A stretch of 64,000 nt of DNA from Sclerodactyla briareus (lineage: Eukaryota > Echinodermata > Holothuroidea > Dendrochirotida > Sclerodactylidae), in contig JAODTK010005905.1 of the NCBI GenBank assembly GCA_026419785.1, positions 408,001-472,000 on the forward strand. Direction: 5' to 3'. Below the pieces are notes generated by a model. It had not been told where the DNA came from, searched no databases, and saw only the letters and a list, made by a program, of their open reading frames with translations. Below, one piece after another: positions 1-64,000 of the stretch; position 1 is the stretch's first letter; each line of letters starts with the position of its first letter. Position numbers and translations under genes: made by a program.

Positions 1-1030
1 GCTATTCAGTAGTCTATTTCCATAATTCATGCAACATTCTCATGGTTGGTGATTTTTTAAGGAATCATTTGTGGATTATTCGTCTACCCTGCACTCCATC
101 CGGCAAGAGTTTCTATTCAGATTCAGGTCAACTGGGGTCTATATGTGTCTACTTTGCATAATAACTTTTTGGAAGGTTGTTGTATCTCCCTGAGACTTGT
201 TTGATTTTGTTAGTCAGTCCTGATAATAATTGATAATTGAATATGTCACATTCCCACAAACTCATTCTCAACTCTCAAATCATTTGAAAGTGGGTCTAGT
301 CCCTGAATATAGTGTTACATGTAGGGCACTAGAGGCTGGCAAACTACTGTATAGCCACCTCGATGTCACGTAGATTTATGCTGTTGAAATCGTGTTTAAC
401 TAACACCTGGGAGTCAGGATGGTGATACCTGTAACAGAAACAATCACTGATTTCCGGACAGGTGAGACTAGCCGTTAAAAAAACTCACTCGTTCTCATGT
501 TACAATGTATTTCTAATGTCTCAAATTCATGGTAATGGAAGGTTAGAAGTGCATTTGCATCATAAAGTATATCTAAATGTTACGTACCAGCATGCCGCCT
601 CCAGCTCTTTCCCATAGTCCCTAACTTCGGTTATACAGTTTCTTCAAGTTGAAACATGGTCTTCATATCATTGCAAATTGATCCATTACAATTCCTCATT
701 GATGACATTGGAGAACTGCAGCCGTTTGAGAAATACAAGTTTATGGTTTAATTTCTATTTGGTCAGCAGTGTCAGCAATGCTTTCAAGTTGAATAAATTA
801 TGATACGACAAAGGTTCTGGTATTCTCAGATTATCTTGGGACCGCTGGATTCAGCAGGCCAATTGCTCGGGAAAAATATCTTTCATCAAACTGTAACATA
901 AAAATTGTTATACAAATGCAGTTTTAATCCTTATAACACAACTTTGTACTCTCTTCTCATACCAGCAGGGGGCTCAGATTCGTAATCTTCGGTCAGACCC
1001 CCCTGCCAACTTCTGACAGACCCTCATCCT
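1..1030. repeat. Interspersed repeat remnant (family A-like interior)
   Basis: No gene is visible. The text is the recurrent interior found elsewhere in the window: 'ccataattcatgcaac', 'gtctagtccctgaatat', and near 460 'acaggtgagactagcc', which matches the ends seen near 10670 and 25790. It is diverged, with no clean termini, so it is called a remnant. Confidence 0.45.
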
Positions 1031-1295
1031 CCCCGGAGCTCAGCTATGCACATGGTGATATTTGGGTTTGGGTTTTTTATTGTTTTTTTTTCCAGTCACA
1101 CTGGGTATTTCCGGTCACATAGTAAGTGGGTGGACATCTGAAACTTTTGGAGGCCCTGGTTGAACCAACCTTGAATGTGTGAGTTAACCCACTTGGTCAC
1201 AGTGTGTTTGATTCCGTGAGGATAACAATCCAGAACCTATGCAGTCATGACAGTGTTCTTGTGGTAGGTGACGCCAGGCTTGCAGACACCGATAA

Positions 1296-1506
1296 CTCCA
1301 CCCCACTTGGGGTGGATTGACTCTCCTTGGGTATGTGGGTTCCCCATGATATTGCATGATCCCCATTGTTTCAAGGTCAGCTCCGGGGTCACCTGGGTCC
1401 TCAGATTCAAGTCTTTGAAAACCTTGTGGACATGAATAAGTCCAGAACGCTTTGGTTCGATCTAAGCTGAAACTTTGCATACTGCTTTCTCATGGGGATT
1501 ACCAGG
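1296..1506 (+). repeat. Family B repeat unit, partial
   Basis: Shares in order 'ggtatgtgggttccccatga', a GGTCA-rich segment, 'aaaaccttgtggacatgaataa', 'gtccagaacgctttggttcg' and 'ctcatggggattaccagga' with the better units at 26.2, 31.8, 38.0, 44.9 and 48.6 kb. It is one diverged unit. Small open frames on either strand here carry no recognisable domain. Confidence 0.6.
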
Positions 1507-2260
1507 ACTTGATTTTAGCTCTAGCCGCAGACAGACTCTTCCCTTCTTCGCGGAACACGGATTTCCTTTTCGTTTTCTTTATTATTTCACTTTTTTCTGG
1601 CTACGCCTTTCTTTCCCGCGTTTTTTCGCATTCCTCGCTGACTACACTTTGGTGCTGCCGGAAACCGGTCGCTCCGCAGAAATTATAAAACCACAGCTAT
1701 TTACCCTGTGGGATGCATAACCAACTTGCTATTAATCTCATACATACAGGTATTTAAGCACCGCGCATGCAAAGCACTGCTCATAGTACTATTTGTTTTG
1801 GGGAGACAGTGTCTTCTAGCTACATGGTCATTGCAAATCTTGTACACAGTGTGCATACATCATGTTGTGATATACATCCAGCAATGAGGTGCACTCGCAA
1901 AGCAATTTTGAGTTGGCTACTCCATTGCTTTTTGTGTCTCCTTAACGTTCATGAAGAGACTTAGTGGTCCCTTGGGCGTGTGGTTTGTGTGTGTGCACCG
2001 TGTGTGTGCGTGTGTTTGTGTATTCGTGTTGTTTGTAGTCACACTTTCTTGTTAGCAGATCTCAACCAACCGTGAGGCTGATTATGCCTAAATTTTGTGT
2101 GTCAGCAACCTGGGTTGGTTGTACACGATTTGGATCGGATTTTGTGCACAAGTCATAATAAGTGGGTAAATTCGCTTTTTTTATGGTATTTTTGTTGAGC
2201 TCATAAGCAAGATTACGCAAGAATGGGTTTTCCAAAAAAAAAACAAATGTGCTACAGCTA
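1507..2260. other. Non-coding stretch with a TG-rich tract
   Basis: I see no gene. An interrupted TG repeat lies at about 1976-2032. Frames of 65-109 codons are short, unsupported by codon-like composition, and match nothing I know. Confidence 0.5.
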
Positions 2261-2269
2261 TTATTTCTT

Positions 2270-2390
2270 GCGCTGACTGCACTTACCTTTACCACGACCC
2301 TGTGAAGTATGCCACCTACCAGCGCTAGCTGAATCTGGCCATATTGTCCTGGCCTGAAAGGTGTCACCTCCGCCATTCCCAAATTTGCCA
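2270..2390 (+). repeat. Left inverted terminal repeat of copy A
   Basis: Reads cacttacctttaccac, then tatgccacctaccagc, then ctggcc and cctccgccattccca. This is the reverse complement, with a few indels, of 8371-8470. The outermost 'ccccctgttatggca' tip seen at the other ends is only weakly recognisable here, so the exact outer boundary is uncertain. Confidence 0.65.
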
Positions 2391-2879
2391 AGCCGAAACT
2401 GTCACGATCTACTAGATTCTAAGAATTTTCGTGCATATTTCCCTCCTAGAGACCTTATGGTCGTACCAGATTTCGGCCTAACTTTTGTCCTCAAAAGCTT
2501 TTTGTAACGTTATTTTCAATCTGGAACAATGTTTATACACTCTATAGAGTGTTTGTTGAGTTGCTTTTCACGCTTGTTTTTCTGCAGCGTATCGTTGAAT
2601 GTGGGGCCTATGTTTTGCCTAACACAGTGTCAAGTTAGACTTTGGTGGACTTAGTTTTTGTCTGCTCGGAACGGGGCCGATATCCTTCGGCAACGTCCGA
2701 AGGGATCGCAAGAAGCTGAGGAGCGCCAGCTGAGTGATCCAGAGCGCAGCAGCGGGTACCCGTAAAAACTAGGGCTCCCAACCCCCCAAATGAAGTAGTG
2801 GTAAGTGGACAACTGCACAAAAAAAAACACGCCGAATTCCATGGAAAAGAAGAAGAAATACGGCTCAAAGCACGTCTCA

Positions 2880-4590
2880 GAAAAAGCAGGGACAACTGCT
2901 CATAATACGCCCGAAAGCCATTGAAAGAGAGAACAGGAGCCATAGTAAAAATACGACTCAAAGTACGGCTCAGAAAAACCATGAGCCAACAAGCTCAGAA
3001 CACAGCCCAAGAAAGCCATGGAAAAGAGAGAACAGGGGCCAGGAAAAATCTCGGCAAAGAAAAAAAGGGGCAAGGAAACAGCCGTGAGAAACCCGAGAGC
3101 CGGGAGTCGAGCCAAGAAAAGAGCCGTGAGCCGGGAAAAAGTGAGCTGAGAAAAGAGCCGGGCAAAATGGGCCTTGGACAGGCCAGAGAACAAAAAAGCC
3201 GTGTGGCGGCCCAGAGGAAGCCGTGAGACCGGCCAGAGAGAGCCGCGAGGCCGGCCAGAAAGAGAGAGCCGCGAGGCCGGCCAGAAAGAGAGAGCCGGGG
3301 GAACGGCCAAAGAAACCCGTTGAACAGGCTGGTGAGCCGACCAGAAGAGCGCCGTGAACCCGACCAGAATCCCGGCCAGGAGCCAGGCCGGGAGATCCCC
3401 GGCAGAGGAGAGATCCGGAGAAAAGCCGGGGTAACAGTGGAGAATTCCCGACAGAGCCAGCAACCGGCATCGACCGAGCTCCGAATCAAGAGCCGTTGGC
3501 CGGGACGCGAGCATCATAACCGTGCAACAGCAGATTCCCATGGCCGGGAGCAGGCTATCCACCAGAAGACCCAGGGGGGTCGAAGAGGCCCATCCCGGAT
3601 AACTATTAGGATCAAGCCATGGAAATGGAAATCAACCCGGAGTTACGAGCTGGAGTCCAGCCATCTCTCAGACCCGTGGGTAAACGGGAATGCGGCCCCG
3701 CAGAGGCCGTGGCCACGGGAGGTGATCCACAAATACAAACCAGTGGGGATTTGGCTACACATGAGCCGATTTATGCCAAAGAAACTTCGAGGACATGGCA
3801 TATTACATTTGACCTGCCCGGGAGGGAAATCTTGTTTCAGCTTAGGCCGGAGATTGGTACGGAGAACCGGCGGATCGGGATCCGTAAGGAAAGAGTAACA
3901 ACAACGTGACTGTAATTGGTATAGGCCGAGAAACTGGACGCTGAAGAGCCACTGAGCCGCGTCCAGCGGATTCCTCAAACGGAAAAGCTGAGTTAAAACG
4001 GCTCTCCCCCGACTAACCCAGGGAGCCCGACTTTAACACACCCAGGAACAAAATAACCCGTCGCAGGTAAGCCGGGAGAGGCCGAGATGTGCCAGCATCG
4101 GCGAACAAGTCGAACCGATGGAAGCCGTGGCTCAGGACAGAGCCGGGAGAGTCAGCCGGACTTCGAGACGAGGCTTGGGGCTCTGAGCCGGAAGCCAGCC
4201 AGTGGAGAGCCAGGCCTAGAAAAGTACCGAGACAATGAACCGGAGTGGGGCCGGGAAGGCCAACGGCTACTAGGATCGATCCACACTGAGAAACGTGGGA
4301 ACAACCCCGTGGAAACTGCTCTCGACCACGGCGTTCGGTCCGTTCTCCCATCCCCCCCGGCCGGAGCCATGCATGGCCTTGGCCGACCCGACTCTCGGCA
4401 GCCGCCGAAGAAGCCGTGGCTCCAGGCAGAACCCAAGCCGGGACACACCCGCCCATGTCAGCCTGGACAAAACCGGGAAGGCGCGGCATAGCCCCGTCAA
4501 AGCAGGGGAAGCCGGTGCCCGACACCATTGCCTGGCCCGGCGCGGAGCCGTGATCGACCCACCGGCCATGGCTGATAGGGGTTAATCCAT
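2880..4590 (+). other. GC- and purine-rich charged block inside copy A (gag-like candidate)
   Basis: Abrupt GC- and purine-rich composition with repeated 'gagccg' and 'ccgggag' motifs. A 26-28 bp unit (gaggccggccagaaag) is repeated at about 3230-3300. Plus-strand open frames at 2921-3226, 3320-3898, 3619-3909 and 4087-4491 encode very basic or acidic low-complexity protein rich in R, E, K and S. Equally long minus-strand frames (for example 2900-3562, 4013-4618) come from the composition. No zinc knuckle or known domain is visible. A structural protein of the element in several decayed frames is possible, but this is inference. Confidence 0.3.
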
Positions 4591-4619
4591 ATCCGAGAAC
4601 TGGAATAACCGGCGACACC

Positions 4620-5540
4620 CCACCGGATGATGCAGTGGTTTTATTTCCTGTATATTGACTTCAGACCAAAAATAATTTAATTTGCCTACAAACAAACGTT
4701 TATCGGTATTGTATCCGTGCTTGTCAATACCACCCCGGAGTCTTAGTATTAATCATTTAGGAGCCACTTAAGACTCATAGGGCCTTGTAGAGACTTGGCC
4801 GTATTATCGCGATGATTTTTCAAACCAGTTGGGTCACAGTTTTCGCCCTTTATTAATTACCACCACCTACCCCGCGTAAGTTAACGGGCAGCCCTACTAC
4901 GTAAGCGACAATTCAAACCCGTGTTCGCTTTGATGTTTAGCCGTGTTATCTGGGTCTGTTTGTAATGCACAATAGAGGGACACCCTTGGGGATGGCCCTA
5001 TACAGATTACCGTAATGTGGGGGGAACTCCCGAAGTTACCAATGACTCTCGCTAGTAACAAAATTGCTACCAATCAGTGAAAGCTACGGAATTGTCGAGG
5101 TAATTAATAATGATCACGCAGTGGCGTGGCGGGCAGGGCTCTTTAGGGCTTTTTTTGCATGCAGCGGCGCTGGGTACTATCTACTAACTGCGGTGAATGT
5201 GATGTGGGAATATGGAAAGTAAACAGACAATCTTATATACACTTACTACTTATTTTGGCCTGAGACTGTCAACGTGAACCGAGACGCGAAAAAAGGAAAG
5301 CCAAACAATATAATGGGGTCTCCAGTGGTAGATATTTTCTGTCTCAGATTACATTATTAGTTAGACGGAGGCGAGGGTCCACGAGTTAGATCGGGTGCGG
5401 CAACCGGTTTCGCCGTGCCCGCGGGCATTAGAACACTTATTGTCTAGAAAAGTTATTTCCCTCCCGCCGACACTACAATATATTTGTATAATGTACAGAT
5501 GTATACATACAGTCAACATTTTGGAAAAAAAAAAAACAGC
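4620..5540. other. Interior of copy A without recognisable coding
   Basis: Composition returns to average and no long frame is present. A short poly-A-like tract near 5525 is followed by the segment (from 5544) that aligns with copy B at 17860. I see no gene. Confidence 0.4.
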
Positions 5541-5543
5541 CAA

Positions 5544-7170
5544 GGGCCTGGAGTAAACCCGGAAGTAATAGGCCGGCTGGGAGCCGTAGCTCCGGGCCGG
5601 CACTGGTGAACCAGACCCAGCGAATAGCTGAGAATCCATGGAAGCGGCGAGGTCCCAGCCAACCGCCAAACCCGTGATCGGCCGGATTCCATGGAAGCGG
5701 CCAGGTCTCAGCAAGCCGGCCAACCCCAGTGTATCCGAGACCCTGCCGACAACCCTTCCGAGGGGCCGCCTAGAAAATTGATTGACCGGAATTATGTTGG
5801 CCAGGGATCAAGCGGGAGCCCATGGCCGTCGTAGCCTGGGATCGTTAAAGGAAGAATTTCCGGGATTAAGCAACAAAACAATGGATTTGACTTTGACAGC
5901 TTGCAGTCACTTTAATGAATTACAATCAGTAGGGCCAGAAAACGGGAGCCTATATGATAGCCTCCCAACTGTCACAGACATCAGTATCAAGATCTGTTAT
6001 TTGTAGGATTCGTTTCGGAGCTGGCACGAGAATAAGTGCGGTGAAACGATAACCTGGTAAACCGCAAACAATAACGCAGTTAACGTGAGCATACAGAGTG
6101 CCGTTTAGCACGACACGTTACGTTTATACAATAACCTGAATAACAGACGGAACATCGCTGATATGACTATTAGTATACACGTCACAGGGGGCCGGGACTA
6201 TCGGCTCAGTCCTGTACCTGGGAATATTTACTAACCCGGCTTCGCGTTTAAAATTGTGCAGCAGAGTTATAGAGATCATTTCCTCAGATTTTCGACTTTC
6301 GGAACCGTATTGTGTGATCAGGTTTTCATCTCGAGACACGCGTATGTGTGGGATTGGAGCAGCTCCGTTGTAGGCATTTAGGATAAACGACTAGGCTAAC
6401 ACTAGGTAACAAATAAGTAGATACCCATGACCATACGTACCCGCGTGGTAGTAACAGCGATCCCGCTAATCCTTAACCGTGCTGGAGATGAATCTGATCT
6501 CAAACCACATATTACCGGCAAGTATTGTACCTACTCGATGTGTAGTGCATAATAGCACTATGTAGGCGATGAAGGTACACTTTCCAGTTGGAGACAGCAT
6601 ATTGTCGATAAATGTAGGTTCGACCCTATGCTTACTGATGAACTTCATGACGACAGGGAGTGCTAGACCTACCATTTTCCATCCGAGCGAATGGTGGGAC
6701 ATTTTAAGGTTGCACCAAACATAGGGGTTATCCCATCCCTATTACAAAAGTTTTCAGTTTCAATGCTTGACAAAAGCTGAATGCTACACGAAAATGGTAA
6801 CATATCACGGTCATTTCAAATTTCGAATAAGTTTTAGTTCATCACCCGACCAGGTTGGTGTCATTTTTGGCATGACAACCCGAATGATCCTGACTGAGCA
6901 GGGCAGGTGGTGAACCTAGTAGAAGCAGCAATAATCAAGATCTCGAACACAGAGGTTAGAGGGGCCCATCCGTAGGACCATTGTTGAAATCGCCATAGGG
7001 ATTATGTTGTCATGCCCGCAGGGATTCAATCCTTGCAAGTTAGGTTTCCAGGCTTGAAAAGTGCTACAGCTGGGACAGAGAGAGAATAGCTTCGATGACA
7101 GCCCAAAACAACCAGGAACTTCACTTCAGCTATCACAGCAATTCCACAAGGGGTTCTGGACGGTTCCACG
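5544..7170 (+). mobile_element. Conserved interior of YR element, copy A
   Basis: Matches copy B segment by segment. Both have 'gagtaaacc.gaagt', 'gctccgggcc', 'accggaattatgttggcca', 'gtcactttaa.gaatta', 'ttgtaggatt', 'gaaacgata', 'gtgagc.tacag' and 'gagc..a.tgggac'. Parts of both copies can be read as stretches of protein, but stops and frame changes are frequent in each. The ancestral frame probably ran into the recombinase at 7174. I cannot name a domain in this part. Confidence 0.45.
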
Positions 7171-7173
7171 ATC

Positions 7174-7880
7174 AGTAACAACGATCTTACGAGTCAGGTC
7201 CTGAGTAGGTTTCTCAAGAGACAACTCCCATCTAAGACTGAGGCTGGCCCGTTATGCTCCATCAACGATGTAATGGATTTCTTGCAGCCTTCCATAAGAA
7301 CTGTCACACTGTGCTCCTTTGGAACTCACGCACAAAACTGTTTTTGATCGCCGCAGGATCGGACTGCATTCATGCAACAAAAATGTTTTCTAGATTTTGA
7401 CCCGAGTGGCCTAAGGTCTCACCAGATCCACACGTCAGGGCCAAGAACCAGTCGCCAACCTCCTCTCTATCAGAGATCTCTCGTCATCTACGTCAGCTGT
7501 TCCAACGGGGAAGTTGGACGGCTGCCACAGTGAGCTCTCTTGTCTGTACCATAGGAAACCAGGGCCCTCAGGTCATCAGGAATTGCTTCCGGATTTCAAA
7601 ACAACCTTGCACTCCGGCGGCAACAAGTACCTTACTCGCTGGCTTGAGGACCTCATCAAGCCTCATTAACAGGAGGGCGGTCTGCTACCGCTACATCAGA
7701 AAACATGACAATCAATTGGTTTGCATACGGAGCCAGGGAAGAAATCATGAAGGAAGCAGCGGGAACAATCGTCACCCTTTGTATCTCACTACTGACGGAC
7801 ATCTTGTAGCAGAGGGAGCTTTCGCCAGGGAGGTTCTTCGTCGTCCTCAGCAACGAGTTCCGAACCCCCCTCCATCTTAG
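7174..7880 (+). pseudogene. Tyrosine-recombinase-like relic, copy A
   Basis: YR enzymes cut and rejoin DNA through a tyrosine nucleophile and mobilise DIRS, Ngaro and Crypton elements. From 7174 an open stretch of about 58 codons begins NNDLTSQVLSRFLKRQ and contains INDVMDFLQ, the typical start of the core-binding region. After one stop and a shift comes VRAKNQSP (about 7436-7460), a string characteristic of animal YR-element recombinases. The C-terminal part (about 7700-7790) resembles the 'W..I..EEIMKEA' helix. Frame changes and stops make it non-functional as read. I could not place the R-H-R-Y residues with confidence. Confidence 0.5.
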
Positions 7881-7937
7881 CCTCTGTGTCACGTCTGCAC
7901 AGGTTAGTGGTAAAAGGAAGGGCAGTCAGCGCAAATG

Positions 7938-8010
7938 AAATGCCCAGAACCCCATGTTATGGCAATTTATAAGCAGATGCACTTACCTTTTACCATGGCC
8001 CACCCACCTC
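7938..8010 (+). repeat. Internal complementary repeat of copy A
   Basis: Reads cccagaaccccatgttatgg, then caatttataagcagatgc, then acttaccttttaccatgg. It is the reverse complement of the right tip at 8450-8515. Copy B has the equivalent at 20625-20700. An internal copy of the end sequence near the right terminus is a hallmark of DIRS-type circular-intermediate elements. Alternatively 7938-8515 is a separate MITE nested at the end. Confidence 0.6.
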
Positions 8011-8364
8011 CCCATGTCGGAACACGTTGGGGCGTCTACAAGCATGGAGTCGCAGGGGAGCTTGCAACCTCAGTGGGACCGTTTCAGGTCCAGGGTCGGA
8101 CTCATACTCTCGACTGTCGAGGCTGCCCGACCATTGGCCTACAGAACTATGTTTTGAAAAACGATTGGAGTCTCTAGTTCAAAGTCAGTATAGTGGTTTC
8201 AGCTAAAGGTGGACACGATCTCAGTGGTCAGGAACCAGAAGGAGCTACATTTCAGGTGAGATCGACTCATTGACGTGGTCCAGCTCTCTCACCTCGCTCC
8301 ACAGAGCTTCTTCACCCTACAGTTCCGCTCTTACCCTCTAATCCGCTGAGCTACGTTTCGTCAG

Positions 8365-8520
8365 CCAGAATTGGGAATGGCGGAGTGCCCACCTTTAGGC
8401 CAGACAATAATGCCAGATCTAGCTAGCTGGTAGGTGGCATATTGCACAGGTCAGTGGTAAAAGGTAAGTGCATTGCTTATAAAATGCCATAACAGGGGGT
8501 TTGGGGCAGTTAGGCATGTA
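8365..8520 (+). repeat. Right inverted terminal repeat of copy A
   Basis: Contains gggaatggcggagtgccc, tctagctagctggtaggtgg, cagtggtaaaaggtaagtgc and ccataacagggggtttgggg. It is complementary to both the left end (2280-2388) and the internal copy (7938-8010). Confidence 0.65.
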
Positions 8521-9790
8521 GGACCTGGATGACAGGTAGATGAACTGATTAGATTTTCAAGCCTAAAATATGCTAATTAAGTGGTTTAATTTGTATGATT
8601 TATGCACTTTTTCAAGTTTGTCAGATTTCCATGAAACTTGGTGGATGTGGTCTACCATTTGGTTTCCAAGAAATTTTAAAGTAGTCTGGTCACTGGGTCA
8701 TTTCATATGTGTATCTATTTGGGCATAGTTTATGCAATTTTTAAATTTCGTGGATTTTCCACAACACTTGGTAGATGGTGCTCCACCTTTGATCCTGAAT
8801 CATTTTTAAGGTACAGCTGGGTCGTGGAGTTCACTGTATGTGCCTAATTTGCATAATTTATTCCAATTTCCAACTTGGTTAAGAATTTCGCCAACTCTGT
8901 ATGGTTAATCCATTACTTTTTCTGGATCATGATGTGTTTGATGTTCTTTTAATTTGAATTGAATTCCATCATATAATAGCTTCTGTTAGAATGAAGCACT
9001 GAGAAACAAGTAAACCATAGCTCCTGTGACAATTTTACTTTTATTTGAACTGCTGTTAAAAGCTTATTGTATGTGCCTAATTTGCATAATATATTCCAAT
9101 TTCCAACTTGGTGAGAATTTCTCCAAATTCATTAGGTATGGTCCGTTAACATTTTCTGAATCTGATGTGTTTGATTTTCATGAATTTGATTGAATTCCAT
9201 CATATAATAGCTTCTGTTAGAATGAAGCACTGAGAAACAAGTAAACCATAGCTCCTGTGACAATTTTACTGCTGTTATAAGCTGCCCACAAGCAACCCTC
9301 TCTTACCCAACCAATTTGATTATAGGTTGATTAGACCTACAAACATACTGTAACTTTTTTTTCCTCTCTTCTTGCCTTGGGAAGAATGCCCCCCCCCCCG
9401 GATATGTGCCTGGATTGCACATTTTCACTTACTTTGTGTATACAATGCCATAACTGCATAATGTCCCGAATAGAACATCTTCAACTGACACTGACGACCC
9501 ACAGTACTTTATAGGGGTTTGCACTTTGCAGGGGTCGAGTCATGCCCTGGCTGCTTGGAAAATAGAAGGCAATGAATCATGAAGGAAAAGGGGATTTAGA
9601 ACATTTCAAGTTGGATTTGGGGTCAAAGAAGTGCGTTGATTGAGCGATCAAACTTCCAAACTTCCAAAAAAACATTTTTAAAATTTGGGTATTTAGGAGA
9701 GAAGAGTGGATAATAGAAACCACCGATGGTGCAGCAAGGCGAGAACACTTTTTTGGCGATCGCCTTGTCTCAGTTTGCCAGACAAATAGC
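8521..9790 (+). repeat. Family D repeat, copy 1
   Basis: Shares long segments with 54290-55690: 'gattgaattccatcat', 'agtaaaccatag', 'gctgcccacaagca', 'acccaaccaattt', 'gattagacctacaaa', 'gaacatttcaa.tt', then 'aggcgaga.cactttttggcg' with gcgatcgcc. Within it, 8930-9055 and 9165-9275 are a local duplication (period about 235 bp). No gene. Confidence 0.65.
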
Positions 9791-9799
9791 CTTGTATTG

Positions 9800-10700
9800 A
9801 ATATCTTTGGCAGGAATTTTTAGCGAAAAATTCTTAATGCTACAGACTTCCGGGTGCATGTGTATGTATGTTACACTTTCCCCGTTCAGAATTTCTCTCC
9901 TAACCTTAAGAATGAAATTCAACAAAATTTTGTATGTTGAATCAGGGTTGGGTTGAACACAATCTGATTAGATTTTGGGCAAGAAAGTCACTAATCAATT
10001 AGAGTAGTTTAGCCTTGTTTGTGGAAGTTAATTGTGTTTGTGCTTGAATTACAAACTGTAGGAGCTATGGTGATGTGATTTGGCACACAGGTACAGGATA
10101 TTAGGTAGTTGAACTGATCACATTTCCAGTATAACTAAGTGAGTCATATGTGAAAATATCAAGTTCCTCAGATTTTCGCGAAATTGGTGACTATGGTATA
10201 CCTCTAGTCTCAAAAAGGTTTTACATAGATTCAGATTCCCTGAAGGTAATTCATTGCATCTATCTTGCATAACTTATGTGAAATTCTAAGGTTTGTCAGA
10301 TTCTCAATGTAACTTGATGGGTCGTATGGTCTATCTTTAGTCCCTCAAAATTTTAACACAGGTTCCGGTTAATGGAGGTCATTTAATGTGTCTAATTTGC
10401 CTAATTCATGCAACCTTTTGAGTTTGTTGAATTTTGATGATCATCGACTGTTGATCCTGAGATATTTGAAACTTGAGAATGAGTCACAGGAAGGTCAATG
10501 ATGTGTCACAGTTGTGCAATTTCTTTAATTAGGTCACAATTCCTATACCTACCTCTATATGCTTTCAGATTTTGTTGTTATCATCTCTGGCAATTAGCTC
10601 TCTCTCGACCTCTAAGATCAGTTGGTTGAAATATACTATTCTCACAAGAGCTACTATTGATCCTGAAAAAAGGTGAGACTAGCAATTTGTGAACCCCTCA
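9800..10700 (+). repeat. Family A-like repeat
   Basis: Carries the family A interior text: 'gttgggttgaacacaatctg', 'ttagattttgggca', 'acaggatattaggtag', repeated 'catgaaacttggtgg'-like phrases and 'gtctaatttgc'. It ends near 'aaaggtgagactagc'. No gene. Confidence 0.5.
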
Positions 10701-11067
10701 TTTTCCTGGAATTTCCTTTCACGTAATCTTGAAAATTGTCACTAACAAGAATTACAACTGCGGATGCCCTGTCATGGTGCCATAACATTCATGGATTTAT
10801 GGAGTTGTCTGAAAATAGCCCGATGTGTATGATGGCCTGCAGAATATTGACTAGGCATATCAAAAAGTTGCACCTGGTGTCAAGTCTGAAATAAAAGTAA
10901 CTTGATGCCCACCTGATGCCCCAATCTGGTCCGCCAGCTGCAAGGTGTACCTCTGAGGCACTGGCTGATAGGGCCTAGAAATCTGTTGCAAAATATTCAC
11001 AAACCAATTGTAAGAGAATTGTGACTGAGGTTTGACTGAAGTTTATCCTATGTCTTATTCCACCCAG

Positions 11068-11248
11068 ACACCAATGATGTATTCAGACCAGCTACAGCAA
11101 GAGGTTTTAATGGTGATTAAGTTCCTGTCCAACTCTCCAGTGATCCATGTGGCAGCCCACACTAGTCAGCTAGTCCCCACGCCCGCGGTGGTCACTGTTG
11201 CCTGCAACCAGACGTTTGCTGTCAACAAGTGGAACAACCAAACAGCAG
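11068..11248 (+). CDS. Neurobeachin/LRBA family exon (linker before WD40)
   Basis: One coding exon of a BEACH-WD40 protein. These large proteins act as scaffolds in vesicle traffic and binding of protein kinase A. The acceptor is ttccacccag and the donor is gcag|gtgaga. It starts in frame at TPMMYSDQLQQEVLMVIKF and ends at FAVNKWNNQTAG, leaving phase 1. The 'QQ.V.MV.KF.SNSPV.HVA' and 'TPAVVTV..N..FAVN.W' strings are characteristic of the region between the BEACH domain and the WD40 repeats in neurobeachin and LRBA. No frame error in this exon. The following exon (16511) matches in phase. Orthology to neurobeachin versus LRBA is not settled by one exon. Confidence 0.85.
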
Positions 11249-11708
11249 GTGAGAAAAGTGCCCCCCCCCCCTACCAGTATAAGCCTTTACTGTAGAATAA
11301 ATTAAAGTGCAAAACCAGTGACTAAATCCCCCTCAACCCTTCAAACTACCATCCCTGGCCGAACTCTTGCCCTTAAAGCTCAGCCATGCCTCCATCTGCC
11401 CTTGTCTGTGTTTTGTCATTCATTATTCAGAGGAGTCATTTTAAACCCTTATAATGGTGGTGTTTTTTTTGAGGTAGAATGATGGAATTGCAACCCCCAG
11501 AATGAAATGTTGTGTATTAGCATTGTAATGATTACCATTTTTCTTTCCCTGTGCTGCAGAACTTTTAAAGTTTCCCATACTAACCAGAAGATCCCACAGG
11601 AACTGTTTTGTGGTCTCGATGGTAAAAGAAATAATGAATTAGAGGAAAATACCCAAATCCTCATCTACCCAATCCTATCAACTCAACCCCTTCCCTCCTC
11701 ATGTAATT
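11249..11708 (+). other. Intron sequence, nothing recognised
   Basis: Intron downstream of the first exon. A short poly-C tract lies at about 11261-11270. The frames of 71-85 codons on both strands match nothing. Confidence 0.5.
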
Positions 11709-11716
11709 GTTTAGTC

Positions 11717-12226
11717 CAGGGGTTTCAACCTTTTCACATTGGCACACTTATTACTCATTTTTGACCTGCAGGCGTGTAATTCAAGGCATAGACAAACAGG
11801 ACCCTGCTAAATTGGTGCTAAAGCAAAAATTGCCTGAATTGAACACATTGACTATTTACAACAAAGACAAGAGAACACCACTACATGCACGAGAAAAAAT
11901 GTTTTTCACACAATGCACTGAAGAGTTGTGAATGCGCTAAATAGAAAGATACGCTTTTTGCAACGATAGCCATTTCTTGGCCTGATGTTTCTATGTACTG
12001 CTGTATTTACTCCATAAAAATGAACTTTGGCATGTCAATCCTGAAGGATCAGTTAAAAGTATGCAAGCTCAAAATGGTCATGCTCAAACTGGCCTGCATT
12101 TTTGGCTGGAGGGATCTGGTACCACCTCACCCCACCCCTTTGTATAGGAGTAGCCGGGATTTCACTACGGTGCTTGCTTATCCTATTGAAGCCAGAGGCA
12201 GACGTACCCCAGGTTGAATACCCCTG
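11717..12226 (+). mobile_element. Non-autonomous hAT-like element
   Basis: Ends are CAGGGGTTTCAACCT on the left and AGGTTGAATACCCCTG on the right, near-perfect inverted repeats starting with CAGGGG as in many hAT elements. Flanking 8-bp sequences are gtttagtc (11709-11716) and ctttagtc (12227-12234), 7 of 8 identical, as expected for a hAT target duplication. Length is 510 bp with no transposase. It sits in an intron of the neurobeachin-like gene. Confidence 0.75.
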
Positions 12227-12562
12227 CTTTAGTCATTGTGAGATGATATGATGACCCATTATCTGTTGTTGGTATCTCCTAACAGCTTGTCCTATAACCG
12301 GGTGTAATGTTCCTACTTTCTCTGAAGTTGTCTGTCCATGCAGAAGAGGGCCATGCTGAAGTTGAGAGGGAAGATCATTCCAAAATGCATGGATGATAAT
12401 TCCTCCCTGATGCCTCACAAAATTATTTTAGCTCATGAAGAGGGGTTTGAGGGTTCGAATATGAATATGAAATAAAAAAATGTAGTTGATTCAGGTCTGC
12501 AAATGTTTTGCACACATTGTGTCATCTTGTATCTAGGGGCCCATAAATGGCATTAATTTGTT

Positions 12563-12945
12563 GTCTCGCCTGAACTTTGCTCAAGGAGAGACATAGTGAT
12601 CACTTTGTTGTGTGTGTGTCTGTCTGTCTGTCCATATGTGCGGTTCAATATCTCCTAAACCATGAATACTGTCATGCTGAGACCTTTCTGTAGAGGTGTA
12701 CGGTGAAGAGTTGTCGATGTGCACTACTTGTCGTCCCGAGAGACCATACTCATTTGAATAAATTTGCATATTCAATGAAATTTGGCCCGGAAGCTTGTGT
12801 ACAGGATATGTCTTGATCGGTATAGGCATTGGTGATGCAGTCCAGCATATATACCAACTATGGAGTGTAGATGAACTGATTAGATTTCCAGCATTATATG
12901 TGCTAATTAAGTAGTCTAATTTGCATAATTTATGTGATTTTTCAA
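12563..12945 (+). repeat. Family A-related repeat start, partial
   Basis: Begins 'tgtctcgcctgaactttgct', then 'gagagacatagtgatcactt', a TG run, then 'aatatctcctaaaccatgaa'. The same variant occurs near 34300-34700 and partly at 54170-54300. No gene. Confidence 0.55.
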
Positions 12946-13570
12946 AGTTGAATGACAAGGTCAAAAGTCAAAGGTGAAGTCGTTGAAAAATAATGTGCTT
13001 ATTTCAGGAGTTATAGGACAAAGAAATGAAAACTGTCAATTTTTGGAAATGTGATAGAGCTCTGTGTGCTACATAGACGAAACCAATTCTCGCTTCATCT
13101 GACACCTGGTCTTCAAGTTGTAAGGGGTCAAAGGTCGGTTTTGATACCTTTTGGGGGTAAGCATTGGGTGTGTGTATCTGATTACATAATACTTTTAGGG
13201 CTTGGTGCATCACATGAAAGCAAGCATTTTCCATAAAAACCGTCATGTCATCAAAGGTCCTTCAAGGTCAACAAGCTGCCAAATAATAACATTTTCTCCA
13301 ATAACTTCCAGTGACTGTGTGCGATATGGCTGAAATTTTGGGACATGCTGCATATCATCAAGAGTAACATTTTTCAAACAGTTATGTCATCAAAGGTCCT
13401 TCAAGAACTTATGGACCAAAAACTGTATAATAATAATATTCCTGCAACAACCTCTAAAGACTGTGTGCTATATGGCTGATGTTTGAGACATGGTGCTCAT
13501 TTGTAATGAGATTATTTCCCCAAAAAAACTTATGTCAGCAAAAGTCAATTCAGGCCAATTATCATAATTC
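12946..13570 (+). repeat. Family C repeat (GGTCA-rich)
   Basis: Contains 'gacaaggtcaaaagtcaaag', 'atgtgcttatttcaggagtt', 'acaaagaaatgaaaac' and repeated 'tcatcaaaggtccttcaag' blocks. Matches 35000-35760, 55960-56560 and 61570-64000, and the opposite strand at 60640-61100. No gene. Confidence 0.65.
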
Positions 13571-14068
13571 TAATTGTGAGAAGGAGTATTGAAATTAGTG
13601 AAATAGCCCGAACAAAACTCCATACATTTTTGGACTAATATTTCCACTCTACCAGCTAGCTACCTTGGGGCCTACAGGGAACCTCAGGCCTAGCTGTCAA
13701 CACTTCTCTGGGCATTGACCATAACTTATTGGTCAGGGATTGTTTAATAAGCTCCCAAGATTACCAGACCTGGTTAGAACTCTCTTGAGAGGATAGTCTG
13801 AAAAGCTCATAACAGTATGACAAGTTGAAAGAACTGTTATTATCTTATCAGCTGAGAAACTTATAACTTAATTGATTCCAGTGTTTTCAATATTGTTGCG
13901 ATCAGGCATATCATGTTGTGTATATAATATATATAACAGATGATTAATGTGTCTTATACTGTGACATATTAGATAAGTGATTATGACAAGTAGGGAGTAT
14001 ATTCCAGACTTTTACTGTAACTGAAAAATGTCCTGTTCGCAGCGAAATGTTTCGGCTGTAACAATCTT
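13571..14068. other. Intron stretch, nothing recognised
   Basis: Includes a short TA-rich run ('tatataatatatataac', about 13919-13936). No gene or classified repeat seen. Confidence 0.45.
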
Positions 14069-15056
14069 TGTTTCTCCTGAACAAAGTACAGGAAGAAACT
14101 TGGTGATCACTTCGTTATGTGTGCTTGTGTATATATGGGTGTGTGGTTCGCACTTCCTCGTTAGCAGGATTTCTCCAAAACGGTAAGAGCGATTTTGATG
14201 AAATAGTGTATGTAGTATCGGGGTTGAGTGAACACAATCTGAAAGATTTTTGGCACAAAAGTCTCTAATAAGGTAGGGAAATTTGGCCATTTTATGCTTA
14301 GGCATGTTAGCAAGATTACATATAAATCGTTGATGCTATGGTGATTTGGTTCGGAACATAGGTACAGGATATATCTCACGAAAGTTTTTAACATGGATTC
14401 AGGGTCACTGAGGTCATTCACCTGTCTAATTTTCATAATTTAGGCTGATTCCAATGTTCGCCAGATTTTCATGAAACCTGGTGGTGTGGTGGTTTAGCCC
14501 CCAACATTTTAACATAGATTAAGGTCACTGGAGGTCATTCATGTTCGAATTGCATAGTTTATTCCAATTCCAAAGTTTTTTTTTCAATTTTCATGAAGCA
14601 TGATTGGTAATGGTTTACCTTTGATTCCAAATAATTTTAACACAGATTTGAGTCACCGGGGGGTTATTCGATGTGTTATTTGCTTCATTCATGCAAATTC
14701 CCAAGTTCGTTGAATGCCCATGAAACATATTAAGTGCGGTCCACTGTTGCTCCTGAGTTATTTCAAATTAGAGGATGGGTCACTGGAAGTCAACTATTGT
14801 GTCTAATTTGCATGCTTTAGGCAATTTTAGTCACATTTCCATAAAACTTAAATCTCGTTTGGTAGACATGGTCAATAATCAGAGTCCTTATGAATTTGAA
14901 ATTGGTCACGGATTCTGCTGTTTCTTTCTGTTAGATGCTAATACCAAAATGTGAAAGCCACACATGGAATGCCTGAAATTGGGTTTGCATGGTGACGGTG
15001 ATAGAACAAACCACTGATCGCGAAACTAGATGAGACACTGGGGACGATCGCCTTGT
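14069..15056 (+). mobile_element. Family A element, full-length-like copy
   Basis: Starts 'tgtttctcctgaacaaag' and ends 'gatgagacactggggac' plus gatcgccttgtc. The ends are diverged versions of the TGTCTCGCCTG/CAGGCGAGACA inverted repeat. The interior has the family sequence order: 'gcaggatttctccaaaacgg', 'gagtgaacacaatctga', repeated 'catgaaacctggtgg'. The hAT-like element at 15064 begins a few bases after it. No transposase. Confidence 0.6.
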
Positions 15057-15063
15057 CAATAGG

Positions 15064-16383
15064 CAGAGTTGTTGACAACTCACTTTTTGTTAAGTCAAGT
15101 CAAGTCACAAGTCAATCATTTTTCCGTCAAGTCACTAGTCGCCTCATTTTCTTGCAAGTCAGTCAAGTCACAAGTCAAATTGTTCCAGGTCAAGTCACAA
15201 GTCAAGTGTTCCAAGTCAAGTTACAAGTCATTCCTGCCACAGTTAATTATGACATGAGTCATGTTTGTTTATGTTATTCTATCTATCTAGAACACAGGAT
15301 TACATTCACCACTCGGAGTGATGTTGAACGATGCTCTATTCCTCAGGCAAAGGTAGTGCAGAACAACCAGCTGGCAGTACCGGTAGCCTACTGCAGCAGT
15401 GCCACTCTAGTACTTGATCTTCACAAGATGACAAGCCAACATCACCACAGACAGCAGGATGAACCTATTGTGTTGGCGGAGGTCACTCAATGACAGAATA
15501 TAATCCAAAACAAATTCTTTGTGATGTGCTGGACATCCTTGCGCGACGACCTGACAAGGGAAGGGACCCTGCCTCTCCCACTCACGTGATCAGTTTATGC
15601 ATTACTTTCATCTTCAACAGTATCCCTTTATTACCTCAGATGACTTCATGTACACATGGCAAATATGATGAGATTGTGACTACAGATAGTGGTTCAGGTT
15701 CTCTGCTCATGAGGTTGTGGGTTGCTGGTTGGACCTGCCAGCCAGGGTCACTGCGACTGCAATGTATTGCGAGGGAATACATGGGAATTTACTATCAGGC
15801 TTTTTTCCATCAGCCCCAGTTCACTGAAATAAGTTCCAGCTACAGTATTAACTGCAGTCAAATTCTGGACCACTAATGAGGGAAGCCGCCTTCTGATCCA
15901 TGCCAAAGAAACTATGAATAAGCTCATAAACTCCCTGGTAGAATCACCTAGAGATAGTGGACCCATGAAAAAATGTAGACTTTGTAGAACTTCACGCTGC
16001 CATAGAAATAGCACAGTTGACAACAGAGTCACAGACGGAAAGAGCTTTCCAAATGCCCGGCTTCTGCCGTGCAACGATGGAGAATTGGAGAAACTACTTT
16101 CGTATGTGGAGTCTCTCTAATCTTCATGATCACAGGGTTCTGTGACTGATTATCCCTGTACGCCCACTGTTAATGATATTACAATGTACGGAAGTAGCTC
16201 GCTCGTCGAGCTGGGTAACGGGTTCGACAAGTCAAATTTGTTCAAGTCAAGTCACAAGTCATTTCTCGTCAAGTCAAGTCACGAGTCATTCATTTTCAAT
16301 TCCTTCAAGTCAAGTCACCATGTCAAGTTCCTTTCAAGTCAAGTCACAGGTAAAATTGTCATTGACTCGAGTCAACAACTCTG
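15064..16383 (+). mobile_element. hAT-like element with AAGTC-repeat ends
   Basis: Left tip CAGAGTTGTTGAC and right tip, reverse-complemented, CAGAGTTGTTGACTCGAGTC form terminal inverted repeats. Flanks are tcaatagg (15056-15063) and tccgtagg (16384-16391), 6 of 8 identical, in keeping with a hAT-type 8-bp duplication. Subterminal clusters of 'tcaagtcacaagtca' occur at 15095-15235 and 16225-16355 in the same orientation. The 1 kb interior (15260-16200) holds frames of up to 146 codons, but I recognise no transposase motif, so it is non-autonomous or decayed. Confidence 0.7.
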
Positions 16384-16510
16384 TCCGTAGGAGGGGTTGC
16401 CTAATTCCCATTAGTGCTGACCTCAAAAGAAAACACAGACATAACTCTAGCTCCACTTCTGTCACTAGCTTCACCCTGACCATCAGTTTATTTTGACTCT
16501 GCTTTTTCAG

Positions 16511-16581
16511 GTGCCCCCGGTTCACAGGGTACTCCATGGAGGCTGTCAAGAATCTTCTCATTGAAATGGATCCCCTCATCT
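16511..16581 (+). CDS. Neurobeachin/LRBA family exon (short linker exon)
   Basis: The acceptor is gctttttcag and the donor is t|gtaagt. Entering in phase 1 from the exon at 11068, it reads GAPGSQG. After one missing base it reads SMEAVKNLLIEMDPLI. The GAPG start and the 'IEMDPLI' end match the linker of this family just before the WD40 repeats. The 71-nt length is one short of keeping frame. Either the window has a one-base error or the gene copy is damaged. Confidence 0.75.
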
Positions 16582-16800
16582 GTAAGTTGAATTGCCTATT
16601 TGCCTTTTGTGAATAACAATCGCAGATTTGACTGCCTTTTTCCTGTACACAATTAGTTAGCTCACCTCGCATGTGGCTAAGTGAGCTATTGTGATTGTAT
16701 CTGTCTGTCCGTCCATCCATCCATCTGTTCACAAGTGATTCATATTGCTACTCCTAGACAGCGTTTGATGGATCATGAACATCACCTGTCACTTGAAATC
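16582..16800. repeat. Intron repeat with TGTC/CATC simple run
   Basis: Contains 'cgcatgtggctaagtgagct', then attgtgattg and a short 'ctgtctgtccgtccatccat' run. The same lead-in occurs at 36570-36610 and, weaker, at 42390-42430, so it marks another interspersed family whose microsatellite expands after the lead-in. Confidence 0.45.
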
Positions 16801-17229
16801 ATGAATCGTGCCAATTTATTGGGCAGATTGCACTTACTCTTCACCACCAACTTGTGCCGTGTGCCACCTACCAGCTAGCTAGATTGGCATAATTGTACAG
16901 CCCATAATTTCCCTATTTAGAGACCTGTTTTCGTCCCCAAGAAGATTTTGGCACCTTCATTATCATGATTAGGAATGTTGAGCATTTTGAGGAAGTGTTG
17001 TTTCGTTGGAATTTTTACTATCATTTTTCGGCACGATAGGGCCTAGCCTTTGCCTAACACAGTACTCAGTACTTGGTTGGACCTTTGTGGATTTCCACAG
17101 AACTACGGACATACTACAGTGTGTCAGACTTGAATTTGAGTTCAGTTTTGGGACCAAGTTTGTTTTTTCGGAGCTGACCCTCAGCTTGGCGAATACGCAG
17201 ATTGACATTTGCAAACAGTGCCTCTAGTA

Positions 17230-17860
17230 TCGCCCACTAATTGTAGGGGATAAACATAGACTGTTAAGATGTCACCATGTGAGCCATCCAGCATCAAGGA
17301 TGGTTCCTACAGTCAGTGGCAGGCTGTCTAGGACTGGATTAGCGGGAAGCTCAAGTACTGAGGGAGTGTCGGGGAAGATTTGATAAGCCTGGGAAAGGCA
17401 AGGGCCCAACACCACAAAAAGTTGGTAGTACAGAAACTGAAAAAAGAAAGAAAAAGGACAAAAAAAAAATACTGGCACTAAAAAAAATCCATAGGGAGAG
17501 AACATGCCCAGAAAAAGAAAACATGGCTACGATTCCCATGGAACAACTAATAACGACTCAGAAACCTTGGGAATTGCAAAGGTACATAAAGTAAAAACAT
17601 AGAGTAAAGAATTTGGGACATATGAAAACGTATGAGAAGACATATCGAAATACTAATGAAAGACAGTAGGTTAACAACAAGTGAATTCAGTTTAACCTGG
17701 TGCATGAACAGCGGGCGGCCAGAGTACAGCAGAATAAATAACCAATATTTTCGGTAGCCAGAGGACAAACACCGTAATAACACCGGGAGTCCAACCCGGG
17801 CTCCTCGCCATGGCCCCAAGACTAACCAGACCCTACCAACTTTGGAAGAAAAAAAAAAAA
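17230..17860. other. Copy B interior, nothing recognised
   Basis: Purine-rich sequence with A-tracts near 17460 and 17850. The minus-strand frames of 62-131 codons run through T-tracts (Phe/Leu-rich) and look fortuitous. Confidence 0.4.
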
Positions 17861-19890
17861 GGCCGAGAGTAAACCAGAAGTTACAGATCTCCTGGGAGCC
17901 AACAGTTCCGGGCCGTACCCAGGCCGGCCTCAGGCCTGCCAACCGGTGATTCTGACCCGGTAATAGTCAGGATTTCCAGGGAAGCAGCGAGGCCTCGCCA
18001 GCTGGGCCCGGCAACTCGGTGATCCTGACCCGGTGAATAGTCACGGATTCAGGGAAGGCAACGAGGCCCTCAGCCTGTCTTCCAATCCAGAAAACGCCAA
18101 GGCATCCAGGCCCTAGATACTGACAACTCTTCCAAGAGGGAGCCTGCAAAATTTATGACCAGAATTATGTTTGGCCATGGGATGAGCCCGAGCCATGGCC
18201 AATGAGGCCAGGGACGCACTAGATTTCCGCAATCAGGGATGGGTGATCCCCAGTAATGATTTTAAATTAACTACTTTTGCATAGTTTTCATGTTCGTATA
18301 GGGCCAAGAATGAATCGACTAGTCCGGCTGTGATTGGCGGTTAGTGTAAGTTTAGAGCAGGGAATTCCCTATGCACCCATGTTGATAACAAGCGTAAGTT
18401 TCATGGGCTTTACACGCCTACCTAACACTCCAGGTTGGTTACAGTTTGAATGTTGATATAGCGCGTCTAACTTGAAGAATTCACAGCATATTTATTCACT
18501 AGATAGTATGACAGCTATGATTTTTGGATACTCATCGGAATCTGATTGAGCAAATACAACATTTTCCTGTGATTAAGCAACAAATCGATGGTTTTGACAG
18601 TTTGTTGTCACTTTAAAGAATTACGATCAACATGGCCATGAAAATTGATGTCACTCAGTACGATCCTCTTCATACCTTGCTGATGTTGTTTTACAATTAC
18701 CGCATAATGCGGAGCTGGTTTGGTTTGGTCCTCGAAAGCAGCAGATTAAACTAGACAATCGGGGACTGCACTACTTCCATACTGGGTTTTGTAGGATTTG
18801 TTCGAAACACGTTGTGGATTGATGTGAGGGAGAAACGATACTCATATTGGAACAGTTACACTGTTAGTGTGAGCGTACAGTGCTGCAGTGGCCAGTAGAA
18901 CAACAAACATCACATAAGGGACTATTAGTGAGGAGGAAAAAATCGGTCAGCCCTGTAGCAAGGGACTATGTACCCAACTCACCTTCGCCATGTCGAAATT
19001 GTGCAGGGAGTTACAGTGATGATTTTTTGTTTTTTCTGATATCGTAGCTGTAATGTTTGATCAGCATTTGTTTCCCTATGGAAGCCTGCGATATGTGCAG
19101 GAGCAGAGAGTTTCGCTGCAAACATTAATTGATAATCCCTCACTTGACTGTGTCACAAATAAAGTCGGATCACCATGCTTACTCGGTTGTCCCTTAACAG
19201 CGCTCCTGTGAATCCTTTACCACACATGTATAGAAATGAACCTAATCGCAGATCACATACTGCAGGTACTGTTGCGTTTGCATAATGGCACGACGTGAGT
19301 TGATGATCCCAACTTTCCAGTTGAAGGACGCAACTGTTTAATAAAATGTAAGTCAACCATTATTTACCGATGTATCCATCAGTTAGAAACTCGGGTTACC
19401 TTCTCTCCGAGCCAAGTGGGACTTATTTTGAGGTTGGACCAACATAGCCGCGATTACAAAATATTTTGGTTTTGATGCTGCACAAAGGGTAAAATGGTAC
19501 ATAAAATTGGTAGCTTATCACTGTCATCTTCAATTCAGAATTAATTATGTAGTTTAGTTCAAAACCTGACTGGTTTTGTGGTCAATTTTTGGCATGAAAA
19601 AGGGGGACCATCCCGATCATGTCAGATGGTGAACCTAGTAGGAGGCGTTCCGTCGGACCTTATCGACATCGCCACAGAGGCCCACATGGATTCATTCAAA
19701 CCCTTAACGATTTATGTTGTTTCCAGACCTGACAAGTGCTACAGCCGGCCAGAAAGAATGGCTTCCGATTCATGGAGGCAGACGTACAGCAACCCTAGCG
19801 TCCTAGGTCACCTGTTCACATAGGCGGCAGCCCAGAATGATCAGGAACTACAAGAGGCATTTATGCACTATCCCCAATGGTGTCCATACA
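17860..19890 (+). mobile_element. Conserved interior of YR element, copy B
   Basis: Aligns with copy A 5544-7170. The shared blocks are the GC-rich 'ccgggcc' and 'cccggtgaatag' segment (17880-18080), 'accagaattatgtttggcca' (18160), 'gtcactttaaagaattacga' (18608) and 'gaggttggaccaacatag' (19430), plus 'ggtgaacctagtaggagg' (19626), which in frame gives GEPSRR in both copies. Many stops are present. Function of this part is unknown. Confidence 0.45.
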
Positions 19891-19899
19891 GTCATGATT

Positions 19900-20600
19900 A
19901 GTAACAATGGATGAACCGTTATCTGAGAGGCGGGCCCGTCACGGTCCATCATGATGTACTGAAACCTTGAACATCAATGATGTACTGGCACCTTGACCAG
20001 GCCTCCCTACGAACTGTTACAACATGTCGCTCTGGTCTGCTCACGCATAAAGTATTTTCTTGATCACTAAGGTCAGGGCTGCATTCCAGCCACTTACCAC
20101 GGAGATGGTTTTTCTACATTTCGACCCACATTGTCATGAGGTTCTCCCTAGATCAACTGATCCGTTTTCCAAGCTTCCTCCATAAGAGGATATTCTTTCC
20201 TTCCTGTCGCCAGTACCTCAGGAAGACCGAGGCCCTCGGGTAATCAGAGGGGTCGTTTCTTCCTGATTCCCAGATCACCTTACACTCTGGCAGCAAAGAT
20301 TTCCTTTATCTCGTTGGCTTGACAACCTCAAATCAAGCGCCACTTATAGGAGGGCAAGTCGCTTGAGCTAACGTCAATGGACCATGATGCGTCTAGAGAA
20401 TCATTGGTTGGCGATCACAGCCTGGGAAGAAATAATGAAGGTGGCAGTGTGGGAAGACACCTCATCCTTTTTTGTCTCATTACCCTACAGACACCCCTGT
20501 CGGGCGAGGAAGCATTCAATAGGGTGCTCTCTGTCAACCCAGCAACAAGTTCCGATCCCCAACCATCTAGCCTCTGTGTACTGCACAGATTAGTGGTGAA
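19900..20600 (+). pseudogene. Tyrosine-recombinase-like relic, copy B
   Basis: Homologous to 7174-7880. Readable strings, in order but in changing frames, are LNINDVL (about 19970), THKVFFLITK after one extra base (about 20043), HFDPH (20115-20129) and CRQYLRKTEALG (20205-20240). The last resembles the loop preceding the catalytic half in YR-element recombinases. WEEIMK follows at about 20427. The two copies are damaged at different places, so an intact ancestor carried one longer frame. Inactive as read. Confidence 0.5.
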
Positions 20601-20624
20601 GGAAGTGCAATCTGTTCAATAAAT

Positions 20625-20705
20625 TGCCCCAAGCCCCCTGTTATGGCAATTTTATAAGCGATGAACTTATCTTTCATCACGGCCCACCCACCTTCCCACT
20701 AGAAC
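20625..20705 (+). repeat. Internal complementary repeat of copy B
   Basis: Reads attgccccaagccccctg, then ttatggcaattttataagc, then aacttatctttcatcacgg. It is complementary to the copy B tip at 24640-24695 and equivalent to 7938-8010 in copy A. Confidence 0.55.
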
Positions 20706-21090
20706 ACGTTACTTGCTGATGAAGAGGGTTGGTCACCCAGCAACAAGTAGTCACAGTGTTTCACGGAAGATATTCGCTGGTTCAAGTCAAACTTTCTCGC
20801 CCGATAGCGAGGGCCTTTGGGCCTACACGATCTTGTTACTGGAGGATTATGGTCTCTAGATAAGGTCAGAATATTGTTTCAGCCATAGTGGTGGTCCACT
20901 ATCCGTTGGACAAAGTCTAGGAGGGGTCACGCGCACATGTGAGATAGATAACATTTTTTTCCTGACTCGCCTTCTCCGCAGTTTCTTTCTCTCTCCACAC
21001 CTCTTCTTATCCTCTTTCCGTGAGCTTTGTTTCTTTGGAATGGCGGAGGTGACACACATCTAGGCCAGACAAGTATGCCAGATCTGGCTA

Positions 21091-21259
21091 CAAATCCTGC
21101 AAAAAATGGTGGGACAAACAGTTGATTGACCAGCGTTAACCGCACAGCGTGTTAACATCCCCCGTCCCCCCTATTCAATGTTGTACTTCATAGCGCGCCT
21201 TGTAGCCAACATGAAGGGGGAGCGGGGTTTGTCCCCAGGTATTTGCCCCAAGAGGATTG
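21091..21259 (+). repeat. Left direct repeat unit of the Rep element (MITE-like)
   Basis: Starts CAAATCCTGCAAAAAATGG and ends AGAGGATTG, so the unit itself has inverted tips. Interior strings ggtgggacaaacag, gcgttaaccgc, cagcgtgttaa, tgttgtacttcatagcgcg and ttgt.gccaacat are shared, in order and orientation, with 24478-24622. Confidence 0.7.
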
Positions 21260-21277
21260 TTCGAATGCTGTACAAAG
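21260..21277 (+). repeat. Inner inverted repeat, left
   Basis: TTCGAATGCTGTACAAAG matches the reverse complement of 24460-24477 (TCTGAGTGCTGTACAAAG) at about 14-15 of 18 positions. It marks the edge of the region between the two direct repeats. Confidence 0.55.
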
Positions 21278-21900
21278 AGATCCTGGTTGATCGATGAAGT
21301 ACCGTGGCAGCTAGCTGAATAATGTACAGCTCGCTTTGTTTTAAAACAATGTATAAGTCAATGATTCGCTTTCGAAAGGTGTGGTTGGTCACATCACTAC
21401 AGGATGGGTTGTTATGTTGGAATGGACTAAAATTCGCTGAAATGCATGTGAATGTGATGGCTAATTGGCGCGTATTGTGTCAATTACTCCGCTGCGTACT
21501 GGAAAAAAATGCGCTGTGAGCAGGCAGTCGGAGTTATTTGTGGGACCATAGCCCTCACTTCCTGATTGAAAGAGCATTGGGGAGGGGATGGTGGGTGGGG
21601 GGGGGGAACCCGTGTGTGTTGGTCACCCGCGGGGTGTAACGCACCGCGTTGATGTGGAAGCTCGCATAATCCGGGGTCCACGGACGGCAGAGATCAAAGG
21701 CCGGCCCCCCAGCACGGCTAAATGCGCTCTATCCCATGATCACTCAAGTCATCATCAAGACGAGCCCAAGTCATGTGAATGTAATCAGAGGGGGCGGAGC
21801 GGCTATAGGAGATGGTCCCAGGTCATTCATCTATTGCATGCATCACTGAGCATGCCACTCGTGAGCGTCATTAGAATCTTGGCGCAGGCCATCAGTACAA
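21278..21900. other. Left arm of Rep element, no clear gene
   Basis: Contains a poly-G stretch near 21591-21606 and no frame I recognise. The first part of the Tc1-like relic may start within it (about 21900). Confidence 0.35.
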
Positions 21901-23004
21901 CACCCCGGCGTGATGGTGGTTCACACGGATCGCTGATGAGACTAGGGCCTACATTCGGTTGTTGAGGGCCCGGGAGAAGCTGAATTACAGGAGATGGCGA
22001 GTATAGTGGGTGTGTCCAAATCTTCTGTGTGGCGTATTTGCCGGAAGCGTTCAGCCAAACGGCGTTCGTGGGCCCCCTCGGCCGGACCAGAGGAACGACC
22101 TCGGAAGTCACTAATCGCCGACATAGCAGATTCCTACGCAAACTTACGCGTTTAATTGTTACTCGGGGAAATTTTCACACTGTTCTCTTACATCATGACT
22201 ATCTCGGATCGTCTTGGGCTTTCCAAACTGTGTCGCATTTCTTGAACCAACATGGGTATGATATCGACCAAGCACGCAAGAGGGGCTACTGTCTAATCCG
22301 CACTGAAACTAAAACTCACTGCGTCTGGATTTCGCCCGACCGTATCAAACGCGAGCACCCCCCTCTTTCTGGACGAGCGGACGTGGGGATTTTTAATTTC
22401 GATTCCCCCGCTTTGAACACAAAAACTACACCTAAGTCCATGCCCATGCATTACTGCACGTGTCTGGAGGAAAAAGAATGATAGGGTCTCCGGGCAGGGT
22501 GTAACCGCCAAGGGCTGAAGTGTGTACTGCGCAGGGTGGTCCATGTTCATGCTGCTATTTCGTATCGTAAAGGAGTGGTCATAGCTAAACCGGACACGTT
22601 CACGTCACACGGGGGGGGAGAAGCCGTGCAGTTCGCGAGGAAACATTTCATGGCCTTTTCAGGGGGCTGTTGATCGGCTGGGCAGCAGCGAGTATTCTTA
22701 CAAGATGGGGACCCTTCGTCAGAACTCCGACATATTGGAATGTGCCTGCTTCCACTTGGTGCAGTGTTCAGCATCCCCCTCGGAGCCCTGACTTGAACCC
22801 CATTGAGAATGTGTTAAACTGCTGGGAGACCAACTGCGGAGGGAGGCTTTGGATCGTAACATCGAAAGGGAGACGGTGTTTCAGTCATTTCCGACGACGG
22901 GTTTGTGGACGCTCGTCAGCATCCCCGTCTGCGTCATTGACAGAATAATAGAATCGATGCCAAAGCGTATCAACGCTATCATCCGACTCGAGGTGGGAGA
23001 CTGA
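21900..23004 (+). pseudogene. Tc1/mariner-like transposase relic
   Basis: DDE transposase remnants in at least three frames. The helix-turn-helix lies at 21979-22046: ELQEMASIVGVSKSSVWRI. A middle segment at about 22240-22360 (HGYDIDQARKRGY) is less certain. The catalytic-core signature SPDLNPIENVLNCWE lies at about 22785-22830. The C-terminal end is VIDRIIESMPKRINAI, with a stop near 23002. The family is usually about 340 residues in one frame, and here it is broken by several shifts. It lies next to, and opposite in orientation to, the Rep exon. It may have inserted into the Rep element or may have supplied its TA-flanked ends. Confidence 0.75.
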
Positions 23005-23221
23005 AGTATTAAAACCAAGTGAGGTATACCAAACTGATGCACCCAGCAGTCGTCATCCTTTCATGGTATTCTAAGTTAGAATGCTCGTTAAGCTATCCCT
23101 CCTCACCCAAAACAACCCCCCCAACCCCCTCAAAACCAAAAAACCCCCACCACCCCCACCCACACCTAAACTCAACCTCCGCCTCACTCCACCTCCCGTC
23201 ACTCGGTTATCCCCACTCCCT
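23005..23221. other. Pyrimidine-rich spacer between Tc1 relic and Rep exon
   Basis: Runs of C and A ('cccaccacccccaccc' around 23145-23162). On the minus strand this would be the start of the Rep intron. No helicase-like coding is visible here on either strand. Confidence 0.4.
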
Positions 23222-23857
23222 TCAAGTTACCTGGATCGCCTCTGCCACGCGTTTCGGGCCGCGGTTGTAGATGACACGACCAGGTCCGTCTTGCCCTCCT
23301 GGCTCTGGATTTCTGCGAAATGCGAGCAGCTTCTCCGTCCTGGTCTTAATTTTGCGCTCGCGCACGATTTCGCCCACGTCGCACACGCGGAGACGCTTCT
23401 TCTTGCGGCTAGGCCCTTCTGACTGGGAAGAGGTCCCAGCACGCGCGGCACTGGCTGCACTCGTGCGCGACTCAGACAGGTCGGGGTGCCCCGCACTCAT
23501 CCACACGCTCCCATCGGATTTAGTTACGTATTGAAACGCTGAATAGTAGTTCGTATGCGTGGCCGAAAAGTGAACAACCATCCCGTAGTCGGCCTGGAGG
23601 CGTTGTTTCACCCGGAGCCACCGATTGGCCTTCCCCAGCTTTATAGCCAGGTGGTAGTGGTGCCCACCGTCTTCATGCTCCTCCTGACAGCATGCCCACT
23701 GCACGACTTCCATGTCACTGGCTTCGAAAGCGGCCACTACTTTAGCAGCGATGTCCTCACGGGAGGCGCAGACAGCGGCGTCGGCTCGGCTGTAGGTTAT
23801 TAAATAGACCATGCGCGCCCGCCGTGCATCCAGCTCCTCTATGTTAGCCATGATCAC
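23222..23857 (-). CDS. HUH-type Rep endonuclease exon
   Basis: Rep proteins nick one DNA strand and stay bound to the 5' end through tyrosine, starting rolling-circle replication or transposition. The uninterrupted 211-codon frame has motif I-like MVYLITYSRAD (residues 16-26), the metal-binding HUH in GGHHYHLAIKL (H67, H69), and motif III YVTKSD with nucleophile Y110 and K113. A basic SRKKKRLR (150-157) could be a nuclear signal. The frame ends right after AEAIQ with CAG|GTAACT, a good splice donor at 23229-23230, so VT-stop is probably intronic. Full-length relatives in animals, as I recall, continue into an SF3-type helicase, which I do not find downstream. One nicking tyrosine distinguishes it from Helitrons. 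A Replitron-like or CRESS-Rep-derived transposon is more likely than a virus. Confidence 0.8.
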   Translation of the reverse strand: MIMANIEELDARRARMVYLITYSRADAAVCASREDIAAKVVAAFEASDMEVVQWACCQEEHEDGGHHYHLAIKLGKANRWLRVKQRLQADYGMVVHFSATHTNYYSAFQYVTKSDGSVWMSAGHPDLSESRTSAASAARAGTSSQSEGPSRKKKRLRVCDVGEIVRERKIKTRTEKLLAFRRNPEPGGQDGPGRVIYNRGPKRVAEAIQVT

Positions 23858-23935
23858 TGTGCGTTCCCTTAATGTATAACAGTCGACTCTCAGGTAGTAG
23901 GTAGGCGACGACTAGGTTAGTGATGGCTATGTAGC

Positions 23936-23952
23936 AGACCTATATATGCATC
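23936..23952 (-). promoter_or_regulatory. Possible TATA box for the Rep gene
   Basis: TATATATGCA at 23941-23950 reads GCATATATAGG on the minus strand, about 85 bases upstream of the Rep start codon. Spacing suits a core promoter with a short leader. No other support. Confidence 0.3.
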
Positions 23953-24071
23953 TGTAGGGGTCACAGAAGCCGCCTTCACTACTTGGAATGTGATCAATTC
24001 GGAGAATGCGCCGCGACAACGCACACATTGGCGCACATGTTCAAATCCTGCTCGTATGATTGGTGCTCGAC

Positions 24072-24118
24072 TTGAACAAGTTCAAAGAAGCGACCACGTG
24101 TGAACGTTACACACGTGG
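24072..24118. other. Tandem inverted repeats / hairpin upstream of Rep (candidate nick site)
   Basis: A perfect 9-bp stem CCACGTGTG (24094-24102) pairs with CACACGTGG (24110-24118) around the 7-nt loop AACGTTA. Next to it TTGAAC (24072-24077) and GTTCAA (24080-24085) form a second short inverted repeat. Rep nickases generally recognise hairpins beside their gene. The location, about 240 bases upstream of the Rep start and inside the element, fits such a site. Nicking position is inference. Confidence 0.55.
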
Positions 24119-24459
24119 CAGTGATCACATACTTTCTATTTATTATACGCGCGTTCTGACCACTTGCCTTCTTCTCAGGTCCACAGTAACGCCATTATGC
24201 GCATGCGCCGCATTCACCTCACGAAGCTGTTATGTACTCCTTTCCGTATACCCTTAGACTCTATATAATCATGTCATTATTACATGCCTGCCCTTCGTGT
24301 TGAATACATAATTCCTTTACTTGTTACAACCTTTCAATGATGAAATGGTGTGTGTTTCAATGCCATCTATCTGTCAAAAAGAACACGGCTGTTTGTTGCT
24401 TCTGACGTCCCTTCTTAATTCAAACCTACTGTTCCAAGAATTAAACCCCAGGAGCCGGA

Positions 24460-24477
24460 CTTTGTACAGCACTCAGA
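24460..24477 (-). repeat. Inner inverted repeat, right
   Basis: CTTTGTACAGCACTCAGA, the partner of 21260-21277, lies immediately before the second direct repeat unit. Confidence 0.55.
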
Positions 24478-24622
24478 CAATCCTCGCAAAAATGGTGGGA
24501 CAAACAGTGATTTGCAAGCGTTAACCGCGCAGCGTGTTACTGTTGTACTTCATAGCGCGACTTGTATGCCAACATTGAAGGGTGGAGCGGAGTTTTTTCC
24601 CAGGTATTTTTTGCGAGGATTG
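24478..24622 (+). repeat. Right direct repeat unit of the Rep element (MITE-like)
   Basis: CAATCCTCGCAAAAATGG to TTTTTTGCGAGGATTG is a 145-bp unit with inverted tips of about 15 bp. It lies in the same orientation as 21091-21259 and shares the central strings listed there. Confidence 0.7.
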
Positions 24623-24812
24623 TAGCTGGTAGGTGGCATCCTGCACAGGTTAGTGGTGAAAGGTAAGTGCATCGATTTAATTGCCATAACCGGGGTGTCG
24701 GCTACTATCTACTCCTACAATTTTTGGTGCACATGCACAATAGTCGTACCTTGGGTGTTCAGAAATTTTTTATTAAAATTCCCACTTATGCCCTAGGGCC
24801 AATTTTCATCAT

Positions 24813-25808
24813 CGCCTGAACAAATTTTATAAAGAGACTAAGTGATCACTCTGGTTTTCTCTGGAACCGTAGGACTGATTTCGATGAATTTCGTTGTGGT
24901 ATCAGGTGGGTGAACACGTTCCAATTAGATTTTTCGCTGAAAGTTTCTTGAGTGGGTAATTAGCCTATGTCATGTAATTCATTGTTTGAGGCTTGATAGC
25001 AAGATTACACAGACGTAGGTGCTATGGTGATATCTTAGTGCATGGGTACGAGAAATATCAGGTAGAGGAACTGATAGGATTTTCAGCATAAAATATGCAA
25101 AAGTCATCTGATTGGGGCAGATGATGTAAAATGTTAAACTTGTCAGATGTTATGAAACCTTGATGAATATTGTTTACCTTCAGTCCCAAACTTTTCAATA
25201 AAGATTTGGGGTCACTGAGGCAATTCAATGTGTCCTAATGTGCATAAGTTATGCAAAATCTTGAAGTTTGGCGACTCTGGTTCATCTTCAAGCTAAAATT
25301 ATGGATATGGTTTACCGTTATCCATATTTCTCTTTCACATGAATTTGATGTCACTGAGGTTTTTCATTTGTCTAATTTGCATCAATTCAATTTTCCAGAA
25401 ACTTGTGGGTTTGGTCCCCAAAAATTCTAGGAATAGGGTCACTGGTGTTTGAAGTGGGGCCCACCATGGTTATGAGAGTATTCAAATTAGAGAAGAGTCA
25501 CTGGATCAGTAATGTGTCCGAATTTCCATAATTTAGGAATCTAGTCACATTTTTCCACAAAACGGTACTCCTTCAGTGAACATGGTCAACAGTTAGTCCC
25601 AAAGGGTTTGGGGCTGATTAGTGCATTTATATTAGCTCACATGAAGGCTAGCCCAACTATATTCACGCTTCAGCTTTTAGATTTTTGCTGTCATTATCGC
25701 TGACTGGCAATTTGGCTCCTCTTTCAACCTCTAAGATTGGTTGGCGAAACTTGCTAAATGCAAAATGAAACAACTACCTGATCGCAAATGAGGCTAGACT
25801 AGCGTTCA
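24813..25808 (+). repeat. Family A repeat, diverged copy
   Basis: Starts 'cgcctgaacaaattttataa' and 'agagactaagtgatcact'. It continues with the standard interior and ends around 'gaggctagactagcg', just upstream of the next exon. No gene. Confidence 0.55.
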
Positions 25809-25824
25809 TAGACCGTTGTTTTAG

Positions 25825-25979
25825 TGTCGTCCACTCGCTCCACCGGAGGCAGGTCGTCGAGTCTATGGATGCAGAGGTCAAATCAAAACCGTCCTGCTAT
25901 GTTGTCACGGCGGACAACAGATACATCATGGCCTGTGGGTTCTGGGATAAGAGCTTCAGGGTTTTCACAACAGAGAACT
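25825..25979 (+). CDS. Neurobeachin/LRBA family exon (start of WD40 region)
   Basis: Reads SLHRRQVVESMDAEVKSK and then CYVVTADNRYIMACGFWDKS, FRVFTTEN, ending t|gtgagt. 'VVTADNRYI..CGFWDKSFRV.TTE' is a signature of the first WD40 blade in neurobeachin and LRBA. The acceptor could be ttgttttag (start 25825) or an upstream ag in the repeat end (about 25806), which would also keep phase with the previous exon. The better pyrimidine tract favours 25825. No frame error. Confidence 0.85.
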
Positions 25980-26184
25980 GTGAGTCCATTATTTAAGCTG
26001 GTTAATTCAGTGCCAAACTTAATATCTAATTGGCCACCTTCGTTAGCTGTATCTGAACCTAGGCAGTGAAATTCTACTGTGAGAGGCAAGGCCAATCTAA
26101 AATGATTGGTCGATAGTGTTTAACAACACTTAGCACATATTACTCTAGTAGGAACTATGTGTTTGATGGGAGCACGCATCAGAT

Positions 26185-26762
26185 TATTTATACTGTTCGG
26201 GGGTCAGGTCAAAGGTCAGTAGAGTAAAGTCTGGAAACTTGTGGGGACATGATAAGTAGAACGCTAGTCCTATCGAGTTGAAATTTGGCATACGGCTTCC
26301 CCATGAAGATACTAGAACCCTATCATCGTTGGTGTAGAGTGGGGTCCTTTTAGTCAAAAATGGGGAAATGTAAAGAGAACTGATATTCTGGCAAATTTTA
26401 GATTGTGGACACAACATTAACTCAACCCTGGATGGATTGAGCTCATAATGGATTGTGGCTCCCCCAAGATGAGTAAATACATGATCCCTATTTTGGGGTT
26501 CAGGTCAAAGTCTCGGGTCAGCAGAGGTCAAAGTTTTCTAAAGACCTAGTGGACACGATAAGTCTACAAAGCTTGGTTCGATCAAGCTGATGCATTAGGC
26601 ATACTGCCTTATTATGGGGAGTACAAAGAAACACTTTTTTTTCAGTAGAAAGTTTAGAAGGTTGTGAAACACTGATAATTTGGCCAATTTCATTTTGGGG
26701 GACACACCACTCAACCCCACCTGACAACTCGACCAACTGGAGGGATCCAAAAAAAAAAAAAA
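26185..26762 (+). repeat. Family B repeat, about two units
   Basis: Two successive units, each with a GGTCA block, 'acacgataagt', 'tcgatcaagctgatg'-like, 'tatggggagtac' and 'aatttggccaattt'. A perfect direct repeat AGGTCAAAGGTCA lies at 26206-26218. The last unit ends at an A-tract where the downstream duplication begins. Confidence 0.65.
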
Positions 26763-26971
26763 GCTCATACTTAGAATGTTGAGTACATGATTAAGTGTTT
26801 GCGTGGTCAGATCTGAGTCAGCAAATACCAAAATCTGGAAAAACCTTGGTGTTGAGGTAAGGTCAGGCCGGTGCTAGGTTGCCGCCAAACCGTCGATGCT
26901 GCTGATGCTGCTGATGAAGACCTGAAACGCAAAGTTACTGTACATTAATGGTAGGTAGTTCTGCCCTTGTT

Positions 26972-27864
26972 TGTCGCGCCTGAATGAAATTCAGGCGGAG
27001 ACTTAGTGATCACTATGGCGTGTGTATGTTGGTTTTGTCAGAAAAAGAAAAAAAAAAAAAAAAAACAATTTCTTGTTAGCAGGATATCTCTTGAACGGTA
27101 AGTCATTTCCTACAAAATGTTCAGCATCATGGTTGGTGAACACGATTGATTAGATTTTGGGCACAAAGTCACTAATCAAGTAAGGTAATTAGCCCATCTT
27201 ATGTAATTTATTGTTTAGCCTTTGTTAGCAAGATTACGGATGAAAGTATGTGCTATGACTTGGTTTGGCACATAGATGCGGGATATAAGGTAGATGAACT
27301 GATTCTATTTTCAGCGTAATTTTATGCAAGATTCAAAAGTTTGTCGGATTTTCAAGAAACTTGGTGAATATAGTCACCTTCAGTCCCAAAACTTTTTAAA
27401 AAGATTTGGTGTCAACGTACCTAATTCGCATAATTTATGCGAAATCTTTGAAGTTGCTTGGATTTTCATGAAACCTGGTGGGTATGGTTTACCTTGAGTT
27501 CTAAAAAAAATTATCATGGATTCAGGTTCACTGGATGTCAAACAAAGTGTCTAATTTGCATAATTTAGGCATAATTTTGAAGTTTGCCAGATTTTCGTGA
27601 AACTTGGTAAATTGCCTGAATTTACATAATTTAGGCAATTTTAGTCACATTTCCACAGGACTTTTACTCCTTCATTAGACCTTGGTTCCATAGTCCGTCC
27701 TTTTGAATTTGAAATTGGTCACTACTTAGTAGGCTGTTTCTGCTAAGTGCTAATACCGAAATCTTTAGCGACACATGGAATGCCTTGTAATTGTTTGCAT
27801 GGTGACTAATAGAAGAAACACTGATTGCGCAACCAGGCGAGACACGGGGGGCGATCGCCTTGTC
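26972..27864 (+). mobile_element. Family A element in duplication copy 1
   Basis: Starts TGTCGCGCCTGAATGAAATT and ends CAGGCGAGACA (27834-27844), then gggggGCGATCGCcttgtc. The interior has repeated 'catgaaacctggtgg', 'ctaatttgcataattta' and 'tttccacaggactttt'. No transposase frame. Probably a non-autonomous DNA transposon of about 0.9 kb. Confidence 0.65.
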
Positions 27865-28303
27865 TGATGAAGGAGCTGACATGCTCAGTCTCCATGTTTG
27901 CAAAGTTCACATTTATCACTTTTCCAATGATATTACCCTAATGGTTGAAACCCTGTAAGTGTAAGTCGCTGCCATGTTAGTCATTATCAACTGGGTAGGG
28001 TGAAATAATGGTAACAAAGCTTCTTGTTGAAGGACACACCAGAAAAGTGGATTAGTTCTCAACTGGAATCAAGGTCCACAATCTGTTGATTTATGGTCTG
28101 CTGATGCCAACTGTAGTTTGCAACCTTTTCCCAGAATTCATTTGTAAAGGAAAAGAAGATTTCCATCATGTGTATGGATTGACCCTATATTTACTTTCAT
28201 ATAGGTATAAGGTCATGTCAATGTTCTTACAAACCATTCTATGTGACATGACCTTGAATCTTAAAACTAGACGTTATCCCTACTGCCTTTTTCTCTATAA
28301 CAG

Positions 28304-28476
28304 GTAAAGTTGACACATGTTGTTGTATGGGCACTGGATATAGTGACATGCTGTCAAGGTCAGAGTGTCCTGTAGGTGGAGACTGCTATGTGGTTTCAGG
28401 GGCCAAGATGCCACACTTCTGGTCTGGCATTGGAGCTCCAAGGTGCACTGGATCCTCGGTGACAACCATGTGCAAG
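28304..28476 (+). CDS. Neurobeachin/LRBA WD40 exon, copy 1
   Basis: The acceptor is ctctataacag and the donor is caag|gtatgt. In shifting frames it reads GHWDIVTC, SRSECPVGGDCYVVSGAK, then DATLLVWHWSSKVHWILGDN. This is the WD40 blade containing 'GHWD.VTCL.RSE...GGDCY..SG..DATLL.W.W' in this family. Three one-base deletions are needed to join the frames, and two of them are shared with the second copy. Either copy could be the one spliced. Confidence 0.85.
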
Positions 28477-29486
28477 GTATGTTTATATCAGTGTCTGTAC
28501 TATGTGCATCAGTGATGAAGACCACTCATGGGCTTGGGGTAGAAGAAATCCCAAGTAATGGAAATCCTTACCCATGACTAAAGTGGTGACTACAAGACTA
28601 AAAATACATATTCTCACCTATCTACCTTCAGTGATGTAGGCTTGTTTCCTCTACCCATGACGATGCTCCCAGTAAATTGATGGAATAATGTCCAGGTTTA
28701 TTAGCTTGATTGGTAAAACTAACAGTTTGAGATTTGGAGATGTTGAATTTGAATCTATTCAAAGCCGAATTTTGGGGCTTCTGGCAACCTACTAGACAAG
28801 ACACATTCTCTTCATTCATTGTCCCACGCTACTTATGTAGAAGTGGGTTGCTTGTTGTATTGGTGTTAACAAACTTAACATTAGTGATTGCCAATGTGGC
28901 TGTCCAATTAGAAAGTTATGTAACAAGTCAGGTTCCTGGCCTTACCTGGGAACCTGGAAAAATTTGAATCCTGGAAAGTCATGGAATTTGGGCAAAATGC
29001 TTCCAAATCCTGGAAAAAATCATGGGATTTGATTGGCCAAAGACTTAATTGACTATGGTGGCGTTTTTGGGATGCTTAGATGGTTCAGTACTACACTGTT
29101 CTTTCGTGTGGACTGGAAATAAGAAATCGTTTTCATCCTGGATTTTGAAATTTCATCATGAAAAAATCATGGAATTTTAGTCTCTTGGAATGATGGGAAC
29201 ACTGCAAGTAACACTATGGTATCGTGTAAATTTACACAATGAAAGTACAGTTTTTTATTCCTCTGACAAACTCGACCCCACCTGAGGGATCAAGCTCATA
29301 CTTAGAATGTTGAGTACATGATTAATAGTGTTTGGTGGTCAGATTGATGTCAGCAAATACCAAAATCTGGAAACCTTGGTTGACGGTAAGTGTCAGGCCG
29401 GCTGCTAGGTGCAGCCAACCTGATGCTGCTGCTGAAGACCTGACATGCACAGTAACATGTAAGGAAGTAGGTAGTTCTGCCCTGTT

Positions 29487-30355
29487 TGTCTCGCCTGAAT
29501 GAAATTCAGGAGGAGACTTAGTGATCACTATTGCGTGTGGTAGGGTTGTGTTTGTCACAATTTCTTGTTAGCAGGATATCTCTTGAACGGTAAGTGCTTC
29601 CTACAAAAATTGTTCGCATCAGGGTTGGGTGAACACGATTGATTAGATTTTGGGCACAAAGTCACTAATCAAGTAAGGTAATTAGCCCATCTTATGTAAT
29701 TTATTGTTTAGCCTTGTTAGCAAGATTACGGATGAAAGTATGTGCTATGACTTGGTTTGGCACATAGATGCGGGATATAAGGTAGATGAACTGATTCTAT
29801 TTTCAGCGTAATTTTATGCAAGATTCAAAAGTTTGTCGGATTTTCAAGAAACTTGGTGAATATAGTCACCTTCAGTCCCAAAACTTTTTAAAAAGATTTG
29901 GTGTCAACGTACCTAATTCGCATAATTTATGCGAAATCTTTGAAGTTGCTTGGATTCTCATGAAACCTGGTGGGTATGGTTTACCTTGAGTTCTAAAAAA
30001 AATTATCATGGATTCAGGTTCACTGGATGTCAAACAAAGTGTCTAATTTGCATAATTTATGCAAATTTTGAAGTTTGCCAGATTTTCGTGAAACTTGGTA
30101 AATTGCCTGAATTTACATAATTTAGGCAATTTTAGTCACATTTCCACAGGACTTTTACTCCTTCAGAGACATTGTCAATAGTCCGTCCTTTTGAATTTGA
30201 AATTGGTCACTGATTAGTAGTCCTGTGTTTCTGTTAAATGCTAATACCGAAATCTTTAGCGACACATGGAATGCCTTGTAATTGTTTGCATGGTGACTAA
30301 TAGAAGAAACACTGATTGCGCAACCAGGCGAGACACGGGGGGCGATCGCCTTGTC
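29487..30355 (+). mobile_element. Family A element in duplication copy 2
   Basis: Perfect tips TGTCTCGCCTG (29487-29497) and CAGGCGAGACA (from about 30325), then GCGATCGC. This copy shows the family ends best. An AATTTGCATAA/TTTATGCAAATT near-palindrome lies at 30045-30067. Confidence 0.7.
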
Positions 30356-30794
30356 TGATGAAGGAGCTGACATGCTCAGTCTCCATGTTTGCAAAGTTCA
30401 CATTTATCACTTTTCCAATGATATTACCCTAATGGTTGAAACCCTGTAAGTGTAAGTCGCTGCCATGTTAGTCATTATCAACTGGGTAGGGTGAAATAAT
30501 GGTAACAAAGCTTCTTGTTGAAGGACACACCAGAAAAGTGGATTAGTTCTCAACTGGAATCAAGGTCCACAATCTGTTGATTTATGGTCTGCTGATGCCA
30601 ACTGTAGTTTGCAACCTTTTCCCAGAATTCATTTGTAAAGGAAAAGAAGATTTCCATCATGTGTATGGATTGACCCTATATTTACTTTCATATAGTCATA
30701 AGGTCATGTCAATGTTCTTACAAACCATTCTATGTGACATGACCTTGAATCTTAAAACTAGACGTTATCCCTACTGCCTTTTTCTCTATAACAG

Positions 30795-30967
30795 GTAAAG
30801 TGGACACCGGGTGTGTATGGTCACTGGGATATAGTGACATGCTGTCAAGGTCAGAGTGTCCTGTAGGTGGAGACTGCTATGTGGTTTCAGGGGCCAAGAT
30901 GCCACACTTCTGGTCTGGCATTGGAGCTCCAAGGTGCACTGGATCCTCGGTGACAACCATGTGCAAG
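30795..30967 (+). CDS. Neurobeachin/LRBA WD40 exon, copy 2
   Basis: Same exon as 28304-28476, offset by 2491, with the same splice sites. Its start reads better (GGTCACTGGGATATAGTGAC gives GHWDIVT). It shares with copy 1 the missing base before TCAAGGTCAGAG and the missing base in GCCAAGATGCC (GAK versus the expected GAKD). Two adjacent copies would insert an extra WD40 blade or allow mutually exclusive use, if real. Confidence 0.8.
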
Positions 30968-31790
30968 GTATGTTTATATCAGTGTCTGTACTATGTGCAT
31001 CAGTGATGAAGACCACTCATGGGCTTGGGGTAGAAAGATTCCCACAGTAATGGAAATCCTTACCCATGACTAAAGTGGTGACTACAAGACTAAAAATACA
31101 TATTCTCACCTATCTACCTTCAGTGATGTAGGCTTGTTTCCTCTACCCATGACGATGCTCCCCGTATTGAGGATTGGGGGGGTTGTGTTGGAATAATGTC
31201 AGGTTTAGAGCTTGATTGGTAAAACTAACAGTTTGAGATTTGGAGATGTTGAATTTGAATCTATTCAAAGCCGAATTTTGGGGCTTCTGGCAACCTACTA
31301 GACAAGACACATTCTCTTCATTCATTGTCCCACGCTACTTATGTAGAAGTGGGTTGCTTGTTGTATTGGTGTTAACAAACTTAACATTAGTGATTGCCAA
31401 TGTGGCTGTCCAATTAGAAAGTTATGTAACAAGTCAGGTTCCTGGCCTTACCTGGGAAACCTGGAAAAAATTTGAATCCTGGGAAAGTCATGGAATTTGA
31501 GGCAAATGATTCAAATCCTGGAAAAAATCATGGGATTTGATTGGCCAAAGACTTAATTGACTATGGTGGCGTTTTTGGGATGCTTAGATGGTTCAGTACT
31601 ACACTGTTCTTTCGTGTGGACTGGAAATAAGAAATCGTTTTCATCCTGGGATTTTGAATTTCATCATGAAAAAATCATGGAATTTTAGTCTCTTGGAATG
31701 ATGGGAACACTGCAAGTAACACTATGGTATCGTGTAAATTTACACAATGAAAGTACAGTTTTTTATTCCTCTGACAAACTCGACCCCACC

Positions 31791-32260
31791 TTCATGGATG
31801 AAGCTCATACTTGGTATGTGTGTTCCCCATGAAGAGTACATGAACCCTATTGTTTTGGGGTCATGTAAGGGTCATTTGAGGTCACCAGAGGTCAAAGTCT
31901 GAAAACCTTGTAAACACAATAGGTCCAGAATGGTTTGTCCGATCAAGCTTGAATCATGTGTATAGCTTTCTTATGGGGAGTACAGGAACACTAATTGTTT
32001 TTGGTTCAGGTTGGAGGTGAATTTTGGTCGAAAATAGGAAAAATGTGTGAAAAATCAATATTTTGGCCAATTTTGGCTTGTAAACATGATAACTCGACCC
32101 CACCTTCATGGATGAAGCTCATACTTGGTATGCAAGTTGCCCATGATGAATAAACGAACCCTATCACTTTTAGTCAGGTCAAAGGTCAACAGAGGTCAAA
32201 GTCTGAAAATGCTTGTAAATGGTATGATCAGGTTGGAATTAGTTGTAAGTCCTTCATGGA
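31791..32260 (+). repeat. Family B repeat, about 1.4 units
   Basis: Successive 'cgaccccaccttcatggatg', 'aagctcatacttgg', GGTCA block, 'gtccagaatggtttgtccga', 'ttatggggagtacaggaaca', 'aatattttggccaatttt', then the next 'ctcgaccccaccttcatgg'. AGGTCAAAGGTCA at 32176-32188. Unit length about 310 bp. Confidence 0.75.
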
Positions 32261-32696
32261 TCCAGTTCGGCCTCGACTTCTGCAGGTCCAATTGTAGATA
32301 TATACGCGAAAAGACCACATGTTAAATTTAGACATTAATTAGTATGGGAGTTTGTGTAAACCGCCTTTCATGCTAATTAGCCAAATTAAAACCACAGGTT
32401 ATATGTTCATTGTGTTAGCGTCTTTGGATACTGTATAGTATGTGAACTGGGGCAAAGCTGCATGCAATTAATGAACAAGACTAGAGGTGACAACTAGCTG
32501 CCGCGCATGTAGATGATTCAATTAGTCCAGATTATCGAGTGGTCTCGCGTTTTCTGACTTCTATTATTTGGATGAAAAATAAAATAGAAACTCATAACAA
32601 CAAACAGAAACAGTAATAAATAACGAATAGTTAATGCAGTGAGGGGGTCTAGCTCGTGGTGCATATGTTATCAAACGTTTATAAATAACTTATTAG

Positions 32697-33225
32697 TATA
32701 TGCTAGGGAATAGCCCCAAAGAAGTTGAAATCCTAGCTTATAAATCTCTGGTCAGGCCAACCCTTGACTATGCCAGTGCCGCTCGGGATCTGTATCATAA
32801 GAAGGATATTGACGCTATTGAGAGCGTTCAAGGAAAGCCTGCTCATTTTATTTGCAATAATTACAGGAGAGACTCTAGTGTCACTAGTATGATAAGTAAT
32901 TCAAATCGGAACTTGCTTCAAGAAAGAAGATTTGTGGCAATGGCAAGAGCAACTTCACTTTATAAATCATTAGATCATCAGGTTGCTATTCAATCCCCCC
33001 GTATGTAAATGTTCCTACTAGAAGTGTTAGGGGCCAGCATGAGTTCTCTCTTTACAATGTTAGAGCCAACTCTGATCAGTATCAATTCTCTTTCTTCCCT
33101 CGCACCATTAGGTGCTGCAATATTCTTCCTAGTAACATTTTGTACAGTAATATTGCAATCTTTCAAAACTCTGTGGCAGAGCATAAGCAATGTCAGTATT
33201 GTTGTGAGGTAGCCGAAGGATTACA
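32697..33225 (+). pseudogene. LINE (CR1/Jockey-like) reverse transcriptase C-terminal fragment
   Basis: Reads NSPKEVEILAYKSLVRPTL, DYASAARDLYHKKDIDAIE, NYRRDSSVTSMIS and LLQERRFVAMARATSLYK. After one frame shift near 33003 it reads RGQHEFSLYNVR and QFSFFPRTIRCCNILP. 'LVRP.L.YAS..W.', 'NYRR.SSVT', 'LQ.RR' and 'FPRTI..WN.LP' mark the end of the RT/thumb region in animal LINEs. The 5' part is missing, which is normal for truncated LINE insertions. The 3' tail runs to about 33465 and ends in a gaaagaaag-type run. Confidence 0.85.
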
Positions 33226-33496
33226 TCTTAGGCCACAGCTTGGTGGTGGTGGGCAGCATGGCCATGATGTTCATCAAGGTTTACTGGATGCCCTTCTGTG
33301 TATTTTTCATTTTTTTGTTATCTGTAGGTTGTATTTCGGACCCCTTTTGTCTGTATGCACTTAATTTTGCACCGGTCTCGGGACATTCGGTGACACTGAT
33401 GCCTGCGGAACAAGTCACGAAGAGAGAAAGAAAGAAAAAAAGAAGAAAGAAAATGTTTAAAAGATAGGGGTATCATTTACGTGAATGATTAAACTG

Positions 33497-33912
33497 TCCA
33501 GAACCCCCTGTATGGCAATTAATAGCAAGTCTTACTTTTAACCAATGCCCGCCCTCCTCCCGTGGGTATGAAACGCAATGTCTCTTAATGGAGATTTCCA
33601 GAAGCAGAGGTTGCAAAAAACGTTGCCAGGTTCTTAGCTTCGGTGCAGATTTATCAGTGCAAGACCAAGCGGGTACGGAATAATCCAGTAACAATTTACA
33701 GTCAACCTTTGCAAATTTGAAGTTTTTACCCCTCTGTACTCCATTCGCTCATGAAAGGAATGACAGTAATGGCCGGCGACCAAAGCTGCCGGGGCCGCCA
33801 AGCTAAAAAAAAAAATTATAGGCAGATCCAGCGGCTAGTAGGGGTTAACTGCAAATGTGAGTGGTAAAAGGTAAACATTGCTATTACTAGCAATTAACAG
33901 GGGGTTCTGGCG
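33497..33912 (+). mobile_element. Short inverted-repeat element with YR-element tips
   Basis: The left tip ccagaaccccctgt at about 33490 and the right tip acagggggttctgg (about 33897-33910) are exact inverses. Inside come 'atggcaattaatagcaag', 'ttacttttaacca' and 'cgccctcc', then at the other end 'gtgagtggtaaaaggtaa'. These are the same tips as copies A and B and resemble the 7938-8520 segment. About 415 bp, no coding. A deletion derivative or MITE of the YR-element family. Confidence 0.65.
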
Positions 33913-34173
33913 ATTTTTGTTCTCGTTCAACCCTCTAAGATCAGGTTGGTTGGAACATATGCAAATCCCCCCCCCCCAAAAAAAAAAAAGAACACTGACC
34001 CCCAAAAGCAGGGCTATAGCGAGTCAATGAATAAAAGATCTCAACAGATGCAATGATATCTCACTCTCCTAGAAGAGAATTTTCCTTCCTAAAAATTCCT
34101 TGTAACATATTGTGAGGCTCATGTGATAAATCAGCATTTTATTGACAGCTAGTTCATCCCATTCCACTCCCAG

Positions 34174-34276
34174 GAGAGGTTTTGCCACCCTCGAGCCATT
34201 CTGACAAGGTCACGACACGGAAGATCACATGTTCGCCGTCTTGCACGAGCTCGGATGGTGGCCAGTGGTATAAAAG
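34174..34276 (+). CDS. Neurobeachin/LRBA WD40 exon (HELGMVASG blade)
   Basis: The acceptor is ccactcccag and the donor is aaaag|gtaaac. It enters in phase 1 from the previous exon and reads GEVLPPS, then RAILT, GHDTEDHMFAVLHELG and MVASGIK. Two single-base slips are required (near 34192-34206 and 34254). 'RA.LTGHD.E......L.ELG.V.SG.K' is the expected next blade after the exon at 28304/30795. The best-supported reading is a real exon in noisy sequence. Confidence 0.75.
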
Positions 34277-34299
34277 GTAAACATACTCAAACCATGATT

Positions 34300-34720
34300 G
34301 GGTCTCGCAGAATTTGTTCAAGGAGAGACAAGTGGTCAAAACCTTTTTTGTGTGTGTATCGGTCCGTCTGTCTGTCTAGTCTGTACGGTTATGTGCGGTT
34401 CGATATCTCCGGAACCGTTGAATTGAAAGACACCATGCTGGACCTTGTTGTGGAGGGGCGCGGTGAAGAGTTGAAGAGGCATCCACTTTTCGTCCCGGGG
34501 GGAGAGGAGACCATTACGCATTGCATAAATAAATTTGCATATTAACGAAAATTGGCCTGGGAGGAAGCTGGTGTTAAAAGATTTCTCTTGATCAGTAGGT
34601 GCATTGGTGATGCCATTCGGAATATATACCAAACTATGAAGAAGTACACGAAAACTGATTAGATACCTGGCCTGATAATATGCTAATTAAGGAGTCTAAT
34701 TTGCATAATTTCTGCGTATG
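34300..34720 (+). repeat. Family A-related repeat (variant start)
   Basis: 'tctcgcagaatttgttcaag', 'gagagacaagtggtca', TG and TCTG runs, 'gttcgatatctccggaacc', 'aagaggcatccacttttcgt'. Same variant as 12563-12945. The 96-98 codon frames on both strands are repeat-derived. Confidence 0.55.
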
Positions 34721-34959
34721 TTGAAGTTGTATTGTTGTAGGATTTTGGCGAAACTCAGTGGAGATGTTTTATTATAGTCCCAATAAATTTTACGTAGGGA
34801 CGAGGTAACCAAGGTCATTTAAGTACTAATTCGCATATTTACCTAGTCTAATTATCATAATTTATGCATATTTTAGAGTTGTTGAATCCTCATGAAACTT
34901 GGGGAGATGGTACACATTTGATCTGATAAATTTGACACAAAGTGCAAAAGGTCATTTAA

Positions 34960-35760
34960 GGTCATTTAATGTGAATTTAATGTGATAAATTATGCATTTT
35001 GAAGTTTGTTTAAATGGCCAGTAAGTAACAAATTGGAAGGAGTTGCAGTTAGGGGTGCTCGTAAAGATTGGTCATGGGTAATTTTTGGGTTCGTGGCTTC
35101 AATCAAACATTCGAAGACAAAGGTCAAAAGGTCAAAAGGTCAGGTTTCAAGAAAATGTGCTTACTTTAGGAGTTACAGGCCAAGGAAATAAAAACCGTCA
35201 ATTTGGGATATGTGATAGAGCTGGGGGTGCACATAGATGAAACCAACTCCCGCCTTCGATGATACCTGGTATTCAAAAGGGGTTACAAGGGCAAAGTCGA
35301 TTTGGATACTTTTTGGGCGATAGCATTAGGCGTGGTATCTGATGACATAAGCTTTTGAGGATTGTTTGCATCACATCGAGGCAAGGCATTTTTCAAGAAA
35401 ACCGTAATGTCATCAAAGGTCATTTAAGGTCACTCAAGGACCAGGAACTGCCAAATAAAAACTTTTCCTGCAACAGCCTCTAGTGACTGGGTGTGATATG
35501 TCTGGAATTTGGGGACATGCAGCATACTATCAAGGGTACTTTTCATAAAAACTGTAATGTCATAAAGGTCATTCAAGGTCACTAATGGACCAAATAATGC
35601 CAAATAATAACATTTCCGGCAACAGCTCTGAAGACTGTATGTGATATGGATGATGTTTCGAGGAAAGGTGCTCAGTATGATGGGAATCTTCCATAAAACT
35701 GTTTTAGTTATCAAAGGCCAGTCAATTATCCAAATCTAATGGTGAGAGTATTGAATGAGG
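34960..35760 (+). repeat. Family C repeat (GGTCA-rich)
   Basis: Contains 'aaaggtcaaaaggtcaaaag', 'aaaatgtgcttactttagga', 'ggacatgcagcatactatca' and two 'aatgtcatcaaaggtcattt' blocks. It parallels 12946-13570 over its length. No gene. Confidence 0.65.
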
Positions 35761-36570
35761 TCAAAATAGCCCCACAAAACTCCATACATTCTTTGATTAA
35801 TAGTTTACCTCTCGGCTACACATTTAAGAATTGGGATAGTATAGTCCGCATCACTATCAATATAGCAGAACTATATCGATTCAAATTTACTAATTTCAAC
35901 TTTTAACCCCTCAGGTATGGTATTTTAATTCAATTCCATCCCACTAGTATTCTATCTGGAAACGGGACAGAGATTTCTTTATGTTCTTATTCATATCAAA
36001 TTCATGGGCATACTGTGACAAAATGTAGATGAACATGGTTGCACAATTGATTGAGCAGCTGCGTTAACAGTGGAATCCCCTTAATCACTTATATAGTCAA
36101 TAGCTCAGCCAGTAGGGCCTACAGCAAGCAGCCTGAGGGTTCCAGAGTTAACCTTGCAGGAACGGAGCCTAATTAGATGGCTATTCCCACTCTAGACAGG
36201 GGGTGCTGCAAGTAAAGCGCTGTGAGAGGGGTGGGTGTGAACTCCCATGGGAGTTACTGGAGTAGTAGATGTATAAAGGGCGTACTCTGATGATATATAG
36301 GGATAACTTTATTAGATTAGAGTTCGTTTACATGTCTTGAACAATACAGTAATTGGAAGGGAAACTATTAACTAGTAATTATTGTGGGAGGGTACATTAG
36401 TAGGATCAAAAGGCCCAGTCTGTATTAGGTTTGCTAGGGTGTGTTAGATGAATGTTTTAAATATTTAAGGTAGTGGGATATTAAAGCAACTATGGAAGCC
36501 TTGTAATTTTGCATGGTGATAAAAGAAGAAAGAATCTGATCGCCAAACCAGGCGAGACACTGGGCGATCC
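35761..36570. other. Intron stretch without recognised gene
   Basis: Moderate composition, no long frame. It ends in a family A end fragment ('aaccaggcgagacactgg', then gcgatcc, about 36541-36567). Confidence 0.45.
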
Positions 36571-36619
36571 CCTATAACACATGTGGCTGAGGGAGCTATT
36601 GTGATCTTGCCATTTTTGC

Positions 36620-36696
36620 ATCTATCTATCATTATCTATCTATCTATCTATAGATCTATTATGATATCTATATATCTATCTATCTATATAGCTATA

Positions 36697-36733
<37 letters not shown>

Positions 36734-36735
36734 GC
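36620..36735 (+). repeat. TCTA / TCTG microsatellite
   Basis: Interrupted TATC/TCTA run (36620-36690) followed by about nine TGTC units (36697-36733). It sits at the 3' side of the 'atgtggctgagggagctatt' lead-in seen also at 16660. Confidence 0.85.
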
Positions 36736-36824
36736 TACAATGGTGATTTGATGTCAATCGGTCATGTAGGGGTCTTCTTGGCCAAAATAATCATGTGAGG
36801 GTCATATGAAAACAATGCTTTTTT

Positions 36825-37696
36825 TCTCACCTGAACAAAGTTCAGGAAGAGACGGACTTGGAGTGCTTGGTGTGTGTGCAGGCTCATAGGTGCAGGATAT
36901 GAGGGTAGGGTGTACTGATTGAAAATGCCAGACTAAATATGCTATGGACGTCATTCACCAATTTGCATGATTTATGCAAAATTAAAAGTATGTCGGGATT
37001 TGCGAAACTCGGTGAAGATGGTATAACTCAGTCCCCCAAAAAACTTTTCAAAAAACCAAAGATTCAGGGTTAATTTGGCGAGTCATTCAATTTGTCTAAG
37101 TTGCCGGATTTCCATGAAAACTTTTGTAGTAGGCTTCGTTACTCTCCAACATGTGTTACTTTCGGACGGAGGTCATTCGGTGTCTAGTTATAGTTTATTC
37201 AAAATGTCAAAGTTTGTTACATTTTTATGAAACTTGATGGGTTATGGGCTACCTTTGTCCCCAAAAATTTTTAAATTGACTCAGTCACTGGGGATTATTA
37301 AGTGTGTATACTTTGCTTTAATTCCATGCAAATGTTCAGAGTTGTTGGAATTTTCATGTGTGAAGGTATTAAAGTGTGGTCCATTATTGCGTCCTGAGAT
37401 AGCAAATGGGGAAAGGGGCAATGGAAGTTGAATATGATGTCTGTTTGAATATTTTAGGCAATGCCAGTATATTTCCACAAAGCCGTATACTTGTACTTTT
37501 ATAGGACATTGTCAATAATCAGTCCTTATGAATTTGAACTTGGTCACTGATTTATAGTCAGCTGTGTTCGTTAAATGGTAATACAAAAATCTGAGCAAAC
37601 ATAGAATGCCTTGTAATTGTGCCATGGTGACTAATAGAAGAAGAAACCACGATCGCCACAAAATCAGGCGAGACCACTGGGTAGCGCTAACCTTGT
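36825..37696 (+). mobile_element. Family A element
   Basis: Starts tctcacctgaacaaagttca and ends 'atcaggcgagaccactggg', then a degraded GCGATCGC (gtagcgctaac) and cttgttc. Interior text is as in the other copies. Confidence 0.6.
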
Positions 37697-37969
37697 TCAC
37701 CGTCACAAGTCAATTGGTAGACATGGTCAAACAATAGTTCTATGAATTTGAAATTGGGGACTGGCCACAGTTGTATTAATATGAGGACCCCCCCAATTGG
37801 TCAAAGTGATTAACCACTCTCCATTCATAAGAATTATAATAACAACACATGTTTTGATTCCTTGACGAAAGTCAGAGGAAGGAATCTATGCAGTCATGAC
37901 CAGTGCCATAGTATGTGTGTCTGTGTGTATGTATGTACGCGTGTGGTATGTGTGTGAACGCACTGCTTG

Positions 37970-38600
37970 TGAAACACAATAACTCGACCCCACCCTTGAG
38001 GATGAAGCTCATCCTGGGTATGTGTTCTCCATGATGCATACATGAGAACCATATGTTTTGGGGACAGGTTCAAAGTTCAATCTTTTGGGTCACCAAGGTC
38101 ATAAAAAAAAGTGCTGGAAAACCTTTGAACACTGATTATAAGATCCAGAATGGTTGGTCTGATCGGGTTCCAATTTGGTGTGTAGCCTCCCTATGGGGAG
38201 TGCAGGATCCCTATGTTTTTGTTAAGGTCGGGGTGAATGTTGGTCGGAAATAAGAAAAAATGTGAAAAAGTCAATAATTTGGACAAATTTTGGCTGTGAA
38301 CACGATAGTCTCGACCCCACCGGATGGATGGAGCTAATACTGGCGATGGGTGATATCCATGATGAGTACATGGACCCCCCTATAGGTTTAGGTCAGGTCA
38401 GAGGTCATTCTGAAATTTGGGGTCAAAATGAAATTGGTTGAAAAGTCAATAATTTGGCCAATTTTGGCTGTGTGAACACGATTAATCGACCCACTAGATG
38501 GGATGAAAGCTCAACTGGTATGTGTGTTCCCCATAATGAGAAATTGAACCCTATCATTTGGGTCAGGTGAGAGGTCATCTGAGGGGTCACAGGGTCAAAG
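37970..38600 (+). repeat. Family B repeat, about two units
   Basis: Unit starts at about 37980 (ctcgaccccacccttgagga) and 38311 (ctcgaccccaccggatggat), and a partial one at about 38488. Spacing is about 330 and 180. Segment order is as in the family. Confidence 0.75.
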
Positions 38601-38604
38601 TCGG

Positions 38605-38772
38605 AAATCCTGAAATTAGTGTGTAGCAACTTATCAAGATTATTGTCAGATTTTTACTATTCCCACAATGAGCATGGTACAATCTCCCATTTGTCCTTGA
38701 GTCTGGATATAGGTTGTAAGAAAGAGTCAAGAATCACTAAGCCTTTTGGCTTTTGGTTGTCTTTGCCACCAG
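38605..38772 (+). repeat. Family B-associated tail abutting a splice acceptor
   Basis: 'tgaaattagtg', 'tacaatctcccatttgtcct', 'aagaatcactaagccttttg' recurs at 45800-45975 and its end also at 49385-49445. The AAGCC-TTTT-GGCTT hairpin (about 38739-38752) is about 20 bases upstream of the acceptor of the next exon. Confidence 0.6.
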
Positions 38773-38974
38773 GAGGGTGCCTGCCTGATCCACACAGTGA
38801 GTGGTGACTTGTTGAGGTCCCTGGAACCCCCAGCTCCTTGCACCTCCCCCAGACTGGCGGCAATAGCCTCAGAGCAGAACATGATCGTGGTTGTCTTCGA
38901 CAAGGGCAACATTTGCACTTTCACCCTCAATGGGAAGTTCCAGAACCTTACTGAGACATGACTACAACATCAAT
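38773..38974 (+). CDS. Neurobeachin/LRBA WD40 exon (EGACLIHT blade)
   Basis: The acceptor is ttgccaccag and the donor is caat|gtaagc. Reads EGACLIHTVSGDLLRSLEPP, CTSPRLAAIASEQNMIVVVF, DKGNICTFTLNGKFQNLTET. After a one-base slip it reads HDYNIN. 'EG.CL.H...GDLLR.LE.P' and 'F..NGK' are hallmarks of this blade in the family. It is the most 3' exon I can find. The final blades expected after it are not seen in the remaining 25 kb. Confidence 0.85.
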
Positions 38975-39450
38975 GTAAGCTACTTAATCAGTATTATAGC
39001 CATATAACATTAGTCTTAGGTGAGGATTCTTTAGTTGCTGATGTGGATGCAGCACGAACCAAGAAATAACCGGGCCACGGAGTATAAAAAATTGAGTCTG
39101 TAGTTCTGTAGCAGCAAAGAATCATCCAAATTGAACAAAAGAGAAAAGATTACCCATTAGTGCTAGAGATTTATGGCCCTCCCACTTTATTATACAGTTT
39201 AATCTGTTCAATCTATCTCTCATAGACTGTGTTTTTACATTATACGTCACACCGCTTTTTTTTTCCTCTATGGAATCCTAGCCATAGTCATGAATAACTT
39301 GCTGCTGGAATTGTTGTGCTCCAAATTTTAGTTTTTATCTTCTCATGTTCAAGAGTTATTTTCTGTTCTGTGCAATTCTGTCTTTATGTACAGACTTATT
39401 AAAAAAAAAAATTGACAAAGATTCATTATTTCCTTATTATTCCCAGCATT
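38975..39450. other. Intron stretch after last recognised exon
   Basis: A/T-rich, no coding or known repeat recognised. A short A-tract lies at about 39401-39410. Confidence 0.4.
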
Positions 39451-39452
39451 TT

Positions 39453-40720
39453 TGTCTCACCTGAACAAAGTTCAGGGAAAGACTTAGTGGTCAGTTTTGT
39501 TGTGTGTGTGTGTTTGTGTGTATGCGTGTGTGCTTGTGTTAGTGTGTGTGTGTGTATGCATGTGTGTGTGTATGTATGTATGTGTGTCCCACATCTCGTT
39601 AGCAGGATTTCTCCAAAGGGTAAGACCATTTTTATGAAATTTTGTTTGTAGCATCAGGGATAAGTGAACACAATCTGATTAGATTTTGGGTGCCAAAGTC
39701 ACAAATTAAGTAGAGCAATCGGCTATTTTATGTAATTTATTGTCCAGGCTCATTAGCAAGAGTACGGATGAACCATAGGGTGCTTTGTGACTTGGTTTGT
39801 CTCATAGATGCAGGATATAAGAGAGAAAGCTGATGAGATTCTCTGCATAACATATGCTAATTAGGTCATCCAATTTGCATATTGTTCCGAAATTTCAAAG
39901 TTTGTCAGCTTTTTGCCTGAAAACTGGTGAATTGTTCTTACGCTGTCAGAAGAAAATTTAAACAAAGATTTGGGGACAATGGAGGTCATTCAAGTGTCTA
40001 ATTTGCATGAATTATGCAAAATCTTGAAGTTGGTTTGATTGATTGTCATGAAACCTGGTGGGTATGGTTTACTTTTGTTCCCAACTTTTTTTGGTCATGA
40101 ACATACTAATTTGGGCATAATTTATGCATAATTTAAAGTTTGCCAGATTTTCATGAAACTTTGTAGGTATGGCTTGCCGTACTGTCCAACATTTTCAACT
40201 TAGACTGGAAGTCCTCTATTGTGTCCATTTTGCATAGTTTATTCAAAATTTCAAAGTTTCTTTGAGTTTTATGAGCTTGATGTGCGGTATGTTCCAGGCC
40301 TACCTATAATCCCCGAAATTTCACTCAAGTCAGTGTGTATAATTTGCTTCTACATGCAATGTTCAAGTTCGTTGAATTCCCATGGAATGTACAGTATCAA
40401 ATTGTGGTCCACCATTGGTCCTGAGATATTTTGATATAAGAAAATAGGTCAATGGAATTTCAATTGTGTATAATTTGCATAAAATTTAGGCAATTCAGTC
40501 ATTTTCCTACAGACCTTATACTCTGTATAAGGTAGACATGGTCAAATAATCAGTCCTCATGAATTTGAAAATTGGTCATGATAGCATAGCTGTTTTTGTT
40601 AAATGCTAATACAAAATTCTGAAAGCAACACCTGGAATGCCTTGTAATTGTTCGCATGGTGACTAATAGAGGAACCCACTGATCACGTGACCAGTGGACA
40701 CACCGGGGCGATCGCCTTGT
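39453..40720 (+). mobile_element. Family A element, long copy
   Basis: Starts TGTCTCACCTGAACAAAG and ends 'gtggacacaccggggcg' plus atcgccttgtt. An expanded TG microsatellite lies at 39498-39590 just inside the left end, as in 61219-61600. No coding. Confidence 0.6.
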
Positions 40721-41164
40721 TTATGAGTGTTATTCATCATTATGTTCCATTAGTAGTACAGTGCTGCCTAGCTATATCGGATATTGCTTGGTGGTAATAT
40801 TATTGATCACCACAGGCACATAGGAAGCTCATTGTCGTAGGCACCGACAGTGTTACGCTTCGTCTAGTCACTATAAAAGTGATCACCTGTTGACAATGGG
40901 TCGCCTTGTATATATACAAGGGATCAATTGTATTTAATCTGACGCAAACAATTTGCCTAAAAGTAAACGCCAAGCCTAAATGACACACTTGAATCGGTTG
41001 ACCTATGGAGATCACGTGGTGTCTGTGCTGATCCATATTCATAGACCTGCTCCTGCCAATTCCACCTCTGGGTCTGTTATCAGACAGTGGTACCCAAAAA
41101 TTCCTCCACAAATGGCCATCGCCAGTCAGTACGAGTGAATGTCCGTAAATCTCCACCTATTTTA

Positions 41165-41311
41165 GATTTCGCACTCATAAATGCAAAGTTAAGAACAAAG
41201 ATGCTTGTTGACTACATCATTGATTACAATATCGATCTATTAGGAATAACCGAGACCTAACTCAGCTCTGGTGATAAGGACACGGTTGTCCTAGGATATC
41301 TTGCTCTATTG
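41165..41311 (+). pseudogene. LINE endonuclease (EEP-type) fragment
   Basis: Reads LINAKLRTKMLVDYIIDYN and IDLLGITET, stop in place of W, LSSGDKDTVV. 'N..S...K...L.D.I.....D.L.ITETWL' is the N-terminal signature of the apurinic-type endonuclease in CR1/Jockey/RTE-like LINEs. Interrupted by a stop. Too short to assign a clade. Confidence 0.75.
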
Positions 41312-41317
41312 GGTGTG

Positions 41318-42380
41318 GCAATAATAATAATAATGATAATAAAGCATCCTTATACAGCACATTCAGTCCAAAAGACCCCAATGCGCTGTACGGAAGAAGT
41401 AATGGACTTACATGATCTGAGCGACTGTAGATAAGTCGCAAACGTACATTGGAGCTTGGTTATGTATTGCTTCGAAAGTCGGGAGCAAATTTTCATAGAT
41501 GACACAGTTATGACTTGGTCATGTAATCATCCATCGCATCTGAGGTTTTTTTGATGCATTTTATTTTAACTTATTCAGTTGATAACTTGGAAGTCCATAT
41601 AAGATGCTATTATTAGAGTCAAGCCGAGAGGATACAAATGCATGGATGAGTTTTCAGTACTGTCTCGATCCTATTTATGAATACGGCCAATATTCAAATA
41701 ACGTGTGATTCACATGCAAGATTAAAGAGAGATGTTGATCGACAATGACACCGAGGTCCTTGGCTTGGCTGAGGGTATTTACAACAGAATCGCTGATGTT
41801 AATGGAAGGAATGTTAGCAGTTGAAAGAAACAAGATAATAAATGGATCGCCTCTATTTTGCCATCATTCAGGGCAAGCTTGTTCCTCATTGTCCAGTTCT
41901 TGATCTTCCCAATACTGCCCTCAATTTGGCAATTCACAAGGTCAAAGCTAACAGTTGGGAATCATCAGCATAGAACATACCAGGAATGATCCACAATATC
42001 TTCTATTGGTGATGTGTGCAAGTAAGAATCTGGGGGCCAGTAACTGGGTGCTGAGGAACACCGCCAAGTAAATCGGGAGTATCAGATTTTGTATCGCCAA
42101 TTCAAACAACATGATCTACTTCACTTAATCAACTTACCCCTTAGCGGCAACCATGCTGACAAGTAATCTGCAATACCCAAATTCGGACTAGCCACCCCAA
42201 CCGTCATTCTCATTTCGCTAGACAAAGTGTCTGTATGACGAGTATGTTGGCTTGTGAAAATTCATCAGTTTTACTGTGGAAAACTCTCTAAACTAGCTGA
42301 AACCAGCTTCAATACCTCTTAGAAGGTCCAAACGAATATTTTAGTGATTTTGGATTATGTATCCTTTCGGAATACATGAT
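41318..42380. repeat. AAT/GATAATAA run and adjoining interspersed sequence
   Basis: 'aataataataataatgataa' at 41320-41341, followed by 'ccttatacagcacattcag' and 'aatgcgctgtac', which looks like an interspersed repeat common in marine invertebrates (established impression, not searched). No gene seen in the rest. Confidence 0.35.
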
Positions 42381-42384
42381 TGTT

Positions 42385-43110
42385 TATCACAAATGAGCTA
42401 TGCTCGTTGATGCTATTGTGATCCGGCCAGTCATTCTATCTATCTATCTACTTTCCTGTGTATCCACAATTGAATCTTGGGTATCACAATGTCTTTTTGG
42501 CTGCCATTGACATATTGATTGATGTTGACTAAACTGGAAAATGGTCCTTGACTCTAGGACATTTCTGACCTTGGTGAAGTCAGGTCAATGTCATTGAAGC
42601 TCACTATTGGCAAGTTTGTTCAAAATTACAAAATGTATCTTCTCCTACCAAAAGCCTTAGATTGTCTTGAAACCTCAGTCATAAGGTTTCGTGGGTAGTG
42701 TTACTTTTCATACTGTACACACTCGTATTTTTGATGGAACGTTAGAGTTAAAACAGTAACATTTGATGAAAAAAGTATTATGGCCCTTACGGTCATACTT
42801 TGAAGGATGTGGACCGAACTTGGAACAATGTCATTGACGCCCTGGGACAACTTTGACCTTGACCTCAAAAAGGTCATGGTCAAAGGTCGTTAAAGAGGAA
42901 TACGGGACTAATTTGTTGGAATCTACAAATGCATTTTCTCCTATGAAGGGATTGGATTGTTCGCAAATTACATTCTACTAATGTTTTCTTGAAAAAGTGG
43001 ACTCTCCATGGCATGTTCACAAAATTTACATGTCATGTTATCTGAGGTAGTTTAAGGTCCAATTTTATGGAAAAGTTTGACACATTTCCCATGATCTTTT
43101 TCATTTCTCC
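42385..43110 (+). repeat. GGTCA-rich interspersed repeat
   Basis: Lead-in 'atgagctatgctcgttgatg', then 'ctattgtgatccgg' and a TCTA run, then two similar blocks: 'gaccttggtgaag', 'caaaatgtatcttctccta' and 'gaccttgacctcaaaaagg', 'aaatgcattttctcctatga', about 300 bp apart. No gene. Confidence 0.45.
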
Positions 43111-44400
43111 ATAACACTCGGAGAAAAGACCTCGCAATCTAGTTGTTACTGTAGACTCATTGTCGACATAACCTCAACCGAAATTGCCAATTCAATGGAC
43201 GGACCGAGCAACTCGCGTAGGCACCCTAGAATGGCTATAAAAGCTATTCCTAGTAAATGCCTTTCCTATAGTAAGCAGTGGGGAGATATGGGACTTGATC
43301 CATGAGGGATATATTTTAGAGATGGAACCTTACGTAAGATCGCGATCAGTAACCCTTCAATCAAGGTTTTTGAGCATACTTCGCACGAAGGTTTGAAGCA
43401 CAGGGGCTCGTAGCATTGACCGCTATACGCATAATGTAGCGCCTATCAGCTAGTATAGCATTAAATATCGTCTATCGATAAGTAGGTCAACACGAAGATA
43501 CGCCATGGTTTGGAGATGGTGAGCGGAACGTTCGATATATTTTGGCACAATCATTGATACTCTTAATAATTGTGTGTTCAGAAAAGCGTTACACTGCAGG
43601 AAATGAGGAGAAAACACTATTTTTGTTTACAATGGGAATGAAGTACATGATTCTGCAGAATGTGTACATGAATGTTAACAATGTGAAATGGAGACCAATT
43701 CACGTAAAATACGTTGAACTCTGCAATCTTAAAACGTTTGAAAATCCTCAAATAAAAAACAGGCATGTAAGGGTTGATACAAAACACATTTCACAAAAGA
43801 TTGAATCATGTTATTTGCAAAGGTGTCTTAGATATTCACTCTTCCCTGATCTAGGCTAAGTGTGGTCCTGTACAAACTCATGCAATAAGTAGCTTAGGCC
43901 CTACTGCTGACTACCTTGTGGGAATAATAGAGCCATGGAAATTACCATTTTGTTGTCTTATCATTCACAACAAAATACAAATTTTGCGGAAAGAAACTTC
44001 ACTATGGCCCAGAAAAAGTTGTTCATGAAGGACTAGCTATGGGATGGAAAGCAGGAACGGTATGGCATGGGGTAGGGGGGGCATTATCCCCGTGGGCATG
44101 GACCCACTGTTTACAGTGGTATAACTTGTGTAGCAGTCGTTTGCAATGCACTCTCATTGGAAGAGGTTCAGGGAGACAAAAACGGGGCCACGAGGGAGGC
44201 TGTGAGTTGGTATTAGGGGTGAGGTTAGGGATTAGGAGTGGGATTAAAGGTCTCGGTAGGTTTAGATGTTTTGTAACAACAAGATTTGTGATGACATCTG
44301 CAATTGAGTCTGAATTACTCCTAGGCACAATCCTGGAAACCTGTGTAACACGAATCTAATACATCACAAGTACACAGGGGTATTCATTACAGTATGCAAA
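43111..44400. other. Unassigned stretch
   Basis: Open frames at 43542-43859 (105 codons, plus) and 44039-44359 (106 codons, plus, with an overlapping minus frame) have no recognised domain or splice context. I do not call genes here. Confidence 0.35.
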
Positions 44401-44449
44401 TCCTGCCTTTTTGTTTCGCTGAATGACAAAACTTGCTTTTTAGCATGAT

Positions 44450-44850
44450 TCTTGAAACGGTGAGGCCAAGTTTGAAAAAAAAATTGTATGTAGTATCAGG
44501 GTTGGGTGAACCCGATTGCCGGTGCTTGGGCGCAAAAACTCACTATAAGGAGGGTAATTGGCTTATTTTATAATATTCATTGTTTCAGTCGTTAGCAGAG
44601 TACAGATGAACAGTAATGCTAGGTGACTTGGGTGGCATGATAGGTGAAGGATATTGAGGCGATAAAAAACTGATCAGATTACAGCGTAAAATATGGCCTA
44701 ATTAAATTGTTAATGCATAATATGTGAAATTTCAAGGTCTATAAGCTTTTCCTGAAACTTGACAGTGAATATGGTGTAAATCCAGTCCCGAAATTCTTTA
44801 ACAGAGATTCAGGGTCAATGGAAGTCATTCAATTGTCTATGTGCGAAAAC
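44450..44850 (+). repeat. Family A fragment
   Basis: Carries 'tatcagggttgggtgaaccc', 'gaaacttgacagtgaatatg' and 'gattcagggtcaatgg'. Truncated by family B text from 44850. Confidence 0.5.
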
Positions 44851-45975
44851 CTTGTGAACACGATAAAGTCGCAGAATGGTGGGTCTGATCGGGTTCAAAT
44901 TTGGTGTGTAGCTTTTTTATTTTTTTTATGGGAGTACAGGACCCTATTGTTTTTTGGTATAATTTGGAGTGATTTGAGTAGAAAGAGAAAATTTGTGCAA
45001 AGTCAAATTTTGTTGGCCGATTTTGGCTTGTGAACCACGATAAGTCAACCCCACCTGGTGATGGATGAAAGCTCAAAATTCGTAATGTGTTGCCCTCTCC
45101 AGTACATGGACCCTATTGTTTTAGGGTCAGGTCCGAGGTTCATCTGAGGTCACCCAAGGGTCAAGTCGCAAACCTTGGTGAACACGATGAAGTCGGCAGA
45201 ATGGTTGGTCTGATCGGTGGGTTCAAATCTTGGTGTGGTAAGCTTCCTTATGGGGAGTACAGGAACCCAATTGTTTTTGTTAATGTCGGGGTGAATTTGG
45301 GTAAAAAATGAAAATTGGTGAAAAGTCAATAATTTGTGGCCATTTCGGCTTGTGAACACTCTAACTCGTCCCCCACCTGGATGGCTGAGAGGCTCAATAC
45401 TTGGTATGTGTTTAGCCACCCCATGATGAGGACGAAACCTCAATTGTTTTGGGGTCAATTCAGGGGTCATCTGAGGTACCCAGAGTTTTACAAAAGTCTG
45501 GTAACGCCTTGTGAACACGTATTGGTCCAGAATGGTTGGTCTGATCGGGGTGGTTGGTTGGTGTGTAGCTTTTCTTATGGGGGAGTAACAGGAAACCCTA
45601 TTCGTCTGGTATAGGGCCGGGGGCTGATTTGGGTCGAAAATAGAAAAATTGTGAAAAGTCAATAGTTGGTCCAATTATGGTGTGAACATGATAACTCAAA
45701 CCAACCTGAAGGATGAAGCTCTCACTTGGTAGTGTGTTCCTAAAAATGGTTAATGAACCCTATTGTTTTGAGGTCACATAGGTCAAAGTTCGAACTCTTT
45801 GAAATTAGTGGAGCTATCTTATCAAGAGTATAGAAACCTATTGGTTGGTAAAATTAATGAGAAATTGGTCAGACGTGGGTTTCCAACAATGAGCTGGTAC
45901 AATCTCCCATTCGTCTTGACGTCTGCTATGGGTCAGAAAGAGTCACGGAATCGCTAAGCCTTTTGGCTTTCTGGG
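44845..45975 (+). repeat. Family B tandem repeat, about three units plus tail
   Basis: 'aaaccttgtgaacacgataa'-type strings at about 44846, 45173 and 45507 give a period of about 330 bp. The tail from 45790 matches 38605-38760. The 174-codon minus-strand frame at 45150-45674 is repeat-derived. Confidence 0.75.
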
Positions 45976-46159
45976 TTATAAACTCGGGGTGTATGAGCCT
46001 GAGGTGCTGAAAATACAATCGTGACCACACGGGTAGTCAAGGAACGAAAAGAATCAAAACAGCATTCACATGAAAGTGTCCCCTAAGTCACCAAGGCTCC
46101 TTGTGATGATCTGAAGTGAAATATTATGAGCATTTATTTGGGTTTGAGCTTCAGCACCA

Positions 46160-46680
46160 TGGTGCTCTGTTTATTTTGAGATGCCGCGAACCGGTGAGCC
46201 AGGGCCGCTACCTCCGCGGCAGTCCCGGCCTCGGCTCCAGTGGAACTGTCGAGACCCGATCCTGATTGATCTCCACGTCCGGACGGTACTGGAACCGCTA
46301 CCTAATTAGCACCATATAATGTATTGCCACCCGTACTGATCATCATTGCAGGCTTATTGTGCGACTCAATAAAGAAATTGTCAACTTGTGCGCTGGTCCG
46401 GCAGCGCCTCTACCCCATACGTTCCGACTCCCAGGCCAGGACACGACGATCCGGGACCGAGAGAAAACGTAGCATTCCGGTCGTTTGTGCGGACCCATGG
46501 AGGTGCACTAAGCCGGAAAATGGAGCCGGTGAGCACGACCCAATGCTCGGAGCAGGAAATCTCGAGGTACATGGAGCTGTGAAACCCGGAATCGTGGAAC
46601 CTGGAGCCGCGGAGACCCCCGGGACACGTCAGGTCTATCGTTTCAGGCGGTGTTGGAGACAGCGCAAGCGAGGATAGTTT
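46160..46680 (+). other. Second GC-rich charged island
   Basis: Abrupt GC-rich segment with 'ccgggaccgagagaaaac', 'aaacccggaatcgtgg' and 'ggagccgcggagacccccgg', reminiscent in composition and wording of copy A 3040-4600. Frames of 117 (plus) and 113 (minus) codons overlap. A fragment of the same element type is plausible, but no clear alignment was found by eye. Confidence 0.3.
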
Positions 46681-47539
46681 CCCTCGCAGGATACATCGCA
46701 GCTCTATCGAACCGTTAACCAATCACACTAATGATAATAAACTCCATGTATGCAATAGCTGTAAGTTGCTAGCTCACGCATCTGACGATGATGCACTACT
46801 TTCAATGATTAAGCCCTGGAAACAACGTGCTCAGCACCACAACATTCAATATGCTCCCAGTTTTTGCTGGTAACACGCAGCAGACCCCCGGGACGTAATC
46901 ATTTGCGGTAAAATGGAATGATGAGTGTAAAAATAAAACCAGTTCGTAGTTTACAGGTGCGCATGCTCACACTGAACAGCGCTCAGAGGAATAGACAGAC
47001 CCCCCCCCCCATCGCGATATGGTTACGGCTATTCTTTAAAATGTCACGACTATTTGTAAAACGCATTAAATTACCCATCTTTTCTGATGTTATGTTGATA
47101 AGTACGGGGGGGGGGAAATCTGATGAAGTTTTGTTTGCAGAATTTACATTTTCTGCAAGGAGTTCGAAAGATTGTCTGCCACACTGTACGTCAACGTCAA
47201 AACTGCCATTGTTCCTCCTTGTGACCTTTGACACAATCTCGGAAGTTGCGATTCCCGTATTAACTGCAAGCTAGGGTTTTCAACTGCGGCCGTCTGCTTG
47301 TGTGCAGGGCTCTGGCCAATCGAGGTTAGGGTCGATCAATGGACACGTCTGGTTGCCTGCAGCTCAACAATGAGAGAACTTTGTCCTTTCTGACGATGGA
47401 TGGAAATGGCGAGTCAATGTGATGTGGATTCTCAGGGTATGATCATTGCGTGGGGTCCCAAACAATCAAAACACATTATGACATGAACTGGTCGTGAGGG
47501 TAGTTTAGCCCTCATTCACCAACCAACATGTTGAAAGCT

Positions 47540-48420
47540 GGATGTGATCGCCTCGTTTGAACTATGGTGTGGCACGTCAGCTCTGGATGTACGTATGTCC
47601 CGGATCTATCTCATTTCAGGATGAACTGTCAGTATTCCCAACAATGAACCCAAACAAATTCTTGACAAGCCACGACCTTCTCACTAAGTCTGTAAGACTC
47701 CGACCTGACACTGAATGTACAAATAGATCAGCTCCATTGGCGACGGTCGCTGTAGGTGGTAATACATAGGTTGGTGCACGGTTCCCATTTTGTCTGGCAG
47801 GGGCTTCAATGGACTAACAACGAAGCTAGTCATGAGATGTTAATAGGGCAAAGAATGATTACTTCTCAACACTCGTCCACAACTGCGGTACTGTCTCATA
47901 GAAAACTGTTTGGTGTTGTTAACCAATTGCTCTCCCGTGAAAGACAGATAGATCTACCATGTCTCCCTGTAGTCTCTCGTATGACTTTGACACTTATTCC
48001 AGAGACAGAAGGACCAAAGTTGATCACCCTCTCACAGTTCCATAACAATCTTGTAATGATTCAAGTGCCGTGGCGTAACTATAGTTCCATGACGCCGAGG
48101 ACTTGATTCAATTGTTTCCCACCACCATTACTGAAACTGATCTTTGCAAGCTTGTGTTGAGTGCGAACTTGTGTGGCCTTGACCCCATGCCACTGGCATC
48201 TATTAATCAAGCTTTCTATTTAGCGCCCTTAGCGATAATATGAAATCATCACAAATATACGTCTCTGGTTACTATAGTCCCTACTAGCTTCTAACATGCT
48301 TTGGTGAGACTGATTATTAGAAAGAATCTCTGCCAAGAATGTTTTAATAATTATTGTCCTATCTCCAATCTACCATTTGTAGCTAATTTGCTTGAAAAGA
48401 TGGTTTCTGACCAACTCTAA
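47540..48420 (+). pseudogene. LINE reverse transcriptase N-terminal fragment
   Basis: Decayed frames read KLFGVVNQLLSRERQIDLPC (about 47906-47965), CGLDPMPLASIN (about 48171-48210) and NYCPISNLPFVANLLEKMVS (about 48350-48405). 'K.LF..VN.LL', 'DP.P', 'N.RPISNLPF..KLLEK.V..QL' are the start of the RT domain of CR1/Jockey-like LINEs. The upstream 47557-47769 frame may be the same element. Several shifts and stops. Confidence 0.8.
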
Positions 48421-48559
48421 CTCTCAAAATAATATTCGTAATCCAACACCCTACAGTCTCTACGGCAAGGTTGCAGGGTTCGCCGCACTTACTCAGAGTC
48501 AGAATGACTCTCGATTCTCTGAACAACAGAAAGATCGTCATTGAGCAGAAGTCACTTTT

Positions 48560-49110
48560 AGTCAAATGGGGAAACTGAAAAACTAATATTTTGGTGCCAC
48601 TTGTAACTAATTTTGTGGACCCAATAACTTGACCCCACCTGGCTTGATCAAGCTCATACTTGGTATGTGGGTTCCCCATGGTGAGCACATGATTCCTATT
48701 GTTTGGGGGCTCAGGTCAAAGGGTCAGTTGAGGTTACTAGAAGTAAAGGTAAAACAAGTAGCCTCTGTCACCACCACCGTATAAGTCCAGGAATGTCTGA
48801 TCGGCGGGGTGGAATTTTGCAATACAGCTTTTTCAATGAAAAAAAAAAAAAAAAAAAAAAAAAAATAAAAAAAAATAGGGTTGTGTGTAGGGCAGGGGTC
48901 AATTTTAGTGAAAAATCATATTTTGGCAAATTTTAGCTTGTGGACAAATAACTAGACCCCCATACTTTGTAAGTTTGTTCCCCATGAAGATTACATGATC
49001 TCCTATTGTTTTGTGGTCAGGTTCAAAGGGTCAATCCGAGGTCAAACATAGGCCACCAGTCTGCAAACATGGTGGAACATGATAAGTCCAGATTTTTTTT
49101 TTCCATCGAG
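48560..49110 (+). repeat. Family B repeat with poly-A tract
   Basis: 'taacttgaccccacctggct', 'atacttggtatgtgggttcc', GGTCA block, 'tttttcaatg', then a long A run (48838-48880), then a second unit start at about 48950. Confidence 0.65.
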
Positions 49111-49775
49111 CTAGAGTTTGTTGTTCATCATCCCATCATTCTCATTCCGTGTAGTCTCATTATCATCATCAAGACCAGTTAACTCATGTTCCATGGCTGA
49201 CAATGGTTAGACGGAGGTCTCCTGACGGCAACCCGCATCCACTCTACCTATTCGGTGCAAGAGCATGTTCTCTACCTACTGCTGCAAGATCACTACGAAT
49301 AACCTCATCCCAGGTCTTCCGGTGCCTACATCTGCACGCTGGCATCCACCCTTATCCCCTTCGACTTCTGTAGCCCGTTTACTCATCCTGCATCATAAGT
49401 TATCAAAAATGGGTCAAGGAATCCTTAAGCCTTTCGGCTTCTAGTTTGGTAAAGTTTCGGCTTGAGTCGGACATGCCTGGTCCATTCAAATTCAAACCTG
49501 CTGCATGTGTTTCCCGTGAGTTTCACTAGTGCAAGTTATATTGTATGACTTTTGTTGTGTATATATGTATAATGTGTTTGCGGCCTATGTTGTACCGAGC
49601 ACATGCAATGATGGTTAGGTGTGAATTGTGCATGATGCTATAAGCACACAGTAGGGCTATCATTGTATCTGTATTCACTCAGGCACAGTGCTAGTGCATA
49701 ATCCACAATAGTAATTAATATCATCAATCTCTTGTCGTTGATGATCCTGACCACTCTCAGATATTATTAAATAAT

Positions 49776-50624
49776 TATATCCCCACTTCGGGGAATTATG
49801 GTTTTTGCTTCGCCGCCGCCGCATCCGTCGCCGCCGCCGCGTTTCTAGTTATAGTGCACTAACTCTCCAACACTTTGCCATTGAGCCGGAAACTGGCACA
49901 CATGTCCGCCTTTAGTGAAATCTCGGAATGAGTTCGAAAGTGCGCGTCGCCACATGAAAGGGATCCGCTATTTGAATAATTTCCACGATTGGAATATTTT
50001 CCCGTTAGAGCAATAACTTTTAACGCTTGCTCCGATTGATCTGAAAATTGGTACACTTGTTCCCCCCCACCTAGTGAAATCTCGGATGAGTTGGAAGTAA
50101 GTGGCATCGCTGCAAGATGGGGGAGGCCCTAATTTGCATTAATTTTCGCACATTTTCAAGTAGTCGGATTTGACCGAAACTTGGTGGGTAGGGACTATAG
50201 TTGATCCCGGGAAAAATGTGGAGGTTCATTTCAAGGTCATCAAAAGTCAAATTTGTAAATGATGCGATTTTCCAAACTGTGCATATTTGACCGAAACTTG
50301 GTGGGATGAAACTATAGTTGAATCGAAAAATGTGGAGGGCATTTCAAGTCATCGGAGGTCAAACTTGCAAAATTTATGCATTTTCAAACTTGTCGGATTT
50401 GAACGAAACTTGGTGGATGGGGGGTACAAGTGTTCCTCACAAAGTTAAAAGTCATTTCAGGCCATCATGTGTCAAATTCGTATAATTCATGTGCCTATCA
50501 AAACACCATGGATATGACAAAACTTGGTGGATGAATTAAGTTTATCTTGGTTCCTGAGCAAAATGGGGGTCTTAATGGGGTGTTAGATACCTCTTCCCAA
50601 TGATGCTCAAAAAGTGGGGATATA
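49776..50624 (+). mobile_element. Inverted-repeat element with GCC-trinucleotide segment
   Basis: TATATCCCCACTT (49776-49788) and AAGTGGGGATATA (50612-50624) are exact inverses, 849 bp apart. Near the left end is a ccgccgccgcatccgtcgcc run (49811-49840). The interior has repeated 'tttgaccgaaacttggtggg' phrases. The pair of 'agtgaaatctcgga..gagtt' segments at 49913 and 50081 shows an internal duplication of about 170 bp. No coding. Confidence 0.7.
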
Positions 50625-50929
50625 CACGTGGCGGTTTACCCGCCCTCACATGTCTATTTATTATTTGCTCATGCATATTGAGGGAGTTTTGTTTCGTTCA
50701 TTGAAATAGCCCCCCCCCCTCCTCCACTCTACCTCTTGAAAGGCAGGAAGCCTTATTAAAATAAGTAGCTTACCAATTAGCCTTTGGCAGCCCCGTCCAT
50801 TCAATCCTTCAATTTGTTTATATCATCCTCTATTGTGCCTGGCAGCATCAAGCTCAAGCCGGAGGGAGATGATACTTCCTCTTGGCAGCAGGGGGAACCG
50901 TTGTGTGCAGGGTTACCAGGTCAATGACC

Positions 50930-52620
50930 AAATTCTAATGCAACTCTCTACCAGTGTGTGAATGTGCAGGTCCTGGCCCTAGACTTTTTTGGCACATATT
51001 TAAAAAGGTAGGTATTTGAAACAGTCGTTGCTGAAGCAAATGACTATATCTAATGCACTCTCTTATACCAGTGTATCATGCTACAGTCTGGACCTATACT
51101 TGGGCCGTGATAAAAGGAGTATTGAACAGGTGTGACAGGTCCAAATGATATAAGCTAATGCATCTCTACCATTGTGTGATGCTGCAGAGTCGGCCCCGTC
51201 TTTTCTGTTTTGTCTGCCACCCCCTGTATTGCCCCATGATAAAAGGTAGATATTGAACAGGTGGTGAAGGTCACATGACTATAATCTATGCAAGCTTCTC
51301 TACCAGTGTATCATGCCTACAGTCCTGGCCCTATATTGCCCATTGATAAAAGGTAGGTATGAACAGTGTGAAGTCACATGACTATAATCTAATGGCCCTC
51401 TATCAACTTCCAGTCGTTATCATGTCTACAATGTCTGGCCTCCTATATACTTGGTGCCCATGATAAAGTAGAAAGTTCAACAGGTAGGGAGGTTTACAGG
51501 TCACATGGCCATAATCTAATGCACTCCTCTCACGCAGTGTGTAAAGCTGCGTCCTGGCCTATACTTGGCCCATAATAAAAGGTAGGTATTTGAACGGTGT
51601 GAAGGTCACATGAACTATAATCTCATGCACTCTATACCATTGTATCAAGCTACAGTCCTGGCCCTATACTTAGCCCATGATAAAAGGTAGGAAGTTGAAC
51701 AGGTATGGAGGTTTACAGGTCACATGACCATAATCTAATGCACTCTATACTCATTGTGTGCATGCTACAGTCCTGGGCCTATCTTGGCCCATGATAAAAG
51801 GTAGGTATTTTAAGCAGGTGTGGAGGTTTGCATGTCACATGACTATAATCTACTGCACTCTATACCATGTTTGATGCTACAGTCCTGCCCTAGACTTGGC
51901 CCATGATAAAAGGTAGGTATTTGAACAGGTTTGAAGGTCACAGACTAAAATCTAATGCACTCTATATACCAGTGTATCATGCTACAGTCCTGGCCCCATA
52001 CTTGGCCCTGATAAAAGGTAGGTATTTGAACAGGTGTGAAGGTCACATGACTATCTTCTAATGCCTCTATACCAGTGTATCATGCTACAGCCTCGGCCCT
52101 ATACTTGCCCGTGATAAAAGGTAGGTATTTAACAGGTGTGAGGCACATGATATATTCTACTGCACTCTATACCAGTTATCATGCTACGTCCTGGGCCTAT
52201 CTTGGCCCATGATAAAAGGTAGGTATTTGAACAGGTTTGAAAGGTCACATTACTATAATCTAATGCACTCTATACCAGTGTATCATGCTACAAGTCCTGG
52301 GCCTATCTTGGCCCATGATAAAGTAGGTCTTTTGACAGGTGTGAAGGTCCACATGACGATAATCTACTGCACTCGTCTCTACCATTGTGTGATGCTGCAG
52401 TCCTGGCCCTATACTTGGCCCATGATAAAAGGTAGTATTTGAACAGGTGTGAAGGTTCCCATGACTATAATCTAATGCATCCTCTATACTCATGTATCAT
52501 GTCCTGGCCATACGACCTTGGTCCACGATGAGAGGGTGTATAGATTCAAAATGGTTGAACTGGTGGTGCGTCACATGACCCATAACCTAATAGCACTTCT
52601 TAACAAGTGTCCGAAATGCT
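50930..52620 (+). repeat. Minisatellite, period about 107 bp, around 15 units
   Basis: Repeating unit with ordered segments 'cccatgataaaaggtaggta', 'tttgaacaggtgtgaaggtc', 'acatgactataatctaatgc', 'actctataccagtgtatcat', 'gctacagtcctggcccta'. Unit lengths vary by a few bases through indels. The first and last units are the most diverged. Open frames on both strands are fortuitous. Confidence 0.9.
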
Positions 52621-54170
52621 GCAGTTCTGCCCCCTAGATTCAGTCCACCAAAAAACTTGGGTGATTGAGATGGGTGTGTGCAGGTCACTGGTCACATGGG
52701 CATCAATCCCCTGGGGGTGACAGGGAGGACATGTCCTCCCCCACTTATTGATCTGCATGAAGACGAAATCATGTCCGTTTACACAGTACATACGTATTCG
52801 TTAAGTGGTCTGTGTGGGATGAAAAATATTGAGAAAGCAGCCTCGCAAAGACTCATAAAGAAAAAAAAAAAAAGCAGTGGCCAGAAACTGATTGTCACAA
52901 ATTTCGCTGCGCCGTGCGTCGCAAACGAACATGCAAACGTTGTTTCTATAGTGTCGTGATCGAGCATTTTGAAGGCATATCCTGGCAATATGAGCTTTCA
53001 CGCAAGTTTCTCACCTATAACAAAGTGGGGGGACTATTCTATTTAAACAAAGGTAGGTTCACAATAAAATGTCCATTGATAAAATTTAATTCACAATAAA
53101 TGTCGCATTGGTTAATAACACAAGCGGCGTTAGCATTCGAGGTGGAAGAGGATCAGACTGCTCCAACACATTATGGAACTAAGTTTACAGATCGACGAAC
53201 AACCGCTTGGCAAGATGGCACAATTCGGGCATACAAACCTGCCAAGGTGGATAAATTGCCCCAAATGTCAGCAGATGCGATTTGTCCTTGTAGAAAGGCT
53301 GATGATTTCAGAAAAAAAAATTTGGTCAATCTTGGTCAAATTTGGACGATGTGAGTTTACTCGATGTCCGAGAAATATGCAAATTTTGTTCTTTTCGGTA
53401 TTCCTGATAAGTGTTTCGCTGTCAGTACTGTAGACCGCGTGCACGATAGCTATGAGATCCGTGCAAAATATTTTGGTGCAATTGCTGGGACATATTTACG
53501 AATTTCTAGCCAGCTGGAGCAGTGATATACGATGGCATGCAATTGAACAATATATATCTTGCATTAATTTCAACGAGAACAGGCCATGGCATGGTCCGGA
53601 ACGAGACAGCAAAAAAATTGTGGAGTGCGTCGAGATATTTCTCCTGTGAGCGCTGATAGGAATGAAGATGCTAGGTTAACAAAACCCAGGCAAGAAATGG
53701 ATCATTTCTAGCAAAGATGAGAAGCATTTTTTTTTTTTAAAAAGGCTATACCAGGAAAACTGAGTGAATTTTGACTTTTGCTGTGTTCTACCTTAATGGA
53801 TTGCAACAAATTCAAAACAATTGGTGATATTCAGTCAAAAGTTTCTGTCGAAGAAAGAGTCGAGACAAAACGAAAATTTATAACCTGGGTTCTTTAGAAT
53901 GGGCAAACCGGTCTGACTTCAAGGTCTTCCTCTAGACCCCAACTGAAGGCTGGGTCCCATGGAAGGTAGGATTCAGGCCATTAACAAAAGAAGAGAACTA
54001 ACTGCCCTTGTGCGGTCAACACATCTGCACCCAAAAAATCACATATTAGAGCATGGCTTGCACCTAAAGCCAAACTTTTCAAAGGGGTGGGTAAACCCTG
54101 ACAGACCCTCTCACAGGGCTAATAATGTTAGCCCCTCGCATAGTCAGAAAATGTATTAATCACGCTGCCG
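52621..54170. other. Unassigned stretch
   Basis: Holds an A-tract (52860-52873) and frames of 61-93 codons in several directions, none recognised. No repeat family noticed. Confidence 0.4.
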
Positions 54171-54289
54171 ACCAGAGGTTAAAATCATTACTCATTTGCT
54201 AATATTTGCATATTTAAGGAACATTGGCCTAGAAGCTGGTACAAGATATTCTTGATCGGTGAGATGCATGGTGATGCAGTTCCAGCATT

Positions 54290-55690
54290 TTATATCATAA
54301 AGAAGTGTGTGTATAGCACGGGGTTGGGTGTACATGATTGATTAGATTTGGTTTCAAAGTTGGGTAATAAGCTCATTTATGTAATTCATTTGTTTAGGCT
54401 AGTTAGCAAGATTATGCAAAGAACTATGTGCTCAGTGATTTGGCATCGGGTTTGGCATGTAGGACCGGCGGACAGGTAGATGAAATGAGTAGTTCTCAGG
54501 CCGAAAAATGGGATGGAAGTGGTTTATTATTTGCATAATTTATGCAAAATTTTCAAGTTGTCGGATTTTCAGAAACTGGTGGATGTGTCCACCATGGTTA
54601 CCAAGAGATTTAAAAGTGAAGTCGGGGTCAATGGAGGTCATTAGGGGGTCTAATTTGCATAATTTATGCAATTCTAGAAAAGTTTGATGGATTTCTACAA
54701 AACTTGTTAGATGTAAGCCACCTTTGATCCTGATATTTTAAAGGTACAGCGGGGGTCAGCAGAGGTCATGGTATGTGACTAATTTGCATAAGTGATTTCC
54801 AATTTCCAATCGGTAAGATTTCGCCAAAAATCAGTAGGTAGACCTGTTAACATTTTGGATCTGAGGGTGGATGTTCATAAATGTGATTGAATTCCATCAT
54901 TAATAGCTAATGTTAGAATTAAGACTGAGGAAAAAAGTAAACCATAGGTCCCGTGGAAACAAGGTTGTGATGTTATAAGCTGCCCACAAGCAGACCCACT
55001 CTTACCAACCAATTTAATTAGGATTAGACCTACAAAAAACTCTGTAAACATGTTTCTTTCCTCTCTTCTTAGCTGGGGACGTGTTCCCAGGAAATGGTCT
55101 GTGAGTGTGTTGCTATACATGTCAAATATATGTCAAAAAAAGGCAATTCAAGAGTAGGGACAAATGGGAGATTTCTAGAGATATATTTTGGGACATCTGA
55201 CGTGCGTGGGGATAGGTTGTTGGTGTGTGGGGGGAGAGGGAAGGATGTTTTCGGAATGGCAGGGGGGGGTGGGGGCGGGATGGCATGTCTTGGCCGGCTT
55301 GGAAAAGGCATGGAATAATGAAGGAAATTTGGATTTTAAAAAGGCAGAAGAAGTTCCGGGCTGCTAAGAGGATTTGGAACATTTCAATTTGGTTTTGGGG
55401 TCAAAGAGTGAGTTGACTGAAGCGAATTTCATTCAAATTTTGGGTATTTTTGGAGGAATAGTTGGAGGGGCAGAAGAAGAAAAAAAAATTAAGAGGACTT
55501 TTGTATTAAGAGTAAATCTTTATTGGTCAGTTATTTAGGAATTTTTAGTATTTTTTGTGTTTATCTCTGAAATGAGTGATGTTTCGTTTTGACAGTGACC
55601 TTGGTCGCATGGAACTTTGGTTGTTCGTGTAGTATAAACAAACCATGATACGGCGCAACCAGGCGAGACACTTTTTGGCGATCGCCATGT
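54290..55690 (+). repeat. Family D repeat, copy 2
   Basis: Parallels 8521-9790: 'aggtagatgaaatgagtag', 'gtctaatttgcataatttat', 'gtgattgaattccatcatta', 'gctgcccacaagcagaccc', 'gaacatttcaatttggttt', ending 'aaccaggcgagacacttttt' and ggcgatcgcc. A G-rich run at 55261-55276 falls in a segment unique to this copy. Confidence 0.65.
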
Positions 55691-55699
55691 TTCTATTCC

Positions 55700-56560
55700 C
55701 GATGAAGTTTGTGCAGTAGAAACAAGGTCACCAGAGGTCATTGTAATGTGACTAATTTGCAATTTGAGTCATACAATTTATGGCATAATTTATGCAGATT
55801 TAGAAGTTTAGTTGAATTTCCATGGAACTTCGTGGAGATGGTAAAGCACACCTCAATCTGATCAATTTAACAACAGTGTCAATGTCACTGAAGGTCCTTT
55901 AATGTGACTAATTTGCATAAATTATGCGATTTTTTCAAAGTTTTGGTAAAAAGGTCATGACGAAATGAGGGCTGTTAGGGTTGTCGTAGAGATTTGTCAT
56001 AGTGATTTTTTGGATTGGGTGGATCAAACAACATCGAATGGCAAGGTCAAAGGTCCAAGGTGAAATCTTGGAAAAATGTGCTTATTTCGGAGTTATAGGA
56101 CAAAGAACTAAAAACTTTCAATTTTTTTTGGATCTGTGGATAGAAGCTCTGGTGTGCTACAAGACAAAACCAACTCTCACTTCAATCGGACACCTGGTTC
56201 AGTTTAAAGGGGTCAAAGATTGGTTTTTATACCTTTTGGGGGATAGCAACATTGGGTGTTGTGTGTATCTGATCACCCAATACTTTTAGGGCTTGGGGCA
56301 TCAATGGAGGCAAGCATTTCCCATAAAAAACGTCAATGTCATCAAAGTCATTCAAGGCACACAAACGCCCAATAACACATGTTTCTGCAATATTTCTAGT
56401 GACTGTATGCAATATGGCTGAAATTTTGGACATGCTGCATCTTATTCAAGGTAACATTGTTCCCCATAAAACCCTTATGTCATCAAAATTCATTCAGGTC
56501 ATCTTATGGACAAAACTGTCCCAATAATGGACATTTGGTGCCTTCAAGCGGTTGAGGGGT
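55700..56560 (+). repeat. Family C repeat (GGTCA-rich)
   Basis: 'aatggcaaggtcaaagg', 'aaaaatgtgcttatttcgga', 'cacctggttcagtttaaagg', 'catgctgcatcttattcaag'. Parallels 12946-13570 and 34960-35760. Confidence 0.65.
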
Positions 56561-57480
56561 TGGTGTGTTGGTTTTGTGCAACCTCTAGAGACTGTTATCT
56601 ACCTATTCACAGAATGGTATAGTTCTTGGGCACCCTAGCTGGCATGGCATGATGCTGATATCACTATTATTAAAGCATGCTATTAATAACAAGATGTTGC
56701 AGAATATCTCTACTTGGAAGTTTTACTCTTTACTTACTCATTTAAAACCCCTTAGTTTCCATGTTATTTGCATTCATCTAAACTAGTATTATTCCCTATC
56801 TGTAACAGACAGAGATTTCATTTATTGTCCAAACCTGCCTTTTTACCTTGAGCGTACTTGTCCACTTGGGGGGTGTGTTTTGTCTTTTTTTTTGCCTTCC
56901 ATCACCCTCCTTCTGGGCCCCCCTACACTGACATAAATTTATAAACACTGGGCATGCTGACTCAGTAACTGTGCAAATTAATATTTACTAGAGCCTCGTT
57001 TAATGATGTTTTTTTTTTGGTTTTAAGGGTTTGATTTTTTACCCTACATTAGTTTGTACCGCAGTGTCATTATAGGCAGCTACGGGCACGAGGACTCACA
57101 TAATTCAGGAGGTTGGATTAGACTGTCCCCACGAACAATTTAAAGCCACTCAATGAGAAATTTTTTTTTAGTTCATGGCCACCGTTGTGTGTTTTGTTGA
57201 ATTACTTGTTTCTCAAATGTGTTTGGGTTTTGCAGGAGCCTTAGTGTCCAGTGGCCATGGTCTGCATTCCATTATCATGGGAATGCACTTTTGAGCGTGA
57301 GGGCAGGGCAGCCCGAGCAATGTCAAAATTCTTGAGGACCTTGCTTGGCTGAGCCAGGTCAAGTCAATGAATCCTGTTGGCAGAAAAACGTATCAAAAGA
57401 TAAATTTGGTAGTTTAGCCCCCCTCCCTCCAGTCCATCCGCCCCAGACCCACCTCTTTTTTCTTTTCGTGATGCCTCCGA
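56561..57480. other. Unassigned stretch
   Basis: T-rich runs at about 56886-56893 and 57009-57019, and no gene recognised. A tttgcag followed by an open triplet run at 57237 resembles an acceptor, but no product is recognisable. Confidence 0.4.
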
Positions 57481-57499
57481 CTGATGGTCTGAGCACATT

Positions 57500-58050
57500 T
57501 TGAAACAAACCAAATATTGTTATAGTTATTTTGCATGGTTTATGTCAAAATCCTATTTTGCATGGTTTATTAATTCCAAATTTCAAGTGTTTTATTAGAT
57601 TTTCATGAAGTTTGATGTGTATGGCTACCTTCGTCCCCAAAAATGGTAACATTGAGTCACTGGGGGTTTGCAGTGTGTATAATAAATGCCCGTTTCATGC
57701 AATGAATGTCATGTTTTGTTGGAATCCCATGCAATGTATTGAGGTGGTCCGCTATTGGTCCTTAGAATTTAAAGTGGAAAATTGGGTCATGGAAGTTGAA
57801 TATTGTGTTTTACCCTTTCACATAATTTAGTCATTATTCCCCAAAACTTAAAATCCTTTAGTAGACAACTGGTCGATGATCCTTCTTACGAATTGAAATT
57901 GGTCACTGATTGTAGGCTGTTTCTGTTAAATGCTAATACCAAAAGCAACACATGGAATGCCTTGTAATTGTTTGCTGGTGACTATAGAAGTGAACACTGA
58001 GCGCGCACCAGGCGAGACAACCGAGACCACTGGGGGCGATCGCCTTGGTC
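57500..58050 (+). repeat. Family A, 3' half
   Basis: Interior text then 'acatggaatgccttgtaatt', 'caccaggcgagacaaccgag' and 'gggggcgatcgccttgg'. The left part is missing. Confidence 0.6.
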
Positions 58051-60360
58051 CCATCGTTCTACTTCTAAGATTTAAAGCAAACGTGTTCTACCACTTCCCC
58101 CAAATCAGAAGGGCCGTACCTATGCCAGCTCAACAGCAATTTTTTTCTCCTTTCAACTTTATTAATTTACCGCTTTTGCCCTACGATTGCATGAGGACCA
58201 ATTTGTTGCCTGATGTGCTCAAACAAGCTGACACTGGCACATTGGCTTTGCGTAATAGTTAGGGCGCAATTCTCCTGGGTGAAAGTTGAGGGTCCCATTG
58301 GTCAAGAGTGAAAACAACATATGTACGGAGGACTTCAAAAAAGGTGGGGATCCCGACCCCACAAAAACTGCGCCCTTGGAAATAGCCTAGCAGATACCAA
58401 CAACCATACAACCCGCATAACACTCATTGGGCAAACATTCATTTTCATTTATTTTTTTTTTCAAACCCCAATTTAGGTGACATTGTGAAATCCATGCCAT
58501 ATAGTAAAAGAGTGGTAAAAGTAATCAACGGATGCTACAGAACCAGGGAATCAGGTCATAATACCCTAGATTGGGTCGGGCCAAGCCGAACATCGAACGA
58601 AAAATAACTAAATTCGGAGAAATAATAGAGAAATTTGGGCAAATAAAAATGAAAAGTTTTTAATTAGAAATTGGTGGCGAATTTTTGCTAATCAGATATT
58701 CCAAAACACCCCAAAAAAAATTGTCGCGCATCAGCCCTGATATGAGTCGGTATTGTGCCTATAACTGCATAGAAATTCACTTGGTGCCTTTTGTGTCTTG
58801 GGGTAAGTTCTTGCCCCAATCTTTTGAACCTGTGAACGTGTAACGTAACCTGGTCATTTTATTATAGATTATACGCCGCTGGCGGTGGTTCACAGTGATA
58901 ATCCAAATTTGATGATTGTCTAAACTTATTCCAATATTTGTCAAACCAAACAATAATCCCGTTTGGAAATTGTCTAAGGTCCACTAATTCCAGATGCGGA
59001 CCCCAGGTTAATAAGTCCTGGACCCGACTAGGGCCCTAGTGGAAGGATTACCCAAATTTCATACGATTTTCGAATTTTAAATCCAATTGCCAAAAGTGCC
59101 TAATTTTCAAGTGTTTCGCACAGAATGGCATTTTTCTTCCAGGTGTTGTTAATATTCGATGTGAATGCTTCGGTCATTTTGTTCACCGAATAATTTCAAA
59201 GCCTGGGCCCCCCCCCCCGCCAATTTTGTCTGAATCAAAAATTGGACGAAAATTCTGGAAATTTGGGAAGTGGAAAAGGCAAGTGGAAAATGCCTGCGCT
59301 GGTAGTTTCCAATGACTGACTTGTAAAATTCTTTCTTGCAGAATTTTCTGCTCCCAATTGGATGGTCTCCCTTATGCCTATGGCTTTCCCTTCGATCGCC
59401 CCAGGGCCGTTTTCGGTATAAACCCTGGTCCCACCAAACAGCCAGAGTGGAAAAGGTACTCAAAAAAATAACCAATGTGGTGATATTGGTAAAGCATCTA
59501 GTATGCACAATGACACTTGTTCGTCGCTTTTCTCGAATCACACATGGGTTGATGGGTGTAATTGAGCCTGGCAAGTGCCACTTCCGGCTATCTGGAGGGT
59601 AGAAAAATCTAAAATTTTCTTCCTCATACCAACACTCCATGTGCCAACTATGGTGGCGGTAACGCTTAGATGTTCCATTGCATCACTGTGTCCCCCCCAC
59701 TTTTTTCACAAAACGGAACAACAAAACGCCCCTGACTGGTCACACAACCCTACTCTAATGTGCTCTCTGCCAGTGTGTGATTCTGCATTCCTGCCTGGGG
59801 TAAAGCCATGCTAAAAAATGTGGATATTTAAACTGTCCTCAGGAATTCCCCTGTGTGTTATTGTGAATAAATGGAGAACATCCTAAATGTTATCACTGTT
59901 ATAACCGGTATGGCGTGGTGAACTTGACTGATGAACAACAAACAGAGGCCAAACACCATGCTTTTCTACCATTGCATTGTGAAATTATAATTGACTCATC
60001 AGGTAGTAAGTGGCGCGGGAAAGAAAACAATACAAACCTCCTCCAACAATACCCGGTGCAGCTCGGTCGGGGGGTCGTGCAGCCTACAAGCCAGCGCAAT
60101 ACACTGTGCTGCCATCCCTATTGTTATCTACTGAAGGGCATTGAAAACTTTGAGTTCACAACTGCCCGACATACAAACATCAATATAAATGTACTACATG
60201 TAGTCTTTCAAATCTGAAATTTGACACTGTTCATTGTTCGTTGTTATGCTTTCTCCTTATACCGCAAACGAATGAGTTTGCAACGACAACATTCTGACAT
60301 TTATACTATAATATAATTTTTGTGACAATCTAATTTTTGGCACATTTAGCTTGTAACACA
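58051..60360. other. Unassigned stretch with one exon-like segment
   Basis: Mostly anonymous. At 59340-59457 a ttctttcttgcag acceptor-like string is followed by an open frame reading CSQLDGLPYAYGFPFDRPR, then AVFGINPGPTKQPEWKR, with gtactc next. The minus-strand frame at 59149-59640 (163 codons) overlaps it. I recognise neither product. Confidence 0.3.
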
Positions 60361-60377
60361 ATAACGACCCCCCCGGT

Positions 60378-60489
60378 CGGAACATAGGGAGGTTAGAATA
60401 CAAAGAGTAATATAGAATATAGAGACATTTGTTTTCAAATAAAAGAACTCCCTATGTTTCGAAACATAGGGAGATCGGAACATAGGGAG
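60378..60489. repeat. Perfect 26-bp palindrome with flanking half-sites
   Basis: CTCCCTATGTTTC at 60448-60460 is followed directly by its exact reverse complement at 60461-60473. The related half-site CGGAACATAGGGAG occurs at 60378-60391 and again at 60476-60489. The arrangement suggests joined ends of an inverted-repeat element. Confidence 0.7.
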
Positions 60490-60639
60490 TTGGAATCGGG
60501 ATTAAACCTCGTGAACACCATTTTTCCCCAGTTGGGGTAGAGGGATAGAGACAAGACTATCCATTTCTTAAAAAGGTAGCATAATAAAAGTCTTCTGGAG
60601 GTTGTTGCAGGAAATGTTTGCTTATTTAGTTTTTTTGGT

Positions 60640-61110
60640 CCATACGTGACCTTGAATGAACTTTGATGTACATAAGGAAGGGTTTTTATGAAAATGTTAC
60701 CCTTGATAACATACAGCATGTCCCAAAATTTTCACAGCCATTGCACACCTCATCAGAAATTATTGCAGAAAATGTTTTAAGTTTGGCATTTCTTCTGTCT
60801 TGACCTCGAATGACCTTTTATGACGTTTTTTATAAAAATGCTGCCTCATGGATGCACAAGCCCCAAAAGCAATTATGTAATCAGGTAACACACGCCCTAT
60901 GCTATCCGCCCCAAAGGTATCCAAATCGACCTTTGGCCCCTTGTAACTCTAAGACCAGGTGTCAGATCGAAACAAGAGTTGGTTTTGTCTATGTAGCAGA
61001 CAGAGAACTATCACATATCCAAAAATTGACATTTTTATTTCTTTGCCCCTGTACTCCTAGAATAAGCACATTGACTTGACCTTGACCTTTTGACCCCTCT
61101 TAGCTGTTGT
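60640..61110 (-). repeat. Family C repeat, reverse orientation
   Basis: 'cgtgaccttgaatgaacttt', 'acatacagcatgtcccaaaa', 'accaggtgtcagatcgaaac' and 'gaccttgaccttttgacc' are the reverse complement of the family C order. Confidence 0.6.
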
Positions 61111-61215
61111 TTAATCCACTGAACCCAAAATTACCCTGACCACTCTCTACGAGCACCTAGACTGCCTATTCCAATGTCCACTGGCCATTTAACAAAATTC
61201 GAAAAATTGCGTACT

Positions 61216-61600
61216 TTATTGTCTCGCCTGAATGAAATTCGGAAGGATATTTAGTGGTCACTATGGCGTGTGTGTGTGTGTGCGTGTGTGTGTGTGTGTG
61301 GGTTTGTGTGTGTCCACTTTTCTCGTGAGCAGGATATCTGTCGAACGGCAAGTGCAATTGCGACAAAGTTTTCAGGGTAGCATCCGGGGTTGGGTTAATA
61401 CGATCTGATAGATTTTGGGCACGCAGTCACTAATTAAGTAAGGTATTGGCCTATTTGTGTAATTTATTGTTTAGGCTCGGGAGCAAGATTACTGATGACC
61501 GTGGGTGCTATGTGACTTGGTTTGGAACTAGCTTCGGGATATGCTGTAGAACTGAGCTGCATCAGATTTTCCGGCGTAAAATAGGGTCCTCAAAGGTCAA
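61216..61600 (+). repeat. Family A 5' half with TG microsatellite
   Basis: Starts TGTCTCGCCTGAATGAAATT, TG run at 61268-61313, then 'gagcaggatatctgtcgaac' and 'gttgggttaatacgatctga'. It breaks off into family C-like text near 61590. Confidence 0.6.
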
Positions 61601-64000
61601 TTAGGGGTAATAAACTGTTTTTTGGCCATAACTTGGGAACCAAATGCTGCCGAGGTGGGGAGTGCCCATTGGTGCTTCACCTCGTTGACCTCCATCTGTG
61701 TGCCTTTGACCTCAATTTTACCTCTCCATATTTTTGGCCGATCGAATTTTCGTGGCCATTTTCGGATCTCGAGGGTACTTTCCGATCGGAAATGACCATA
61801 ATTTTGACCCATGTGACCCAATGTTAAGATATGAGTCACAAGTTTTCATTCGAAATTAGTGCAGTTAGGATATAGTTTCGTAGTGGATTTTCATGGTGAT
61901 TTTTAGAATGAGCGGGTCAAACTCCCCGGCACTGAGGTTAAATGGTCAAAGGTCAAAAGTTGAATGAATGTGCTTATTTTATCAGTTTTACAACAGGGCA
62001 AAGAAAATTTCAACTGTCAATTTTTGTCAAAATTTGGTATCTGGCAAGAGTCTTCTGTGTGCTGAATAGACGAAACAACATCCCGCTTCAATCGGGCACT
62101 CGGTTCTCTCAAGTTCGTGGGGTCAAAGGTTGGGTTTTGATACCTTTTTGCAATAGACGCAGTAATACTTTTTGGGATACATAATGCTTGTAGGACTGCA
62201 GGCATCTCACTAGAGTAACATTTTTCATAAAAAACTGCCATGGCATCAGAGGTCATTCAAGGTCCTTATGGAAGAAACTAATATTTTGGAGACACCCTTA
62301 CACTGACAGTTGCTTGGCATGTTTGCATTTCAGGACAGGGTGTACGACATGGAGGAGAACATTTTACATAAAAAAACCTATGTCGTCCAAGGTCATTTCA
62401 GGTCACTTATTGGCATATAACTGCCCACTAAGATGTGTTCTGCAACAACTTCCCGTGACCTTTCCTTATGTGGTTGAATAATTTCAGGACAGGTTGTATC
62501 CCATCTAGGGTTACATTTTTATAAAATGGTCATGGTCATGCCCTAGGTCATCAAAGGTCAATTTGAGGTCAAAAACTGATTTTGGAAGTACGCTTTCTGC
62601 ACTAGCACTGGGCGTGTTCATCAGAATTCAAAATGTTCCTAGAGGGGATGTATCACATGGAAGGTTTATTCCAATTTTTTAAAACCTGCCATGTCATTAA
62701 AGGGTCATTCAATGTCATTTAGGGCAAAAACTGTTTTCCTTTTTTCTGGCCGGAACGGAGAATTGAATATCTGTGAAGGCTGGAAGTTCACCATTGTGGA
62801 ATATACTTGTTACCTGCATGTGTGTGGACTCTTACCTTAATTTTGCCCTCTGTCGGGTGGGTCATGTGGTTAAAGGTTGAGTCCTTGAATAAATGGTGCT
62901 TATTAAGGAGTTAACGGCAAAAAAAATAGAACTGGTTATTTTTGATATGTGATAGACCTTTGTGTGCTTTATGAGGAGACCAACCTCCCGTCGCTCGGAC
63001 GCATACTTTAGTGGTTACAAGGGGTCAAGTTTAATTTAAATAGCTTTTCGCAATACATTAGGCGTGTTCATTGGCATCAATATGCTTCTAGGAGTGGATG
63101 CATCACATGGAGAGTAAACAATTTTTTTATTAAAAACTGCCCATGTCATTGAAGGTCATTAAAGGTCACGTAGGGGTCCAAAACTGATTTTAAATACTTG
63201 TTTGGCCATAGCACTGGGCGTGTTATCCGAATGGCAAAATTCTCATAGGAGTGGATGTTCACATGGAGAGTACAATTTTTATAAAAACTGTCGTGTCATG
63301 GAAGGTCATTCAAAGTCAACTAATGGGTCAAAAACTGTTTTCTGTTTCTCTGGCCAGTAATCGGAGAATTGAATTATCTGTGAAGGCTGAAGGTTCACCA
63401 TTGTAGTATAATTGTTGACCTGCATTGTGTGTGACCTCTGACCTCAATTTGACCTCTGTCGGGTGGTCATGTGGTTAAAGGTTTAAGTCTTGAATAAATG
63501 TGCTTTTATTTAAGGAGTTACGGGCAAAAAAAATAGAAACGGTTAATTTTTGGATATGTTCTAGACCCTTTGTGTGCTTTAAATCGGGAAACCAACCCCC
63601 CTTTCGATCGGACGCATACCTTTGGTAGTTACAAGGGGTTCAAAGTTTAATTTAATTTAATAGCTTTTTCATCAATAACATTAGGCGTGTTCATTGGAAT
63701 GCAATATGTTCTAGGAGTGGCTGCATCACATGGAGATAAACAGTTTCTTTCATAAACAAGCATTTCATTAAAGGTCACTTAAGGGGTCAAAACTGATTTA
63801 AATAACTTTTTTGGCCAATAGCACTGGGCCGTGTTATCAGAATGCAAAAATGCTCTTAGGAGTGGATTATCACATGGAGAGTACACTTTTCATAAAACTG
63901 CATGTCCTAAAGGTCTTCAAGGCACTTAGGGGTCAAAAACTGTTTTCTGGCCTAATCGGAGAATTGAATATCTGTGAAGGCTGGGAAGGTTCACCATTGT
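61600..64000 (+). repeat. Family C tandem array, period about 600 bp
   Basis: The landmark 'ggagaattgaatatctgtga' occurs near 62757, 63362 and 63957. Between occurrences the segment order repeats: 'ttcaccattgt', 'gacctctgtcgggtgg', 'atgtgcttttatttaaggag', 'cttaggcgtgttc'-like, 'ggagtggatgcatcacatgg', 'tgtcattaaaggtca'. Each 600-bp unit also contains two weaker sub-units, each with a 'ggcgtgttc...cacatggaga' block. The array continues past the window edge. Confidence 0.75.

Follow-up and report, generated by a model that had tools for sequence, protein, structure and literature searches.

To our knowledge, HUH enzymes are used by few known groups of eukaryotic transposons. Helitrons combine a two-tyrosine HUH nuclease with a Pif1 helicase and insert between A and T, and the transposases of Replitrons have an OTU domain. 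Parvoviruses and AAV carry T-shaped terminal palindromes, and a 2-bp TA duplication is the mark of Tc1/mariner elements. Replitrons have direct terminal repeats of 5-11 bp and target duplications of 2-8 bp, according to a review (PMC10741241). Transposons resembling single-stranded DNA viruses were reported from a fungus and lower animals by Liu et al. 2011, who describe parvovirus-like repeats in the acorn worm and geminivirus-like repeats in the fungus; such transposons are therefore already a known kind (PMC3198968).

Here we describe an HUH Rep exon in a stretch of 64,000 nucleotides from Sclerodactyla briareus, which we call the window throughout. The exon lies within an insertion that we interpret, with moderate confidence and from sequence comparison, as a broken copy of a Rep transposon, one of a family that would move into CTAG by rolling-circle replication through a circular or single-stranded intermediate. 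What remains of the family layout in the window copy is the HUH exon, the region upstream of it and a terminal unit at either end, arranged as follows (locus L007 is an 81% paralogue in the same genome).

21091-24622, no strand: whole insertion, about 3.53 kb, in the CTAG of a dispersed repeat, with flanks ...GGCTA and TAGCTGG... and empty copies of the repeat for comparison
21091-21260, plus strand: left terminal unit, whose inverted ends read CAAATCCTGC...GAGGATTG, single-stranded DNA fold z -3.6
21261-21277, plus strand: inner flank D, 17 nt, TCGAATGCTGTACAAAG, an imperfect inverted copy of 24460-24476
23222-23851, minus strand: Rep exon 1, the HUH nuclease, identified by frame, motifs, profile match and fold model
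23940-23949, minus strand: TATA-like GCATATATAG, lying some 90 nt before the ATG, within a block identical in L007
23988-24130, no strand: inverted repeats, one nested in another, ahead of Rep exon 1, with an outer stem of 9 bp and inner hairpins at 24035-24081 and 24094-24118
24460-24476, plus strand: inner flank D', CTTTGTACAGCACTCAG
24477-24622, plus strand: right terminal unit, oriented as the left one, its ends complementary over 16 nt in full, DNA fold z -3.8

The open frame spans 209 codons (630 nt) and is a member of the HUH endonuclease superfamily, Rep type. Its HUH motif (H65-Y66-H67) is followed downstream by a single candidate tyrosine in a YxxK arrangement (Y108-V-T-K111), and a basic stretch begins at K150. 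A Pfam profile search matched the exon to PF23343 with an E value of 4.4e-4, below the gathering threshold. The structure model has low confidence, with pLDDT below 50 around the candidate tyrosine; comparison of this model with the PDB using VIA-align nevertheless gave eight best rows that are all Rep nuclease domains. The closest folds are those of CRESS Reps (geminivirus, Vientovirus and circovirus), with AAV2 Rep also among the matches. The initial annotation had described an uninterrupted exon of the HUH Rep type, and the motifs, the profile search and the structure prediction bear this out. Searches of the exon against PHROGs, NCBIfam and, by phmmer, the PDB yielded nothing useful. Upstream of the frame, GCATATATAG is a plausible promoter of the Rep exon, as judged from its sequence. 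The nested inverted repeats at 23988-24130 show a weak excess of stability (z -1.96); they could form a three-armed fold and are partly retained in L007.

A search of the 319-Mb assembly with the HUH exon recovered the window copy and at least three other loci, L007 (contig C2786), L008 (C2428) and L009 (C243), each of which contains stops or frame breaks. A count of near-identical copies had been suggested as a check; L007 matches the window at 81% over 23097-24624, up to the end of the right unit, and contains both units. L008 matches at 42% in the HUH part. Its HUH piece reaches PF23343 at an E value of only 0.086, and K111 is not retained. Here, the HUH and helicase-like blocks lie between direct units (1214-1441 and 4977-5192), whose outer ends are CTACAATCCCCGCC and GGCGGGGATTGTAG, also written CTACAATCC and GGATTGTAG. 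The L008 order of HUH and helicase recurs in L053, where the units are partial, so that two diverged subfamilies have Rep flanked by ends of this kind. Three loci on one 44-kb contig (L053, L054 and L055) carry the unit in the opposite orientation with respect to Rep when set against L008; contig G000:C243, of 44 kb, has three decayed Rep copies, all of them turned in this way. Beside the Rep element of L008 lies a short segment (L008:5475-5658) with ends CTACAATCCCC...GGATTATAG, perhaps a small solo relative.

The window frame is probably only the first exon of a longer gene. A candidate splice donor, CAG/GTAACT, is located at the end of the window exon (GT at 23230-23229), and donor-like sites are present in L007 (CAG/GTAAAT) and L008 (CAG/GTGATT). 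A helicase-like block lies downstream of the HUH part in L007, L008, L009 and L053, and in all three loci inspected for it (L008, L009 and L053) this exon-2 block has an acceptor-like CAG just ahead of it. Judging from these sequences, a spliceosomal intron probably separates the HUH and helicase-like exons. The L008 block contains a Walker A motif (PANCGKT) and a Walker B motif (LFLDDF), and L009 retains remnants of a block of this type. A 91-aa piece of the L008 helicase has eight matches in the genome, counting L008 itself and L007. The L007 relic (3798-3535, E 3e-8, or 1.4e-5 in the whole-genome search) follows the L007 HUH exon on the same strand, giving the order HUH exon, then helicase relic. 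Two of the four helicase pieces tested matched Parvo_NS1, both weakly (E 0.15 and 0.12); for the L053 piece an unrelated family outscores Parvo_NS1 (E 0.029), and the pieces of L051 and L052 have no profile match. A phmmer search of the L008 piece against the PDB gave one chance match only (E 0.65). Within the window, no Walker A motif was found on the exon strand, and the L008 piece matched nothing better than E 1.1.

The units that bound the insertion are a property of the family. Used as a query, the unit has at least 25 matches on at least 17 contigs; those 17 were all inspected and comprise the window, L007 and 15 more. Units measure 146-170 nt in the window, where they are direct, and about 150-230 nt across the family. 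Each unit has inverted ends of its own. Wherever a locus has more than one unit, the units are direct (14 of 14: the window, L007, L008, L035-L040, L042, L044 and L046-L048). Folded as single-stranded DNA, 22 of 27 units have z below -2, with a mean of -4.2 (the eight L035 units were left out of this set), and RNAalifold on a gappy alignment of 33 units gave four pairs only and no covariation. Flank D is present at both inner sides of the window copy; of the eight non-autonomous loci inspected, seven likewise have it twice and the eighth, L048, has it on one side only; D and D' were not found in L008 and L053. An LTR retroelement was considered and dropped, as the unit ends are CA...TG and D and D' are mutually inverted.

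The boundaries of the insertion can be read against uninterrupted copies of the repeat that it occupies. The filled site has the form GCTA-element-TAGC, and all three uninterrupted copies in the window read GCTAGC.

8371-8498, plus strand: empty copy of the flanking repeat, GCTAGC
2278-2382, minus strand: second empty copy, GCTAGC, with 2 extra nt adjoining
16829-16896, minus strand: third empty copy, shorter, GCTAGC

A second, different flanking repeat surrounds the solo unit L041, and here CTAG is present in all eight of the empty copies read, out of 37 further matches. L039, which holds several units, has similar flanks at both sides. Across loci, inspection by eye places CTA directly before the unit in 13 of 15 and TAG directly after it in 12 of 15. 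As CTAG is its own reverse complement, duplication of TA and blunt insertion between CT and AG cannot be told apart. Flanks of CTA...TAG around the element, together with empty sites reading CTAG, are explained equally well by a 2-bp TA duplication and by blunt insertion of an element whose first letter is A and whose last is T. The A and T adjoining the unit are also retained at most inner junctions.

A non-autonomous family shares these units. Its layout is a unit of about 195 nt, some 1.07 kb of other sequence and a further unit, giving a repeat of about 1.27 kb. Monomers are found at seven loci (L036, L038, L042, L044, L046, L047 and L048), and tandem arrays in which neighbours share single units at four: L035 with eight, L037 and L039 with three each, and L040 with four, one of them partial. 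Solo units make up L041, L043, L045 and L049. Inner junctions are mostly GGACAATCC...GGATTGTCC and outer ends CTACAATCC...GGATTGTAG. In the L036 element the two longest frames have 99 and 100 codons. At L035 (G000:C2742:500-10400), 9.9 kb of a 12.8-kb contig is mostly an array of the 1.27-kb repeat.

These arrangements suggest how the family could move. Using Y108, Rep would nick the unit in single-stranded form and remain on the 5' end, and Rep together with its helicase would then peel off one strand by rolling-circle replication. The resulting circular or multimeric form would contain the unit with D on both sides, as in the tandem arrays. Cuts at the two outer boundaries of the unit, followed by insertion into CTAG, could leave a full unit at each end, and the non-autonomous repeats of about 1.27 kb, having the units and D in common with the Rep elements, would be mobilised in trans. 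The sequences show the layout of the gene, the ends, the target, and the tandem and solo forms; the role of Rep as mover, like the nicking, the circle and the trans-mobilisation, we infer from them. Against this scheme, unequal recombination between direct repeats is another source of tandem arrays and solo units; such recombination between direct units can account for both, whether a Rep or a DDE enzyme is the mover.

A Tc1-like DDE mover has to be weighed, since a target of CTAG is equally what duplication of TA would give. CAATCC...GGATTG would then be the terminal inverted repeats of a Tc1/mariner-type transposon, the TA of CTAG would be duplicated, the solo units would be MITEs and Rep a passenger. 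The CTA...TAG flanks with their CTAG empty sites agree with this, as do the four solo units, which have these same ends, and the window copy itself contains a Tc1-like relic within the 1.8 kb between D and 23097 that has no match in L007.

21984-22945, plus strand: Tc1-like DDE transposase relic, middle part of the insertion, absent from the L007 match

The relic was matched by DDE_3 over 22589-22945 with an E value of 0.009, below gathering; 21984-22478 has no Pfam match and is Tc1-like by eye. DDE_3 was the sole match in a Pfam scan of ten window frames, two of them inside the insertion. Against a DDE mover, no DDE frame was noticed incidentally in L007 or L008, and the gene seen between units is Rep, in two diverged subfamilies. 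TA duplication leaves the A and T kept at most inner junctions unexplained, and DDE elements have no need of direct units or of inverted D and D'. We regard a DDE mover as unlikely but as the main rival.

Germline-integrated remnants of a CRESS- or parvovirus-like single-stranded DNA virus, with terminal palindromes that served as origins or hairpin ends and were later copied with the genome, seem to us improbable. The nearest folds are those of CRESS and AAV Reps, the helicase has its weak likeness to Parvo_NS1, the ends fold strongly, and the acorn worm and fungus repeats are published precedents (PMC3198968). However, scans of viral contigs, one with the HUH exon and one with the helicase piece, found no relatives, and the HUH exon had none in a phage collection either. 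Exact insertion into CTAG and the existence of non-autonomous derivatives are transposon-like, and the units are direct rather than inverted at every multi-unit locus, for which reason a strict parvovirus flip/flop arrangement was also set aside, with the turned units of L053, L054 and L055, all on one contig, as observations on the other side.

The window copy itself is damaged. Its helicase exon was not found and unrelated DNA stands in its place, so this copy is probably not autonomous. The initial annotation took the preserved frame as a sign of recent activity or selection. We could not sustain this claim: the helicase exon is absent, 1.8 kb of DNA unrelated to L007 stands in its place, the three other HUH loci listed are interrupted, and codon positions show no bias. 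Exon differences from L007 number 13, 18 and 14 at the three codon positions, which is about equal, and L007 indels are similarly dense in the exon (58 per kb) and in the upstream part (66 per kb). Selection on the Rep frame was accordingly dropped as a conclusion from the L007 comparison, and one intact 630-nt frame is a weak sign of it. Over about 1.2 kb, L007:4334-5593 differs from the window by 75 indels and by 98 base changes, of which 34 are transitions and 64 transversions, an unusual spectrum that is possibly due to assembly error. Given the many 1-2-nt indels and the excess of transversions, the frame breaks in L007 may reflect either decay or assembly error.

A host gene derived from Rep and selected for its nuclease or DNA-binding domain is, on these data, very unlikely. 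The window frame is open where the three other listed HUH loci are interrupted, and the TATA-like block is identical in the window and L007; against this, the frame sits within an insertion bounded by terminal units, is without its helicase exon and shows no codon-position bias relative to L007. A meaningless chance frame can be dismissed almost outright, for although the length of the frame by itself is not unusual for the local base composition, it has a profile match and a fold match, and its coding sequence recurs at three other loci.

Elsewhere in the window, repeats are also rich in indels. A 2.5-kb tandem duplication at 26761-31819 is 94% identical by blastn and contains 48 indels, half of them of 1 nt, with transversions exceeding transitions. 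A tandem repeat of 103 nt, in about 12 copies and with a higher period of 219 nt, occupies 51222-52501. In the G+C-rich stretch at 2900-4660, both strands contain overlapping frames longer than 200 codons, and a scan of two of these frames gave no Pfam match. A tRNA search of the window gave nothing useful.

Returning to the Rep transposon that we favour, we tentatively propose, as a possibility somewhat short of an even chance, that the family represents a separate and undescribed group of eukaryotic Rep transposons. Such a group would be defined by a two-exon initiator joining HUH and SF3 parts, by direct units with palindromic ends that act as the origin in a circle, by insertion into CTAG without duplication, and by trans-mobilised 1.27-kb derivatives that build arrays. 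The literature searched, which misses most subscription journals, gave us no account of an element built in this way. A Rep transposon that combines a CRESS/parvovirus-like enzyme with folding ends and a defined target would connect the repeats of genomes with single-stranded DNA viruses. Its tandem arrays would also allow a test of how rolling-circle replication might give rise to satellite-like DNA. It is the family that is of value here, the window copy being a damaged member of it.

How the family compares with known systems can be stated feature by feature. The initial annotation had placed the exon with Replitron-like or CRESS-Rep-derived transposons. Like Replitrons, the element has an HUH endonuclease in a eukaryotic transposon and direct terminal repeats, and a 2-bp duplication is possible; Replitron repeats, however, are 5-11 bp according to the review (PMC10741241), whereas the units here are about 150-200 nt, and relatives here carry a helicase-like exon. 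Unit length and the SF3-like helicase exon thus count against the Replitron half of that placement, and the element is not classed as a Replitron, on repeat length, while the CRESS half is supported by the nearest folds and by the position of the exon inside a transposable element. With Helitrons the element shares an HUH enzyme and a helicase, and it too may insert without duplicating its target. It differs in having one candidate tyrosine, an SF3-like helicase in relatives, a CTAG target and long terminal units, and it is not classed as a Helitron, on tyrosine number, helicase type and target. The single tyrosine had already been offered as the feature separating this exon from Helitrons; it does set the exon apart, but the helicase type of the relatives is the stronger difference.

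Tc1/mariner elements and MITEs share with the family a TA within the target, inverted ends and, in the window copy, a Tc1-like relic, and differ from it in that the terminal units here are long and direct and no recurring DDE gene was noticed. Closer in gene content is the geminivirus-like transposon of Tuber melanosporum, a repetitive element that has a Rep-like gene and inverted ends and whose target shows no obvious duplication, although its inverted repeats are 37 bp and it has two transposase frames (PMC3198968). Parvoviruses and AAV (Rep68/NS1) share the HUH and SF3-like parts and terminal units that fold with inner arms, but here the units are direct in each element, one unit is common to solo and tandem forms, and sequence similarity is low. 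CRESS-DNA virus Reps share the HUH nuclease with its single candidate tyrosine and, in the relatives described here, a helicase-like part behind it; the present element differs in being chromosomal, in its long terminal repeats and CTAG target, and in a gene split by a probable intron. Taken on its sequence features, the element would work like a CRESS or parvovirus Rep replicon turned transposon.
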